Positions 1 to 59,881 of a DNA stretch of 59,881 nucleotides are shown here, in pieces. Numbering within the stretch: position 1 is the stretch's first letter; each line of letters starts with the position of its first letter. The notes below the pieces were generated by a model that saw only the letters and a list, made by a program, of their open reading frames with translations, was not told the origin of the DNA and ran no database searches. The stretch is from an uncultured Eubacteriales bacterium (GTDB lineage Bacteria; Bacillota; Clostridia; Lachnospirales; CAG-274): contig CASFCZ010000061.1 of assembly GCA_949293325.1 (NCBI GenBank), forward strand, positions 1-59,881, in the 5' to 3' direction. The position numbers were made by a program, and so were the translations under genes.

Positions 1-41
1 GAACCCCATTCAAGCGCGCTACCAAGCTACGCCACGCCCCG
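1..41 (-). tRNA. tRNA-Pro (anticodon GGG), partial at window edge
   Basis: Reading the minus strand from 41 down, the 7-nt acceptor strand CGGGGCG is followed by TG, a D arm (GCGT, loop with TTGGTA, GCGC), and the anticodon stem CTTGA with loop ATGGGGT, which places GGG at positions 34-36. The C1 start is typical of tRNA-Pro. The variable region, T arm and 3' acceptor strand lie outside the window, so folding of the 3' half cannot be checked. Its own promoter is visible just upstream. Confidence 0.85.
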
Positions 42-52
42 GTACTTGATAT

Positions 53-82
53 ATAATACTACAAAACATCAGTCTATGTCAA
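53..82 (-). promoter_or_regulatory. Sigma-A type promoter of tRNA-Pro
   Basis: On the minus strand a perfect -35 TTGACA (77-82) and -10 TATTAT (53-58) are separated by 18 nt. They end about 12 nt before the first tRNA base, the right distance for initiation just upstream of a tRNA. Confidence 0.7.
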
Positions 83-133
83 GTAAAAAATATTAAGTTA
101 CTTATTTTAAGGAGGCTATATCAGAAATAAATA

Positions 134-160
134 TCCCTCGAATCATATAGATCCGAGGGA
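134..160 (-). terminator. Probable intrinsic terminator after rny
   Basis: A perfect 7-bp stem, TCCCTCG (134-140) with CGAGGGA (154-160), encloses a 13-nt loop about 35 nt beyond the rny stop codon. The minus-strand run after the stem is only moderately T-rich (ATATTTATTT), so efficiency is uncertain. Confidence 0.6.
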
Positions 161-194
161 ATTGATATCTGGTTAATCCTATGCCAGATGACTA

Positions 195-1757
195 TTACTT
201 AGCGTAGTCAACTGCACGGGTTTCCCTAATGAGGTTTACCTTTATATTACCCGGATATTCCAGCTCGGACTCAATCTTTTTAGCTATGTCACGAGCAAGC
301 AATACCATCTGATCATCATTGACCTTTTCAGGTACTATCATAATTCGCAATTCACGACCTGCCTGAATTGCAAATGACTTTTCAACACCATCAAATGAGT
401 TTGAAATCGCTTCAAGAGACTCAAGTCTCTTAATATAAGATTCCAGAGTCTCTCTCCTTGCACCGGGCCTTGCTGCCGAAATAGCATCCGCCGCCTGTAC
501 AAGTACCGCTATTATACTCTGTGGTTCAACATCACCATGATGTGCTTCCACAGCATTAATAATGATCGGAGATTCATGATATTTTTTACAAAGTGCTACA
601 CCAAGTTCAATATGTGAGCCCTCAATATCATGATTAACTGACTTACCTATATCGTGCAACAAACCTGCACGTTTGGCAAGTGTAACATCAACGCCAAGCT
701 CTGCTGCCATAAGACCACAAAGCTGTGATACCTCAATGGAATGTCTTAAAACATTCTGTCCATAACTGGTCCTGAACTTCATCTTACCAAGGAGACGAAT
801 AAGCTCAGGGTGAAGTCCGTGTACTCCGGTTTCAAAAGTGGCAGCCTCTCCTTCCTCTCTGATAGAAGTTTCGACTTCCTTCTTTGCCTTTTCAACCATT
901 TCCTCAATACGTGCTGGATGAACTCTACCGTCAATAATAAGTTTTTCAAGGGCAAGCCTTGCTACCTCACGCTTCATAGCGTCAAAACAGGATAATATTA
1001 CTGCCTCCGGTGTATCATCTATAATAAGTTCAACACCTGTAAGAGACTCAAGGGTACGGATATTACGTCCCTCACGACCAATAATACGCCCTTTCATTTC
1101 ATCACTTGGAAGGGAAACAACCGATACAGTGGTTTCGGCAACCTGGTCAGCTGCACAGCGCTGTATAGCACCTGCTATAATTTCCTTTGCCTTCTTATCT
1201 GCCTCCTGCTTAGCGCGAGCCTCCATTTCCTTGATCATAACTGCAGTTTCATGTTGAACCTCATTTTTAACGGTATCCAGCAGGAACTGCTTTGCCTGCT
1301 CTGCTGTCAGGCCTGATATCCTTTCAAGCTCCTCATGGCGTTTCTGATACAGTGCATCAGCCTCCGCCTTTCTTACTTCCACGCTTTCAAGTTTATGCTG
1401 GATTTGCTGCTCCCTGTTATCAAGGGCTTCGCTTTTCTTATCCTGGGCATCTTCTCTTTGCTGTAAACGTTTTTCCAGCCGCTGTAATTCGCTTTTGCGT
1501 TCCTTATACTCTTTATCAGCTTCCTTTTTTGCTTTAAGGCTTTCTTCCTGGGCCTCAAAGATTATCTTGTTTTTACTGGCTTCAGCCTCACGCATAGCTT
1601 CAAGCTTAATATTATCTGCCTCTCTTTCGGCAGAACCTATTGCAGCCTCAGCTATTCTCTTACGGAGAGTCTGTCCAATAAAAATACCGATAGCTAATCC
1701 AAGAATAAGGGTGACAAAGACGATAACGACCCAAACTATAGTGTCCAGTCTAAACAC
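195..1757 (-). CDS. rny: Ribonuclease Y (membrane-anchored endoribonuclease)
   Basis: RNase Y starts bulk mRNA decay in Firmicutes by endonucleolytic cleavage at the inner face of the membrane. The 520-residue product has the full family layout: an N-terminal membrane helix (about 7-28), a long charged coiled coil (about 35-200), a KH RNA-binding domain (about 215-275, with [12 protein letters not shown] at 223-234) and an HD hydrolase domain (about 336-430) with H339 and the metal-binding HD pair H368-D369. Length is as usual for the family. The start is unusual: the GTG at 1757 sits directly against the GGAG ribosome binding site, whereas a CTG three codons later (1748) has ideal 8-nt spacing. 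The gene stands alone with its own promoter and terminator. Confidence 0.96.
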
Positions 1758-1889
1758 CTCCTATTCAATTTTCAATGTACAATTACTTTACAAATATACT
1801 CAAGCAGCAGCAACAATGGGCATTTGCAAACTGCACAATATGTAAAGCTATGCAGATGTACTTAAATACATCTATAAAAGCACGATTAT

Positions 1890-1918
1890 ATTTTATAGCT
1901 TTTTTACAAAAAAGTCAA
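1890..1918 (-). promoter_or_regulatory. Sigma-A type promoter of rny
   Basis: Minus-strand -35 TTGACT (1913-1918) and -10 TAAAAT (1890-1895) with an exact 17-nt spacer. The transcript would have a leader of roughly 120 nt before the rny start, in which no clear structure was seen. Confidence 0.7.
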
Positions 1919-1971
1919 CATTTTATAAAATATTTTTGAATTTTCTTGAAGGTGAATAACTGATAATTGAC

Positions 1972-2679
1972 TTAATAATCACTTTCGTAATAATTCTCTG
2001 TGTAGTCATCATATTCATGCTCATATATTGGATAGATTACCTCATAATCTCCATGTTCATTATATGTATAATATTCATCTGTATCGGAATTATAGTATAT
2101 TTCATCACCATATTTTTTTATCTGGGGAGGAATTTCTCCAAGACTTGAATAGTCATCTCCCATTACCTCAAACTTTGGGTAATCTAATGGATTTACCTTG
2201 AGAGTTAGTGTAATCTCCGGTTTTACATAGGTATAAAGTTTCCTTTCTTTAATATCATACATAAAGGTCTTGAACATCTCCATATCACCGTAATCATCTG
2301 TTGTATATACCGTTAAAAAGTTATACTTATGGGGCGAAACATGACCCGTTGCAACAGAATATATGTAGGCAGAGTCGGAAAATACCACCTGTGGATTGTA
2401 ACTTAAAGGTGCGCTGTATTCCAGCAAACCTCTGCCCTTCTCAACTGTATTATCCTCCTCTATTGATATGGAATAACCTGGATAAAATATCTTCATTTCA
2501 TTTTCAGGCAGACTGATAGTTTCCTCTCTGGATATAAAACTATCACTATCTATTACCTTTTCTCCTGCGTAGGTCATTCCCTGGAACTCAAAAAAACTTA
2601 CGCCACATCCTATCCCCATCATAAATATACCTGTAAACAACATTACAACCAAAGCCTTGACACCAAACAACTTTTTCAT
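1972..2679 (-). CDS. Membrane-anchored protein with acidic Tyr-rich tail, unknown function
   Basis: A 235-residue protein that I do not recognise. It starts with a short positive segment and one hydrophobic helix (about residues 6-26), so it is exported or membrane-anchored; the Cys in GIGCG is not a good lipobox. The body looks like a beta-rich extracytoplasmic domain and the last 30 residues are very rich in Tyr, Asp and Glu. The ATG at 2679 is chosen because GGAGGG lies 6 nt upstream and because it overlaps the stop of the preceding DUF1700 gene as ATGA, implying translational coupling. An upstream in-frame extension inside the DUF1700 gene is a reading-frame shadow. As last gene of the PadR-DUF1700 operon it may be the output or sensor of that system; this is inference. 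Confidence 0.75.
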   Translation of the reverse strand: MKKLFGVKALVVMLFTGIFMMGIGCGVSFFEFQGMTYAGEKVIDSDSFISREETISLPENEMKIFYPGYSISIEEDNTVEKGRGLLEYSAPLSYNPQVVFSDSAYIYSVATGHVSPHKYNFLTVYTTDDYGDMEMFKTFMYDIKERKLYTYVKPEITLTLKVNPLDYPKFEVMGDDYSSLGEIPPQIKKYGDEIYYNSDTDEYYTYNEHGDYEVIYPIYEHEYDDYTENYYESDY

Positions 2680-3977
2680 ACATTTCCCTCCACTCTTTTG
2701 CTCATAAATACAAGCCTTATTACAAGTGCCATAAAGGCAAAACAGCTTATACATCCTCCCATACCGATAATAAAGGCACCTATTGCGGGATAACCTAATA
2801 AGGCAAAAATCAATGCTGCTCCTGTAAATACAATGACAGGTACCAGCATACAGAATAGCATTACAAGTCCACAAACAACACAAAGTTTAAAAAGTATACA
2901 TACAGCTCTCCAACACAAATGTATAAATGCTCCTGCCGCATTAAATATGGAACTTGCCATAGTCTCTCCGAAGCCCATATCCACTGAATTTTTCTTTTTC
3001 GAAGTAACAGACGACTTATTCTCAATATTATCGGATCCACTCACCATATCCGATGATGAAAATTTTTCCTCCACTGAATTTGACCTGATATTTTCCATAG
3101 GACCACTCTCCTTTTCCTTCCTTGGATTATTTAAGGTCATTCTATATACAAGTCTTGCCCCATAGCAGTAAAGTACATATATTCCTATGGGAAAGGCTAT
3201 TATATAGTAAAGTGTATAAAGCAGACTGGAATCAATGAAAAACCTTGTTATATAGGCTATAATGGCAGGAATGAACTGACCAATGAGTCCCAACATAAAC
3301 AATACCACTGACATAATAAACAATTTAAAAAGCATTACTATAAGTGCTGTAGGACGTTGTGTAATAATAAAATCTGCAAAGGCATCTACTCCGCCCTTTA
3401 TCCCTATAAGAATGCCTGTACCATGCAGAGCACCCTTTTGTTTTACTTCTGCAACCAGTTTGCCTATGTAAACTACAATGATATATCCTCCAAAGGCAAC
3501 AGCAACGGTAATATAAATAATTAAAAGCAACCAACCTATTGTTTCGGACAAATAGTGCATAATTACTTCATCTGTGAATTCCGCAACGAGGCAAAACATA
3601 AACACCTCAAGAAGTATTACCACTGCCGATATAACACCTATACGCACAAGCATTGAAAATAAAACCCTTGGACTTTGTGCCAGTAAAAACTCTATTGCGT
3701 CCTCTACACTTGTCTTTAGCTTCTTAATCTTTGCCATTATGTTCCTGTTGTGCTCCATATCGTCCTCATATTCGGGATCAATATTATAAGCCTCCAGTAT
3801 TTCATCAGCAAAGGTCTTAGGATCACCAAACTCTCTTATGACATCCTGTTCACTCATACCCGATGCCACCTTAATATCTATATGCTGAGAATATTCGGTT
3901 ATAATATCCTCCCTCTCCCTTTTGTTAAGCACTGAAAGACGTTTTTCAAGATATTCTAAAAATTCCTGTTTATTCAT
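2676..3977 (-). CDS. DUF1700 (HAAS-type) multi-spanning membrane protein
   Basis: A 433-residue protein. The first ~75 residues (MNKQEFLEYLEKRL..., EFGDPKTFADEIL) form the cytosolic helical domain of the DUF1700/HAAS family, which is characteristically encoded beside PadR regulators. Then come several hydrophobic helix pairs (two in the first half, two in the second, two near the C-terminus), separated by a Ser/Lys-rich polar linker, so it is an integral membrane protein. The ATG at 3977 is preferred to the GTG at 3986 because the GGAG site is 10 nt from the ATG but only 2 nt from the GTG. It overlaps padR by 8 nt and the downstream gene by 4 nt, a tightly coupled three-gene operon. The biochemical role of the family is not firmly established. 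Confidence 0.85.
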   Translation of the reverse strand: MNKQEFLEYLEKRLSVLNKREREDIITEYSQHIDIKVASGMSEQDVIREFGDPKTFADEILEAYNIDPEYEDDMEHNRNIMAKIKKLKTSVEDAIEFLLAQSPRVLFSMLVRIGVISAVVILLEVFMFCLVAEFTDEVIMHYLSETIGWLLLIIYITVAVAFGGYIIVVYIGKLVAEVKQKGALHGTGILIGIKGGVDAFADFIITQRPTALIVMLFKLFIMSVVLFMLGLIGQFIPAIIAYITRFFIDSSLLYTLYYIIAFPIGIYVLYCYGARLVYRMTLNNPRKEKESGPMENIRSNSVEEKFSSSDMVSGSDNIENKSSVTSKKKNSVDMGFGETMASSIFNAAGAFIHLCWRAVCILFKLCVVCGLVMLFCMLVPVIVFTGAALIFALLGYPAIGAFIIGMGGCISCFAFMALVIRLVFMSKRVEGNV

Positions 3978-4293
3978 CCCTATCACTCTCCTTAATAAAA
4001 TCTTCTACCTTTGCTGAAAACTCCTCCCATTCCTCCCTTAGCTTATCCTTATACTGCATACCTAAGGATGTAAGATGATAATATTTTCTAGGTGGTCCCT
4101 CCGTAGACTCCTTAAGATATGTTTCAAAATAATGTTCATTGGTGAGCCTCTTAAGAAGGGGATAAATTGTACCCTCGTTGACATCTATCACCTTGGAAAC
4201 TTCGGAAACAAGCTCATATCCATACATATCCTTTTTAGTTACGGACATAAGTACTATAAGCTCAAGAACTCCCTTTTTAAATTGAACATTCAA
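3970..4293 (-). CDS. PadR-family transcriptional regulator
   Basis: A 107-residue winged-helix protein of the small PadR subfamily: GVLELIVLMSVTKKDMYGYEL covers the first helices and recognition region, VNEGTIYPLLKRLTNEHY is the signature winged-helix segment, and PPRKYYHLTSLG is the wing. A C-terminal helix would give the dimer interface. Translation starts at TTG (4293), supported by a strong GGAGGTGA seven bases upstream. It is the first gene of an operon with a DUF1700 membrane protein and an exported protein. Autoregulation is likely, since imperfect palindromes lie in its promoter. In related systems the PadR protein represses its operon and responds to envelope stress or small molecules; the ligand here is unknown. 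Confidence 0.9.
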   Translation of the reverse strand: MNVQFKKGVLELIVLMSVTKKDMYGYELVSEVSKVIDVNEGTIYPLLKRLTNEHYFETYLKESTEGPPRKYYHLTSLGMQYKDKLREEWEEFSAKVEDFIKESDRDE

Positions 4294-4323
4294 TAAAAGC
4301 TCACCTCCCCTTAATCAATAAAG

Positions 4324-4380
4324 GTGTATTAATTATTTTACAATATTATGTTACACCAACTACTATGTATTGTCAAGTAC
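4324..4380 (-). promoter_or_regulatory. padR operon promoter with candidate operator palindromes
   Basis: On the minus strand -35 TTGACA (4371-4376) and a weaker -10 TAACAT (4348-4353) are 17 nt apart. Two inverted-repeat arms are visible: TACT/AGTA around the -35, and a wider GGTGTAA/TTAATACACC type repeat spanning the -10 (GGTGTA and TACACC arms). These are plausible PadR autorepression sites; the exact operator cannot be fixed by eye. Confidence 0.55.
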
Positions 4381-4410
4381 TAAGTTATAAAAAATAGCAG
4401 ATATAAAAAA

Positions 4411-4436
4411 GGGTACAGGATATTGCACCTGTACCC
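4411..4436 (-). terminator. Intrinsic terminator of the tig-clpP-clpX run
   Basis: A perfect 9-bp stem, GGGTACAGG (4411-4419) with CCTGTACCC (4428-4436), loop 8 nt, is followed on the minus strand by a TTTTTT run. It lies 16 nt after the clpX stop codon. Confidence 0.9.
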
Positions 4437-4452
4437 TTGTACTTCAAACACA

Positions 4453-5754
4453 TTAACCTGCATCAGGAGTACTATCTGCTTTCTTCTTTACAGTTTTCTT
4501 TGTAACGGTCTTTGGTTTCTCGCTTCTGATATACTCAGGCTTGGCACCGTTTAAAACAACATCCTTATTTATTATGCACTTTACAACATCAGGCTCTGAT
4601 GGTATATCATACATAATATTAGTCATAAAGCTTTCAACTATAGACCTGAGTCCTCTTGCTCCTGTGTGCTGGTCAACTGCTCTATGGGCTATTGCCCTTA
4701 ATGCTTCATCATCAAATTCGAGTTCCACATTATCCATAGCAAAGAGGTATTTATACTGTTTTATCAATGCATTTTTAGGCTTGGTAAGTATATCCACAAA
4801 AGCATCTTCGTCAAGATCGTTAAGTGTAACAACAACAGGCATACGGCCAATTATCTCAGGAATAAGACCAAACTTGTGAAGATCCTCAGGCTGCACTTTG
4901 GAGAGCATCTCACCGGAACGTATACCCTTGTTAGAAACCACTTCAGCACCAAAGCCTATCATCTTATTGGAAATACGTCTTTCAATGACATTTTCAAGTC
5001 CGGCAAAGGCACCACCTAATATAAAAAGTATATTAGTAGTATCTATCTGTATAAACTCCTGATGGGGATGTTTTCTGCCTCCCTGGGGAGGTACATTTGC
5101 CACAGTACCCTCAAGTATCTTAAGGAGAGCCTGCTGTACACCCTCACCACTTACATCACGTGTAATGGAAGGATTATCTGACTTACGTGAAATCTTATCT
5201 ATCTCATCAATGTAGATAATACCCTTCTGTGCCCTTTCAATATCAAAATCAGCTGCCTGAATAAGCTTAAGCAGAATATTTTCCACATCCTCACCAACAT
5301 ATCCTGCCTCAGTAAGACTTGTGGCATCAGCAATGGCAAAGGGTACATTAATAAGCTTTGCAAGGGTCTGAGCAAGCATAGTTTTACCTGAGCCTGTAGG
5401 TCCTATCATAAGGATGTTGCTTTTTTGAAGCTCAACCTCAGGGGTCTGACCCTTACGTAGGGTAGCAATACGCTTGTAGTGATTATAAACAGCCACTGCA
5501 AGGGCACGCTTTGCCCTGTCCTGACCTATTACATATTCGTCAAGCTCTGCCTTTATTTCAGCAGGTTTAGGCACATCAGCTGAAATATCAACACTTGCCC
5601 TGTCCTCATATTCCTCCTCAACAAGCTCATAGCAAAGATCTACGCACTCGTTGCAGATATATGCACCGGGGCCTGCAATAAGCTTACGTACCTCATCCTG
5701 AGTTTTACCACAAAATGAGCACCTAAGCCTCTTATCATCATTTTTTCCCGCCAT
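4453..5754 (-). CDS. clpX: ATP-dependent Clp protease ATP-binding subunit ClpX
   Basis: ClpX is the hexameric AAA+ unfoldase that recognises tagged substrates and feeds them to ClpP. The 433-residue product has the N-terminal treble-clef zinc domain (CSFCGK near residue 12 and CNECVDLC near 34), Walker A GPTGSGKT, Walker [11 protein letters not shown], the RKHPHQEF pore-loop region and the C-terminal small AAA domain ending at the usual place; a Lys/Thr-rich tail ([11 protein letters not shown]) is longer than in model ClpX. ATG start with AAGGAGAG upstream. It follows clpP by 13 nt, so the protease and its unfoldase are made together, and it is closed by a strong terminator. Confidence 0.98.
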
Positions 5755-5767
5755 CTGTTTCTCTCCT

Positions 5768-6352
5768 TTATTTTGGCTTTACTATTACCTCATCAATAAG
5801 ACCGTAAGCCTTGGCATCCTCAGCGGACATAAAATTATCCCTTTCAGTATCCCTGGCTATTTCCTCAATGGACTTGCCTGTGTTCTCAGCAAGCATTTTA
5901 TTCATTTTTTCCCTTGTCTTAATAATCCAGTCAGCGTGTATCTTAATATCACTTGCCTGACCCTTTGCACCACCTAAAGGCTGATGAATCATAATTTCGG
6001 AGTTAGGAAGTGCATATCTCTTACCCTTTGCGCCACCTGCAAGAAGGAAAGCACCCATACTTGCAGCCATACCTATGCAGATTGTAGATACATCAGGCTT
6101 AATATACTGCATAGTATCATAAATAGCCATACCTGCCGTAACAGAACCACAAGGACTGTTAATATAAAGATTAATATCCTTATCAGGATCTTCTGCTGCA
6201 AGGAAAAGCAACTGTGCCACAACAAGGCTTGCAGTAACGTCGTTTACTTCCTCACCAAGGAAAATAATCCTATCTTTTAAAAGTCTTGAATAAATATCAT
6301 ATGAGCGTTCGCCTCTGTTAGTCTGCTCAATTACCATTGGTACTAAACTCAT
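5768..6352 (-). CDS. clpP: ATP-dependent Clp protease proteolytic subunit ClpP
   Basis: ClpP forms the double-heptamer serine peptidase chamber used with ClpX/ClpC. All hallmark segments are present in 194 residues: the Ser active site in [11 protein letters not shown], the catalytic His in MIHQPLGG, and an Asp in the C-terminal [11 protein letters not shown] region. The N-terminus ([10 protein letters not shown]) is the usual short propeptide/gate region. ATG with AGGAGG seven bases upstream. It sits between tig and clpX, the normal Firmicutes arrangement. The 144-nt gap upstream suggests an additional promoter, but none was convincing by eye. Confidence 0.98.
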
Positions 6353-6496
6353 AAAAAACCTCCTAATTTATACTGAAATACATATTAAACGACAAAACAA
6401 TGTCACATAAAGCATATATACTTGTATATATGTTAAATAAGAGGAAGCCATGAAAAACAACAAGCTCCCTCCTATTTTAGTCAAATCCTAGTCAAA

Positions 6497-7810
6497 TTAC
6501 TCCTCAGTTTCAGCAGCCTCAGGCTGTGGTTCAGCCTCAACTGCATTATCACAAACAAAGTTGATAGCTTTCTGAACCTGAAGATCCTTAACAATATTCT
6601 TCCTATCATCATCACTTATTGCAGACTCAAGCTTTTCAACGTCCATGTTGTATGTCTTGGCAATACGCTCAATTTCAGCCTTGATATCCTCATCAGTTAT
6701 TTCAAAGTTTTCCTTAGCAGCAATTGCCTCAAGTACAAGTCTTCCCTTAACCTGCTTTTCACTCATAGGTCTGTATGCCTCACGCATAGCCTCCATGGTC
6801 TGACCCATGTACTCAAGGTAAAGCTCCATTGAAAGTCCCTGTCTTGTAATGTTGTACTCAAACTCGTGTATCTTATTGTCTATGTCAAGTTCGATCATAG
6901 GAGCAGGTACATCCATCTCCGCCATATCAATAAGCTTGGTAAGAAGTTCTTCCTGCTTTGAATTTTTAGCATTTTCCAGCTTAGCTGCAAGTAACTTACC
7001 TGCAATTTCATTCTTATAATCAGCAACATTCTCACAGTCGCTTGTATCTGCAACATATTCATCAGTAAGCTCAGGAAGCTCTTTAAACTTTATATCCTTA
7101 ATCTCTACCTCAAACTTTGCAGCCTTGCCTGCAAGATCCTTCTGACCATACTCCTCTGGGAAGGTAACGTTTACTTCAACGTCATCACCTACGTTCTTAC
7201 CGATAAGCTGATCTTCAAAGGTATCAATGAAAGAATGTGAGCCTATCTCAAGATCATAGTCCTGTGCCTCTCCGCCAGGGAATGCTTCTCCATCAATATA
7301 ACCCTTAAAGTCAATGGAAGCTATATCTCCATTCTGGATTGGTCTGTCTGTAACTGTTACAATCCTCGCATTCTTCTCAAGATCTCTCTTAACTTCAGCT
7401 TCTATTTCTTCATCAGTTACCTCTGTATCGATCTTGGTATAGGTAAGTCCCTTATATCCCTCAATCTTAACCTCTGGCTTAATATATACCTCAGCAGTGA
7501 AAGCAACACCATTGTCATCTATAGACTCAATGTCAATTTCTGGCTTGGAAACAACGTCAAGATCATTTTCCTTAACTGCATTCTCATAAGCATCAGGAAG
7601 TACGAAGTTAATAGCATCATCATAGAAAACGCCCTTACCGTACTGTGCCTCTATGAGCTTACGTGGAGCCTTGCCCTTTCTGAAGCCGGGAATAGTAATG
7701 GAATGCTTATTCTTGTTATATGAATAATTAAGACCCTCTTCAAATCTATCAGCATCAACATTAAAGCTAATTTTAACCTTATTTGCATCGATTTTTTCTA
7801 CTGTGCTCAT
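6497..7810 (-). CDS. tig: Trigger factor (ribosome-bound chaperone, peptidyl-prolyl isomerase)
   Basis: Trigger factor binds ribosomal protein L23 at the exit tunnel and shields nascent chains. The 437-residue protein has the N-terminal ribosome-binding signature (GFRKGKAPRKLIEAQYG, residues about 42-58), an FKBP-type PPIase domain (about 150-245; GDIASIDFKGYIDG, VTFPEEYG) and the helical C-terminal chaperone arms. The C-terminus is an acidic/Ala-rich tail typical of clostridial homologues. ATG start with AAGGAGG. It leads the chaperone-protease cluster tig-clpP-clpX. Confidence 0.97.
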   Translation of the reverse strand: MSTVEKIDANKVKISFNVDADRFEEGLNYSYNKNKHSITIPGFRKGKAPRKLIEAQYGKGVFYDDAINFVLPDAYENAVKENDLDVVSKPEIDIESIDDNGVAFTAEVYIKPEVKIEGYKGLTYTKIDTEVTDEEIEAEVKRDLEKNARIVTVTDRPIQNGDIASIDFKGYIDGEAFPGGEAQDYDLEIGSHSFIDTFEDQLIGKNVGDDVEVNVTFPEEYGQKDLAGKAAKFEVEIKDIKFKELPELTDEYVADTSDCENVADYKNEIAGKLLAAKLENAKNSKQEELLTKLIDMAEMDVPAPMIELDIDNKIHEFEYNITRQGLSMELYLEYMGQTMEAMREAYRPMSEKQVKGRLVLEAIAAKENFEITDEDIKAEIERIAKTYNMDVEKLESAISDDDRKNIVKDLQVQKAINFVCDNAVEAEPQPEAAETEE

Positions 7811-7983
7811 TGCAAAAAATCCTCCTTGATATTCAGTTCATAATGCACTGCATATCAGTATACCATATATTTTCAAAAAAATCCAGTCTTTTTTTATAGC
7901 AACGCTGACAAAATACAAAGATTATTTTAGCCTATAATTGTAAAATTTATTCATAAATATATGGATACTTTGTAAATATAAAA

Positions 7984-8001
7984 AGCCGCATGGTTACGGC
8001 T
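7984..8001 (-). terminator. Intrinsic terminator of the pectin operon
   Basis: A 5-bp GC-rich stem AGCCG/CGGCT with an 8-nt loop, followed on the minus strand by TTTTTATAT, 12 nt after the GH28 stop codon. Short but well placed. Confidence 0.65.
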
Positions 8002-8012
8002 CTTTATATATT

Positions 8013-9359
8013 TTATTTAACAACACAGTTTTTTACATTATTCTGCCTGATGCACTCATCACCTGTACGGTTGTTCTTATTAATACAGTTATTAAAAATA
8101 ATATCTTCACTGTTTTCCACATCAAAGGCAGGACCGTCTGCACCTACTACGGTAACATTGCTGAAGCTGATGCCCTTTGTATTGCTGAGGAAAAATCCCT
8201 TCTGAGCCATATCCTCAATACCAGCAAGCATTGCAGGCTTACCAGGAATAGCATCATCAGCCATTGAAATATATACATTCTCAAATGTACAGTCCTCAAC
8301 AAACTGCTCTGCCAGTCCGTAGAAGTAACCTGCTGCAGCATTAACCTCTTTACAGGTCATGTTGGCAAAATGAAGTCTTCTGAAGGCAGGTGTTTCCTCA
8401 GTAACAGGGTATGGATTTTTGTCCCATACGTACTTGTCATCGCCCCTTGGTCCACAGAAATAGTAAAGGTTGGCAATAAATGGGCAAAGAACATTTTCCA
8501 TAATAACATTATCAACCCTGATATCCTCTACTACACCGCCTCTGCCTCGTCTGGACTTAAGTCGGATACCTCTGTCTGTACCTTCAAATACACAGTTAGA
8601 AATGGTAACATTAACTATTCCGCCACTCATTTCAGAACCCAGCACAACACCGCCGTGACCATGCACCATAGTACAGTTGGTTATAGTTATATTCTTGCAT
8701 GGTACTCTTATTTCCGTATCCTCTGTACCTGCCTTAATCGCTATACAATCATCACCTACATCAATATGACAGTTGCTGATATGTACATTTGTACAGGATT
8801 CAGGATCAATACCGTCGGTATTAGGAGAATCACTTGGATTATTGATTGTTACATTATCCACTGTAACGTTGTCACAAAGGATTGTATTAATAGTCCAGCT
8901 TGGAGAGTTTTTAAGGGTTACGCCACTTATAAGTACATTTTTGCATTCATAAGGTGCAATAAGCTTAGGACGGGGATAAGCATTCTCCTTAGCCCTGAAT
9001 ATTTTCCACCAGAACTCACCCTGTCCGTCAAGGGTACCCTTACCTGTAATGGAGATATTTTCTGCGTTGTCTGCGTTTATGCAGGAAGCATAACACTCAC
9101 GCTTTACACCCTCCCATCTGGAAGTAACAACAGGATACTCACTTATGTCATTTGAGAAAAGAAGGGTTGCTCCTGCTTCAAGGTTAAGCTCCATATTGCT
9201 TTTAAGAAAAACAGGACCTGTAAGATATGTACCGGCAGGCACAAATACAGTACCTCCCCCATTGTTTGAACAAGCCTCAACTGCCTTGCCTATAGCCTCC
9301 GTACAGGAAGTTTTGCCGTCAGCCACAGCGCCAAAATCAAGAATATTCATTATAGCCAT
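8013..9359 (-). CDS. GH28 polygalacturonase-type glycoside hydrolase, probably cytoplasmic
   Basis: GH28 enzymes hydrolyse alpha-1,4 bonds of polygalacturonate or related rhamnogalacturonan chains with inversion. The 448-residue right-handed beta-helix carries every GH28 signature: NTDGID (180-185) with D182, the Asp pair D203-D204 in GDDCIAIK, H235 in GHGG, and R266-x-K268 in the substrate-binding strand. No signal peptide is present: the N-terminus MAIMNILDFGAVADGKT runs straight into the pectate-lyase-like fold, so the enzyme should act inside the cell on imported oligomers, as an exo-type hydrolase. ATG 9359 has GGAGG 7 nt upstream. It is the last gene of a minus-strand operon with an esterase, a pectinesterase and a PcRGLX-like protein. 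Exact substrate (homogalacturonan or rhamnogalacturonan) is not decidable here. Confidence 0.93.
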   Translation of the reverse strand: MAIMNILDFGAVADGKTSCTEAIGKAVEACSNNGGGTVFVPAGTYLTGPVFLKSNMELNLEAGATLLFSNDISEYPVVTSRWEGVKRECYASCINADNAENISITGKGTLDGQGEFWWKIFRAKENAYPRPKLIAPYECKNVLISGVTLKNSPSWTINTILCDNVTVDNVTINNPSDSPNTDGIDPESCTNVHISNCHIDVGDDCIAIKAGTEDTEIRVPCKNITITNCTMVHGHGGVVLGSEMSGGIVNVTISNCVFEGTDRGIRLKSRRGRGGVVEDIRVDNVIMENVLCPFIANLYYFCGPRGDDKYVWDKNPYPVTEETPAFRRLHFANMTCKEVNAAAGYFYGLAEQFVEDCTFENVYISMADDAIPGKPAMLAGIEDMAQKGFFLSNTKGISFSNVTVVGADGPAFDVENSEDIIFNNCINKNNRTGDECIRQNNVKNCVVK

Positions 9360-9385
9360 ATTTATTTCCTCCGTATTATATATAT

Positions 9386-10435
9386 TCAGGATATGGGATC
9401 CATACCCTTAACTACTTCATTTAAAAATGGATAGCAGCTTCCATACCACCTGTGCATACCATCGCAAAGTTGCAACCGCAAATTATCAGAGCTGTTAAAA
9501 ATATCATATGCCCTTTTTGCAGTATCAAGCTGTCCGTAGACACCCTCAAGACCGCTTCTGCCGTTGAGAAGATCTCCCGAACCAAGTTCGATATACAAGG
9601 GTTTAGGAGCAGAAAGGGCAGCAAGCTCACCCATATCTGCAGTATTCCAAAAATCAGGTACAAAGTTACAACCGCATTTATTACTTTGCAGACAGGTATC
9701 CTTTTGACTATGGAAGTAGCCGCTCACCACAGCAATGTCCACTTTATCACTCATGGCAGCAAGCCACATAGAAAAGAGACCTCCGCCGGAAAAGCCACAC
9801 ACTCCAAGCTTTTCATATCTGTTTTCCTTAATTGGAAGGGCAAAATCCACAAGTTTTAAAAGCTCATAAAGAACCACACCCTGAAGGGAAAGTCCCAGTG
9901 CAACCAGAGTATTGTTAAGTATGTCACAGGCAGACCTTGCGGTAGGTTCTTCCAAAATGCCTATGGCACGTTCACCACTTCCCAGTATATCAGGACATAC
10001 AGCTATATATCCCTGCCTTACAAGCTCCAGACCATACTCACCATTGGTGTTTGGATCAGCTTCCCTGTCTTTTATATGATGTCCAACAATGCCCTCCTTA
10101 CCATATGAGCCGTGTCCGTGAAGTGCTATAAACACTTTGCCGCAACCCTCATCAGGTACAAGCACATACAATGGCATCTTCAGCTTTTTAGCAGTAGGCA
10201 GGATATATTTATCCCTGCGGTAACCTTCAAATTTTTCGCTTGATATAAGCTCTGCACCTGAGGTATCATCCTTTATTTTATTACAACCAAGCACATTAAA
10301 AAGACTTTTTCTTGTACTTTCTTTCCAAAGCTGAAAGCTTTCCGTATCCTTTGCATCAAAGGTGCATTTTTTTTCTGTTTTGCTGCAAAGGTCAAGCAGA
10401 AAATTTTCTCCGTTAATTTCACTTTCCGTATACAT
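9386..10435 (-). CDS. Alpha/beta-hydrolase, probable pectin-oligomer deacetylase (acetyl-xylan-esterase-like)
   Basis: A 349-residue cytoplasmic serine hydrolase with an extended N-terminal region before the fold. Visible elements are HGHGSYGKEG (about 106-115, oxyanion region), the nucleophile elbow GFSGGG (S216), a candidate acid D288 in GSGDLLNG and H328 in GMHRW. The layout resembles the large Abhydrolase_7/acetyl-xylan-esterase-like group found in plant-polysaccharide loci. Context (next to a pectinesterase) suggests removal of acetyl or methyl esters from galacturonate-containing oligosaccharides; this is inference. The ATG at 10435 is chosen because it overlaps the preceding stop as TGATG, with GGAG eight bases upstream; a TTG one codon earlier is possible. 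Confidence 0.8.
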   Translation of the reverse strand: MYTESEINGENFLLDLCSKTEKKCTFDAKDTESFQLWKESTRKSLFNVLGCNKIKDDTSGAELISSEKFEGYRRDKYILPTAKKLKMPLYVLVPDEGCGKVFIALHGHGSYGKEGIVGHHIKDREADPNTNGEYGLELVRQGYIAVCPDILGSGERAIGILEEPTARSACDILNNTLVALGLSLQGVVLYELLKLVDFALPIKENRYEKLGVCGFSGGGLFSMWLAAMSDKVDIAVVSGYFHSQKDTCLQSNKCGCNFVPDFWNTADMGELAALSAPKPLYIELGSGDLLNGRSGLEGVYGQLDTAKRAYDIFNSSDNLRLQLCDGMHRWYGSCYPFLNEVVKGMDPIS

Positions 10436-11394
10436 CAAACAAGCTCCTTATAATCTTTGATTTCAGGTATCCATCCCTCAAAAATCTTTTGAATACTATA
10501 CTCTGCCGCCTCATCTGATGTAAGTATCCTTGTCCATTCAGCCACAGCCGCCTCATTATACCCAGGGCCATTGCTGCCATACTGGGCATATCTTGCGGTT
10601 TTATGCCTGTCTGTATCATTCCACTTTGCAAAGCCTTCTCTTCTCATACATTTATCCAGCTCACAGTTGATAAACACTGTATTGGCATATTCCCTCCACG
10701 GCCTGCCAAGATAAACCGTACCTTCATCTGCTGTACCTGTAAGTTTACAGTCAACAAATACATATCCGTACCTGAGCTTGCTGGAGGTACAGGCAGCAGT
10801 CAGATAACATGACAACTCCCTGGGTCTTTGGAGTGCAAATATAGTACATTCTTCAAAAACAGCTACTGCACCTCCAAAAATAAAATCTACATCCCCTTCA
10901 ATATAACAATCCCTGAACATCTGTCTGTTTAATATATAGGGGTCAGCTTCTATCTCAGAATACACGGGACCTGTCAGAAGGGTATCTTGCTTTGCCACAA
11001 TACGACAATGATCTATTACTGCCCTGTCACAATCCAGGTAAAGTGCAACTGCCTGACCCACAACACTGCCAAGACCTGCACAGTTTTCAAAGGTAAGATT
11101 ATATGCCTGAAAACCCTTACCTTTGGAAGTAACCTTAACTGACGCTGTTTTAAAGGTACCCATTGGCTCTCCTGTTTCATCAGGCATTTTAGCTCCGTCA
11201 CAGTATCTGAGGACAGTTTTTTCCATGTCCTCACCTACAAGAGTTATATCAGGCTTGTCAATAACAAGCTTTTCGTTATATATACCGTTTTTAATATATA
11301 TTAAAGCCTGGCCTTCAGGTTTTACCGCATTAAGAGCCGAGGTCATATCCGAAAAATCACCACTGCCATCAATGGCAACTACATATCTTTGCAT
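10435..11394 (-). CDS. Pectinesterase (carbohydrate esterase family 8), probably cytoplasmic
   Basis: CE8 enzymes demethylate methyl-esterified galacturonate. In 319 residues the protein keeps the whole active site: Q114 in GQAVALYLD, Q136-D137 in AKQDTLL, catalytic D170 in GDVDFIFGGA and R231 in YLGRPWREYANTVF. There is no signal peptide when started at the ATG at 11394, which has GGAGG nine bases upstream; an upstream in-frame extension lacks a ribosome binding site. The stop overlaps the esterase start by one base. A demethylating enzyme inside the cell would act on short imported oligomers before the GH28 enzyme. Confidence 0.93.
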   Translation of the reverse strand: MQRYVVAIDGSGDFSDMTSALNAVKPEGQALIYIKNGIYNEKLVIDKPDITLVGEDMEKTVLRYCDGAKMPDETGEPMGTFKTASVKVTSKGKGFQAYNLTFENCAGLGSVVGQAVALYLDCDRAVIDHCRIVAKQDTLLTGPVYSEIEADPYILNRQMFRDCYIEGDVDFIFGGAVAVFEECTIFALQRPRELSCYLTAACTSSKLRYGYVFVDCKLTGTADEGTVYLGRPWREYANTVFINCELDKCMRREGFAKWNDTDRHKTARYAQYGSNGPGYNEAAVAEWTRILTSDEAAEYSIQKIFEGWIPEIKDYKELV

Positions 11395-11462
11395 AGCAGG
11401 ATTCCTCCACTTGAAAGTATAAGTAAATAATACCACTTAAATATTTGTTTGTCCATAAATAT

Positions 11463-13673
11463 TTATATTAAAAGGGTATCCTTATTTAAAATTCCTGCAT
11501 CCATACAGGCTGTATAGTAGGTAGTAACAGGAACCATAAGCTGAGCAAAGCCCTTTGTACCCGGACCATTACTCATAACGGTATCTCCAACCTGAAACTT
11601 ACTGCCGCCTTTGCCTCCGGTAATCCTGTTAACAACAAACTTAAGGGTAGGTATACCTGCCTCCAGATACTTAACATCTCCCGTAAGTTCATAGGCAATG
11701 GCAAGTGCCTCCATAATAATTGGGTTATTGCCAAACCGCTTAAGACTTGGCAGTTCCTTATAATAGAAAAGTCCGTTTTCAAGCCTTGCATTATCCATAA
11801 GATCATCCACTGCCCTGAGTATCATATCCCTGACCTTCTGCTGAGGTCTTACTCTGTAATACCTCATAAGGCTGCCTACTGCAACAGATATCATAAATAC
11901 AACCCTTATCTCCGTATTATCGGCATAAGGTGAAAGCCACAGGCCGTATTTTTTCTCCCAATCCTCAAAGTGGGATACAATCCAATCACATTTTTCAAGC
12001 CAGCTTTCGTCCCCTGTTTCTTTATAGAGAGCAACAAGGGTACGCATTGCCCAGCCTGTTTCCCTGGCATTAATCTCACCTCTGTTTTGAAACATAGGTG
12101 TTTCAAGAAGTCTAAGATCATTTTTTCCTATTTCAATGGCAGCATCAAAAGCATCTCTGTCACCTGTAAAATGATAGTAATCCAAAAGTCCCTCTACCCA
12201 TTGATGACTGCACTCTACCCTGCCGTTTTTACTATGTCCGTTGGTATGCTCCCACTGGCCATGATAAAGGAGAGGATTTGTACTATAGTGGCAAATATCC
12301 ACATCCAGCCAATGTCTTGTACTTACAAGCATATAATCAAGGAAACGTCTTTCGCCTGTCCTGACATAGAGCAGGGTGCAGGCATGACTGTAATCGTATT
12401 CATTGTTGGTCCATACAGGTTCACCGTTGCCTCTACCCTGGGATGTATAACCTACATCAGGGGAGTCGCCCCAGTTAAGCATACCATAACAGCGTGTATG
12501 CTCATCTGCTTTATCCTGAAGAAACATTTCCAGCCTTGTATGCTTTACGTCTGTGAAAATATCCTCAAAGACTCCGCTTTCCTTAAACACTTCTGTATCA
12601 GGTATCGGCTTGTTTGGCATCTGATACCTTGTACTTATATCATTGAGTACAGAAAGTTCCTCAAAGGGTTTATGGAAGTCAAAAAGTACTCTTTGCTCCC
12701 TTGCCATTCCTCCCTGCATTACTACTTTACCTATTCCCTCAGGCACAAGCTTAACGGTAAGTCCGTTTTTATCGGCCATAATTGCCTTGGGATAGTTCTG
12801 CTGAGCCTGATACACAGTGGCACAAAGTCCTGACTCCTCATCAGTACAATCTGCAAAAAAAGTTCCGTAAAAGACCTCTGCATTATGTTCATTTGCCTCA
12901 TATATAAGCAAATCCGCATCAATTATTTCCTTTACTTCACTACCATCTTCGCTGATGTTATATCTTGTTTTATAGTTGGAGATACCGGTAGCACATCTTC
13001 TGTTTAATTCATAAAGCTTATGATGCCTTATCTCAAGATTTTTAACTTCAAGTTCCTCCTCGGTGGTGTTAATAAGTCTGTAGGCAAGTTCCATCCGTGA
13101 AAGATCCTTATAGAAATAAAGTTTAATTTCGCCTGTATATACCTCCATATCGTGAAGAATATGTACACCATTTCCCTTAAAGACTGCACATACCTCACCA
13201 TTTTCTGTAAGCTTCCAATCCTTTATTTTAAAATCGTATGTATTACCATAGCCATCTGTAAGTACCGGAGCTGAAATATAGTTACTACCAAAGGTATTGC
13301 CATCGTATTTTATACTTTCAAAAAGGGTATTGAACTGCCTTGAAAGCTCTACGGAAACAGCCCCCGTATCTACAAAATCCTCTCCTGTTATTATCTCATT
13401 AAAGGCTGTATTGATATCATCTAACTTCAGGCTGTAATCCACTGCCTGCCGTGGTGGAAGGTCAGCCATAAACCTTACAAATATCCACTTTATACTTCCG
13501 TCAGGGTAAAACGCTGTTGCCTTTGCCTGGGTTGGAACAGCCTCACCCCTTTCGTTATATACCCTTACTCCATCACAACCTGTCAGTTGTCCTGCCTTTA
13601 ACGGCAAAGCAAGGGAACATGGTTCATTACCTACATGGGTACTGTAAATTTTTTCAAAATGCAGCTTGTACAT
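11463..13673 (-). CDS. PcRGLX/YetA-like protein (exo-rhamnogalacturonan-lyase-like)
   Basis: A 736-residue protein resembling the YetA / PcRGLX group, named after a fungal exo-acting rhamnogalacturonan I lyase. The N-terminal beta-rich domain opens with NEPCSLALPLKAGQL and FYPDGSIKWIFVRF, the middle is another beta domain, and the C-terminal third (about 440-730) is an (alpha/alpha)n barrel with aromatic and His-rich loops (YDYSHACTLLYVRTGERRFL, GQWEHTNGHSK, HQWVEGLLDYYHFTGDRDAF). B. subtilis yetA also lies in a rhamnogalacturonan locus. Activity is not proven for bacterial members. The ATG at 13673 has GGAGG eight bases upstream and lies inside the end of the MATE gene (20-nt overlap). No signal peptide. 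Confidence 0.8.
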   Translation of the reverse strand: MYKLHFEKIYSTHVGNEPCSLALPLKAGQLTGCDGVRVYNERGEAVPTQAKATAFYPDGSIKWIFVRFMADLPPRQAVDYSLKLDDINTAFNEIITGEDFVDTGAVSVELSRQFNTLFESIKYDGNTFGSNYISAPVLTDGYGNTYDFKIKDWKLTENGEVCAVFKGNGVHILHDMEVYTGEIKLYFYKDLSRMELAYRLINTTEEELEVKNLEIRHHKLYELNRRCATGISNYKTRYNISEDGSEVKEIIDADLLIYEANEHNAEVFYGTFFADCTDEESGLCATVYQAQQNYPKAIMADKNGLTVKLVPEGIGKVVMQGGMAREQRVLFDFHKPFEELSVLNDISTRYQMPNKPIPDTEVFKESGVFEDIFTDVKHTRLEMFLQDKADEHTRCYGMLNWGDSPDVGYTSQGRGNGEPVWTNNEYDYSHACTLLYVRTGERRFLDYMLVSTRHWLDVDICHYSTNPLLYHGQWEHTNGHSKNGRVECSHQWVEGLLDYYHFTGDRDAFDAAIEIGKNDLRLLETPMFQNRGEINARETGWAMRTLVALYKETGDESWLEKCDWIVSHFEDWEKKYGLWLSPYADNTEIRVVFMISVAVGSLMRYYRVRPQQKVRDMILRAVDDLMDNARLENGLFYYKELPSLKRFGNNPIIMEALAIAYELTGDVKYLEAGIPTLKFVVNRITGGKGGSKFQVGDTVMSNGPGTKGFAQLMVPVTTYYTACMDAGILNKDTLLI

Positions 13674-15093
13674 CCTTGACACCTCCGAATTTATCCTTAT
13701 TTTTTATTATATGTCTTAGTACAAATACACATATTGTTGACGACATTACGGCAACTAAAATATTGCTTACCATCATAACAATACCTACGCTTTCGCTTCC
13801 AAGTGTACTGAAATTCTGTAATGCCCACAGGACAGGTATCCTAAATATAAATACCCTTGAAAAATTGATTATCATAGATATCTTTGTATACCCGAAGCCG
13901 AAAAGCAAACTCATAACAGCGGCATTTATTCCAAGTGGAACACAGCCTCCGAAAGCATCATACATAAATACCTTAAGTATGGTTTGCCTGAACTCCTCAT
14001 TAAGTCCCTCTTTACTGTAGGCAAATACAAAACTTATCTGCTCTCTAAACAGCATAAGAAGTACCCAGCCTGTAAAGCCCCACAGACAGTTAATTACAAG
14101 TGCCTTTTTAAAGGCATCTATACTCCTGTCTATCTTACCTGCTCCCATATTCTGACTGATAACAGCAGCAGTACCATCCTGAAAGCCGTTATGTACAGTT
14201 GTAACGGCGCCGCTGATATTGTTTGATATTCCAAGAGCACCTACCGTAAGCTGTCCATACTCCTTACTCATGGCGTTAACCACCGTTTTGCCCATAGCAA
14301 ATGCTACCTTTTCCACCATAACAGGAAATGAAATATTAAGCATAGGCATTACAACATTCTTTTTAATAGTAACTGCATTAATGCTGAATCCAAATACATT
14401 ATCTCTTCCTGACAGGTTTTTAAAAGCTATTGCAAGCAATACACACTGGGATATCAGAGTAGCAACAGATATCATTGTAACACCTGCATTTAAAATATAG
14501 ATAAAAACGCCGGTCATGGAAAGTTTAAGCAAAATAATGCCCATATTAAGATACATAATTCTCTTTGAATTTCCCCTTGCTCTTTCAATGGCAATGTATA
14601 CATTATTGAAAAAGCCCACCACAGTAGCAGCCAGACTTATTACAAAATACCAAGCTCCTATAGTTATAAAATCCTCAGGAGTACCTGTTATACGTAGAAA
14701 AAATGGCACAAATGGCATACACAGCACAACGGCAACACCTATACAAAAGCATATCATTATAAGAGAGCTAAGGCGTTTTTTTACCATTTCATACTTTCCT
14801 GCACCGTAAGCCTCACTTATTTTAAGGCTGCTGCCTGCTGCAAGGCCCATACCAAGTGCAGATATCATGCTCTGTATCTGTGATAGATATGCAACTGCCG
14901 AAACGGCCTGAGCACTTATATGGGACGCCATCATTGTATCCAATATAGTAAAAATATGGTTTACTATCTGATATATGGCAAGGGGCATACACACAGTTAA
15001 TATAACCTGCCACATATTACCGCTTAGGGCAAACTCACGGAATTTTCTGTCCTTTTCCGAAAGCTTGATGCCTATTTTTTTATCAGATGCCAA
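13654..15093 (-). CDS. MATE-family transporter (multidrug/metabolite efflux type)
   Basis: A 479-residue integral membrane protein with about twelve helices in the two-bundle MATE arrangement; the repeat hallmark is seen in ILDTMMASHISAQAVSAVAYL and GALGISNNISGAVTTVHNGF. Such proteins exchange H+ or Na+ for cationic or other organic solutes, generally outward. Translation most likely starts at TTG 15093, eight bases after GGAGG; a longer in-frame form has no ribosome binding site. Its 3' end overlaps the PcRGLX-like gene by 20 nt, so it appears to be part of the pectin operon, which otherwise has no transporter within the window. Its substrate is unknown; drug efflux remains the default. Confidence 0.88.
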   Translation of the reverse strand: MASDKKIGIKLSEKDRKFREFALSGNMWQVILTVCMPLAIYQIVNHIFTILDTMMASHISAQAVSAVAYLSQIQSMISALGMGLAAGSSLKISEAYGAGKYEMVKKRLSSLIMICFCIGVAVVLCMPFVPFFLRITGTPEDFITIGAWYFVISLAATVVGFFNNVYIAIERARGNSKRIMYLNMGIILLKLSMTGVFIYILNAGVTMISVATLISQCVLLAIAFKNLSGRDNVFGFSINAVTIKKNVVMPMLNISFPVMVEKVAFAMGKTVVNAMSKEYGQLTVGALGISNNISGAVTTVHNGFQDGTAAVISQNMGAGKIDRSIDAFKKALVINCLWGFTGWVLLMLFREQISFVFAYSKEGLNEEFRQTILKVFMYDAFGGCVPLGINAAVMSLLFGFGYTKISMIINFSRVFIFRIPVLWALQNFSTLGSESVGIVMMVSNILVAVMSSTICVFVLRHIIKNKDKFGGVKDVQAAF

Positions 15094-15182
15094 TATTACC
15101 GCCTCCTTATGCTCTATAATATAACAAGAAAACAGTAAATTCCTCTGATTATTTGCCACATTTCAAACAGATTACATATTTT

Positions 15183-15734
15183 TTATGCTTCTGTAAAAAA
15201 GCTTACAGCTTTATCAAGGTTACAGACAACATTATCATCTTCAAGGACAGGTCTTTTGTCAGTACCAATATAGCATACTGTCCTGTATTCCCTTACATTA
15301 AGTTCCTTCATCAGTATTCTGCTTGTCTGCTCTACCCCTGATGTATTTATGGTGCTTCCCCCACCGTTTAAAAGTACAAGTCCCTTTTTTTCCTTTATAT
15401 TTATTTCTATATTTCTTATATATTTTTGAGAACAAAAAAGCTGTATTCTTGACATTAAACTCAGAAACGAACCTGTAAACTGGGAAAAGTAAAGGGGAGA
15501 GGCAAGTATAAGCCTGTCACAGGCAATCATATACTGATATATTTCCGTCATATCATCCTCAATGGCACACCTGTCTGATGAGTGACACACCCTGCAATCT
15601 GTACAGGGACTTACATTGGCATAATATGTATCAACCTGCCTGTACTCTCCATTATATCTACTTAATATATAATTTATCATACTTACAGTCTCCCCGTTTT
15701 TATTGGGCGAACCGTTTATTATCAAAGTCTTCAT
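15183..15734 (-). CDS. Iron-sulfur flavoprotein / NADPH-dependent FMN reductase family
   Basis: A 183-residue flavodoxin-fold protein. The FMN phosphate loop is INGSPNKNGETVSM near the N-terminus and ASPLYFSQFTGSFL is the second flavin contact. Between them CTDCRVCHSSDRC gives C-x2-C-x2-C-x5-C, the compact [4Fe-4S] motif of archaeal/clostridial Isf proteins, which shuttle electrons between ferredoxin and acceptors such as peroxide or oxygen. The second ATG (15734) is chosen because GGAGG lies seven bases upstream, while the first ATG touches it. It is transcribed in the same direction as the MATE gene 89 nt away and may share its message. An inverted repeat lies in its promoter. Confidence 0.88.
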   Translation of the reverse strand: MKTLIINGSPNKNGETVSMINYILSRYNGEYRQVDTYYANVSPCTDCRVCHSSDRCAIEDDMTEIYQYMIACDRLILASPLYFSQFTGSFLSLMSRIQLFCSQKYIRNIEINIKEKKGLVLLNGGGSTINTSGVEQTSRILMKELNVREYRTVCYIGTDKRPVLEDDNVVCNLDKAVSFFTEA

Positions 15735-15754
15735 GTCCATACCTCCGTAATGTC

Positions 15755-15783
15755 ATTATACTATAGCCCCAACAGGGGAGCAA
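15755..15783 (-). promoter_or_regulatory. Promoter of the flavoprotein gene with an inverted repeat in the spacer
   Basis: Minus-strand -10 TATAAT (15755-15760) and a weak -35 TTGCTC (15778-15783), 17 nt apart. The spacer contains CCCC-tgtt-GGGG (15767-15778 region), a candidate operator; the poor -35 together with a spacer palindrome is what activator- or repressor-controlled promoters often look like. Confidence 0.5.
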
Positions 15784-15792
15784 GTAACCTTT

Positions 15793-15822
15793 TTGAAACT
15801 GCGGAATAAATTGCAGTATAAC
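15793..15822 (+). promoter_or_regulatory. Sigma-A type promoter of the 179-residue gene
   Basis: -35 TTGAAA (15793-15798) and -10 TATAAC (15817-15822) with an 18-nt spacer, followed by AGGAGG and the ATG at 15841. It diverges from the flavoprotein promoter. Confidence 0.6.
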
Positions 15823-15840
15823 ACTTTCAGGAGGCCAAAA

Positions 15841-16380
15841 ATGAATTTTCATATAATTCAATCACCGATTTTGACAAAAAGCAATGTATATAAATCGGTT
15901 ATTATTCAGGAAACGCCGGAAAATACACCCCTTTATGACAGTGATGGTGGTAAAAGCACCGATACTCCCTCTCAGATGTCAGGAAACGAAATGTATTTTA
16001 ATGATATAAATCTGTTAAAGGAACTTTATACCGAACTTAATACCTTTTTACTGCCCTTTGTTGCAGAGGTGATTGATAACTATGACTATAACGACAGTCC
16101 GATTTACGATGAGGAAGGAATAAGTCGTGAAACCCTCGCTCAGCTTGTATCCCGCGTACTTGATCTGGCATCAGAGCACACTGATGATGTGGAAGAAATA
16201 AGGCTTGAGATAAACACCAGAGAAATAAACGGCGGCTGGAACAGAAATCAGCTTTTAAATTCTCTGACAGAATCACTTATACTCAATGATATATTCATGT
16301 ACAGGCGTCCACGCCGCCGCAGAATATATGAGTCCTATTCCTTTAAAAACGGCAGTTACAATGGTTTAAATTACAAATAA
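15841..16380 (+). CDS. Acidic hypothetical protein with basic C-terminal patch
   Basis: A 179-residue soluble protein I cannot assign. The first ~50 residues look disordered (Ser/Thr/Pro-rich), the middle (about 50-140) is predicted helical and strongly acidic (LKELYTELNTFLLPFVAEVI, DEEGISRETLAQLVSRVLDL), and the end has the basic stretch RRPRRRRIYESYSF. No signal peptide or membrane helix. The ATG at 15841 has AGGAGG six bases upstream; an in-frame start 48 nt earlier lacks one. It has its own promoter and ends in a bidirectional terminator, so it is a single-gene unit. Confidence 0.75.
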   Translation: MNFHIIQSPILTKSNVYKSVIIQETPENTPLYDSDGGKSTDTPSQMSGNEMYFNDINLLKELYTELNTFLLPFVAEVIDNYDYNDSPIYDEEGISRETLAQLVSRVLDLASEHTDDVEEIRLEINTREINGGWNRNQLLNSLTESLILNDIFMYRRPRRRRIYESYSFKNGSYNGLNYK

Positions 16381-16406
16381 ATTTAAGTTTCTTAGTGTCT
16401 GAAAAA

Positions 16407-16443
16407 GGGCTATTGCAAAGAATAAAACCATTTGCAATAGCCC
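16407..16443. terminator. Strong bidirectional terminator between convergent genes
   Basis: A perfect 13-bp stem GGGCTATTGCAAA/TTTGCAATAGCCC with an 11-nt loop. It is flanked by AAAAA on the left (T-run for the minus strand) and ATTTTTAT on the right, 26 nt after the plus-strand stop and 8 nt after the minus-strand stop. Confidence 0.9.
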
Positions 16444-16451
16444 ATCAATTT

Positions 16452-17543
16452 TTATATTGACCTGTCAAGTTCTCCGTAAAGAGAGCAGAAAAATCCCATA
16501 TCCTTACCCGTAACTATTCTTACATAAGCATTTAAAACATATGGCAGAAGCAGCTTTTTCTTTACCCTTATACCAACTGCATCAAACACCTCAAAAAGAT
16601 CCTCCTCCAACAGTTGAGGAATGTAGTTTCTTAAGCTTCTGTCATATTTAAACAAAGCATTAACCCTTTTAATTTGCCCGTCACCGCTTCTGTCCACCCT
16701 GTCAGGATATCCCAGAGCAAGGAGGGTTTCATTATGATTAAACAAAGGTGCAAGGGAAATTATATGTCCATCCTCAGTATCCCTTAATATACCATAGGAA
16801 TTCGTATTCCTGGTCCTGTTGTCAATGAGTGCATCAAAAACAAGCATCCTTATATAATCCGGAATAATATGGGGAGCAAACCTATAAAGTCTGTTCACAA
16901 TTTGAATATAGTCCATTCTTTCATCTATAAATCCACTTGCGGCTTCAAAATTAACAGAAGCATTATCTGTAAAATCTTTGGACTTAACAGAACCTCTGCC
17001 TTTGACACATTCCGATATGGATATACCCATCTTCCTTCCAAGGTTACTTGCAAAAACCTCAGAGAATCTTTCATTATCACTGACTCTCTTATAAAGCCAC
17101 CACTCTCCCTTTATCTTTTTCCAGCACTTTTCGCAAAAGCCGGTGTTGGTAAGTTCAGGCGTTCTTGTTCCTGCATAGTTTTTCTCAGGGTCAAGTCTTC
17201 CCATTTCTCCCTTCATTGCAAGGTCAGCAAACTTGTCGTCTGTAAACCTTATATCTTCATAGCATAATTTACTTTCTACGGGTTTCACCCAATAATTGTC
17301 TGTTATCTTAGCAGCATTGACACTAAGGGCAATGCCCGTCTGATTGATATACTTAAGGTGTAATATATTTCTAAGTTTATCTGCATTCATCCTATTTGTA
17401 CATAAAGCTCTTCCCGTCACCCATCCCATAAAATCCTTTTTATTAATCAGATACAGAGGGCAGAGCCTTTCGTTAAGTATATTCAGTCTGTTATTTTCCC
17501 ATTTTGCAACAATTGCATTACCACTCATGACAAAGTAATCCAT
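16452..17543 (-). CDS. HipA-like kinase-fold protein, probably catalytically dead
   Basis: A 363-residue protein matching the clostridial HipA-like family: LSVNAAKITDNYWVKP (74-88) equals the family N-terminal LS..D.YWVKP block, TPELTNTGFCEKCW (128-141) the ELTT.G...K.W block, K152 in WLYKR is the expected ATP lysine, and RFSEVFASNLGRKMGI (159-174) follows. In the C-terminal catalytic block, family members have N-T-D-R-H-x-x-N-F-G; here 242-251 read NRTRNTNSYG, so the catalytic Asp is T244 and the His is N246. The metal-binding Asp of APLFDNG is N269 in APLFNHNE. This suggests a pseudokinase. No HipB-type antitoxin gene is adjacent. It diverges from the 1078-residue protein gene. Confidence 0.75.
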   Translation of the reverse strand: MDYFVMSGNAIVAKWENNRLNILNERLCPLYLINKKDFMGWVTGRALCTNRMNADKLRNILHLKYINQTGIALSVNAAKITDNYWVKPVESKLCYEDIRFTDDKFADLAMKGEMGRLDPEKNYAGTRTPELTNTGFCEKCWKKIKGEWWLYKRVSDNERFSEVFASNLGRKMGISISECVKGRGSVKSKDFTDNASVNFEAASGFIDERMDYIQIVNRLYRFAPHIIPDYIRMLVFDALIDNRTRNTNSYGILRDTEDGHIISLAPLFNHNETLLALGYPDRVDRSGDGQIKRVNALFKYDRSLRNYIPQLLEEDLFEVFDAVGIRVKKKLLLPYVLNAYVRIVTGKDMGFFCSLYGELDRSI

Positions 17544-17585
17544 TATTTTTCCCCTTATCGTACAAATATTATAATTTTACATATT

Positions 17586-17614
17586 ATTATATAACATATT
17601 TATCTCCGTGTCAT
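17586..17614 (-). promoter_or_regulatory. Sigma-A type promoter of the HipA-like gene
   Basis: Minus-strand -35 ATGACA (17609-17614) and a perfect -10 TATAAT (17586-17591), spacer 17 nt, about 45 nt before the start codon. AAGGGG precedes the ATG. Confidence 0.7.
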
Positions 17615-17682
17615 CAGAATAATTAAACAAGCTTCAAAGGTAATAAATAACTTAACTACATAAGTCTTAATAATTTATTGGA

Positions 17683-17711
17683 TTTACAAGAAAATATTCC
17701 TATGTTACAAT
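17683..17711 (+). promoter_or_regulatory. Sigma-A type promoter of the 1078-residue protein gene
   Basis: -35 TTTACA (17683-17688) and -10 TACAAT (17706-17711), one mismatch each, spacer exactly 17 nt. The start codon follows at 17754 after AAGGAAGTG. Confidence 0.7.
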
Positions 17712-17753
17712 ATTTAATATAAACTACTATGCATACTGAAAGGAAGTGACATT

Positions 17754-20700
17754 ATGCCTAATTTGAGTCTTGATGAAAGTTTTTTTAACGAAGAACCCTA
17801 TAGAAGCTATAAACTTAGAGCCCAGCAGGCAATTCGGGAAATTAGTCTGAAGGTAGTACAGGAGGATGTTAAAAAAGGCAAATCCCACACTATCGGAATT
17901 GACCGTAGAGAACCCCTGAACGACTATCAGATATCTATTTCTGAAACTCTCAGGACAGCTGAAGCAATGAGCACAAGAATCCCTGATGAAGATCTTGATG
18001 CGTTTAACAGACTAAAAGACCTTTTTGCAAAATTATTTCGGGAATATAATGAAAAAACTACAAGGGAATACATACTTGACAATATTTTTCAATATGCAAT
18101 CGATGATGAAGAAGCTGCTAAGGAAAAATTAGAGAAAACAACCGGATATTTTAACAAAAGGAAAGCAAGCAAAGATCTGCAATTTGCTACTGATGTAAAA
18201 AAATTTTTAACCGGTCGCATGGATAATGCCGAAACCGACCTTTCACCAAGCAGGTTAGAAAACAGGCTGGAGTTAGTTGGTCGTATTTTAAATTCAATGC
18301 TTGATGGTGAGAGAACTATAGTTGTTCCAGATGAAGTAAGGTCTACAGCTGAACTGGTCGATCCCAATGCCGAAAGGCCTCAGCCTATTAGACTATCAGA
18401 TGCATCCTGGCTTGATGAATACATTACTAAGGAAACGGGATACAGCCTTTTTGACTGGCAAAGGATATCTTCCCATAATCGTAGAAATATGAAACCAATA
18501 GGTACCGTTTTATTAGATGTACAGGAAGCAATGCCGGGAATAGCTGATTCCTTTATAAAGGGTAATCGTACACCACAGGAAGTTTACTTTGCCATACACA
18601 ATTTTGATGCCGCATTTAATAATGCCTCTACAAAACAGGAAAAAAAGCGAAATCTGGCTGAGTGGCATATCATATATGGAGAAAAAATTTTTGATGTGTC
18701 ACAAATGAGCGACGATGAAAAATGCCAGATTATGGAGGATTTGCTTAAGGGCAAAAGGATAATGGTGGCAAACAAAGACAATCCACCTGAAGTATTAAGG
18801 CTTACCTCCAAGATTCCTGAACTGCAAAATGCCGCTTATATCAATAGCCAATATATCGAGCACAATCAAGCTCATGATCTGGGAAGAGAACGATATTACA
18901 CTCTCAGTGAAGGAATGGAAGGTATTGGCAATCCTTTGGTGACTGATTGTGCAATTCCCATAAAGGATGATGATATTGATATACCCAATATGGGCGGAAC
19001 ATTTGGCGGACTGGAAGTTTCCGAGGAAATCAAGGCATCTATGGAAAAGGCGGATAAGACCGGCGGCATTTATTTCGAAGCAGGCAGTAAAGACGGATAT
19101 TACAGAGTTATGCCAAAATATCCGGAAGCAGGCAGCTATAACGGGGAAACCTTTGATTTAAGAAGGAATGTAAATTTACTGACAAAAGGCATTGCTGATC
19201 TGTTTGTTACCCATGACGGAGGCTTTGATTTTCAAGGTGCCTTAACAAAGCTGAACAAAATATACGATACTGCAATTGCCAATCCAAACAGTGATGAGAT
19301 ATATGATATTCTTGGTATTTCCGAACAGGATCGCAGCAGAATCAAGCCCTTTGTAAAAAGTGTTGAACAAACAAGTCCGTCACGTATGCTTAATTTATAT
19401 AAGATATGGAAAAATTTTGCCGAAAACTGTGTCACAATGCAAATGGCACTGAGTGATGAAAAAATCTCTCCTGAACACAAAAGCCTCCTTGATTCGGAAA
19501 TGAGCAATTTCAGCAATGCCCTGGAAGAACTTAAGGATATGGTCGTTATAGATGTTGACAGGGAAAAAAGAATGTTTGCAGTTACCGAATGTAGCGGTAG
19601 TGCCGCTTTTAATAAAACATTATGGGATTTAGCGGAAAATGCTGATTCCAAATCCGATATATTTGGTATCCGAATAGATCTTCTTGAAGATGACTACAGG
19701 AAAAAATTCAAGGATCTTTCAACAAGACTCAGGTTTGCTCATGGTGAAGAAAAAGACGCTCTCATGGAGGAATTTGAACAACTTAAACATAATATGAGTG
19801 ACAAAAAGATTAACCCAGAGGAACATATTGCTTTCTATGAAGAAGGGAACAGATTAGATGAGCTATTTGAAACCATAAGGGACAAATCTCCGGAAGAAAA
19901 GTTTCATATTATGGAATCGGATAAATTTATATCACAAAAAATAAGGTACTATACCAAAGATAAGTTACAGCATGAATTAATGACTGCCAGAAAAAAGCTG
20001 GAGGAAATTGAAGGGGATAGCGTTGAAGCAATGGCAGCCAAAGAAAAAGCTCAGGATGATGTTAAAAGAGCTGAAGAAAAAGTCGCTTTGTGTTCTACAT
20101 ACAAATATTCTCCATTTAAAACCGATGCTCAAAACCGCCTTGAGGCAGTTAAAGCACAGCTTCAGGATCTTGTAGACAGTGTAGAAAAACATACTAAACT
20201 GGAAACACAGCTTGAAGAAAACTCCATGCAGCTTCAGAACCTTATTGACAATACACACTCAATGGATGAAAGTGGTCAGTTAAGCAGAAAAATTTCCGAG
20301 CTGACAAATAAGCATATTCTTCTTGAGGATCAATTACGAAAAAGCACCCAAAGGCTTCAACAACTTGTAGGGGAGCCCGATCCAATGAAAGGTAATACTT
20401 TAAACAACAAGATAGCTGAGCTTTCAGAAAGATACGCTTCACTTGAATCATATATAAAGGACAATCCCCAAGAGCTACAGCAACTCAAGGACAGTATAAT
20501 GGAAAGCTATACCCTATTAGAAGACAGCTATAAGGAATATAAAGACATGGGCTATTTTGATGTTGAACGTAAATGGGATGTACATTATGCATTTAATCCA
20601 TTGGTATTTGAGCATAATGGTGAAAAATATTCATTGACCTTTGAATCCTTTGCCCCTGAAGTAAATGCCATAATCAATCACCCCGGAGCAAATCCCATGG

Positions 20701-20990
20701 TAAGCGTTGGTATATTTAAGGATGAGGCACATTTTCGGGAATATTATGCACAGGATCACGAGAACATTGAAAACAGTATTGCAAACAGATATAAGCAGTT
20801 TAAAACCATGTATTCTGCCGATAAGGCAAAGGAGCTTCCTACTTATTATGTAGCAAAGGAAGAAAGCAAAGTAACCAGGCTTTCCTTATCCGATATTGTA
20901 TCATCAAGGGAAACATCTTCTTCATCAAAATCTACGCAATTTGCAAAGGATTCGTCTCTTACTGTCAAAAGCAGCGGAAAAAGCAAATAA
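17754..20990 (+). CDS. Large coiled-coil protein of unknown function (1078 residues)
   Basis: I recognise no known family. There is no signal peptide and no membrane helix, so it is cytosolic or exported by a non-Sec route. Residues 1-640 are mixed charged helices with no obvious enzymatic motif. The segment NMGGTFGGLEVSEEIKAS through GYYRVMPKYP (about 408-465) looks like a compact beta-containing domain. Residues about 640-935 are coiled coil, including three tandem repeats of about 40 residues (816-856, 857-896, 897-933). The stretch 935-1040 is again globular (FDVERKWDVHYAFNP, FKDEAHFREYYAQD), and the last 30 residues are Ser-rich and disordered. It has its own promoter, is divergent from a HipA-like pseudokinase and has no operon partner. 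The N-terminal ATG has AAGGAAG upstream. Confidence 0.85.
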   Translation: MPNLSLDESFFNEEPYRSYKLRAQQAIREISLKVVQEDVKKGKSHTIGIDRREPLNDYQISISETLRTAEAMSTRIPDEDLDAFNRLKDLFAKLFREYNEKTTREYILDNIFQYAIDDEEAAKEKLEKTTGYFNKRKASKDLQFATDVKKFLTGRMDNAETDLSPSRLENRLELVGRILNSMLDGERTIVVPDEVRSTAELVDPNAERPQPIRLSDASWLDEYITKETGYSLFDWQRISSHNRRNMKPIGTVLLDVQEAMPGIADSFIKGNRTPQEVYFAIHNFDAAFNNASTKQEKKRNLAEWHIIYGEKIFDVSQMSDDEKCQIMEDLLKGKRIMVANKDNPPEVLRLTSKIPELQNAAYINSQYIEHNQAHDLGRERYYTLSEGMEGIGNPLVTDCAIPIKDDDIDIPNMGGTFGGLEVSEEIKASMEKADKTGGIYFEAGSKDGYYRVMPKYPEAGSYNGETFDLRRNVNLLTKGIADLFVTHDGGFDFQGALTKLNKIYDTAIANPNSDEIYDILGISEQDRSRIKPFVKSVEQTSPSRMLNLYKIWKNFAENCVTMQMALSDEKISPEHKSLLDSEMSNFSNALEELKDMVVIDVDREKRMFAVTECSGSAAFNKTLWDLAENADSKSDIFGIRIDLLEDDYRKKFKDLSTRLRFAHGEEKDALMEEFEQLKHNMSDKKINPEEHIAFYEEGNRLDELFETIRDKSPEEKFHIMESDKFISQKIRYYTKDKLQHELMTARKKLEEIEGDSVEAMAAKEKAQDDVKRAEEKVALCSTYKYSPFKTDAQNRLEAVKAQLQDLVDSVEKHTKLETQLEENSMQLQNLIDNTHSMDESGQLSRKISELTNKHILLEDQLRKSTQRLQQLVGEPDPMKGNTLNNKIAELSERYASLESYIKDNPQELQQLKDSIMESYTLLEDSYKEYKDMGYFDVERKWDVHYAFNPLVFEHNGEKYSLTFESFAPEVNAIINHPGANPMVSVGIFKDEAHFREYYAQDHENIENSIANRYKQFKTMYSADKAKELPTYYVAKEESKVTRLSLSDIVSSRETSSSSKSTQFAKDSSLTVKSSGKSK
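20199..20552 (+). repeat. Three coding tandem repeats of about 40-41 residues
   Basis: Within the 1078-residue protein the blocks starting LETQLEENSMQLQNL, LEDQLRKSTQRLQQL and LESYIKDNPQELQQL recur with spacings of 41 and 40 residues. Each begins LE-x-x-[LI], has QLQ/ELQ-x-L ten positions on, and the first two end K-I-x-E-L-x-x-x-[HY]. The DNA repeats are diverged, so the duplication is old. The third repeat is degenerate after its first half. Confidence 0.7.
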
Positions 20991-21019
20991 AACAGATTTT
21001 ATATAAATCTAAAATTGGT

Positions 21020-21047
21020 GACTTTGCTGGCAAAATTGAGTCTTTTT
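21020..21047 (+). terminator. Possible terminator of the 1078-residue protein gene
   Basis: GACT...AGTC closes an imperfect hairpin with an inner TTTG-CTGG-CAAA stem, followed by TTTTTATA. It lies about 30 nt after the stop codon. The stem is weak and bulged. Confidence 0.4.
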
Positions 21048-21118
21048 ATAAGTAAGATTAAAAAGAAACTCTCAGCTGTCATTTTCTTCTTGAACCCTTT
21101 TTCTTCATAACACAGCAA

Positions 21119-21161
21119 AAACCTCCAAACTGATTTTTATCATATTTCGGCTTGGAGGTTT
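21119..21161 (-). terminator. Probable terminator of sigK
   Basis: A perfect 10-bp stem AAACCTCCAA (21119-21128) with TTGGAGGTTT (21152-21161) and a 23-nt loop; on the minus strand the stem ends in a TTTTTG run. It lies about 95 nt beyond the sigK stop, converging on the upstream gene. Confidence 0.6.
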
Positions 21162-21254
21162 ACTTATTCCCTTGTAAATGTCAATGGATTTTTCAGCCAA
21201 GTTAAGATCCATCCGTTGACAAAACGCAAAAAAATTAACACAGAACATAGTCTG

Positions 21255-21929
21255 TTATTCCATATCCATCTCGTATCTCAGTTTTTCAAGAGCACGCTTT
21301 TCTATCCTGGATACATAACTGCGACTTATGCCCAATATTCTTGCCACCTCCCGCTGGGTCATTTCCTCACCATCTGTAAGACCGTATCTGCATTTTATTA
21401 TATATCTCTCCCGTTCCGTCAGTCTGTCAAGCTTTTTCCTTAATCTTATTATCTCTGACTTCTTTTCTGCTATATCCTCAACACTATCGCTATCGTCAGA
21501 CAACCTCTCTTCAAGGGTTATCTCATTGCCCTCCTTATCTACTCCCACTGTATCCTGAAGACTTATGTCGTTACGATACTTTTTGCTGTTTCTAAGGTAC
21601 ATAAGTATTTCGTTTTCTACACATCTGGAGGCATAGGTAGCAAGCTTACTGCCCTTTTCACCGTTAAATGTATTAATTGCCTTTATAAGACCTATGGTAC
21701 CTATTGATATAAGTTCCTCTGAGTCCGTCTGCTGTACTGTGGAATATTTTTTTACGATATGTGCAACAAGCCTCATATTACGTTCAATAAGCACATCCCT
21801 TGCAGCCCTGTCACCATTTTCCATGTCCTTAATATATTTTGCTTCCTCCTCGGCTGTAAGAGGCTTTTTAAATGAGCTTCCTCCCACATATGCGAACATA
21901 AAAAATACTTCCAGTAATAATCCCAGCAT
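21255..21929 (-). CDS. sigK: RNA polymerase sporulation sigma factor SigK (pro-sigma-K)
   Basis: Sigma-K drives late mother-cell transcription (coat and cortex maturation) in endospore formers. The 224-residue product begins with a hydrophobic pro-sequence (MLGLLLEVFFMFAYVGGSSF) that in the family is removed by the SpoIVFB protease. It continues with region 2 (NMRLVAHIVKKY, ISIGTIGLIKAINTF, KLATYASRCVENEILMYLR) and region 4 with the helix-turn-helix (REVARILGISRSYVSRIEKR). The reading frame is continuous: there is no skin prophage interruption. A CATA-N3-TA element upstream suggests autoregulation. It is monocistronic, between two terminators. Confidence 0.95.
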   Translation of the reverse strand: MLGLLLEVFFMFAYVGGSSFKKPLTAEEEAKYIKDMENGDRAARDVLIERNMRLVAHIVKKYSTVQQTDSEELISIGTIGLIKAINTFNGEKGSKLATYASRCVENEILMYLRNSKKYRNDISLQDTVGVDKEGNEITLEERLSDDSDSVEDIAEKKSEIIRLRKKLDRLTERERYIIKCRYGLTDGEEMTQREVARILGISRSYVSRIEKRALEKLRYEMDME

Positions 21930-21956
21930 TTAAGCACCCCTTAAGGCATTCTTATA

Positions 21957-21984
21957 TACTATATGTGGTTTTATCCTAAAGGTG
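21957..21984 (-). promoter_or_regulatory. Candidate sigma-K (or sigma-E) dependent promoter of sigK
   Basis: On the minus strand CATATAGTA (21957-21965) fits the sigma-K -10 CATA-N3-TA exactly and the sigma-E -10 CATACA-T closely. A CACC (21981-21984) 15 nt upstream fits the sigma-K -35 m-AC-m at slightly short spacing. The start codon is 27 nt downstream of the -10. Confidence 0.5.
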
Positions 21985-22006
21985 TCAAAATAAACCATAT
22001 AAAATT

Positions 22007-22035
22007 ATCCCCTGTCATAACTAATGACAGGGGAT
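22007..22035 (-). terminator. Intrinsic terminator after the zinc-ribbon/TPR gene
   Basis: A perfect 12-bp stem ATCCCCTGTCAT/ATGACAGGGGAT with a 5-nt loop, 7 nt after the stop codon, followed on the minus strand by AATTTTATA. It separates this unit from the sigK promoter. Confidence 0.85.
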
Positions 22036-22042
22036 TTGATAA

Positions 22043-23428
22043 TTACTGTTGCTGCTGTTCCACTATTTCATCATATCTTTCTTGTGCCTCATTTTTTTCT
22101 GCCCTTGAAGGATGGTTATCCACTACCTTCTGGAAATAATCCTTTGCAGTTGTAAAGTCTCCTGCGTCCTGGGCAATTATTCCTAGTCTGAGCATGGCAT
22201 TATACTTCACTTCTGTATCACTTAAGGCACAACTCAGACAGTTATTGTAATTTGTCTTTGCTTCCTCCTCATTGCCCTGTCTTTCAGCTTCAATACCCTG
22301 ATCATAATATACCTCAGAAGCAGCCGGCAGAACCTGTTGCCTAAGAGAGTTATATCTGTTAATTGTATCATTATCAAAGCCATCTGTACTCAGAGCCATC
22401 AACTGTTGCGCCGCATCAACAAACTGTTCATTGTCATAAAGATCACTTATTGTAGTCAGGGCATTAACTCTTTCCTGAAGCTCCTTTGCATTAATTGTAT
22501 TAAGCTGATTTTGCAACTCCTGATTTTCTTTGGTAAGCTCCTCTGTTATAGAATTGGAATTTGCAGTCAGGTTATCAAAATCCTTTTTTAGACTGTCATA
22601 CTCTCCTGAAACAGTTTCATAAGCTGATTTATACTTTTCTGTATAGCTTGGCATAACAAGCACAGTCATAACTATCACCGTACATATACATCCTACAACA
22701 AACATAATAACGGGATTAACAGGTTTGGCAATCTTTCTGCTGCCTGTATTATCCGTAGGAACATAGTAGGTAGCATATCGCATTTCGTTATTTGATTTTC
22801 TTGGATCAGGGCGTGATTTATCAGGACAAAGTTGTCTGTAATACCCAAGAGCAATAGGATTATTTACATCAAGACGCAGCACCCTGTTAACAATATCCAG
22901 TGCATCATTGTTCCTGCCACGCATAAGATAGCATAAAGAGAGTAAATTAAGTGCCTCAACGAACTTATTATTTATATCAAGTGCTTTTTTTAGCCTTATA
23001 ATAGCAAGATCATCATTCTTCTGTTTAACATACTCCAGCGCCTCATTATACAGGCTGACACTATCTTCCATCTTTTCAGAGTTTCGGATATTTTCGCCAT
23101 AATTATTAAGATACTCAACCGCCAAATTTTTTTCATTGCGGATATTCTGGCTTACTATCCATTGTACAAGAGCATCAGCCATCTGACCTAACTCATAATA
23201 CACCAGCCCCAAAACATTTCTTGCATTAATATTATTTTTATCAAACAAAATACTTCTTTTAAGGCTGTCAACAGCACCCGACAAATCCCTTGCCTTAGCT
23301 TGTTCCAGTCCCTGATTATAAAGCTTTACGGAAATATTATGTGCTTTAGCTATAAGTGCTGCATTTTCCCCACATTCAGGGCATATACTACCTTCATTGA
23401 ATTTATATCCGCAGTTTGGACATCTCAT
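22043..23428 (-). CDS. Zinc-ribbon, TPR and coiled-coil single-pass membrane protein
   Basis: A 461-residue protein with a clear modular layout: a zinc ribbon C3-x2-C6...C16-x2-C19, about four TPR-like helix pairs facing the cytosol (30-200; AINSLK-type pattern in GAVDSLKRSILFDKNN and LAIIRLKKALDINNKF), one transmembrane helix (238-260), a periplasm-side coiled coil (about 265-320) and a second TPR block (about 325-455) ending in poly-Gln. Such proteins are scaffolds; no enzyme motif is present. ATG start overlaps the stop of a 50-residue ORF as ATGA, so the two are translationally coupled. Partners are unknown. Confidence 0.85.
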   Translation of the reverse strand: MRCPNCGYKFNEGSICPECGENAALIAKAHNISVKLYNQGLEQAKARDLSGAVDSLKRSILFDKNNINARNVLGLVYYELGQMADALVQWIVSQNIRNEKNLAVEYLNNYGENIRNSEKMEDSVSLYNEALEYVKQKNDDLAIIRLKKALDINNKFVEALNLLSLCYLMRGRNNDALDIVNRVLRLDVNNPIALGYYRQLCPDKSRPDPRKSNNEMRYATYYVPTDNTGSRKIAKPVNPVIMFVVGCICTVIVMTVLVMPSYTEKYKSAYETVSGEYDSLKKDFDNLTANSNSITEELTKENQELQNQLNTINAKELQERVNALTTISDLYDNEQFVDAAQQLMALSTDGFDNDTINRYNSLRQQVLPAASEVYYDQGIEAERQGNEEEAKTNYNNCLSCALSDTEVKYNAMLRLGIIAQDAGDFTTAKDYFQKVVDNHPSRAEKNEAQERYDEIVEQQQQ

Positions 23429-23577
23429 TTACCGTTACTCCCTGTCTTCTTCTCGGTTTCCACTATCTTAAACATATCCATAATATCCTGTATTTCATTT
23501 TCCGTAATTACCTTTTCTATCTCATCTATTTCATGCATAGGTTTATATTTGGCAATTTCCTTTTTAAAGTCAAACAT
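23425..23577 (-). CDS. Small charged helical protein (50 residues), coupled to the TPR gene
   Basis: A short ORF with good translation signals: AGGAGGG six bases before the ATG at 23577, and a TGA that overlaps the next gene's ATG (ATGA). The product begins MFDFKKEIAKYKPMHEIDEI and is a single amphipathic acidic helix with the sequence EIDEIEKVITENEIQDIMDMF. No membrane segment. I do not recognise it. The strict coupling suggests a partner or regulator of the zinc-ribbon/TPR protein. Confidence 0.7.
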   Translation of the reverse strand: MFDFKKEIAKYKPMHEIDEIEKVITENEIQDIMDMFKIVETEKKTGSNGK

Positions 23578-23658
23578 TTTATTCCCTCCTACTGCTATAA
23601 CTAAATTTATAACACATTTTCTTTAATAAAACAAGGAAAATATTTATTAAGAAGGTAT

Positions 23659-25599
23659 CTATTTTATCATTTCAACAAAAGCTTCTTCGCTAATTATTGG
23701 AATATTAAGTTCCTTTGCCTTCTTGTTTTTGCTTGAAGCAGAATTTACATCATTATTTATCAAATAGTTAGTTTTTGATGATACACTGCCTGTTACCTTT
23801 CCGCCAAGTCTTTCTATTTCTTCCTTTAACTCACGTCTGTTTTTATAAATATGCACATCACCTGTAATAACAAAGCTTATACCATCAAGACTTCCTTTAT
23901 TGATGCCTTCCTCAGGCTCAACAATACTTAAGTATTCCATTGCTTTCTTTACAAGATCAACATTGTCCTTATAGCTGAAATACCTTGTAACTGCACTTGC
24001 TATTATCTCTCCGAAACCATCTATCTCCTCAAGCTCCTCTTGTTTTGCTGAGATTATTCTGTCAATATCATAATCACATTTTTTACAAAGAAGTTTAGCA
24101 TTGCTTAATCCTACATGATTGATTCCAAGAGCATAAATAAAATTAGGCAGAGCAACTTTTTTTGCTTTTTCTATAGAACCCAGAAGATTATCGGCTGATT
24201 TCTTTCCAAAGCCATCCATTTGGGTAATATCATCCCTATATTTTTCAAGACTAAATATATCTGTATAGTTATCGAGATAACCTCTGGAAATAAATTTTTC
24301 TATGGTAGCCTCTGACAAACCCTCAATATTCATGGCATCCCTTGATACAAAATGAACCAGTGCCCTTAATCTTTGTGCCTTACAGTTTGGATTAGTACAC
24401 TTAAGAACCTTACCATCAGCGGAACCCACTATCTCGGTTTCCTCACCGCACACCGGACATTTATCAGGAATAACCAGGGTATTACTTTCAGTCAAATTTT
24501 CAGCCACCTGTGGGATAATCATATTCGCCTTATAAACGGTTATTCTGTCACCTATACCAAGCTTGAGCTGCTCGACTATACTTACATTGTGAAGACTTGC
24601 TCTGCTTACTGTGGTTCCTTCAAGCTCCACACTGTCAAATATAGCTATTGGATTGATAAGCCCTGTTCTTGATGTATTCCACTCCACGTCCCTGAGAACA
24701 GTTTCGGCTACTTCGTCAGCCCATTTGAAGGCAATGGAGTCCCTTGGAAACTTTGCAGTACTTCCAAGTAATTGGGAATAACTGATGCTGTTGTAAGTAA
24801 GCACAAGTCCATCTGTTGCAAACTCATTTTGAGGTATGTTATCCTCAAACCATTTTACTGCATCTTCAACTGTATTTCCTGTTACCACACGGCGTATAAC
24901 GGTCTGAAATCCCATACTGTCAAGATAATCTAACCAGTCTGTCTTTAAATCTCCAAGTGAATTACCTTCAGCACTCACCAGAGAAAAGGCAATAAAACAT
25001 ACATTTCTCTTAGCTGCAATGCTGCTGTCCAGCTGTCTTACAGTTCCACTGCACAAATTTCGTGGATTTTTATATTGTTCCTCTCCTTCCAGAAGACTAT
25101 TAATCCTTTCAAACTCCTTAAAAGAGATAACTGCTTCACCCCTTACTACCATTTCACCCTTAAATGGTATCCTGAAAGGGATGTTTTTAAAACACAAAGC
25201 ATTATGGGTAATATCCTCACCTATTTCGCCGTTTCCCCTTGTAACTGCACTTACCAAAGCGCCGTTATTATATGTCAATACAACGGTAAGTCCGTCCATT
25301 TTATAGGAAAGTATGCCCTCCTTATCTTCAAGAAAACTTTTTAGCCTTTCCACATCTTTTGTCTTATCAAGGGAAAGCATCCTGCTTTCGTGCCTTACCT
25401 TCTTTAAGGAACTTAAAACCGTATATCCTACTTTTTTTGTAGGACTGTCTCCAAGTACTATACCTGTTTCCTTTTCCAGAGCAACAAGCTCATCATAAAG
25501 TTTGTCATACTCAAAATCACTCATTATACTGGAATCCTTCTGATAATAGCTTTCAGCTGCTTTATTTAGAAGTTCCACAAGCTCTTTCATTCTGTCCAT
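23659..25599 (-). CDS. ligA: NAD+-dependent DNA ligase LigA
   Basis: LigA seals nicks during replication and repair using NAD+. Started at the ATG at 25599 (GGAG seven bases upstream) it has 646 residues, slightly shorter than the usual 660-680. Domains: Ia helix pair, adenylation domain with nucleophile K100 in SYKMDGLTVV and RGNGEIGEDITHN, OB fold, the four-Cys zinc finger (CPVCG...CTNPNC), helix-hairpin-helix repeats (MNIEGLSEATIEKF, MDGFGKKSADNLL, IDGFGEIIASAV) and a C-terminal BRCT domain (GISFVITGDVHIYKNRREL). The active-site Met in KMDG replaces the common Leu/Ile and is tolerated. A longer in-frame N-terminus has no ribosome binding site and runs into the upstream terminator. Confidence 0.95.
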   Translation of the reverse strand: MDRMKELVELLNKAAESYYQKDSSIMSDFEYDKLYDELVALEKETGIVLGDSPTKKVGYTVLSSLKKVRHESRMLSLDKTKDVERLKSFLEDKEGILSYKMDGLTVVLTYNNGALVSAVTRGNGEIGEDITHNALCFKNIPFRIPFKGEMVVRGEAVISFKEFERINSLLEGEEQYKNPRNLCSGTVRQLDSSIAAKRNVCFIAFSLVSAEGNSLGDLKTDWLDYLDSMGFQTVIRRVVTGNTVEDAVKWFEDNIPQNEFATDGLVLTYNSISYSQLLGSTAKFPRDSIAFKWADEVAETVLRDVEWNTSRTGLINPIAIFDSVELEGTTVSRASLHNVSIVEQLKLGIGDRITVYKANMIIPQVAENLTESNTLVIPDKCPVCGEETEIVGSADGKVLKCTNPNCKAQRLRALVHFVSRDAMNIEGLSEATIEKFISRGYLDNYTDIFSLEKYRDDITQMDGFGKKSADNLLGSIEKAKKVALPNFIYALGINHVGLSNAKLLCKKCDYDIDRIISAKQEELEEIDGFGEIIASAVTRYFSYKDNVDLVKKAMEYLSIVEPEEGINKGSLDGISFVITGDVHIYKNRRELKEEIERLGGKVTGSVSSKTNYLINNDVNSASSKNKKAKELNIPIISEEAFVEMIK

Positions 25600-25641
25600 G
25601 TCAATTCTCCTTATAATACAGGATATTCTTATATCAAAAAA

Positions 25642-25668
25642 CAGGGAGTGAAAGCTATCCACTCCCTG
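25642..25668 (-). terminator. Intrinsic terminator of the SLH protein gene
   Basis: A perfect 9-bp stem CAGGGAGTG/CACTCCCTG, loop 9 nt, followed on the minus strand by TTTTTTGA; 26 nt after the stop codon and just upstream of ligA. Confidence 0.9.
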
Positions 25669-25694
25669 CTTATTATACCTCTTTAAGGTCAGTC

Positions 25695-27041
25695 TTATTT
25701 CATTAAATCAAGAACCTTGCTTATAATAACAGCAGCCTGTGCCCTTGTTGTGTTATCCTTTGGCTGAATGTTATTACCTGTACCACTTACTATGCCACCC
25801 TCAACCATAGCTGCAAGACTATCTACAGCATAAGCTGAAATAGAATCCTTATCAGCAAACTGATCAAGTACACTTACATCTCCGGTAAGTGAAGTACCTG
25901 TCTGCATCTCAACAGCCTTTTTGGCAAGAATCATCATATCCTGTCTTGTAATATTATTTTCAGGACTGAATGTACCATCATTGCTGCCTGAAGCAATGCC
26001 CATTTCCTTTGCAATACCTACTGCATTGTAGTAATACTTGTCAGCTCTTACATCACTGAAGTTATCAGATGCTGACTTGGTGGTATCAACACCCATTGCT
26101 TTTAAAAGCATAATGATAAAATCTGCTCTCTTAACATTATCTCCCGGCTTAAAGGTATTATCATTATAACCATTTACAATACCTTGAGAAGCAAGAGAGT
26201 TAATATAGTCTTCAGCCCATGGATAATTACCTAAGTCAGTAAACGCAGGAGCCTGTGTAGTTGTAGCCTCTGTAGTTGTTTCTGTTACAGCAGTTGTTGC
26301 CTCAGTTGTAGCTTCTGTAGCAGTTGTTGTAGTGCCGTTTGAACCAGAACTACTTGATGAACTTGATGTATTGCTGCCTGAGGAGTTTGATGTAGTTGTT
26401 TCTGTTGTAGTTTCAGCAGACGTTGTTGTAGTTTCTGTAGTAGTTACAGTAGTATTTTCGTTAGCAGATATATTATCATCTTTAATAGCACCAACTATAA
26501 CCTTTGGTATGGTAATTGAATAAGCCATATTGCCTACTGATTCCATAGGTGTACGGCAAATATCTGCTAATGTAAAGCCAAGATCAGCATTGCCGTTACC
26601 TACCGCCTTAAAGTATACTCTTAAAAGAGTACCTGAATTTTCAGCTTCCTTAAGGACTAAGTTTTCATCCGGCTCAGAAATATAATTGGAAAATCTTATC
26701 TCTCCTGACTGAGGATCGGTAGCATTAACACGATCATCAACATTATCAGAAGGGAACAAAGGTATCTCTGCACCAGCCATAGAACTATTATAATAAAGCA
26801 AATCAGGAGCAGCTTCCTCAGTAAGAGCAGGAACTACAACGTCAGGGTTATAACTGATTCCAAAGGTTGCATTGTTTATACCGGGGTTAGCTGTAACGTC
26901 AAGGTCTAAATAGAACACGTCACCAACTTCAACATTGTCATCACTTACTACTGCTTCCCATTCAAAATCAAGGGCAAAAACAGGTTATGCAGATGTAAAA
27001 ACTGCTAAAGCCATTATAACAGCTAAAAATCTTTTTTTCAT
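25695..27041 (-). pseudogene. Cohesin-like/SLH surface protein interrupted by an in-frame stop in the signal peptide
   Basis: The frame begins at the ATG at 27041 with GGAGG nine bases upstream and a promoter behind it. It encodes a textbook signal peptide (MKKRFLAVIMALAVFTSA), then TAA at 26985-26987 as codon 19, then continues in the same frame PVFALDFEWEAVVSDD for 430 more codons. The rest is intact: a cohesin-like beta domain (about codons 28-185; VEVGDVFYLDLDVTANPG, ATFGISYNPDVV), a Thr/Ser-rich linker, and three S-layer-homology domains (FKPGDNVKRADFI, FSPENNITRQDMM, IQPKDNTTRAQAA). Cohesin plus SLH is the layout of cell-surface anchoring scaffolds that bind dockerin enzymes. The only visible lesion is the stop. 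Internal initiation at GTG 26918 would give a protein lacking the signal peptide. Sequencing error, a real nonsense mutation or phase-variable/readthrough expression are the alternatives. Confidence 0.85.
26245..26470 (-). repeat. Low-complexity Thr/Ser-rich linker coding repeat
   Basis: Degenerate reiterations of ACA/ACT and GAA/GAG codons (TTTEATTEATT-type) plus a Ser/Gly run separate the cohesin-like domain from the SLH domains. Such linkers are flexible, usually glycosylated and prone to length change by slippage. Confidence 0.75.
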
Positions 27042-27081
27042 AAGATAGAAACCTCCATATTGAATTTTATTCTTGAAGTAT

Positions 27082-27110
27082 ATATTACACAATTATTCTA
27101 CAAAAATCAA
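27082..27110 (-). promoter_or_regulatory. Promoter of the SLH protein gene
   Basis: Minus-strand -35 TTGATT (27105-27110) and -10 TAATAT (27082-27087), spacer 17 nt, about 40 nt before the ATG at 27041. An intact promoter and ribosome binding site argue against long-standing decay of the gene. Confidence 0.55.
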
Positions 27111-27142
27111 GTACTTACGCGTATTTTATAATATTTTTGTAC

Positions 27143-28603
27143 TTATGAAGTCCTGTATTCATATACTTCCGATATAGGTGTAAGGCTTTCCATGTTTTCC
27201 AGCGCAAAAGCATGGACCGTATCTCCTGTCATATAACCCTCATAGTGACATATTCCGTCATTAAAAATCATTGAATCATAGACCTTTGCCCTGCTGTATT
27301 TGCCATCAGAAAAAAACGAAAGGACAAGACTTAAATTTTTTAAATCACTCTTTGTAAATAATTTTAATACAAATTGAGTGTTATCTGTTTGTTTTCCAAC
27401 CATGTAGCAGATTTCATCATCAGGCATAGAATAGAGGTATTCCATCTGCATACAATCCGGAATACCTTCACCAGTATAATCCTCATTAAGATATAAAGCA
27501 CCACCCTCTAATATGCTAAGGTAGTCATCAGGGGTCATATCTGGATGTTCTGACAGGAATAAGGCAGTAATACCTGCTACAACAGGTGCAGAAAATGATG
27601 TTCCGTTAGCCATCACATAAGCATTGTCAGATGAAATGCCGGGCATTCTAAACAATCCTCCGCACGCCACAACATTTATCCTGTAATTTTTTTGGGAATA
27701 GGATGCCCTTTTAAATGACTTATCCGTTGCTCCTACACTTATAGCTCCAGGACTTGATGCAGGATAACATAAAGCTGACGCAACAGAGCTGTCACTGTCA
27801 CTTCCGCTGTTTCCTGCCGCAGCTATAACAATAACACCCTTGCTATTTGCATATTCAACTGCTTTGTTAATTTCACCATACCCCGAAGTAACTCCCAATG
27901 AAGTAGTAATTATATCACAGTCATAGGTATCCACGGCTGCCATAATGGCACTTAACATATTTGATGAGGTACCCTGTGTTTCTCCGTTGATGTTAGTCAT
28001 TGCCACAAGAGGCACTATGGTCGCATCAGGTACAATACCTGCCATACCTATACCATCATTTCTGCCTGCCACAAGTATACCTGTTACCATTGTACCATGG
28101 CGAAATGTATCAGACGTATCTGTTGAATTGGTAATAAAGTTATAACCAACTTCTATATCGGCATTTACAAATTCCTGATGATTTCTGTTAACACCTGTAT
28201 CAATTACACCTATCCTGACCTTTCCGCTTGGTTTATAGGTATTGATATATTCCGTAATACCACACTGGTCAAAGTATACCTGATCCGAAAAATACGGATC
28301 GTTATACTCAGCCATGGCAGTTACCTCACTTTTAAAAGACATACTCTCCTTATAATCACTTGTGTCGGGTATAACAAGAGGCTTGTCCTCACTTATAGAG
28401 CTTGCTTCACCTCTTTCAAGGAGCAATTTTGCCATATCTTCATCAGCAAGAAACATTCCCAGATTCTCCGATATTACCTTAAGACCATATCCTCCAAGGT
28501 CGGCATCCTCTGCTGCTGTTACAATATAGTCAGATGCAAATACAGTTAATGGGCTAAAAACAAGAAATATCAGAAATATGGTTAAAAAATATATCCGCTT
28601 CAC
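27143..28603 (-). CDS. Secreted subtilisin-like serine protease (S8 family)
   Basis: A 486-residue exported protease. The first 23 residues form a signal peptide ending VFA. After a ~95-residue prodomain-like region comes the S8 catalytic domain with D135 in IGVIDTGVN, H169 in FRHGTMVTG, the oxyanion Asn region in AAAGNSGSDS and S336 in NGTSFSAPVV. A C-terminal ~90-residue domain of unknown role follows. Translation starts at GTG 28603, overlapping the stop of trhP as GTGA, so expression is coupled to that gene although no functional tie is evident. Being exported, it probably trims surface or extracellular proteins. No cell-wall anchor is visible. Confidence 0.9.
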   Translation of the reverse strand: MKRIYFLTIFLIFLVFSPLTVFASDYIVTAAEDADLGGYGLKVISENLGMFLADEDMAKLLLERGEASSISEDKPLVIPDTSDYKESMSFKSEVTAMAEYNDPYFSDQVYFDQCGITEYINTYKPSGKVRIGVIDTGVNRNHQEFVNADIEVGYNFITNSTDTSDTFRHGTMVTGILVAGRNDGIGMAGIVPDATIVPLVAMTNINGETQGTSSNMLSAIMAAVDTYDCDIITTSLGVTSGYGEINKAVEYANSKGVIVIAAAGNSGSDSDSSVASALCYPASSPGAISVGATDKSFKRASYSQKNYRINVVACGGLFRMPGISSDNAYVMANGTSFSAPVVAGITALFLSEHPDMTPDDYLSILEGGALYLNEDYTGEGIPDCMQMEYLYSMPDDEICYMVGKQTDNTQFVLKLFTKSDLKNLSLVLSFFSDGKYSRAKVYDSMIFNDGICHYEGYMTGDTVHAFALENMESLTPISEVYEYRTS

Positions 28604-29838
28604 CTGACATCTTCCTTCCTCATCATATCAAAAGGTTTTACAGGCTGATCAGTCCTAATCTTAAGAAGCTGCTGGGGGTGAGGAGCCTCGGATACACTTT
28701 CTCCCTCAAGGGTTAATATTTCCTCAATAGTCTGTTTAAAGGTATTTCCATCCTGAAGCATAAACTCAACTTCATCGCCTTTAACAAATTTATTTCTCTG
28801 TTCGATAAGAGCATATCCCGTTTCAGGATCATATTCCTTAACCATGCCTATAAAATCATAGGTTCTGATATAGGAACTTGTTGTATATATCTGCTCATTC
28901 TTTCCGGGCTTACCATAATAGAAACCCGTAGTAAATCCTCTGTAACTTGCCTTTGCGGCTTCCTGTATATAATAGCCCTTTTCCTTCTTACTGTTATACA
29001 GCTCAGGAGAGGTAAGATAATCATCTATTGCTTCCCTGTATGCCTTAACAACTGTACCTACATAAAATGCGGTCTTTATTCTACCCTCTATTTTAAGGCT
29101 CATTATACCTGCATCCACAAGCTCCGGAATATGGTCTATCATACACAAATCCTTTGAATTGAATATATATGTTCCTCTCTGTTCCTCAACAATGGGCATA
29201 TATTCATTAGGACGGGTCTTCTCTGTAACATAATATTCCCAGCGGCATGGATGTGAGCAGGCACCCTTATTGGCATCCCTTCCTGAAAGATAGTTGCTTA
29301 AAAGACATCTTCCGGAGTATGAAATACACATGGCACCATGTACAAATGCTTCAATTTCCATATCTTCGGGAATATTCCTTGAAATATCTTTTATCTCAAC
29401 CAAAGAAAGCTCCCTTGCCATAACAATCCTTTTGGCACCCAGCTCTTTCCAGAAAAGAGCTGTATGATAATTGGTATTGTTTGCCTGGGTACTGATATGC
29501 AAATCCATATCAGGGACAGTCTTTCTTGCCAGGGCAAATACTCCAGGGTCAGCTATAAGGAGTGCATCAGCCCCAAGTTCACGAAGCTCCCTGAAATAAT
29601 CTGCCATGTGTTCAAAATCCTCATTATGGGCAAATATATTACAGGTTACATATACTTTTGCTCCGTGGCTGTGGGCAAACTCTATACCTTCACCCATCTG
29701 CTGAGTGTCAAAATTCTTAGCCTTTGCCCTCAGACTGAAACTCGTACCACCCAGATATACAGCATCTGCACCGTATAAAACAGCTATTTTAAGTTTTTCA
29801 AGATCCCCGGCAGGTGCCAGCAATTCGATTTTTTTCAT
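28600..29838 (-). CDS. trhP: U32-family tRNA uridine-34 hydroxylation protein (TrhP type)
   Basis: Members of this U32 group (E. coli TrhP/YegQ, B. subtilis TrhP1/TrhP2) hydroxylate wobble U34 to 5-hydroxyuridine in a prephenate-dependent reaction, the first step to mo5U/cmo5U. The 412-residue protein shows the (beta/alpha) N-terminal core (APAGDLEKLKIAVLYGADAV) and the four-Cys cluster motif C-x6-C-x15-C-x3-C in CISYSGRCLLSN...CSHPCRWEY. GRIK in LKIEGRIKTAFYV and the C-terminal beta domain match the family. It follows trmR by 14 nt, the same partner order as in B. subtilis, but only one trhP copy is present. Although annotated as peptidase in many genomes, RNA modification is better supported. 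Confidence 0.88.
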   Translation of the reverse strand: MKKIELLAPAGDLEKLKIAVLYGADAVYLGGTSFSLRAKAKNFDTQQMGEGIEFAHSHGAKVYVTCNIFAHNEDFEHMADYFRELRELGADALLIADPGVFALARKTVPDMDLHISTQANNTNYHTALFWKELGAKRIVMARELSLVEIKDISRNIPEDMEIEAFVHGAMCISYSGRCLLSNYLSGRDANKGACSHPCRWEYYVTEKTRPNEYMPIVEEQRGTYIFNSKDLCMIDHIPELVDAGIMSLKIEGRIKTAFYVGTVVKAYREAIDDYLTSPELYNSKKEKGYYIQEAAKASYRGFTTGFYYGKPGKNEQIYTTSSYIRTYDFIGMVKEYDPETGYALIEQRNKFVKGDEVEFMLQDGNTFKQTIEEILTLEGESVSEAPHPQQLLKIRTDQPVKPFDMMRKEDVR

Positions 29839-29852
29839 TGATATTCACCTCT

Positions 29853-30497
29853 TTACAGTTTCTGTATAAGTGCAACCCCATCACCTACAGTAAGGATACT
29901 GCTGCGGAGGGACTTATTATTGCTTATTTCGGTTAAAAATTCATTCAGTCTGGTGTGCATGGTTCTCTGGCGTCTGGGGACTTCAAGCCTTTCCTTTGCC
30001 ACCCTTCCGTCCTGAAGAACGTCATCTGCTATTATCAGACCACCCTTCCTTGTAAGACGTATAACATCAGGAAGGATATTGATATACTGTCCCTTTGCGG
30101 CATCCATAAATACAACATCGAACTCCCCCTCAAGTTTCTTAACGACCTCTACTGCATCACCGATAATAAGATTTATCTTGTCTTCCTTGCCAAACTTTTT
30201 AAAATTTGCTCTGGCGCATTCTATCATTTGTGGGTATCTGTCAACGGTGGTAATACTTCCTCCCTCCTGAAGGAAATCAGACATAAATATCGAGGAAAAG
30301 CCCACCGCCATTCCCAGCTCCAATATTCGTTTAGGCTTCATTATACCAAGCAACACTGACATAAGCCTTACAACATCATTGGGAATAATGGGTAAATCAA
30401 TCTCATAGGCATGTTTTTGCAGCTCGCCCAGTTCCCCTTCACAAAGGGGCTGAATATTGTCTATATATTCCTTTAAATTACTATCAATAAAGCTCAT
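29853..30497 (-). CDS. trmR: tRNA 5-hydroxyuridine methyltransferase TrmR
   Basis: TrmR (B. subtilis YrrM) methylates ho5U34 to mo5U34 with SAM. The 214-residue product is a family-3 O-methyltransferase: SAM loop ILELGMAVGFSSIFMS, acidic TVDRYPQM, metal-binding Asp in VVFMDAAKGQYIN and IIADDVLQDG. The ATG at 30497 with GAGGTG five bases upstream is preferred to the TTG at 30509, which sits on the mltG stop. Placement between mltG and trhP copies the B. subtilis order, so both wobble-modifying steps are encoded side by side. Generic catechol-type O-methyltransferase is the alternative label. Confidence 0.88.
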   Translation of the reverse strand: MSFIDSNLKEYIDNIQPLCEGELGELQKHAYEIDLPIIPNDVVRLMSVLLGIMKPKRILELGMAVGFSSIFMSDFLQEGGSITTVDRYPQMIECARANFKKFGKEDKINLIIGDAVEVVKKLEGEFDVVFMDAAKGQYINILPDVIRLTRKGGLIIADDVLQDGRVAKERLEVPRRQRTMHTRLNEFLTEISNNKSLRSSILTVGDGVALIQKL

Positions 30498-30505
30498 AAC
30501 ACACC

Positions 30506-31576
30506 TCAATCAAGACTGCTTTTGTATCTTTCACTGGCTGCAAGGAAGTCATTGTAATCAGAAGTAAAATAATGCTCTCCTGTATCCATATTCTCCACTA
30601 CATAGTAAAGATAATCAGTATCCTCGGGACTTACCGCAGCCTGAAGGCAGTCCTTTCCAGGATTTCCTATAGGGCCTACAGGAAGTCCGTCAACATAATA
30701 AGTGTTATGACCATCTTCCACTTCAAGGTCAGCATAGTAAACCCTGTCTCTTCTTTCTCCCAAAGCATAAAGTACAGAGGCATCCATCTGTAATTTCATA
30801 CCTGCATTAAGCCTGTTATATATAACAGATGATATTTTACCCCTGTCCTCTGGGTATCTTGCTTCACTTTCAATAAGTGAAGCAACTATAACCGCCTCAT
30901 CAACAGTAAGTCCACGAGTCTGGGCTGCCCCCTTAAGGGAAACATCAAAGACCTCATCAAAACGTGCAAGCATTTTATCAACTATGTCATGGGCTGTCAT
31001 ATCCGTTGAGAAATAATATGTGTCAGGGAATAAATAGCCTTCAAGAAGATTGTCCCTGTCAGGAATATCTGCAATAAAGTCATAATCATAGTCCCTGCTG
31101 TTACATGCCTCCATAAATTCATCATAGGTAACAAGACCTGTTTCGGCAAACTGGTTGGCTATCTCTGTAAGCCATGCCCCCTCTTTAATGGTAACTGTAA
31201 CCTGTTCATCATCCACTCTGCCGCTTTTAAGCACATCACATATTTCATTAAAGTCCATATAGTTATTGAATGTATAATCTCCCGGCTGAAAATTTGCCCC
31301 CTCACCTTCTCTTTTACAAAGGTAAATAAACTGAAGACTACTGTCAATAACACCATTTTCACTCAGTTTTGAGGCAATATCCCTTACCGTATCACCCTCA
31401 TCAATAGTAACACTTATTTCCGTCTGAGCCTCACCCCTATCCCTGGCACTGTTTACCTGAAAAGATGTAAATTGCCTTATCTTTATTATTCCAATGGCAA
31501 CACCTGCCACTATAATAGCAAGTACAACCAGGAGAATTATCAGTCCAGCCCTGCTTTTTTTCTTTTCTTTACTCAT
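30506..31576 (-). CDS. mltG: Endolytic murein transglycosylase MltG
   Basis: MltG cuts nascent glycan strands at the membrane and sets their length. In 356 residues there is one N-terminal membrane helix (about 12-33), a LysM-like domain (about 60-120; EGDTVRDIASKLSENGVI) and the YceG catalytic domain with the Glu in ASLIESEARYPEDR and the conserved YNRLNAGMKLQMDASVLYAL and GPIGNPGKDCLQAA blocks. It overlaps truA by 8 nt and is followed by trmR after 8 nt, so it belongs to one long operon. Confidence 0.95.
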   Translation of the reverse strand: MSKEKKKSRAGLIILLVVLAIIVAGVAIGIIKIRQFTSFQVNSARDRGEAQTEISVTIDEGDTVRDIASKLSENGVIDSSLQFIYLCKREGEGANFQPGDYTFNNYMDFNEICDVLKSGRVDDEQVTVTIKEGAWLTEIANQFAETGLVTYDEFMEACNSRDYDYDFIADIPDRDNLLEGYLFPDTYYFSTDMTAHDIVDKMLARFDEVFDVSLKGAAQTRGLTVDEAVIVASLIESEARYPEDRGKISSVIYNRLNAGMKLQMDASVLYALGERRDRVYYADLEVEDGHNTYYVDGLPVGPIGNPGKDCLQAAVSPEDTDYLYYVVENMDTGEHYFTSDYNDFLAASERYKSSLD

Positions 31577-32306
31577 AATTGACCTCCATTAAAGTTAAAC
31601 CGTTAGGAGAAAGGGTTTTACCTGCCCTTGTTCTGTCACGGGAGGCTATTATATCTCCCATATCCTCCGGTTTTATCTTACCAAGTCCCACATACACAAG
31701 GGTACCTGCCAATATTCTTACCATATTGTATAAAAATCCGTTTCCGTTCACCCTTATAGTAATTATATCCCCCTCCTTCTCCACCTCAAGTGAATATATG
31801 GTTCTGACGGTGGTTTTGGAGGATCCTCCCGTTGCGCAAAAAGCCTTAAAGTCATGCTCCCCGAGAAAATACGGGCACGCCCTTTTCATGGCATCAATAT
31901 CCAGCCTTGGTCTTATATGCTCTGTATATCTCACAAGAAGAGGATTTTTATAATCACTGTTTAAAATCTTATACTCGTAGGTTTTATCGGTGACACTGTA
32001 CTGAGGATGAAAGCTATCATCTACCTCCACTGCATCAGTCACTACTATATCATCAGGCAAAAAGCAGTTAACTGCAAGGGGTATTCTGTCTACAGGAATA
32101 GTTATTTTATCATCTGTAAACACAGCTCTCTGACCCAATGAGTGTACTCCTGTATCCGTTCTGCTTGCGCCCCTGACGGTTATATCTCTTTTCAGCAGTG
32201 TGGATAATGCCTCCTCAAGCCTTTGCTGTACTGATATAAAATCCTTTTGCCTTTGCCAGCCATAATATCCACTGCCATCGTATGTAACAGTTAACAAAAC
32301 TCTCAT
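31569..32306 (-). CDS. truA: tRNA pseudouridine(38-40) synthase TruA
   Basis: TruA isomerises uridines 38-40 in the anticodon arm. The 245-residue protein holds the catalytic Asp in GASRTDTGVHSLGQ and the family blocks YDGSGYYGWQRQ near the N-terminus and GNGFLYNMVRILAGTLV near the C-terminus. It follows ecfT by one base, in the ecfA-ecfT-truA order that is standard at the end of Firmicutes ribosomal-protein operons. Confidence 0.97.
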   Translation of the reverse strand: MRVLLTVTYDGSGYYGWQRQKDFISVQQRLEEALSTLLKRDITVRGASRTDTGVHSLGQRAVFTDDKITIPVDRIPLAVNCFLPDDIVVTDAVEVDDSFHPQYSVTDKTYEYKILNSDYKNPLLVRYTEHIRPRLDIDAMKRACPYFLGEHDFKAFCATGGSSKTTVRTIYSLEVEKEGDIITIRVNGNGFLYNMVRILAGTLVYVGLGKIKPEDMGDIIASRDRTRAGKTLSPNGLTLMEVNYE

Positions 32307-32307
32307 G

Positions 32308-33111
32308 TCATAACCCCCATATAAGCCTTAACAGAAGTGTCACAATAACAAAGCCCCCGTAAATGGAAAAGGTAATATAATCATTTCTTTTTAAAACAGG
32401 CTCATTCATCCTTGTTCTGTTTATATCGCCCCTGTAGCAGCGTGCCTCCATAGCAGTTGCAAGCTCAACTGCACGTCTGAAAGAAGAAACAAAAAGAGGT
32501 ACAAGCAAAGGTAAAAGGCTCTTTGCACGGTCTGTAAGTTTGCCTCCGTCGAAGTCAGCACCCCTTGCCATCTGTGCCTTTTTAATCTTATCAAGTTCCT
32601 CAATAAGGGTGGGAATAAAGCGCAGAGCAATTGACATCATCATTGATATTTCATGGGCAGGCACACCTATCCGCTTAAATGGTTTAAGAAGATACTCCAT
32701 ACCTACAGTAAGCTCAATAGGGGATGTAGTCAAAGTCATAACTGAAGATGCAACAATAAGTAGTATAAGTCTTACAGCCATCTTCAAAGATAGTAAAGCA
32801 CCATAGTCCGTTATCTTAATAATACCCAGTGAAAATATCACATCACCCTGACGGGTAAAAAGAAGATTAAGTACTACGGTAAATATTATAATAATCAAAA
32901 TTCCTTTAAGTCCCCCAAGCATAAGCCTGAATGGAACATTTGAAAGATATATTGCAACTGCAAGTATAATAATGGCAAGTGTATAACCGATTATTCCTTT
33001 TGCAGTAAACAGACCTATAATATAAAGCATGGTAGCCATTATCTTTGAACGGGAATCCAGATTGTGAATAATGGAATCCACAGGATAATACTGACCGATA
33101 GTTACATTCAT
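32308..33111 (-). CDS. ecfT: Energy-coupling factor transporter membrane subunit EcfT
   Basis: EcfT couples the EcfA ATPases to exchangeable vitamin-binding S components. The 267-residue protein has five or six membrane helices and two coupling-helix motifs, MARGADF and MEARCYRG (the Ala/Glu-Arg-Gly type), which contact the ATPases. It begins 4 nt after the ecfA stop. No S component is encoded within the window, as expected for group II ECF modules that serve several S proteins. Confidence 0.95.
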   Translation of the reverse strand: MNVTIGQYYPVDSIIHNLDSRSKIMATMLYIIGLFTAKGIIGYTLAIIILAVAIYLSNVPFRLMLGGLKGILIIIIFTVVLNLLFTRQGDVIFSLGIIKITDYGALLSLKMAVRLILLIVASSVMTLTTSPIELTVGMEYLLKPFKRIGVPAHEISMMMSIALRFIPTLIEELDKIKKAQMARGADFDGGKLTDRAKSLLPLLVPLFVSSFRRAVELATAMEARCYRGDINRTRMNEPVLKRNDYITFSIYGGFVIVTLLLRLIWGL

Positions 33112-33115
33112 AACT

Positions 33116-34873
33116 TCACCTCAAAATCAAGCTCAATATATCTACAGCCTCATCAACTGTATATACATCACAGGGAAGCATAATTCCCTTATCGCAGAGC
33201 TTATCCATAATAACGCTGATCTGTGGGGCAGCAAGGCCTATTTCATTCAGATGTTTTGACCTTTTAAATACGTCCTTTACAGTGTCAAACATATCTACAC
33301 TGCCCCTGTTCATAACAAGTATCCTGTCTGCAAGTCTGGATATATCCTCCATGGAATGGGACACCAATATAACAGTAATACCCAGCTTTTTATGCATACT
33401 TTGTATGGATGAAAGTATCTCATCTCTGCCATATGGATCAAGACCTGCTGCCGGTTCATCAAGTATAAGCACCTCAGGCTCCATGGCAAGTACACCTGCA
33501 ATGGCTACCCTTCGCTTTTGTCCGCCACTTAACTCAAAGGGTGACTTTTCATAATATTCCTCGCCCATGCCCACAAGCTTAAGAGCAGACCTTACACGCC
33601 TGTCAATTTCATCCTCACTTAAGCCCATATTTTTAGGTCCAAAGGCAACATCCCTATATATAGTGGACTCAAAGAGCTGGTACTCCGGATACTGGAAAAC
33701 CAGTCCCACCTTCTGACGGAGGTTCTTAAGGCTTCCCCTAACAGCATTTATATCTGTACCATTAACAAGTACTTGTCCGCTGTCAGGCTTAATAAGCCCG
33801 TTAAGATGTTGTATCAGGGTGCTTTTACCTGAACCAGTATGTCCTATAAGACCAATAAATTCGCCTTTATTTATCTTGATATTAACATTATAAAGAGCCG
33901 TTTTTTCAAACGCAGATTTCTTTCCGTATATATGCGTCAGCCTTCTGACCTCTATTATTGTTTCACCTGACTTATGGTGCTGTTCATTACGGGGAAGATC
34001 TATATCATTCATATCCCCCTTAAAACCATGGCTGAGAAGTTCATTGACAGCCTCATCTATTGTAAGCACATTACCGTTAAGATTAAATCCTCTTTTATTA
34101 AGAGCGTACATCAGCTCAGTAGCCTGTGGAACATCAAGATGAAGACTTTTCATTTTTTCTACCTGTGAAAAAACTTTTTCGGGGCTGTCATCCATAACTA
34201 TCCTGCCCTTTTCCATAACAACTACCCTGTCAGCAAGAGCCGCCTCCTCCATATAATGGGTGATTAAAACTATAGTTATGCCTTCCTGACGATTAAGCTG
34301 CATTACAGTATCAATTACCTCCCTGCGACCGGCAGGATCCAACATTGCAGTTGGCTCATCAAGAACTATACACCTTGGTTTCATAGCAAGTACGCCTGCA
34401 ATGGCAATACGTTGCTTCTGACCGCCACTTAGCAGGCTGGGGGCAGAGCGTCTGAATTCTTCCATACTGACTGTCTTTAATGCAAAATCCACCCGCTTGC
34501 GAATTTCCTGTGATGGTATACCAAGATTTTCGGGTCCAAAGGCAACATCCTCCTCAACTATGGTAGCTATTATCTGGTTGTCCGGATTTTGAAACACCAT
34601 ACCTGCGCTTTGCCTTATATCCCACAATTTGCTTTCATCAGCTGTATCCATGCCATTAACATATATAACACCATCTGTAGGCGTAATCAGAGCATTAATA
34701 TGCTTGGCAAAGGTAGACTTTCCCGAACCGTTGTGTCCTAGAACAGCTATAAATTGACCTTCGGGAACTGTAAGATTAATGCCGTTAAGGGCACGGAAGG
34801 GCTGGCTTTCGCCCTTTTCCTCGTTATATACCGTATATTCATAAATCAAATTCTGACTATTGATAAAATCCAT
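33116..34873 (-). CDS. ecfA: Energy-coupling factor ATPase, EcfA1-EcfA2 fusion
   Basis: A single 585-residue chain carries two complete ABC ATPases where most Firmicutes have two genes. The first half has Walker [10 protein letters not shown] (46-54), signature LLSGGQKQR and Walker [12 protein letters not shown]; the second has Walker [10 protein letters not shown] (about 340), signature ELSGGQKRR and Walker [14 protein letters not shown]. The junction (about residues 265-300) is a short polar linker. The halves correspond to EcfA1 and EcfA2 in order. ATG start with AGGTG upstream and a good promoter 40 nt before it. The module powers uptake of vitamins or metals with EcfT. Confidence 0.93.
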
Positions 34874-34915
34874 ATTTTCACCTATATATCCGCATAATAA
34901 GCCATATTAATCTAT

Positions 34916-34944
34916 AGTATATATTATTTACGACATTTTATCAA
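34916..34944 (-). promoter_or_regulatory. Promoter of the ecfA-ecfT-truA-mltG-trmR-trhP run
   Basis: Minus-strand -35 TTGATA (34939-34944) and -10 TATACT (34916-34921), one mismatch each, spacer 17 nt, about 42 nt before the ecfA start. From here genes are spaced by 15 nt or less or overlap down to the subtilase gene. Confidence 0.7.
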
Positions 34945-34963
34945 GGCAAATACCCAAAAACCT

Positions 34964-35221
34964 TTATCGCTTTTTATTATAATCAACAATAAAACCAATA
35001 ATTTTATCATAATTTTCCGGTATATGCGGAAACAAACAATTACTACAGTCCTTTATTTTTCCCTTTTCTTTGTCAATATAAGTAGGATTTCCGGGACAAT
35101 TATCAACTAAATAAAAGGGACAAAAACAAAAAAGACAGTTAAATCTGCCCTTCTCCATTCCTTTATGACATGGATAGAATTCACAGGCAGTATTTTCAAA
35201 AAATCTGTAATTATTCTCCAT
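34964..35221 (-). CDS. Cysteine-rich small-domain protein (85 residues)
   Basis: The product has nine Cys in 85 residues, grouped as C..C (FENTACEFYPCHKG), C-x2-C-x1-C (NCLFCFCPFY), C (NCPGNP) and C-x2-C (DCSNCLFP). This fits the small Cys-rich domain family (PF04071 type), presumed to bind zinc or an iron-sulfur cluster; function is unknown. The start is the ATG at 35221 with GGAGG four bases upstream; the in-frame extension further upstream runs through the tRNA-Leu gene and is spurious. Its ribosome binding site lies directly after the tRNA terminator, so transcription presumably depends on readthrough. Confidence 0.75.
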   Translation of the reverse strand: MENNYRFFENTACEFYPCHKGMEKGRFNCLFCFCPFYLVDNCPGNPTYIDKEKGKIKDCSNCLFPHIPENYDKIIGFIVDYNKKR

Positions 35222-35235
35222 TTTTCCTCCAAAAA

Positions 35236-35255
35236 AAGCTCCGTAAAAGGAGCTT
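35236..35255 (-). terminator. Intrinsic terminator of tRNA-Leu
   Basis: A 7-bp stem AAGCTCC/GGAGCTT with a 6-nt loop and a minus-strand T run (TTTTTTT) that ends five bases before the GGAGG of the next gene. Confidence 0.75.
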
Positions 35256-35270
35256 AAATTAAAAAAATTA

Positions 35271-35352
35271 TGCGGATGACAGGACTTGAACCTGCACACC
35301 ATAAGGCATCAGAACCTAAATCTGACGTGTCTGCCAATTCCACCACATCCGC
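35271..35352 (-). tRNA. tRNA-Leu (anticodon TAG)
   Basis: An 82-nt gene with 7-bp acceptor stem GCGGATG/CATCCGC and discriminator A. The class II long variable arm identifies Leu. The anticodon stem CAGA/TCTG holds loop TTTAGGT, giving TAG, which reads CUN codons (CUA, CUG). T-loop GTTCAAGTC is canonical. CCA is not encoded. A promoter and a terminator flank it, so it is a single-gene unit. Confidence 0.95.
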
Positions 35353-35363
35353 ATAATATGGAT

Positions 35364-35392
35364 ATTTTAGCATTATGTTATAAACTTGTCAA
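35364..35392 (-). promoter_or_regulatory. Promoter of tRNA-Leu
   Basis: Perfect -35 TTGACA (35387-35392) and -10 TAAAAT (35364-35369), spacer 17 nt, with a TGC extended -10 element, 12 nt before the first tRNA base. Confidence 0.8.
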
Positions 35393-35406
35393 TATACAAA
35401 AGAAGA

Positions 35407-36948
35407 TTATTTAAATGATGATACATCCCATATATCACTGCATATGTCCCTGTAAAAATCCGGTTCATGACATACCATAAGAATTGCGCCCCTGTATTCT
35501 TTGAGGGCACGTTTAAGTTCCTCCTTAGCATCCACATCAAGGTGGTTGGTGGGCTCATCAAGTACAAGAATATTACTTGGCTTGTTCATAATTTTGCAAA
35601 GTCTTGTTTTTGCCTGCTCACCGCCGCTCAGAACATACACCTTACTTTCAATCTGTTCATTGGTAAGCCCACATTTGGCAAGAGCCTGCCTTATCTGATA
35701 CTGGTTATATGCAGGGAACTCATCCCATAAATCCTCTATGCAGGTTTTGGTATTACTTTCCTTTATTTCCTGCTCAAAGTATCCTATTTCCTGATTGCCA
35801 CCTGTTATTACCTCACCTTCAAGTGGCTTAATTTCTCCCAGAAGGCTGCGCAAAAGTGTGGTCTTGCCTATTCCGTTAGCTCCAACCACTGCAACTTTCT
35901 GTCCCCTTTCAAGGAGAAGATCGAGGGGCTTTGATAAGGGCTTATTATAACCTATAACAAGACCCTTTGTCTGAAATATCAACTTATCAGAGGTTTTGCC
36001 CTGTAAAAACCTGAACTCAGGCTTAGGTTTTTCCTTTGCAAGCTCTATTATCTCCATCTTATCAAGCTTTTTCTGTCTTGCCCTTGCCATACCGGCAGTT
36101 GCTACCCTTGCTTTATTCCGTGCAATAAAATCCTGAAGCTGATTTATCTCATTCTGTTGTCTATTATATGCTGCCTCCAGCTGTTTTTTATTCAGTTCAT
36201 ATACACGCAAAAATTCATTATAATCACCTGTATACCTGGTAAGATGGGCATTTTCCACATGATATATTACATTTACCACACTATTTAAAAACTCCATATC
36301 ATGGGATATAAGGATAAAGGCATTTTCATAATCCAACAGATACTGCTTAAGCCAGAGTATATGCTCCTCGTCAAGGTAGTTTGTAGGCTCGTCAAGAAGC
36401 AGAATGTCAGGCACCTGCAAAAGAAGCTTTCCAAGAAGTACCTTTGTACGCTGTCCTCCGGAAAGGTCATCAACATCCTTATCTAGACCTATTTGTGCCA
36501 GACCTATACCTGATGCCACTTCATTCAACCTTGTATCTATGGAATAAAAATCTCCCATATCCAGTATATCCTGTAGAGAAGCAGCCTCCTCCATTAACTT
36601 GTCCACATCTGCTCCATCATCACCCATTGAGGCATAGACATCATTAAGCTCCCTTTCAACATCATAAAGATAGTCAAAGGCAGTTCTCAAAACATCTCTT
36701 ACAGTCATACCCTTTTCAAGCTCTGCATGTTGATCGAGATAACCTACCCTGACACGGTTTGACCATTGTATAACACCTTCATCAGGCATAAGCTTGTTAG
36801 TAATTATACGCATAAAAGTAGACTTTCCCTCACCGTTAGCACCTATAAAACCAATATGCTCACCCTTATTAAGCCTGAAGGAAACATCCTCATATATAAT
36901 CCTTCCACCAAAACTATGGCTCATATTCTTAACTGTTAGTATACTCAT
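35407..36948 (-). CDS. ABC-F family ATPase (translation-associated type)
   Basis: ABC-F proteins have two ABC ATPase domains and no membrane domain, and act on the ribosome. The 513-residue chain has Walker A GANGEGKST and GANGIGKTT, signatures LSGGQRTK and LSGGEQAKT, Walker B LLLDEPTN and LVLDEPTN, and the interdomain P-site tRNA interaction linker (about 245-300; basic, ARQKKLDKM). No long C-terminal extension, so it resembles the housekeeping YkpA/YbiT-like branch more than antibiotic-resistance ABC-F. It lies 9 nt after the transglutaminase gene and is probably the last gene of that operon. Confidence 0.9.
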   Translation of the reverse strand: MSILTVKNMSHSFGGRIIYEDVSFRLNKGEHIGFIGANGEGKSTFMRIITNKLMPDEGVIQWSNRVRVGYLDQHAELEKGMTVRDVLRTAFDYLYDVERELNDVYASMGDDGADVDKLMEEAASLQDILDMGDFYSIDTRLNEVASGIGLAQIGLDKDVDDLSGGQRTKVLLGKLLLQVPDILLLDEPTNYLDEEHILWLKQYLLDYENAFILISHDMEFLNSVVNVIYHVENAHLTRYTGDYNEFLRVYELNKKQLEAAYNRQQNEINQLQDFIARNKARVATAGMARARQKKLDKMEIIELAKEKPKPEFRFLQGKTSDKLIFQTKGLVIGYNKPLSKPLDLLLERGQKVAVVGANGIGKTTLLRSLLGEIKPLEGEVITGGNQEIGYFEQEIKESNTKTCIEDLWDEFPAYNQYQIRQALAKCGLTNEQIESKVYVLSGGEQAKTRLCKIMNKPSNILVLDEPTNHLDVDAKEELKRALKEYRGAILMVCHEPDFYRDICSDIWDVSSFK

Positions 36949-36957
36949 TATTTATCC

Positions 36958-39381
36958 TCACTTGATTAATTTTATTCGTACAATTAACCTCTTAATCAGA
37001 GAAATATGCGAAAGCATAAGTCTGTCAGCCTCTCTGTAACATGTCTTCAGCTCCCTATACTCCACATCTGTAATACCGGTTTTGCTGTATATTGCTTTTT
37101 CTGTAAGCTTTAACAGGCTTTTACCCTTTTCCTCATCAAAGCCGATATTTACCAGTGCCTCTGCAAGATCCCTGTAATAATCCGACTTCGCTATTATATT
37201 ACAATTAATTGCAATATTACGTGTATGCTCATATATAAACCTTACGGCCTTTGTCCTGTCGCCTCTTATAACAGCAATATTTCTGTAAACAACCCTTTTG
37301 ACAGGTCTTAACAACAGGTATGCAATGGCAAGAATAAGAGCAAAGGAAATAATAACCTTTATTACATTGAATATTATTGCCACAGCAAACTCAATGTTAC
37401 TGCCATACTCAATACGTTTAAGTCTGAGTTCCTGGAAATAATCCATTATTTCTTCACCCATACTTTTACTTGTGGTTTCCTCCTTAACATCCTCCTCGGA
37501 AACATATGGAGTAGTATCTACCGTTACCCAACCAACACCATCTTTATATACCTCTACCCATGCATGAGCATTATAATCCGAAAGCTCAAAATTCATAACA
37601 GAACTGCTAAGGGGAACTACTCCAGTAATCCAGTCGGCAACATTTTCATCTTCAAGGGCAGTGCCCTGCATTATAACGGGATAGTCCATTGCATAGCCCT
37701 CAACATACCTGGCAGGTATGCCAAGACTTCTGTATATGAGCGTGGTTGCAGTTGCAAAGTGGGCACAGACACCCCTTTTGTTTTCAAAAAGGAAATACTC
37801 TACAAAGTCAGTGTTCCAAGGTAACCGTCCCGACTCCATGTCGTATTCATAATTATTCTGAAAGAAATCTGCTATTTCCTGTTCAAGATTCTCATCATCA
37901 GCATTAAAGCCTTCACCGCTGCAAAGAGAGCTTATTCTTACCTTAAGCTGCTTTGGTATCTGCAAATAATTGGAGTATACGTAATCTCTATACTCATCAG
38001 TTAAATACTCATTGGTCAATGTATCTTCCATCTGATCTGTAAGAGGATGATACTCAATGTCAGAAGTCTGACCAATTCCCAGATTGCCTCCTATTACATC
38101 ATCCTGCTGGAATATAAAGCCCTCGTTTTCAGTCATATCCGTATAATATGGCATATATAAAGGAGAATTCTGGACAGAAACATTTTCTACCTGTACCCTG
38201 GCACTTACACCATTGTCATCAATAGCCCTTGCCGTAGAATTAGCTGAATCTGATTTATCATAATGATGGTCTTTTATTTCCGACCAGTAATTTTTCCTAT
38301 AGTTATAGTTTGAGCCTATATAATTACGCAAATAGGTTCTTTCATAGGTATATGGTACAAGACTTACTTTAAGATCGGTCTGAAAGTCAGGCTGAACATT
38401 ACCGTAAAAGCCCAGCTGACCTGAGCTTACATAGCTTGTTATCTGATAATTTTTATAGTTGGAAAATGCAATGATCATGGTATCCCTTACGGCATTGTCA
38501 ATATCCGCTTTTGTTTCGGATCTCGGAACAAGGCTGTCAAAAACGTTATTTGACAGCAGGCTGTATGGCAACGCCGTAATTAAACCTGCAATAAGTACTA
38601 CCAAAAAGGTTGACTGAAACATTGCCATACCGTCACATAGTTGCGAATAAAACACCTTGCCCTTTATGTAATAGGGAGTCATCTTATTTTTAAATCTTAT
38701 ATGCCCGAATTTATCACTAAATTTGACTACAGCCATAATAAGCCATGAACCTATAAGCATAATGATGCTCCTGTATGAAGGTACACCCTCAAAGAAAAGT
38801 GTAACAAACAGTGGAATAGATGTCATTATCATTACAACAATCACTGTCATAAACTTGCACACAAATATTGCTATCATCATGCCAAAAATTATGGAAGCAA
38901 GTATAATGACTGTAGGCACGGTTGTAGTCCTGTCCATTAATATTTCAGTAAAACCATCTACTTCTGGAAATTTATACTTTTCCCTTATAAGATCATAGCT
39001 CATATTAACTATGGCAGTAATACCGCTGGAAATAGTTTCGTAAGCATCTTCAACGTAAAATGACAGATAGTATACAATAACACCATAAACCAAAGCCGTA
39101 GCAATTATATTGGTATTTGCAAAGGCAAAAATAATTGAAATTGCCGCAACAGCTGAGGCTATAAGCACTGCATCATAGGTAATGCCAAAGCCTGTCATAT
39201 AACAATCAATGCTTCCCATCATTGCAAGAAAAATAATAAGTGCCTTAAGCAGTACCATTATCAAAACATTCTGATTGTCTGCACGAGGGGTATCCATAAA
39301 CATAATACCACTTTTTTTACCCAGCTCATTCTCATATTTAATTTGAGTTCTTCTGTTAAACAATAACAATATTTTTCTCAT
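36958..39381 (-). CDS. Transglutaminase-like membrane protein (TgpA type)
   Basis: An 807-residue protein: about seven N-terminal membrane helices (roughly 40-290), a large extracytoplasmic region with a transglutaminase-like papain-fold domain, then one membrane helix (about 705-730) and a cytosolic tail. The catalytic triad is visible as Cys in KRGVCAHFATATTLIYR, His in YNAHAWVEVYKDG and Asp in WVTVDTTPY. Together with moxR and the DUF58 gene it makes the common MoxR-DUF58-TgpA trio, thought to assemble or modify surface complexes; the substrate is unknown. Its ATG overlaps the DUF58 stop by 4 nt. Confidence 0.92.
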   Translation of the reverse strand: MRKILLLFNRRTQIKYENELGKKSGIMFMDTPRADNQNVLIMVLLKALIIFLAMMGSIDCYMTGFGITYDAVLIASAVAAISIIFAFANTNIIATALVYGVIVYYLSFYVEDAYETISSGITAIVNMSYDLIREKYKFPEVDGFTEILMDRTTTVPTVIILASIIFGMMIAIFVCKFMTVIVVMIMTSIPLFVTLFFEGVPSYRSIIMLIGSWLIMAVVKFSDKFGHIRFKNKMTPYYIKGKVFYSQLCDGMAMFQSTFLVVLIAGLITALPYSLLSNNVFDSLVPRSETKADIDNAVRDTMIIAFSNYKNYQITSYVSSGQLGFYGNVQPDFQTDLKVSLVPYTYERTYLRNYIGSNYNYRKNYWSEIKDHHYDKSDSANSTARAIDDNGVSARVQVENVSVQNSPLYMPYYTDMTENEGFIFQQDDVIGGNLGIGQTSDIEYHPLTDQMEDTLTNEYLTDEYRDYVYSNYLQIPKQLKVRISSLCSGEGFNADDENLEQEIADFFQNNYEYDMESGRLPWNTDFVEYFLFENKRGVCAHFATATTLIYRSLGIPARYVEGYAMDYPVIMQGTALEDENVADWITGVVPLSSSVMNFELSDYNAHAWVEVYKDGVGWVTVDTTPYVSEEDVKEETTSKSMGEEIMDYFQELRLKRIEYGSNIEFAVAIIFNVIKVIISFALILAIAYLLLRPVKRVVYRNIAVIRGDRTKAVRFIYEHTRNIAINCNIIAKSDYYRDLAEALVNIGFDEEKGKSLLKLTEKAIYSKTGITDVEYRELKTCYREADRLMLSHISLIKRLIVRIKLIK

Positions 39382-40385
39382 AAGCTGACCTTTGTAACTC
39401 CTTTTTCCGAAGAGGAAATATACAACACATATCCACCGCTAAGCTGACGCCTTGCGACAGAAAGAGTATGTTCCTCATCATTTGAAGCAATATAATTATA
39501 TATCTCCGAAAACACAGGGTAAATATCCCGCTTATTATACACAATACATGAAGAAAGCTGTTCACGGCCTCTGCCTGCCCAGCATACCCTTACGGGAAGT
39601 CCTAACTTAACATATCCCAAAAGATATGTATAGACCATATCCAATATACCATTTATATCATTTTTGTTAAGCTCAAGAAGAAGCATAGTCCTTTCCTGGG
39701 TTGTATCTCCTCTTTCCTTAACATATAGTTCATCCTTTTTAGCGCTTACCTTCCAGTGGACTGTCTTAAGGCTGTCTCCGGATACATATTCACGAATATC
39801 TATTATTTCGCTGCCAGTATTGTCCCTGTGTGCCTTTTCCGTATCATCACTAACATTTTCTCCAACAAGGACATCAACATCCGACTTAATACGTCTTGGC
39901 ATTACATTTATTGCATAATCCGTTTTGCCATTCACCTTAACCTCAAAAAAAGACATAAGATCCTTTACACTGATATCATCAATACAGGCATTTATCCTGC
40001 CACAAAGGATGGGCTTTATATATATGTTTACAACACGTCTTCCAAAGGCAGGCACCGATACACTCATATACCTTGTCTGCGTTTCATCAGCATAGTCATT
40101 TCTTAATTCCAGTCGAAAATTACAGTTAGTTACAGGTACAAAAGAACTGTTTGTAAAAGTTACTTTCAGAATATACTCCTCATCCCTTTTGGTAACTGTT
40201 TTGTTTCCGTCAAAGGATATTTTTATTCTTCGTGATGACACTTTAAGAAGGGGATAGCTTATAAATGGCACTATAAAAAGCACAACTGCCCCTATCATCA
40301 GCAAATCACTGTGAAAAAAATAGGAAAATCCTGCTAAAAAAAATATAACCACTATATAACTAAAAAAATTACCTATCCTTTTCAT
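39378..40385 (-). CDS. DUF58 domain protein
   Basis: A 335-residue protein with two adjacent N-terminal membrane helices (about 7-50), a beta-sandwich region and the DUF58 core (IDIREYVSGDSLKTVHWKVSAKKDELYVKERGD, here split over residues about 193-226) followed by a vWA-like fold. It has a short cytosolic C-terminus. DUF58 proteins are encoded with MoxR ATPases, which are thought to remodel their vWA-like domains. It is 4 nt downstream of moxR and overlaps tgpA. Confidence 0.9.
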   Translation of the reverse strand: MKRIGNFFSYIVVIFFLAGFSYFFHSDLLMIGAVVLFIVPFISYPLLKVSSRRIKISFDGNKTVTKRDEEYILKVTFTNSSFVPVTNCNFRLELRNDYADETQTRYMSVSVPAFGRRVVNIYIKPILCGRINACIDDISVKDLMSFFEVKVNGKTDYAINVMPRRIKSDVDVLVGENVSDDTEKAHRDNTGSEIIDIREYVSGDSLKTVHWKVSAKKDELYVKERGDTTQERTMLLLELNKNDINGILDMVYTYLLGYVKLGLPVRVCWAGRGREQLSSCIVYNKRDIYPVFSEIYNYIASNDEEHTLSVARRQLSGGYVLYISSSEKGVTKVSL

Positions 40386-40389
40386 AAAC

Positions 40390-41313
40390 TTACCTCTTAG
40401 GTACTTTAAGATTACGTATTACCTCTGTCAGTACTTCCTGTTCTGTAAGTCTTGAAGCCCTGGCACGGTCACTTATCTCTATTCTGTGTGAAGCAGCAGG
40501 CTTTATAATGTCAAGCACGTCCTCAGGCACAACATAGTCCCTGTCATCAATATAGGCACTTGCCTTAGCAAGCTTTAAAACAGCAAGGGTGCCCCTTGGG
40601 CTGATGCCCATATCAAAGAGATCACTTACTCTTGTAGCATTTGCAATATCCACTATAAATCCGTATATTTCATCACTGACAAAGACTTCAGTTACTTTAT
40701 TCTGCATTGCCAGAAGTTGATCTGCCGAAAAAATCGGAACAATTTCATCAACACGTGCAATTCCGCTTCCCTTTAATATATTGATTTCACTTTCCTTATC
40801 TGGATAGCCCATGGAAAGCCGCATAATAAAACGATCCATCTGGGACTGTGGCAATCTTTGGGTACCCGAAGAACCAAAGGGATTTTGTGTAGCTATAACA
40901 GTGAAGGGCTTTGGTACCTCCCTTGTCACACCATCGACAGTTACCCTGCCTTCCTCCATTACCTCAAGGAGCGCTGATTGTGTCTTAGGTGATGTACGGT
41001 TTATTTCATCTGCAAGCAGAAGATTACATATAGCAGCACCTTTAACATATTCAAACTGTTCTGTCTTTCTATTGTACATAGAAAAACCGGTAACATCACT
41101 TGGCATAACGTCAGGGGTAAACTGTACTCTTCTGTAATCAAGACCGAGTACCCTGGAAAATGCCAATGCCAGAGTAGTTTTTCCCACTCCTGGTACATCT
41201 TCCAAAAGAATATGTCCGTTGCTGAGTATTGCCATCATCACATTTTTAATTATATCGTCCTTACCCTGAACTACTTTTTTTATTTCATTTACAGCCTTAT
41301 ATATTTCGTTCAT
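40390..41313 (-). CDS. MoxR-type AAA+ ATPase
   Basis: A 307-residue AAA_3 family chaperone-like ATPase: Walker A EDVPGVGKTTLA, Walker B LLLADEINRTSPK, sensor 1 VIATQNPFGSSG, arginine finger region LPQSQMDRFIMRL and the C-terminal lid domain (SPRGTLAVLKLAKASAYIDD). MoxR proteins act as maturation factors for vWA-containing partners, here the downstream DUF58 protein. ATG with GGAGG upstream. First gene of the operon; a palindrome lies in its promoter. Confidence 0.94.
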   Translation of the reverse strand: MNEIYKAVNEIKKVVQGKDDIIKNVMMAILSNGHILLEDVPGVGKTTLALAFSRVLGLDYRRVQFTPDVMPSDVTGFSMYNRKTEQFEYVKGAAICNLLLADEINRTSPKTQSALLEVMEEGRVTVDGVTREVPKPFTVIATQNPFGSSGTQRLPQSQMDRFIMRLSMGYPDKESEINILKGSGIARVDEIVPIFSADQLLAMQNKVTEVFVSDEIYGFIVDIANATRVSDLFDMGISPRGTLAVLKLAKASAYIDDRDYVVPEDVLDIIKPAASHRIEISDRARASRLTEQEVLTEVIRNLKVPKR

Positions 41314-41343
41314 ACTTATCCTCCGTAACAGGTTTTATTGTTG

Positions 41344-41372
41344 ATTATAGCACATTATTTGTGCTTAGTAAA
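41344..41372 (-). promoter_or_regulatory. moxR operon promoter with a perfect palindrome in the spacer
   Basis: Minus-strand -10 TATAAT (41344-41349) and -35 TTTACT (41367-41372), 17 nt apart. The spacer holds GCACA-N5-TGTGC (41350-41364), a perfect inverted repeat filling almost the whole interval between -10 and -35, a natural repressor site. Confidence 0.55.
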
Positions 41373-41465
41373 TTATATAAATTATTACAGTTAATAAAGA
41401 TACTCTGAACTTCATTTATGATAAAAAATTCTTTTTAATCAGATGGCTACTTTTTAATTCAAGAT

Positions 41466-41494
41466 TTGACAAGTCAATAAATATATTGTAAACT
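41466..41494 (+). promoter_or_regulatory. Promoter of the SGNH-like pair
   Basis: Perfect -35 TTGACA (41466-41471) and -10 TAAACT (41489-41494), spacer 17 nt, about 58 nt before the TTG start at 41553. Confidence 0.6.
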
Positions 41495-41552
41495 ATATAC
41501 TGTTAAAATTTAAATGGCAGATAAGCGCCATTCCCTATGGGAGGTAAAAAAG

Positions 41553-42677
41553 TTGAACAATAAAAAAATGCATCGGTTTTTCAGTAACAAAAAAAATAAA
41601 GGCTATCTGTCTTCAACAAAGAAAAGCCGCTTAGATGTATTTGAGAAAAAAATAATTGCTTTAGTACTTATTGTCTTTATCTGTATTATAATTTATGTAG
41701 CTATAATTGCATCTATAAAAAACTTTACCTCTGAAGAAGATAATATTGACAATTATATAAGCCTTACCACTACCGAAACGGGAACCAAAGACGTTTATGG
41801 TGCTCAGAAGGATGCTGCCGGAAATATAACCAGCATTAACGATGTAACCCCAATATCCTGCTATGGTGACAGTTTTACCAATGCAGCTGATGATATGACG
41901 GCATCCTATCCCGGTGTTCTTTCTATTTATGCCCAGAGAACTGTATATAATATGGCTGTAGATACCGATACTATATTTGAAATGGCTGCGAGACAGGGTG
42001 GTCTTCCTGCTGAGGTTTCACCTTTTATTATTCCTGTTTCCAAGACTCCCACTGAAGTTGTCTTAACCAACTCGGAAGGACAGGAACTGCACTTTAACTT
42101 TGAAAAAAACGGTGGATTTAATCCATGTACCATTCAGGGTATTGAAGGTCTTCTTTCCATAATAGACGGTAAATATTGCTTTACCCGTGCAGACAGTGGA
42201 GATGAAACCCTTGTGCTTACTCCTACTGAAGTTGAAACCCGTGCTATGGCATTAAGAAATGACGATATATGTATTTTCTTTTTAGGTAATGATGATATAT
42301 ACAAAACTCCTGAAAAAGCAGTTGAAATATACCGTAAGATGACAGAAGAACTTGGGGATAATACATCTTATCTCATTATAGGTCCTGTCAAAGGAGAAAT
42401 ATCTGAACTTACTGCTGCGAATAATGCCCTTGCTGAGGCTTTCGGTGATAAGTTTCTTGATTTACGCTCGTATCTTCTTAATGAAGCAGACAAAGATATA
42501 AATATTACTCTGTCAGAGGATGACAGGATACTTGCAAATAACGGAATTATTCCTTACGTATACTTTTCAAACAACAACAGCTTCAGTTCTCAGGGTGCAG
42601 ATGCTGTTGGAAAAGCTGTATATGACAAACTTCTTTCCCTTGGGTATTTTTCCGATGCCCAGTCTACAGACAAATAA
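41553..42677 (+). CDS. Membrane-anchored SGNH-like protein, copy A (degenerate active site)
   Basis: A 374-residue type II membrane protein: a basic cytosolic N-terminus, one membrane helix (about 34-56), and an extracytoplasmic domain. Block I of SGNH hydrolases is seen as ISCYGDSFTN and block III as FLGNDDIY. The usual C-terminal D-x-x-H is replaced (YFSNNNSFSSQGADAV), so the catalytic His and Asp are missing. A ~110-residue insertion (AARQGGLPAEVSPF to FNPCTIQGIEG) between blocks is shared with copy B. TTG 41553 is chosen because GGAGG lies eight bases upstream; an ATG 39 nt earlier has none. It heads a plus-strand operon with copy B, a small membrane protein and gltX. Confidence 0.8.
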   Translation: MNNKKMHRFFSNKKNKGYLSSTKKSRLDVFEKKIIALVLIVFICIIIYVAIIASIKNFTSEEDNIDNYISLTTTETGTKDVYGAQKDAAGNITSINDVTPISCYGDSFTNAADDMTASYPGVLSIYAQRTVYNMAVDTDTIFEMAARQGGLPAEVSPFIIPVSKTPTEVVLTNSEGQELHFNFEKNGGFNPCTIQGIEGLLSIIDGKYCFTRADSGDETLVLTPTEVETRAMALRNDDICIFFLGNDDIYKTPEKAVEIYRKMTEELGDNTSYLIIGPVKGEISELTAANNALAEAFGDKFLDLRSYLLNEADKDINITLSEDDRILANNGIIPYVYFSNNNSFSSQGADAVGKAVYDKLLSLGYFSDAQSTDK

Positions 42678-42718
42678 CAGGATCATACATATTTTTATCT
42701 TATATGGGAGGTACTGTT

Positions 42719-43825
42719 TTGAAAAAAAATAAAAAGTATGATGAAATTGATACATCTATAAAAGAAAAAGATCTGTATTATATGCAGAACAGATCAGATA
42801 TTCTTGAACATAGACTGGTAATTGGTATTATTGCAGCATTTATTCTATTGGCTGTCTTTGTTGTTTTTAAAGTAGCAAGTGGCAGCAATAATGAATATAA
42901 TATTAAATCTGATAGCCTTAATAGTGAATATCTCAATCCTCCAAATAATGAGGATACAGATAATGAAGCGACAATCACTGAACCTACTGTAGACTACAGC
43001 AATTCCATAATATGCTGGGGAGATTCATTTTCTGATAATATAGCAAACAGCACTAATTTTTACACTTATTATTTATCTGAAATACTTTCTTCCAGAGGTT
43101 CAGATATAACTGCAGTATACTCTTCAGGTATATCAGGAGATGATATGCTTACTATAGCAGCTAAACAGGGAGGAGTGCCTATGCAGGTAAAGCCTGTCAC
43201 TATTCCTGCCCAGTCAAAAGCTGTAGAAATAAGCCTTCAAAGCACCTATGGCAATGATTTAATTATTCAGGACAAGCTCAACTCAGGACTTAATCCCTGT
43301 TCAATAGCCGGTATTGATGGCAATATAGAATATGTAAACGGTAAGCTGTCCTTTATACGCAGCACTCCAGGAGAAGCAGTAACCCTTACAACTCCTACTA
43401 CGGTAATTACAAATTCCATGGCTAATATTAAAGATTATATTGCTGTATTTTTCTTTGGCGGAGAACCTACAGATTACACTCCCGAGGAAGTAGTGGAAAT
43501 ATATAAGGCCATGATAGACTATAACAATAGCGACAGATATATTATCATTGGATCCATAACCGGAGATGAAGCTACTCTATCACCATACGAGGATGCCTTA
43601 ACTGAAGAATTTAAAAATCATTATATTAATTTAAGGAAATATCTTACTGAAGATGTTTTTAATGATTATGATATTTCCATTACAGCAAATGATGCAAAGG
43701 CACTACGTAACGGCAGTGTGCCTCCTTCTTTTATATTAAATGGGAATCGTATGGCAGATCAGGGAAGCGAAATTGTAGCTAATATTTTGTTTGACAGAAT
43801 GCTTCAGCTGGGAATTATTAATTGA
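42719..43825 (+). CDS. Membrane-anchored SGNH-like protein, copy B (degenerate active site)
   Basis: A 368-residue paralogue of copy A with the same order of parts: a basic N-terminus, one membrane helix (about 36-57), block I IICWGDSFSD, the insertion (AAKQGGVPMQVKPVTIPA to LNPCSIAGIDG) and the C-terminal helices. Block III Asn is lost (FFGGEPTDY) and the D-x-x-H position reads NGNRMADQGSEI, so it is even less enzyme-like. TTG 42719 has GGAGG seven bases upstream. It starts 41 nt after copy A. The pair arose by tandem duplication; both may be binding or scaffolding proteins. Enzymatic use of another His cannot be excluded. Confidence 0.8.
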   Translation: MKKNKKYDEIDTSIKEKDLYYMQNRSDILEHRLVIGIIAAFILLAVFVVFKVASGSNNEYNIKSDSLNSEYLNPPNNEDTDNEATITEPTVDYSNSIICWGDSFSDNIANSTNFYTYYLSEILSSRGSDITAVYSSGISGDDMLTIAAKQGGVPMQVKPVTIPAQSKAVEISLQSTYGNDLIIQDKLNSGLNPCSIAGIDGNIEYVNGKLSFIRSTPGEAVTLTTPTTVITNSMANIKDYIAVFFFGGEPTDYTPEEVVEIYKAMIDYNNSDRYIIIGSITGDEATLSPYEDALTEEFKNHYINLRKYLTEDVFNDYDISITANDAKALRNGSVPPSFILNGNRMADQGSEIVANILFDRMLQLGIIN

Positions 43826-43837
43826 CGAGGTGTTAAT

Positions 43838-44308
43838 ATGAAAAAACCAAAGACAAAACAAAGGGATATGTATAAAACAACAGTCAAAGTACTTGCTATT
43901 ATTCTTATTCTTGCTATATTTGCAAATATCATATATGCCGGAGGACTATACATCCGAAAAAGCATGATGACAGATGAGCTCAAAGAAACTGTAGATAATA
44001 CAGTTTCTGAATGTACTGATATTCTCAACAGCTTTGGTATTGATGAAACTCAACAGGAGTACATTGATATTTATAAGCAGAATATGGAAAACTGTCAAAC
44101 TGAACTTGAAAGGGCATATATTGCAAATGCCATGCTCACATATTCCATTACCACCACAAACCTTGCTAATTCAAATGAATTAACAGATCTGTATAACAGC
44201 GGAGGTATTGGTCAGTCCAAAAGTCATTATGTAGATGAGCTTTCAGCTCTTTCACAGGAACTTCAGAATGCAATCTATAATTATACTATCTATGATGAAA
44301 ACAACTAA
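43838..44308 (+). CDS. Small single-pass membrane protein, unknown function
   Basis: 156 residues: a basic cytosolic start (MKKPKTKQRDMYKTT), one membrane helix (about 16-38) and a helical extracytoplasmic domain without Cys pairs or known motif. It starts 12 nt after copy B, with GAGGTG five bases before the ATG, and gltX begins 21 nt after it. It probably functions with the SGNH-like pair at the membrane; unrecognised. Confidence 0.75.
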   Translation: MKKPKTKQRDMYKTTVKVLAIILILAIFANIIYAGGLYIRKSMMTDELKETVDNTVSECTDILNSFGIDETQQEYIDIYKQNMENCQTELERAYIANAMLTYSITTTNLANSNELTDLYNSGGIGQSKSHYVDELSALSQELQNAIYNYTIYDENN

Positions 44309-44329
44309 TCGAAAGGAAGCTAATATAAA

Positions 44330-45772
44330 ATGATAAGAACACGTTTTGCACCCAGTCCTACAGGATATATGCACATTGGTAATCTGCGTACCGCCCTTTA
44401 TGAATTTCTTATAGCCAAGTCTCAGGGTGGAAAGTTTATACTGCGTATCGAGGATACTGACAGGGAGCGTTTTGTAGATGGTGCTATAGACATTATATAT
44501 GATACCCTTAAGGTATCAGGTATAACCCACGATGAAGGACCTGATATAGGAGGTCCTTACGGTCCATATGTGCAAAGTGAAAGAAAAAATGACTATCTTA
44601 AGTATGCCCTTGAGCTTATTGAAAAGGGAGAAGCCTATTATTGCTTTTGTACCAAAGAAAGGCTTGACAGTTTAAAAACAGAAACAACTGAACATGAACA
44701 GATAGCAAAGTATGACCGTCACTGTCTTTCACTCTCCAAAGAGGAAATAGAAAAAAATCTTGAAGAGGGTAAACCATATGTAATAAGGCAAAAAATAAGG
44801 GAAGGTTCTACCACTTTCCACGATGAAGTGTATGGTGATATTACCGTTGATAATGCGGAGATGGAAGACCAGATACTTATTAAATCCGACGGTTATCCAA
44901 CATACAATTTTGCCAATGTAATTGATGACCACGTTATGGATATAACCCATGTTGTCAGAGGTGCTGAATATCTTTCTTCAACACCTAAATACAATCTTCT
45001 TTATGAAGCTTTTGGCTGGAAAATTCCTACCTATATTCATCTACCTGCCGTTATGAAGGATCAACATCACAAATTATCCAAACGTAACGGTGATGCTTCT
45101 TTTCAGGATCTTGTTGCTAAGGGCTATCTCCCTAAAGCAATCATTAACTACATTGCTCTCCTTGGTTGGTCACCTTCTGTGAATCAGGAGATATTTACAA
45201 TGGATGAGCTTATAAATATATTTGATATAAAGGGTATATCTAAATCCCCCGCAATTTTTGATCCTGTTAAGCTTACATGGATGAATGGTGAGTATATTAA
45301 AAAGATGTCCTTTGACGAATTTTATAAACTTGCTGAACCAAAGCTTAAAGAAGCTGTAAAGACAGAAGGAATTGATCTTAAAAAGCTTGCCGGTTATGTT
45401 CAGACACGTATCGGCACCTTTAATGATATTGCTGAAATGGTGGACTTTGTTGACAGCCTTCCAGAGTATGAAACATCCCTTTATGTTCACAAAAAAATGA
45501 AAACAACCGAAGAAATGTGCCTTGAGCATCTCAAAAAGGCCGTTCCTGTTCTTGAAAATCTTGATGACTGGACAAATGAAGGCATATATAATGCCCTTAT
45601 TGCCCTTATTGGTGAGCTTGGAATCAAAAATGGTCAAATGTTATGGCCTGTCCGCACTGCCCTTTCTGGCAAACCAACCTCACCATGTGGTGCAAGTGAA
45701 CTTGCTGAACTTTTAGGCAAGGATGAAACCATTAAAAGAATAAACAAAGGTATTGAACTTCTTTCTAAATAA
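44330..45772 (+). CDS. gltX: Glutamate-tRNA ligase
   Basis: GltX charges tRNA-Glu (and in most Firmicutes also tRNA-Gln, later amidated). The 480-residue class I synthetase has the HIGH motif in [17 protein letters not shown], the catalytic [10 protein letters not shown] and the KMSKS-type KLSKRNG, then the anticodon-binding helical domain. Length is normal. AAAGGAAG precedes the ATG. It is the last gene of the SGNH-like operon and ends in a strong terminator. Confidence 0.97.
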
Positions 45773-45784
45773 ATCCTAAAGTAA

Positions 45785-45810
45785 AGGTGCAATCCACAAG
45801 AATTGCACCT
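45785..45810. terminator. Bidirectional terminator between gltX and feoB
   Basis: A perfect 9-bp stem AGGTGCAAT/ATTGCACCT with an 8-nt loop, followed by TTTTTGATTTT on the plus strand and preceded by AAAG on the other, 12 nt after gltX and 8 nt after the feoB stop. Confidence 0.88.
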
Positions 45811-45818
45811 TTTTGATT

Positions 45819-47861
45819 TTATAAAATTAAATTTCCGATCTGATAAACAAAAAACGTAACTATCCATGCAACAACAAGCTGGAAAACAGCTGTAAAACAC
45901 ATCCACTTCCAACTGTTCGCCTCCCTCCGTATAGTTGCAAGAGCAGCCGCACATGGTATATAAAGGAGACAGAATACCATTAGACAAAAGGCATTAAGTG
46001 GTCCGAACCCTATACCCTCCAGAGCGGTTGTAAATGCGCTGAGTCCCTCAGCTGATCCGGTATTAGCTATACCAAAGAGTACCGCACAGCTTGATACAAC
46101 TACTTCCTTGGCAGATATACCTGCAATCAGGGCAACTGCTATCTGCCAGAATCCAAGACCAATTGGAACAAAGAAAGGTGTCAGTACCTTACCCAGGGAT
46201 GCACCAAAACTATTTGACATATCCACTGTATATCCATCAAATCCAAAGTTAAGAAGAGCCCATATAATAAGGGTAGCAAGGAATATAGTAGTTCCTGCCT
46301 TTTCCAAATAATCCATTACCTTTTCCCATACATAGATGGCAACTGTCCTGGAATCCGGTATCTTGTATTCCGGCAGCTCAATCAGAAGATAGTTTACACT
46401 ACTCTTATGATCTAAAAGATGTATAAGTGCAGACATACCAATGGCAACTATTATACCAATCAAATACATAGAGTATGCCACCAGCATTGCCTTATCTGCA
46501 AAAAACATTTCCGAAAAAAGTATGTATATTGTAAGTCTTGCGTTACAGCTCATAAAAGGTGTAACAAGCATTACCTTAAAGCGGTCACGTTTATTTTCCA
46601 GAGCACGGGACGCCATAATTGCAGGCACTGTACAGCCAAAACCCAGAAGCATGGGTATAAATGCCTTACCTGAAAGTCCCAGCTTGCTCATTATACCCTC
46701 CATTACATAGGCAACTCTTGCCATATATCCGCTATCCTCAAGAAGAGCAAGACATATAAACAGAATTAATATATTAGGCAGAAAAGTAACTATAATTCCT
46801 ACGCCGCCTATTATACCGTCTATAACAAGGGATGTTACCATGTCATTTGCTCCTACTGCTGCAAGAGCGGCTGTTGCAATAGATGATATTAGCTCAATAC
46901 CCATTTCAAGATATGATTTAAGAACATCTCCTACAGTAAACGTAAGGAAAAATATAATCGCCATTATACCAAGGAAAACAGGTATACCCCACACCTTGTC
47001 CGTCAACACCTTATCGGCTGTTTCGGTAAGTTTATCCTGTCTTTGTTTATGCAGAAGTACCTCGTCAATAACCTCTCCGATAAAATCATATTTTTGGTTA
47101 ATTATATCCGATTCATAGCTTCTGTCAAGCACCTGGGGCAAATCAACGGGATATTTCTCTGTTATCTCCTTATCTCCCTCCAAAAGCTTTATGGCATGCC
47201 ATCTATAATTGGTCAAATCAGGATATTTAATTTTTAACTGAGGAATGATGCTATCTATCTTATCCTCTATCTCATCAGAGTAAACCATAGTATATTCACT
47301 GTGATGATCATGCTGGTGTTTTGATTTATACTTATGCTGATGAATAAGACAATCAGGGTCTTTGCAATCCTTATGGTGTATGGCTGCATGAAGAAGTACA
47401 TCAAGGCCCCTTCTCTTCCTTGCTGACACAGGTATAACAGGTATGCCCAGCATTTCCGGAAGCCTGTGCAGATCCAGTTCCATACCACGTTTTTCTACAA
47501 TATCCATCATATTAAGAGCAAGAACCACCGGCTTACCAAGCTCCAGAAGCTGAAGGGTCAGATAAAGACTTCTTTCCAGAGCAGAGGCATCGGCAACATT
47601 AATTATTACATCCACCTCATCGCTTAAGATAAAGCGTCTTGCCACTGTCTCCTCCATGGTGTATGAAGTAAGACTATATGTACCCGGCAAATCTACCAGA
47701 TGAATATTCATTCCATGATCCTTGATAGCTCCCTCAACCTTTTCGACCGTTACTCCCGGCCAGTTTGCCACCTTAAGGTTTGCGCCTGTATAGGCATTAA
47801 AAAGAGTGGTTTTTCCGCAATTCGGATTACCTATAAATCCAATAGTCAAATCATTATCCAT
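45819..47861 (-). CDS. feoB: Ferrous iron transport protein B
   Basis: FeoB imports Fe(II). The 680-residue protein has an N-terminal G domain (G1 GNPNCGKT, G3 DLPG, G4 NMMD) and a C-terminal membrane domain with two Gate motifs (GFGCTVPAIMASRALEN and the second near AISAKEVVVSS). Between G domain and membrane domain, residues 158-190 form an unusual His/Cys-rich segment (H158, H162, H163, C166, C171, H174, H176, H182, H184, H186, H187) that could bind metal. It begins 6 nt after feoA. Confidence 0.95.
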   Translation of the reverse strand: MDNDLTIGFIGNPNCGKTTLFNAYTGANLKVANWPGVTVEKVEGAIKDHGMNIHLVDLPGTYSLTSYTMEETVARRFILSDEVDVIINVADASALERSLYLTLQLLELGKPVVLALNMMDIVEKRGMELDLHRLPEMLGIPVIPVSARKRRGLDVLLHAAIHHKDCKDPDCLIHQHKYKSKHQHDHHSEYTMVYSDEIEDKIDSIIPQLKIKYPDLTNYRWHAIKLLEGDKEITEKYPVDLPQVLDRSYESDIINQKYDFIGEVIDEVLLHKQRQDKLTETADKVLTDKVWGIPVFLGIMAIIFFLTFTVGDVLKSYLEMGIELISSIATAALAAVGANDMVTSLVIDGIIGGVGIIVTFLPNILILFICLALLEDSGYMARVAYVMEGIMSKLGLSGKAFIPMLLGFGCTVPAIMASRALENKRDRFKVMLVTPFMSCNARLTIYILFSEMFFADKAMLVAYSMYLIGIIVAIGMSALIHLLDHKSSVNYLLIELPEYKIPDSRTVAIYVWEKVMDYLEKAGTTIFLATLIIWALLNFGFDGYTVDMSNSFGASLGKVLTPFFVPIGLGFWQIAVALIAGISAKEVVVSSCAVLFGIANTGSAEGLSAFTTALEGIGFGPLNAFCLMVFCLLYIPCAAALATIRREANSWKWMCFTAVFQLVVAWIVTFFVYQIGNLIL

Positions 47862-47867
47862 TTTATG

Positions 47868-48083
47868 TCACCTCACCTTGATATTACTGGTAATATTATA
47901 TCCCAAGGCAAAGCGTGTTCCTCTCAGCTTAATTATAAGTATACCTTTACCCTTGCGATTAATAACAGATATAGGTGTGCCCATGGTCATTCCCAGGGAC
48001 TCCAGTCTCCGTTCTGTTTCAAAGGGAAGATGTATTTCTTCCACCACACAGGTTTGTCCAACCTGCATATCCTTTAATAACAT
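47868..48083 (-). CDS. feoA: Ferrous iron transport protein A
   Basis: A 71-residue SH3-like FeoA: MLLKDMQVGQTCVVEEI opens the beta-barrel, RRLESLGMTMGTPISVI and LIIKLRGTRFALGYNI are the family core. FeoA binds FeoB and is needed for uptake. It precedes feoB by 6 nt and follows the aldo/keto reductase by 15 nt. No Fur-box-like palindrome is visible upstream, since the gene lies inside an operon. Confidence 0.93.
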   Translation of the reverse strand: MLLKDMQVGQTCVVEEIHLPFETERRLESLGMTMGTPISVINRKGKGILIIKLRGTRFALGYNITSNIKVR

Positions 48084-48098
48084 AATTATTTCCTCCGG

Positions 48099-49208
48099 TT
48101 ATACCTCAAATGTATTGGCTATTTCCTTCAGCAAATCCCTGATTTTAAGATGCTGAGGGCAAAATTCCTCACATGTACCGCATTTGATACACTCTGAGGC
48201 AAGTGCCCTTCCGTTTGCATATCGTCTGTAGTACATTCCCGCATTACCCATATTATGTGTAAGACTGTATGTATTGTAAGCAGAAAAATATTCGGGAATA
48301 GGTATTTTCATAGGGCATTTTTCAGTACAATATCTACACTTTGTACAAGCTATAGCAAGGCTTTTTTCAACTATCTCTGCAACCTTACCTATAATTTGCC
48401 TTTCTTCAGGAGAAATTGTATGTTCTCTGTCCATGAAGGAAGTATTTTCCTCTACCTGTTCTGTGGCATTCATTCCGCTTAGCACTAATTTCACACCCTC
48501 AAGGGATGCTACAAAACCCATGGCCCATTGAGCAGGAGTTCTATCAGGTGCATACTTTCCAAAGAGTTCTTTTGCTGCCTCAGGCAGGTTAATAAGGCTA
48601 CCTCCCTTATTCGGCTCCATAACAAATATATCTTTGCCGTATTTCCTTGCTATATTATAGCACTCTTCAGATCTTACAGTAGGACTTTTCCAGTCCAGAT
48701 AGTTAATCTGAAGCTGCACAAACTCTACTTCAGGATGATTTTTCAACACCTTTTCAAGGAGTTCAGGCTCATCATGGAAAGAAAATCCGAAATGTTTTAT
48801 TTTTCCTTCCTTTATTTTATTAGCCATAAATTCAAAGCCGCCGAATTTTTCCGTTTCCTCATAGCTTTTTTTCCAAATATTATGCAATAAATAATAGTCA
48901 AAGTAATCAACGCCACATCTTTCCAGCTGAGTCTGGAAAAACACCGGATAATCCTCAGGGCACTTTACTCTTATAGTGGGCATTTTATCAGCAATGATTA
49001 TACTTTCACGGGGATAGCGTTTGACAACCGTTTCTCTTAATGCTTCTTCACTTTTTTCATCACAATATCCATATGCAGTATCAAAATAATTAAAGCCCTT
49101 GCCGATAAAAATATCTACAAGTTTCTTTAACTTTTCAATATCTACACATCTGGTATCACCTGACTCAATCATTGGCAGACGCATAAAACCAAAACCTAAT
49201 TTTTTCAT
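48099..49208 (-). CDS. Aldo/keto reductase with C-terminal 4Fe-4S ferredoxin domain
   Basis: A 369-residue fusion seen in anaerobes. The N-terminal AKR barrel has the catalytic D and Y in NYFDTAYGYCD, K in ADKMP and H in YLLHNIWKK; GFMRLP is the N-terminal signature. The C-terminal ~85 residues hold two cluster motifs: C-x2-C-x2-C-x3-C in CTKCRYCTEKC and again CIKCGTCEEFC. The cofactor may be ferredoxin rather than NADPH alone; substrate unknown. It is in the same operon as feoAB, but no direct functional link is shown. Confidence 0.92.
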   Translation of the reverse strand: MKKLGFGFMRLPMIESGDTRCVDIEKLKKLVDIFIGKGFNYFDTAYGYCDEKSEEALRETVVKRYPRESIIIADKMPTIRVKCPEDYPVFFQTQLERCGVDYFDYYLLHNIWKKSYEETEKFGGFEFMANKIKEGKIKHFGFSFHDEPELLEKVLKNHPEVEFVQLQINYLDWKSPTVRSEECYNIARKYGKDIFVMEPNKGGSLINLPEAAKELFGKYAPDRTPAQWAMGFVASLEGVKLVLSGMNATEQVEENTSFMDREHTISPEERQIIGKVAEIVEKSLAIACTKCRYCTEKCPMKIPIPEYFSAYNTYSLTHNMGNAGMYYRRYANGRALASECIKCGTCEEFCPQHLKIRDLLKEIANTFEV

Positions 49209-49235
49209 AAAACCACCTCATTTAATATAAGCAAA

Positions 49236-49832
49236 TTAAATATATCCGTTCTGTTTAAGACTTAAATACACCTTTGCAATTGGCAAACCCACAACTGTAT
49301 AGTAGTCACCTTCTATTCTGTCAACAAGTACGGCACCCTTTTCCTGTATTCCATATGCACCAGCCTTATCCATAGGTTCCCCGGTAGCTATATATTCAGT
49401 TATTTCCTTATCTGTCAGCTTACGAAAAAAGACCTTTGTATGCTCCACAAAACTGTCTGCACTTACCCTATCCACACCTGCATATAATATGGTAACTCCA
49501 GTATATACACTGTGACTTCTTCCGGAAAGGCTTTTAAGCATCTCAAAGGCATCTTTTTCATCCGCTGGCTTACCAAGGACTTTATTATCAAGAGCAACAA
49601 TAGTATCTGCCGCAATCACAGCTATTTTATTTCCAAAATCATCTGAAGACATAAGCTTGTCAAACACGCTGTCCGCCTTTCGTGCAGAAAGCTCTGCTAC
49701 TATCTGCTCAGGCGTAAGATCAGCCCTATAATTTTCATCACTGTTTGAAATAACCACCCTGTAATTTATACCAACCTGTTTTAACAAATCCTGTCTTCTC
49801 GGTGACTGTGATGCCAAAACTATATCTGTCAT
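49236..49832 (-). CDS. maf: Maf family nucleotide pyrophosphatase
   Basis: Maf hydrolyses dTTP/UTP and modified nucleotides and is linked to septum control. In 198 residues it has the signature SQSPRRQDLLKQ at the N-terminus, the Asp in AADTIVALDNKVLGKP and the basic GRSHSVYTG block, then EPMDKAGAYGIQ and the family end. The S-x-x-R and K-P-x-D motifs support the YhdE/Maf dTTP/UTP subgroup. ATG with AAGGAG upstream. Confidence 0.93.
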   Translation of the reverse strand: MTDIVLASQSPRRQDLLKQVGINYRVVISNSDENYRADLTPEQIVAELSARKADSVFDKLMSSDDFGNKIAVIAADTIVALDNKVLGKPADEKDAFEMLKSLSGRSHSVYTGVTILYAGVDRVSADSFVEHTKVFFRKLTDKEITEYIATGEPMDKAGAYGIQEKGAVLVDRIEGDYYTVVGLPIAKVYLSLKQNGYI

Positions 49833-49842
49833 ATTTATCTCC

Positions 49843-50091
49843 TTAAATTTTTTTGTAAACTATAATTGAAATCAACATACCTATTATACCTGCAATATTC
49901 AGCTTTATTGTCATTCCCAGATCAAGTGTAAAAAATGACAAATCAAGGGAAAGTGGTGGATTTAACCCGATCTGCTTTCCATAATTAAGCCAGCTTAATA
50001 CAGGAATATTACCAAGGGTATCACCGATCAGTCCGCCAATAACCAGACCGGAAATAAGTATTAATATAAAAGCAATTTTACCTTTTTTCAC
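49843..50091 (-). CDS. DUF4321 small membrane protein
   Basis: 82 residues with two membrane helices (about 5-27 and 60-79) separated by a short polar loop containing GKQIGLNPPLSLDLSFFTLDL. Such proteins are regularly encoded immediately upstream of maf in Clostridia. GTG start with GGGAGG upstream. Function unknown. Confidence 0.8.
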   Translation of the reverse strand: MKKGKIAFILILISGLVIGGLIGDTLGNIPVLSWLNYGKQIGLNPPLSLDLSFFTLDLGMTIKLNIAGIIGMLISIIVYKKI

Positions 50092-50172
50092 GAAGCGATA
50101 CCTCCCTTACTTTTATGTCCATTACATTTTATACTATTTTACATAGTTTTTCAAGCCAATGCTAAAATTATA

Positions 50173-50201
50173 TTGAACCGACAGTACTTATCGTCTATAA
50201 T
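50173..50201 (+). promoter_or_regulatory. Promoter of the MBOAT operon
   Basis: -35 TTGAAC (50173-50178) and perfect -10 TATAAT (50196-50201), spacer 17 nt, 48 nt before the MBOAT ATG. AAAGGA precedes the start codon. Confidence 0.7.
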
Positions 50202-50248
50202 AAAATTAATGGATATTATTTCAATTATCTAAAGAAAGGATATTACAG

Positions 50249-51700
50249 ATGCTTTTTAATTCCTTTAATTTTATAGTGTTTTTTTTAACCATACTGGTGG
50301 TGTATTACATTATTCCCGGCAGACTGCAATGGTATTTCATCCTTGCTTCCAGCCTGATATTTTACATGAGCTGGCGACCTGAACTTATATTCCTGCTCCT
50401 TGGTGTTTCCTTTATCAATTATATATCAGGTATACTGATAGAAACAGCAGGGGCAAAATCTCTTAAAAAGAAATTCTTAATAATTGCCCTTATACTGGAT
50501 TTCGGGCTATTGGGAATATTTAAATACCTTATGTTTTTAAGTGATACCTTTGCATGGCTTTATGAAATGCTTGGTATGAAGTATCCAATAGGTAATTTCA
50601 ATATCGTCCTGCCTATGGGTATATCCTTCTATACCTTTCAGGCGGCAGGTTATCTTATAGATATTTACAGAGGTGACTATAAAAGTGAAAAGGACTTTTT
50701 CAAATTTACCACTTTTATGTCCTTTTTCCCACAGATAATTGCCGGTCCAATTGAGCGTGGCAACCTGATGCTTCCACAGCTTTTTACTCCTAAAAGGGCA
50801 AATGCCGATAATCTGTCCATGGGTATCAGAGTAATGATATGGGGCTACTTTAAAAAGATAGTTATTGCCGACAGGCTCAGTGTACTTGTAAATACTGTTT
50901 ATTCCTCTCCCCGTGAATATGAGGGACTTGCACTTATATTTGCCACCCTGTGCTTTACCATACAGATATACTGTGATTTCAGCGGTTATTCAGATATAGC
51001 AAGGGGTTGCGCAAAGGCAATGGGTATAGATCTTATCAATAACTTTGACAGACCATACTTTGCAACCAGCATAAGAGACTTCTGGCGCAGATGGCATATT
51101 TCCCTTTCCACATGGTTCAGGGACTATCTGTATATACCCCTGGGAGGAAGTCGTGTAAGTATGCCAAGGCTATGGCTTAATTATATGATAACCTTTGCTG
51201 TCAGCGGACTGTGGCATGGAGCAAACTGGACCTATGTAGTATGGGGAGGGCTCCATGGACTTTATCAGATAATAGGCAATATTAAATATCGTATCTTTGG
51301 CAGGAAGGAACATAAAAATATATTATCCAGAATCATAGCAATTTTAATAACCTTTATATTTGTATCCTTTGCATGGATCTTTTTTGAGGCGAATAATATA
51401 AGTGACGGAATATATATAGCCACGCATTTATTTGATAATATTGCCGCAGCAACTGATATACAATACCTCTATGAGGTGTTTAACAGTATGGGGCTGAATC
51501 TATTTGAACTTGAGCTTATGGGTTTTGCTGTTATGTTCCTTATAATATGTGAAATAATCAGCTATAAACACGAGATAAATGAGCTTATGTCCAGATTACC
51601 ATTTATATTCCGTTTTATATTTTACTACATCACTGCTGTAATAATAATGGGAATGGGGGTGTTTTCCGGTGGAGGAGAATTTATATATTTCCAGTTCTAA
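50249..51700 (+). CDS. MBOAT-family membrane O-acyltransferase (AlgI/PatA-like)
   Basis: A 483-residue multi-spanning membrane acyltransferase with the AlgI-type core: FQAAGYLIDIYRGDY, WGYFKKIVIADRL, YCDFSGYSDIARG, FWRRWHISLSTWFRDYLYIP and the putative catalytic His in SGLWHGANWTYVVWG. It moves an acyl group across the membrane for esterification of an extracellular polymer. The next gene encodes a membrane-anchored SGNH protein, its usual acyl-transfer partner (AlgX/PatB/DltD analogue). The acceptor (peptidoglycan, exopolysaccharide or teichoic acid) is unknown. Confidence 0.92.
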   Translation: MLFNSFNFIVFFLTILVVYYIIPGRLQWYFILASSLIFYMSWRPELIFLLLGVSFINYISGILIETAGAKSLKKKFLIIALILDFGLLGIFKYLMFLSDTFAWLYEMLGMKYPIGNFNIVLPMGISFYTFQAAGYLIDIYRGDYKSEKDFFKFTTFMSFFPQIIAGPIERGNLMLPQLFTPKRANADNLSMGIRVMIWGYFKKIVIADRLSVLVNTVYSSPREYEGLALIFATLCFTIQIYCDFSGYSDIARGCAKAMGIDLINNFDRPYFATSIRDFWRRWHISLSTWFRDYLYIPLGGSRVSMPRLWLNYMITFAVSGLWHGANWTYVVWGGLHGLYQIIGNIKYRIFGRKEHKNILSRIIAILITFIFVSFAWIFFEANNISDGIYIATHLFDNIAAATDIQYLYEVFNSMGLNLFELELMGFAVMFLIICEIISYKHEINELMSRLPFIFRFIFYYITAVIIMGMGVFSGGGEFIYFQF

Positions 51701-52733
51701 AAAGGACAAAATAAAGCTTATACTTCTTGCAGTTAAAGCTCTTGTATTTATACTGCTTCTTGTGCCTGCAATAATATTTTTAGGTAACAAATATTCCACG
51801 GCAAGTACTGAAAATCAGATAAACACATATAACCTTAACCGTTGGAATGAGTTTTATGCCCTTCCGAAAGACAATCTTGATATTGTCTTTCTCGGCTCAT
51901 CCCACTCCTACTGCACCTTTGATCCCGAAATTATCGACAGCAAACTGGGTACAAGCAGTTATCAGCTGGGCATGCCTCTCCAGCATCTTGACAGTACCTA
52001 TTATACAATGCGTGAGGTGCTTAATTATCAGCATCCACAGCTTGCTGTTGTTGAAGTATATTGGGATATGCTTGATGATGAATTTGAGCTGACACAGGCA
52101 GGCTATCTCTTTCAGGTAATGAAAAACAAAGACCTTGAAAAGGAATATATCAATGAGGTTTTTCCTCTGGCAGAAAAAGTTAAATATTTAAATTCATCTA
52201 TGCGTTATCAGGCAGATTATTTTGCCTACAGAACATCGGAGCTTAAAAAAAGCATGGAATCCAGATTTGGCGTTACAATGCCTGCCACACAAAGACAGGA
52301 AGGTACAGAGGAATACAGATCCAAAGGCTATACCTATTGTGATTACAATATGCTTCCTGATGAGTTTGATAAGACAAATCAATTTAAAGGTCTTGATGGT
52401 GCCCAGTGGCAGCCTGATGAAACGCAGGTGAAATATCTTACAAAACTTGTTGAGCTATGTCGTGATAATAATGTGGATGTGATCTTTGTAACTGCTCCAA
52501 TAGCCAATGTATCTATGGACTATATTAAAAACTATAATCTTATACATGACAAGGTTCAGGAAATAGCCAATACACTTAATGTACCTTATCTTGACTATAA
52601 TTATATAAATGGTGAAAACAACTTACTCACAAATGATAATTTCCGAGATGACGCACACCTAAATCACAGTGGTGTTGAAATTGTTGATAATAATTTTGCC
52701 CATTGGCTTGCGCTCAACTATTTTAATAAATAG
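51669..52733 (+). CDS. Membrane-anchored SGNH/DHHW-like protein, partner of the MBOAT
   Basis: A 354-residue type II protein: a short cytosolic start, a membrane helix (about 14-37), then an SGNH-fold domain. Ser is in FLGSSHSYCTF and the C-terminal Asp/His pair in FRDDAHLNHSGVEI is intact, unlike in the SGNH-like pair at 41-44 kb. GTG 51669 overlaps the MBOAT gene by 32 nt, with GGGGG upstream. It probably transfers the acyl group delivered by the MBOAT to a surface polymer. Confidence 0.82.
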   Translation: MEENLYISSSKKDKIKLILLAVKALVFILLLVPAIIFLGNKYSTASTENQINTYNLNRWNEFYALPKDNLDIVFLGSSHSYCTFDPEIIDSKLGTSSYQLGMPLQHLDSTYYTMREVLNYQHPQLAVVEVYWDMLDDEFELTQAGYLFQVMKNKDLEKEYINEVFPLAEKVKYLNSSMRYQADYFAYRTSELKKSMESRFGVTMPATQRQEGTEEYRSKGYTYCDYNMLPDEFDKTNQFKGLDGAQWQPDETQVKYLTKLVELCRDNNVDVIFVTAPIANVSMDYIKNYNLIHDKVQEIANTLNVPYLDYNYINGENNLLTNDNFRDDAHLNHSGVEIVDNNFAHWLALNYFNK

Positions 52734-52752
52734 AAACAGGAGCAGACATCAG

Positions 52753-52782
52753 TGAACTGAACCCCAAACATTGGACAGTTTA
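52753..52782 (+). repeat. Left terminal inverted repeat of the IS element
   Basis: Begins TGAACTGAACCCCAAACATT, and matches the right end with five mismatches in the first 25 bases. Confidence 0.85.
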
Positions 52783-52786
52783 TTAA

Positions 52787-53536
52787 TCAAGCAACTAATA
52801 AGGATTGGATTCTGTATTGTACAGGACTCAGTCCTTTTAGTTTACTCTTGATTCGTTTATTATTATAATAATCTATATATTCTTCAATTTCCTTTATCAG
52901 ATGTTCTGCTGATTTAAACTCGTGTTTATAATACATTTCTGTTTTCAGTAAGCCAAAAAAATTTTCCATTACTGAATTATCAAGACAATTACCTTTCCGT
53001 GACATACTTTGTATTATACCTTTTTCTTTTAATCTCTGCTGATATCGTTTCATTTGGTATTGCCAGCCTTGGTCTGAATGAAGTATTGCTCCTGAATTGT
53101 CAGGTATTATGTCAAAGGCTTTATCTAACATGTCCATTGTTTGATGAAAGTCCGGGCGTAAAGATATGTTATAACTTATAACCTCACCATTGTATAAATC
53201 TAATATTGGTGATAAATATACCTTTTGGTCTTTCACTTTAAACTCGGTTACATCTGTCACAAGCTTTTGAAGAGGATTATCTGCCTTGAAGTTCCTGTTT
53301 AAAATATTGTCGGCAACTTTACCAATCTCTCCTTTATAAGAACGATACTTCTTTCTCCTGATTTCGCATTTTAAACCGCATATTTTCATCAACTTACATA
53401 CAAGCTTATGGTTTACTATATAACCTCTATTATGTAGCTCCATTGTGATTCGTCTGTACCCATATCTGCCTTTATTTTCTTTAAAAATTTGTGTAATCAT
53501 TTCCTTTAAATCAGCATATTTGTCAGGTTTCTTCAT
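52787..53536 (-). CDS. IS3-family transposase OrfB (DDE integrase domain)
   Basis: A 249-residue rve-type domain: Asp in VTDVTEFK, Asp in AILHSDQGWQY and Glu in NSVMENFFGLLKTE form the DDE triad. The frame is open upstream of the first ATG to about 53650 (GWEKAIAIDELRHKYKL...), overlapping the end of OrfA in the -1 frame, so the active enzyme is expected to be an OrfAB fusion made by -1 frameshifting near GGGAAAAAGC (RC of about 53635-53645). The HTH_21-like N-terminal part is MKKPDKYADLKEMITQI. Confidence 0.92.
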   Translation of the reverse strand: MKKPDKYADLKEMITQIFKENKGRYGYRRITMELHNRGYIVNHKLVCKLMKICGLKCEIRRKKYRSYKGEIGKVADNILNRNFKADNPLQKLVTDVTEFKVKDQKVYLSPILDLYNGEVISYNISLRPDFHQTMDMLDKAFDIIPDNSGAILHSDQGWQYQMKRYQQRLKEKGIIQSMSRKGNCLDNSVMENFFGLLKTEMYYKHEFKSAEHLIKEIEEYIDYYNNKRIKSKLKGLSPVQYRIQSLLVA

Positions 53537-53628
53537 TTGTTTTAAATAACAGTAAAAGGTACTTCTGGATAGTTCTGCAAAGTTGAGTAAATCAGCTAAT
53601 TTGTATTTATGCCTTAGTTCATCTATGG

Positions 53629-54141
53629 CTATTGCTTTTTCCCATCCTCTCGGGATATTCTTTCCTGAACTAAGGCTTGCAATTTTTTTAAGTATTCATT
53701 CTCCATACGCAGCCTTTGTACTTCTGCAATTAAATCTTCTTTTGTTTCCTTATTTAATTCTTTTTTCTTTATTTTTCCGGAACTCATTTTAGGTTTTCTT
53801 CCACGTCGGTCGACATAAAGACCTTGTTCTCCTTCTTCGTAGTATGTGCGTTCCCATTTACGTATTGTTGATTTGTCTGGTATACCAAACTTTACAGCCG
53901 TTTCAAACATAGATAAATGGTTATCATGCATATATTTTATCACAGACAACTTAAAATCACCAGAATAAGTTCCATGTTTCATTATTAATCCTTCTGGTCC
54001 AAAGTGATTATATCGTGCAGTCCAACAACGTACAACTTCCTTATCGGCTCCTAAAATACGGGCACTTTCAACACATGACATGTTATCATTAACTACTCTT
54101 AACACTGCTTCTAATTTTTCTTCATACGTGTATTTTGACAT
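53629..54141 (-). CDS. IS3-family transposase OrfA (helix-turn-helix)
   Basis: 170 residues with two helix-turn-helix units (ESARILGADKEVVRCW and FETAVKFGIPDKSTIRKWE) and a C-terminal leucine-rich coiled coil (LIAEVQRLRMENEYLKKL), which bind the terminal repeats and dimerise. ATG 54141 follows GGAGG by 11 nt; a TTG 18 nt earlier is possible. Both ORFs are intact, so the element may be active. Confidence 0.9.
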   Translation of the reverse strand: MSKYTYEEKLEAVLRVVNDNMSCVESARILGADKEVVRCWTARYNHFGPEGLIMKHGTYSGDFKLSVIKYMHDNHLSMFETAVKFGIPDKSTIRKWERTYYEEGEQGLYVDRRGRKPKMSSGKIKKKELNKETKEDLIAEVQRLRMENEYLKKLQALVQERISREDGKKQ

Positions 54142-54166
54142 TAAAAAATGCACCTCCAAACGCTAG

Positions 54167-54196
54167 TTTCTTGTCTAACATTTGGGGTGCACTTCA
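54167..54196 (-). repeat. Right terminal inverted repeat of the IS element
   Basis: Read on the minus strand it starts TGAAGTGCACCCCAAATGTT, the counterpart of the left end. Confidence 0.85.
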
Positions 54197-54229
54197 CCGC
54201 TGAGCGAGTTTATTATTTCTAGTTATTTA

Positions 54230-55618
54230 TCAATCAAAGGGAGGTGCTTCATCTGCAATATCAAACTCCCTTTTCTCAAGATCCGCAAACTTTGTATACA
54301 TACCAAGCCATGAAAGGTCCACCGTTCCCGTTGAACCATTTCTATGCTTTGAAATGATAAGTTCAGCCTGATTTTTCTTTTCAGTATCCGGATTATAATA
54401 TTCATCCCTGTAAAGAAAACATACCATATCGGCATCCTGCTCAATAGCACCCGAATCCCTCAGATCAGACATCATAGGGCGTTTATCCTGTCTGCTTTCA
54501 CAGGCACGGCTCAACTGGGATAAAGCTATAACAGGCACATCCAACTCCTTAGCAATAGCCTTAAGGGACTTTGAAACATAAGCCACCTCATTTTGCTGGG
54601 AATCACCTCTTCTGTTATTACTGCCATCCATCAGCTGAAGATAGTCTATAACAATCAGCCCAAGACCACGCTTAAGCTTAAGCTTTCTACACTTTGCCCT
54701 GAGGGCGTTAGGTGTAATGGCAGGAGTATCATCTATATATATGGGAGCCTCAGACAGCACACCTGCTGCCCTTGCAAGCTTGCCCCATTCTTCATCATCC
54801 AGGTTACCCAGCCTGAGTTTTTGTGAATCTACAAGAGCCTCTGCACACAACATTCTGCTTACAAGCTGCTCAGCAGACATTTCCAGACTGAATATAGCCG
54901 TAGGGACGTTACCCCTTGTGGCAGCATACTCTGCTATATTAAGGGCGAATGCCGTTTTACCCATTGAAGGACGGGCAGCAATCAAAATCAGGTCTGTATT
55001 TTGCAAACCGGCAGTTTTTTTATCAAATTCCGCAAAACCTGTTTTGATTCCGGTAATACTATTGTTATTACGGCTTGCTGCCTCAATCTTGTCAAGAGTA
55101 CCTACAAGAACATCTACAATAGGCTCAAAATCCTCAGTTTTACGTTTCTCGGCAATTTTACGTATATCATTTTCTGCCTCTGCAATAACAAGATCAACAC
55201 TTTCAACTGAGCTGAAACTTTGCTCCTCAATATTACGTGCCGCCTTAATAAGACGTCTTAAAGTGGCTTTATTTGCAACTATATCAGTATAGTATGCTGT
55301 ATTTGCACTGGTGGATGCCAACCCTGCAAGACGAACCAGATAGTCTATACCTCCAACCTTATCAGTCAGCCCCTTTTCATCAAGTCTGCCCTTAAGAGTG
55401 ACAAGATCAATTGGTTTACCTGTATTATACAAGTCATACATGGCATCAAATATCTCCGCATTGGCAGGTGAATAGAAGTCATCGGAATGTAATACCTCTA
55501 TTGCCGCCCTGACACCATCAATATCAAAAAGCATACATCCAAGTACAGCCTGTTCCGCATCGCTATCATGGGGTGGTATCCTACTCAAATAAGCATTTTC
55601 AGTGGTGTTTTCCGCCAC
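54230..55618 (-). CDS. dnaB: Replicative DNA helicase DnaB
   Basis: DnaB is the hexameric RecA-fold helicase at the replication fork. In 462 residues it has the N-terminal helical domain (EQAVLGCMLFDIDGVRAAIE), Walker A ARPSMGKTAFALN, Walker B LGLIVIDYLQLM and the C-terminal SDLRDSGAIEQDADMVCFLYR block. GTG start with GAGGGG upstream. It follows rplI by 16 nt. Its stop is 34 bp from the right end of the IS element, which therefore left the gene intact. Confidence 0.97.
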   Translation of the reverse strand: MAENTTENAYLSRIPPHDSDAEQAVLGCMLFDIDGVRAAIEVLHSDDFYSPANAEIFDAMYDLYNTGKPIDLVTLKGRLDEKGLTDKVGGIDYLVRLAGLASTSANTAYYTDIVANKATLRRLIKAARNIEEQSFSSVESVDLVIAEAENDIRKIAEKRKTEDFEPIVDVLVGTLDKIEAASRNNNSITGIKTGFAEFDKKTAGLQNTDLILIAARPSMGKTAFALNIAEYAATRGNVPTAIFSLEMSAEQLVSRMLCAEALVDSQKLRLGNLDDEEWGKLARAAGVLSEAPIYIDDTPAITPNALRAKCRKLKLKRGLGLIVIDYLQLMDGSNNRRGDSQQNEVAYVSKSLKAIAKELDVPVIALSQLSRACESRQDKRPMMSDLRDSGAIEQDADMVCFLYRDEYYNPDTEKKNQAELIISKHRNGSTGTVDLSWLGMYTKFADLEKREFDIADEAPPFD

Positions 55619-55634
55619 GACAATCCCCTCTCAA

Positions 55635-56081
55635 TTAAATACCGTTTACAGTGACCTTAAGCTTTGCACTTACCTTAGGATGAAGCTTGACAACAGCTTC
55701 CTTTTCTCCTGTTGTCTTAATACCGTCACTAAGCACTATCTTCTTTTTATCAATGTCCATACCATACTGCTCCTTAATGGCAGCACTTATCTCCTTATTT
55801 GTCACAGCACCGAAAAGTTTACCGTTTTCACCGATCTTAACTTCAACCTTAACATTCATCTTTTCAATTTCCTGTCCGAGAGCCTGAGCTTTTTCCAACT
55901 CCTCCTGGGCCTTTGCAGCTTCAGCCTTCTTTTTATTGTCCAGCTGCTTCATATTTCCTGCATTTGCCTCCATTGCAAGGTTTTTGGGGAAGAGGAAGTT
56001 CTTTGCATATCCCTCGCTTGCATTTACAATCTGATCCTTTTTACCTACGCCTTTTACATCCTGAAGCAATATAACCTTCAT
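55635..56081 (-). CDS. rplI: 50S ribosomal protein L9
   Basis: 148 residues with the N-terminal signature MKVILLQDVKGVGKKDQIV and NASEGYAKNFLFPKNLA, a long connecting helix (about 41-75) and the C-terminal domain. ATG with AAGGAGG upstream. It lies between gdpP and dnaB in the standard Firmicutes order. Confidence 0.98.
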   Translation of the reverse strand: MKVILLQDVKGVGKKDQIVNASEGYAKNFLFPKNLAMEANAGNMKQLDNKKKAEAAKAQEELEKAQALGQEIEKMNVKVEVKIGENGKLFGAVTNKEISAAIKEQYGMDIDKKKIVLSDGIKTTGEKEAVVKLHPKVSAKLKVTVNGI

Positions 56082-56095
56082 TATAATGATCCTCC

Positions 56096-57814
56096 TTAAC
56101 CTTCATTTAAATATTCGGTAATTGTTTCCTTTAACAGCTTAACTGCCGAATTTATATCCATATCCTTAAGCTGGGCTGCCGCACCTGTCTGGTGTCCACC
56201 GCCTCCAAGCTTTTCCATAAGTTTTTGCACATTTACGGTACCAAGACTCCTTGCACTTATAAGTACCTTGCCTTCTACCTCACATAAAACATAACTGACC
56301 TCTATACCTTCAATACTCAGCATCTCATCAGCAGCCTGAGCAATAAGCACAACTGGGTTTTCAACCTTCTTTTTCAGAATGGAAATCGCCATATTGTCAT
56401 TGAATATCTTTGCGTTTTTAACTACTTCTGCCTTTGCAATGTAATCCTCAAAACTACTCTGGAACAATCTTCTTACAGCTATTGTATCAGCTCCACTGCG
56501 CTTAAGGAAAGCAGCAGCCTCAAAGGTCTTTACACCTGTTTTAAAGGCATAGTTTTTGGTATCAACGGTTATTCCAGCAAGCAATCCCTCTGCCTCAGTC
56601 TTAGTCAGCTTAATACCTTTATTCATATACATAAGCATTTCAGTAACAAGCTCCGCAGTAGAAGATGCTCCGGGATCATGATAGGTAAGGGCATAGCCCT
56701 CTATATAATCCTTGCTCTTTCTATGGTGGTCAAATACTACAAGCTTCTTTGCCTTATCTACCAATTCACTGCATTCACAAAGGTTCTTCCTGCTTGTATC
56801 AAGTACAATAACCAAAGTCTTTTTCTTAATACTCTTAAGGGCAGTTTCGCAGTCTATAAAAGCATCCTTGTACTTATTATCTTCAATAAGCCTGTTATAA
56901 AGGGGGCTTATGCTTGTAGTGACTCTGTTTAAGACAATATGACATGGCTTACCAAAGAAGTTGACTATTGCATATATACCTGCTGCTGAGCCAAGGGCAT
57001 CCAGATCCGGATTCCTGTGTCCCATTATCATAACATCCGGTGCAGAAAGGATAAGCTCTACAAGACCGAAGGCCTTAACCCTTGCCTTAACCCTTGAATT
57101 CTGCGCAACCTCCGTACCGTCGCCTCCAATAAATGTATACTGCTCCTCACTTTCCTTGATTACTACCTGGTTACCACCCCGACCAAGGGCAAGGTCCAGT
57201 GCACCCCTGGCAAACTCCATAGACTGATTAAGGGTATCGCCGTTAATACCTATACCTATACTAAGGGTAACAGGAATATTTCCCATATCAATCTTACCTA
57301 ATATTTCCATTATATCAAACTTATTTTCCTTAAGGGTATCCAGCATTGCCTTTGGAAGAATAAAAAGATACTTGTCATTTTCATATTTCCTGACAACACC
57401 ACCTATACCGTTAAAGTAATCATTTATCTTACGATCTATAACAGCTACAAGATGGGGGTATCGACTTTCCTCTATACTTTCCTGTACCTCAGCGTAGTTG
57501 TCTACAAGGGCTATGCCCAGTAGAACACCGTCACCCTTTGACACATCACGTATAAACATTACCTTTTTGTCCCCATCATCCGATGGACATATATATACAA
57601 GGTAATCGTCACCATTTATCTCCGCATCCAGACGTCCGGGTTCAGACTTATAGTCTTCAATTATATCTGTAATATTAAGATTTGATTTTTTGCCGTTTTT
57701 TGGCAGAATGTTCTCTTCAAAAGCGGTATTGGTACGTAATATTGCACCTGTTTCATCCACAACGGCACAGGCGAAGGGATAATAAATAATTTCGTCAAAA
57801 CCCATCTTTTCCAT
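56096..57814 (-). CDS. gdpP: GdpP-type c-di-AMP phosphodiesterase lacking the membrane segment
   Basis: GdpP hydrolyses c-di-AMP to pApA. Usual proteins have two N-terminal membrane helices, a PAS domain, a degenerate GGDEF domain and a DHH/DHHA1 phosphodiesterase. Here the 572-residue chain starts in the PAS-like domain (about 5-85), then a GGDEF-like domain (about 90-225), DHH with GHRNPDLDALGSAAG and DHHRKS, and DHHA1 with GGGGHQTGAAAQ. No membrane helix is encoded; an in-frame stop lies about 30 nt upstream of the start. The first ATG is one base from the GGAG, so M4 (57805) could be the true start. First gene of the gdpP-rplI-dnaB operon. Confidence 0.92.
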   Translation of the reverse strand: MEKMGFDEIIYYPFACAVVDETGAILRTNTAFEENILPKNGKKSNLNITDIIEDYKSEPGRLDAEINGDDYLVYICPSDDGDKKVMFIRDVSKGDGVLLGIALVDNYAEVQESIEESRYPHLVAVIDRKINDYFNGIGGVVRKYENDKYLFILPKAMLDTLKENKFDIMEILGKIDMGNIPVTLSIGIGINGDTLNQSMEFARGALDLALGRGGNQVVIKESEEQYTFIGGDGTEVAQNSRVKARVKAFGLVELILSAPDVMIMGHRNPDLDALGSAAGIYAIVNFFGKPCHIVLNRVTTSISPLYNRLIEDNKYKDAFIDCETALKSIKKKTLVIVLDTSRKNLCECSELVDKAKKLVVFDHHRKSKDYIEGYALTYHDPGASSTAELVTEMLMYMNKGIKLTKTEAEGLLAGITVDTKNYAFKTGVKTFEAAAFLKRSGADTIAVRRLFQSSFEDYIAKAEVVKNAKIFNDNMAISILKKKVENPVVLIAQAADEMLSIEGIEVSYVLCEVEGKVLISARSLGTVNVQKLMEKLGGGGHQTGAAAQLKDMDINSAVKLLKETITEYLNEG

Positions 57815-57883
57815 ACTCCTTAAAACTAAAAGCCACAGGTTTACACCTGATTATCAAGACTGTATATAAGCCCACTAACCGGT

Positions 57884-57912
57884 ATTATACCACCTAAGGA
57901 CAAAATTTGCAA
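57884..57912 (-). promoter_or_regulatory. Promoter of the gdpP-rplI-dnaB operon
   Basis: Minus-strand -10 TATAAT (57884-57889) with an extended TGG, and -35 TTGCAA (57907-57912), spacer 17 nt, immediately after the pheA stop codon and 70 nt before the gdpP start. Confidence 0.6.
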
Positions 57913-58743
57913 TTATCTAATATCCACAACATTATATGAACCCAGATTCTTAAAAAACGACGTTTTCCTCTTTATCATTGTAAGGGCGTCCCTTACATCC
58001 TTTTCATTATCCTGCGTTTGCAAATCTATAATAAAAACATACTCCATAGGTCTGTTCCTCATTGGTCTTGATACTATCTTTGACATATTTACATCAAATA
58101 TGGAAAATATATCAAGGAGTTTATAAAGAGAACCCGGTTCATCAACGGTTGAAAAGCATATGGTAGTTTTTTTATTGTTATATGGTATTTCCGTAGGATT
58201 TTTGGATACCCTTATAAACTGAGTAAAGTTACTTTTGTTATCCTGTATACCCTCTGCCAGTATCTCCAAACCGTAAAGCTGGGCAGCCGTCTTTGCTCCT
58301 ATGGCAGCAACAGGCTCACCCTCAGCAGCCTTAGCTACTGTAGCCACACCCTCTGCAGTAGAAGATGTTGCTACGCCATCAGCATTTGGAAGTTTTTCCC
58401 TGAAAAAGTTTTTACACTGAGGCAGAGCATGGGAATGGCTGTAAACTGTCTTTATATTTTCTATAGTCATACCTTTTTTAGCCAGCAAACACTGCTCTAT
58501 CGGTAAAATAAGCAGCTCCTGTATGTAAAGATCAACATCAAAAATAAGGGTATCTATAGTAGCATTTACAGTACCCTCAATGGAATTTTCAATAGGCACA
58601 ATTGCCTCATCAATTTCGTCCCTTTGTACAGCCTCCAATGCATCCCAGAAACTGTGATATGGTATAATATTGTCCTCAGGTGCCATTATTACTGCCGCCT
58701 GTTCGGTAAAAGTCCCTCTTGGGCCCAGATAGCCTACATTCAT
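57913..58743 (-). CDS. pheA: Prephenate dehydratase (PheA)
   Basis: Converts prephenate to phenylpyruvate in phenylalanine synthesis. The 276-residue protein has the PDT domain (MNVGYLGPRGTFTEQAA, PIENSIEGTVNATID, the substrate block NFTQFIRVSK) and a C-terminal ACT domain (PGSLYKLLDIFSIFDVNMSK, SRPMRNRPMEYVF) for feedback control. It is monofunctional: no chorismate-mutase domain is attached. Expression from an extended -10 promoter. Prephenate is also the co-substrate donor for the TrhP reaction encoded at 29 kb. Confidence 0.95.
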   Translation of the reverse strand: MNVGYLGPRGTFTEQAAVIMAPEDNIIPYHSFWDALEAVQRDEIDEAIVPIENSIEGTVNATIDTLIFDVDLYIQELLILPIEQCLLAKKGMTIENIKTVYSHSHALPQCKNFFREKLPNADGVATSSTAEGVATVAKAAEGEPVAAIGAKTAAQLYGLEILAEGIQDNKSNFTQFIRVSKNPTEIPYNNKKTTICFSTVDEPGSLYKLLDIFSIFDVNMSKIVSRPMRNRPMEYVFIIDLQTQDNEKDVRDALTMIKRKTSFFKNLGSYNVVDIR

Positions 58744-58778
58744 AGTACTTCTCCTTATGGTTTAGTTTCGTGAAGCTT

Positions 58779-58787
58779 ATTATAGCA
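58779..58787 (-). promoter_or_regulatory. Extended -10 promoter of pheA
   Basis: Minus-strand TGCTATAAT, an extended -10, 36 nt before the ATG. No good -35 was found at 17 nt, which is allowed for this promoter class. Confidence 0.5.
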
Positions 58788-58892
58788 TATATATGACAAA
58801 ATTGCTACACAAAAAATAAAAGATGCTTCCAATAGACATTTTTTTGTGTTATACTTACACTCAAAGCTATTACAATACAGAGGTATAATAAA

Positions 58893-59567
58893 ATGACCCT
58901 TGAACATATTAATAAAACCGAAGCAATGAGATATATGGGACTTGGCACAGCCATACCAGATAAACAGATTTCGGATATAATAAATAAATGTGAAGATCAG
59001 CTCTTAAGGGCTATACATCCGACCTACACATTTGCATTATTCGATATTACACCATCCCAGAACGGTATAGAGGTAAAAGATACTCCCCTTGTACTGACGG
59101 GAAATTCTATAAAGACTCATCTTGAGGGCTGTACAAAGGTTGTACTCCTTGCAGCCACATTGGGTATAGAGGCTGATAAAATTATCAAAAGATTTCAGGT
59201 GTCTGATCTCACAAGTGCCCTTGCAGCTGACAGCCTTGCCTCTGCTGCCATTGAACAGGTGTGCAACGCTGCCGAGGAGGAAATCAGAGAAAAGGTATCG
59301 CCCCTTAATATGACGTGGAGATTTTCTCCTGGATATGGCGACCTTCCTCTGGAACTTCAAAAGGTTTTTCTTACCGTACTTAATACACAAAAACGCATAG
59401 GTCTTACCATTACCGATAGTCTTATTATGCTGCCATCCAAGTCAGTTACGGCACTTATCGGTCTTTCAGAGAAGCCTATTGAAAAGCGCAGACAGGGTTG
59501 TGCCATCTGCAGCTTAAGAAATACATGTCAATTCAGAAAAAGAGGTGAACGCTGTGTCGGCTATTGA
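58893..59567 (+). CDS. Methionine synthase activation-domain protein (B12-dependent)
   Basis: A 224-residue stand-alone version of the MetH reactivation domain, which reductively remethylates cob(II)alamin with SAM. Conserved blocks TWRFSPGYGDLPLELQKV (SAM-binding region) and LLAATLGIEADKIIKRF are present, and the C-terminus has a CAICSLRNTCQFRKRGERC Cys cluster. It overlaps the metH start by 14 nt. AGAGG precedes the ATG. Confidence 0.88.
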   Translation: MTLEHINKTEAMRYMGLGTAIPDKQISDIINKCEDQLLRAIHPTYTFALFDITPSQNGIEVKDTPLVLTGNSIKTHLEGCTKVVLLAATLGIEADKIIKRFQVSDLTSALAADSLASAAIEQVCNAAEEEIREKVSPLNMTWRFSPGYGDLPLELQKVFLTVLNTQKRIGLTITDSLIMLPSKSVTALIGLSEKPIEKRRQGCAICSLRNTCQFRKRGERCVGY

Positions 59568-59881
59568 TACATTATTTAACAGAAAAGGATTTATATATCT
59601 TGACGGAGCTATGGGTACAATGCTCCAGGCAAGGGGACTTAAAACAGGGGAGATACCTGAAGTGCTCAATATAACTTCTGCCGATACCCTTATTGAAATT
59701 CACAGAGAGTATATATCAGCAGGAGCAGATATTATATATGCAAATACCTTTGGTGCAAACAGCTATAAGCTGGAGGATTGCCCCTATAGCGTTGAGGAAA
59801 TAATTACTGCGGGAATTAAAAACGCAAAGTTTGCAGCAGAAAACACATCAACTCTTGTTGCCCTTGATATAGGTCCTATTG
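59554..59881 (+). CDS. metH: Methionine synthase MetH, N-terminal fragment (cut by window end)
   Basis: GTG 59554, twelve nt after GAGGTG, opens a frame of 109 complete codons that runs off the window. The product starts VSAIDTLFNRKGFIYLDGAM and has the homocysteine-binding domain hallmarks LDGAMGTMLQARGL, VLNITSADTLIEIHREYISAGADIIYANTFGANSYKL. It overlaps the activation-domain gene by 14 nt, so the two parts of methionine synthase are coupled at translation. The zinc-binding Cys residues and the B12 domain lie outside the window. Confidence 0.92.
   Translation, partial: MSAIDTLFNRKGFIYLDGAMGTMLQARGLKTGEIPEVLNITSADTLIEIHREYISAGADIIYANTFGANSYKLEDCPYSVEEIITAGIKNAKFAAENTSTLVALDIGPI

What the first reader, a model, noticed from the sequence alone, without database searches (positions are those of the whole stretch)
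26985..26987. In-frame TAA inside the signal peptide of a cohesin-like/SLH surface protein
The ATG at 27041 has a good ribosome binding site and promoter, then an ideal signal peptide, then TAA as codon 19 exactly where the cleavage region (PVFA) follows, then about 430 intact codons. Nothing else in the gene is damaged, and the promoter, linker and three SLH repeats are preserved. A real nonsense mutation would remove a surface scaffold; a recoded or read-through stop would make expression conditional; an assembly error is the dull explanation.
Basis: partly seen in the sequence, partly recalled or inferred. Interest (0 to 1): 0.68.

Follow-up and report, generated by a model that had tools for sequence, protein, structure and literature searches.

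The report
Lone nonsense codon in cohesin-SLH gene
A gut bacterium's gene for a cell-surface anchoring protein carries a single stop codon in its export signal; relatives lack it, nothing suggests the cell reads through it, and similar stray stops (one in an essential gene) occur elsewhere in the same draft genome, so it is most likely an ordinary broken allele or a base-calling error.

Summary
On the minus strand, ATG 27041-27039 starts an 18-codon signal-peptide stub, TAA lies at 26987-26985, and 429 open codons follow. The protein is a one-cohesin anchoring scaffoldin: cohesin fold, Ser/Thr linker, three SLH repeats. Its nearest relative is syntenic and intact, and all 29 family homologues examined have an unbroken N-terminus. 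I found no support for recoding or programmed readthrough: TAA ends 63% of genes here, none of the 36 tRNAs found has a stop-reading anticodon, the RNA around the stop has no special fold, and the stop is not conserved. A scan of 727 kb of this draft genome (about 575 coding stretches) found two other lone in-frame stops: a TAG in essential smc, inside a tight cluster of amino-acid-changing differences 0.9 kb from a contig end (almost certainly a consensus error), and a TAG in a homocysteine methyltransferase/MTHFR gene. So this is one of about three stray stops. A recent real nonsense allele (about 0.52) and a consensus error (about 0.41) cannot be told apart without reads. The genome keeps an intact second cohesin-SLH protein, so loss would be tolerable. 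Ordinary; low interest.

The parts
27052..27056 (-). ribosome binding site GGAGG, 10 nt before the ATG
   Evidence: sequence
26988..27041 (-). codons 1-18, first part of the signal peptide (MKKRFLAVIMALAVFTSA)
   Evidence: aligns with intact signal peptides of relatives
26985..26987 (-). in-frame TAA, codon 19
26973..26984 (-). PVFA, the cleavage region of the signal peptide, after the stop
26505..26969 (-). cohesin-fold domain
   Evidence: profile match to type II cohesins, predicted structure and its PDB matches
26244..26489 (-). Thr/Ser-rich linker
   Evidence: translation
26115..26243 (-). SLH repeat 1
25935..26063 (-). SLH repeat 2
25731..25859 (-). SLH repeat 3
25639..25671 (-). terminator-like hairpin after the gene
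27143..28603 (-). S8 (subtilase) peptidase gene upstream, intact; same order in relatives
23659..25662 (-). NAD-dependent DNA ligase (LigA) downstream, intact; same order in G002

Best explanation
The gene encodes a one-cohesin SLH-anchoring scaffoldin: exported by a signal peptide, held to the wall by three SLH repeats, and able to hold a dockerin protein by its cohesin. In the strain or population behind this draft genome, a single recent substitution has made codon 19 a TAA. Ribosomes stop inside the signal peptide and release an 18-residue stub. The first in-frame start codon after the stop lies 22 codons on (GTG 26918), would give a protein without a signal peptide, and has no good ribosome site. 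The allele is therefore a null allele, tolerated because the genome keeps another cohesin+SLH protein and many other SLH proteins. Shown: the stop, the anatomy, intact relatives, the intact paralogue, the standard code. Inferred: that the base is real, and that the product is lost.
For: The stop and anatomy are plain in the sequence. The syntenic same-genus orthologue and all 29 family homologues read have an unbroken N-terminus. The site is mid-contig, the residues on both sides are normal, and one substitution is enough to make it. The gene is accessory: the genome has a second, intact cohesin+SLH protein on contig C96. The code is standard: TAA ends 327 of 520 sampled frames, and none of the 36 tRNAs has a stop-reading anticodon.
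Against: No reads were available. The same draft genome has a lone stop in essential smc inside a mismatch cluster, which is almost certainly a consensus error, so errors of this kind do occur here. The gene shows no further decay.
Confidence: 0.52

Rival explanations
1. Consensus or assembly error, or a minority nonsense variant fixed by the assembler: the organism's gene has a sense codon at position 19 and makes a normal surface scaffoldin.
For: In 727 kb of this draft, three lone in-frame stops appear in about 575 coding stretches. The one in smc, an essential gene, sits 0.9 kb from a contig end in a tight run of amino-acid-changing differences from a close relative, the mark of a local error. 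Nothing else in the cohesin-SLH gene is damaged.
Against: At the cohesin-SLH site there is no visible cluster of odd residues and no contig end nearby. The comparison is weaker than for smc because the nearest relative with this gene is only 56% identical.
Confidence: 0.41
2. Conditional expression: the TAA is real and is read through or recoded, so that the surface scaffoldin is made at a low or regulated level.
For: The frame stays open and well conserved for 429 codons after the stop. The base after the stop is C, which is the rarest after TAA at real gene ends here (21 of 327) and is not the strong UAAU signal (PMC5289835).
Against: The stop is absent from all 29 family homologues read. 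No tRNA with a stop-reading anticodon was found. RNA around the stop folds no better than shuffles (z 0.8 and 1.4 downstream). UAA has the least readthrough of the three stops (PMC5289835). No ABC-transporter or other SLH match in the genome contains a stop.
Confidence: 0.03
3. The true start is downstream and the first 18 codons are a separate leader peptide or unused; the protein is made from GTG 26918.
For: A GTG start lies at 26918.
Against: That GTG lies inside the cohesin domain and has no good ribosome site. The part after the stop still carries the PVFA cleavage motif, so the two pieces form one signal peptide. Homologues carry a signal peptide at the same place. Cohesin and SLH domains act outside the cell.
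Confidence: 0.01

Closest known systems
SLH-anchoring scaffoldins of cellulosomes (e.g. ScaB, ScaC, ScaD and ScaF of Acetivibrio/Clostridium thermocellum; class 'SLH-anchoring' in PMC11557425)
   Same: Signal peptide (split here by the stop), cohesin fold nearest to cohesins of known structure including type II, flexible linker, three SLH repeats, in a genome with 25 dockerin matches.
   Different: One cohesin only, so divergent that Pfam misses it in this protein; in this genome the frame is interrupted in the signal peptide; binding to a dockerin is untested.
Ordinary nonsense alleles (recent pseudogenes)
   Same: A single disabling stop in an accessory gene, with the rest of the frame intact and relatives unbroken.
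   Different: Not proven to be in the organism: no reads were available.
Consensus errors in draft metagenome-type assemblies
   Same: The same draft has a near-certain example in smc.
   Different: No clustered mismatches and no nearby contig end at this site.

Membership tests
SLH-anchoring scaffoldin | at least one cohesin module | tested here: met
   profile match to type II cohesins, best E 2e-7; all 50 PDB rows shown for the predicted structure are cohesins
SLH-anchoring scaffoldin | SLH module in the same protein | tested here: met
   three SLH repeats over the curated cut-off
SLH-anchoring scaffoldin | exported by a signal peptide | tested here: inconclusive
   signal peptide present but cut by the TAA; intact in relatives
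SLH-anchoring scaffoldin | cohesin binds a dockerin | not testable with these tools
   dockerins are present in the genome; binding needs an experiment
Programmed stop-codon readthrough | stop conserved at the same place in relatives | tested here: not met
   no stop in 29 of 29 homologues read
Programmed stop-codon readthrough | stimulating RNA structure near the stop | tested here: not met
   no stretch folds better than shuffles
Genetic code reassignment | the codon occurs in frame in many conserved genes | tested here: not met
   TAA ends 327 of 520 sampled frames; lone stops are about 3 in 575
Genetic code reassignment | a tRNA that reads the stop codon | tested here: not met
   36 tRNAs found, none with such an anticodon; genome about 95% complete
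Nonsense allele (pseudogene) | intact orthologues in relatives | tested here: met
Nonsense allele (pseudogene) | the stop is present in the organism's DNA | not testable with these tools
   needs raw reads or an independent assembly; the scan of genome contigs returned no copy of the same species

The most novel reading that the evidence does not exclude
The TAA is real and kept in the population as an on/off polymorphism of a surface scaffoldin, perhaps with occasional bypass, so that display of dockerin proteins differs between strains. The lone TAA in a cohesin-dockerin gene of a same-genus genome (G001) would be a parallel case.
Probability: 0.04. Interest if true: 0.45.

Novelty: new member of a known kind. 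Interest (0 to 1): 0.1.

Why it matters
As a stop codon it matters little: it is one of about three stray stops found in a sample of a draft genome. Its use is practical. It shows how to tell recoding from ordinary nonsense or assembly noise, and it flags that this assembly carries base errors in essential genes. The protein family itself, a one-cohesin SLH anchor that Pfam does not recognise in this protein, is a lead on how this family of uncultured gut Clostridia displays dockerin proteins.

Tried and rejected
1) The 'stops_inside 1 TAA' flags for G047 and for the G002 S8 gene: the G047 flag was read and is only the gene's terminal stop; the G002 flag looks the same but was not read separately. 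2) G001 as a closer comparison: its assembly lacks the whole region, LigA included, so absence of the gene says nothing. 3) Suppressor tRNA: none found. 4) RNA structure around the stop: none. 5) Internal restart: no start with a good ribosome site near the stop. 6) Frameshift-like flags from the scan (L186, L196, L197) were read and are ordinary gene junctions; L142 and L198 are also not interrupted genes by my reading. 8) Literature searches for stop rates in metagenome-assembled genomes gave nothing usable. 9) Plasmid collection: no match.

Full report
What is there. On the minus strand, GGAGG (27056-27052) precedes ATG 27041-27039. Eighteen codons encode MKKRFLAVIMALAVFTSA, TAA stands at 26987-26985, and 429 codons stay open to TAA 25697-25695. 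The part after the stop begins PVFALDFEWE, so the n- and h-regions of a signal peptide lie before the stop and the cleavage motif after it. The claimed promoter does not stand out from shuffled sequence.

What the protein is. Pfam finds three SLH repeats only. A profile of eight relatives finds type II cohesins among solved structures (best E 2e-7). The predicted structure of the N-domain (mean pLDDT 79) matches cohesins in all 50 rows shown. Between the two parts lies a Thr/Ser-rich linker. The architecture is that of an SLH-anchoring scaffoldin, defined in PMC11557425 as at least one cohesin paired with an SLH domain. The genome holds 25 dockerin matches and a second, intact protein with a cohesin domain and SLH repeats on contig C96. 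So the function is plausible and at least partly redundant; which dockerin it binds is unknown.

Relatives. The same-genus genome G002 has the orthologue in the same order, S8 peptidase - cohesin/SLH - LigA. It is 56% identical, with the signal peptide intact. All 29 homologues read from the family have an open frame through the N-terminus. The second same-genus genome, G001, lacks the region including LigA, so it gives no information. The stop is therefore private to this genome as far as can be seen.

Is it recoded or read through? TAA ends 327 of 520 sampled coding frames. None of 58 ABC-transporter or 29 SLH matches in the genome contains a stop. ARAGORN on all 36 tRNA loci finds ordinary anticodons only, none cognate to a stop codon. 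The RNA around and after the stop folds no better than shuffles. UAA has the least readthrough of the three stops, and a following C is merely not the strongest context (PMC5289835). No start with a good ribosome site follows the stop closely; the first in-frame start is GTG 26918 inside the cohesin domain. I give readthrough 3%.

How unusual is it in this genome? I scanned 727 kb of the genome, sampled as stretches, for coding frames that run up to a stop with coding sequence on both sides. Apart from ordinary gene junctions, three lone stops appear in about 575 coding stretches: this one, a TAG in smc (contig C15, position 935), and a TAG in a homocysteine methyltransferase/methylenetetrahydrofolate reductase gene (contig C56, 19061). 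These gene names are from my own reading of the translations. smc is generally essential or important for growth (own knowledge). Its stop lies within 0.9 kb of a contig end, inside a tight run of amino-acid-changing differences from G001, which is 98% identical over the preceding 154 residues. That is the mark of a local consensus error. The MTHFR stop has intact counterparts in G001 and G002. So the draft carries what look like base errors that create stops, and the finding belongs to a small class of stray stops in it.

Real or error? For a real mutation: the site is mid-contig, the neighbouring residues look normal, one substitution is enough, the gene is accessory, and a paralogue remains. 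For an error: the smc case indicates that such errors exist here, and the gene shows no further decay. As a rough bound of my own: with 1287 bases, 4% of substitutions giving stops, and an assumed indel rate, a neutral frame would gather about one further disabling change per 0.7-2% divergence. If real and null, the stop is therefore recent. I put a real recent nonsense allele at 0.52 and an error at 0.41. Reads would settle it.

Verdict. A small side observation: G001 also has a lone TAA in a cohesin gene (two cohesins plus a dockerin). Two cases are too few to claim anything about scaffoldins, and both genomes are drafts.

Noticed in passing
L145 position 935 (G000:C15): In-frame TAG inside smc, within a tight cluster of amino-acid-changing differences from the close relative G001, 0.9 kb from a contig end: probably a consensus error in this draft.
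   Followed up: yes
L151 position 19061, minus strand (G000:C56): Lone in-frame TAG in a homocysteine methyltransferase/MTHFR fusion gene; intact in G001 and G002.
   Followed up: partly
L212 / L220 position 5425, minus strand (G001:C19): A same-genus genome has a two-cohesin plus dockerin gene cut by a lone in-frame TAA in its second cohesin.
   Followed up: partly
window 27143-28603 and 25695-27041: An S8 (subtilase, mycosin-like) peptidase gene stands just upstream of the cohesin-SLH gene here, in G002, and in about ten of the other family genomes examined: a conserved pair whose link is unknown.
   Followed up: partly
G000:C96 (L211), G000:C9, G000:C12: The genome encodes many SLH proteins, some near 2000 residues, and over 20 dockerin matches: a rich surface-display system in an uncultured gut Clostridia lineage.
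   Followed up: no
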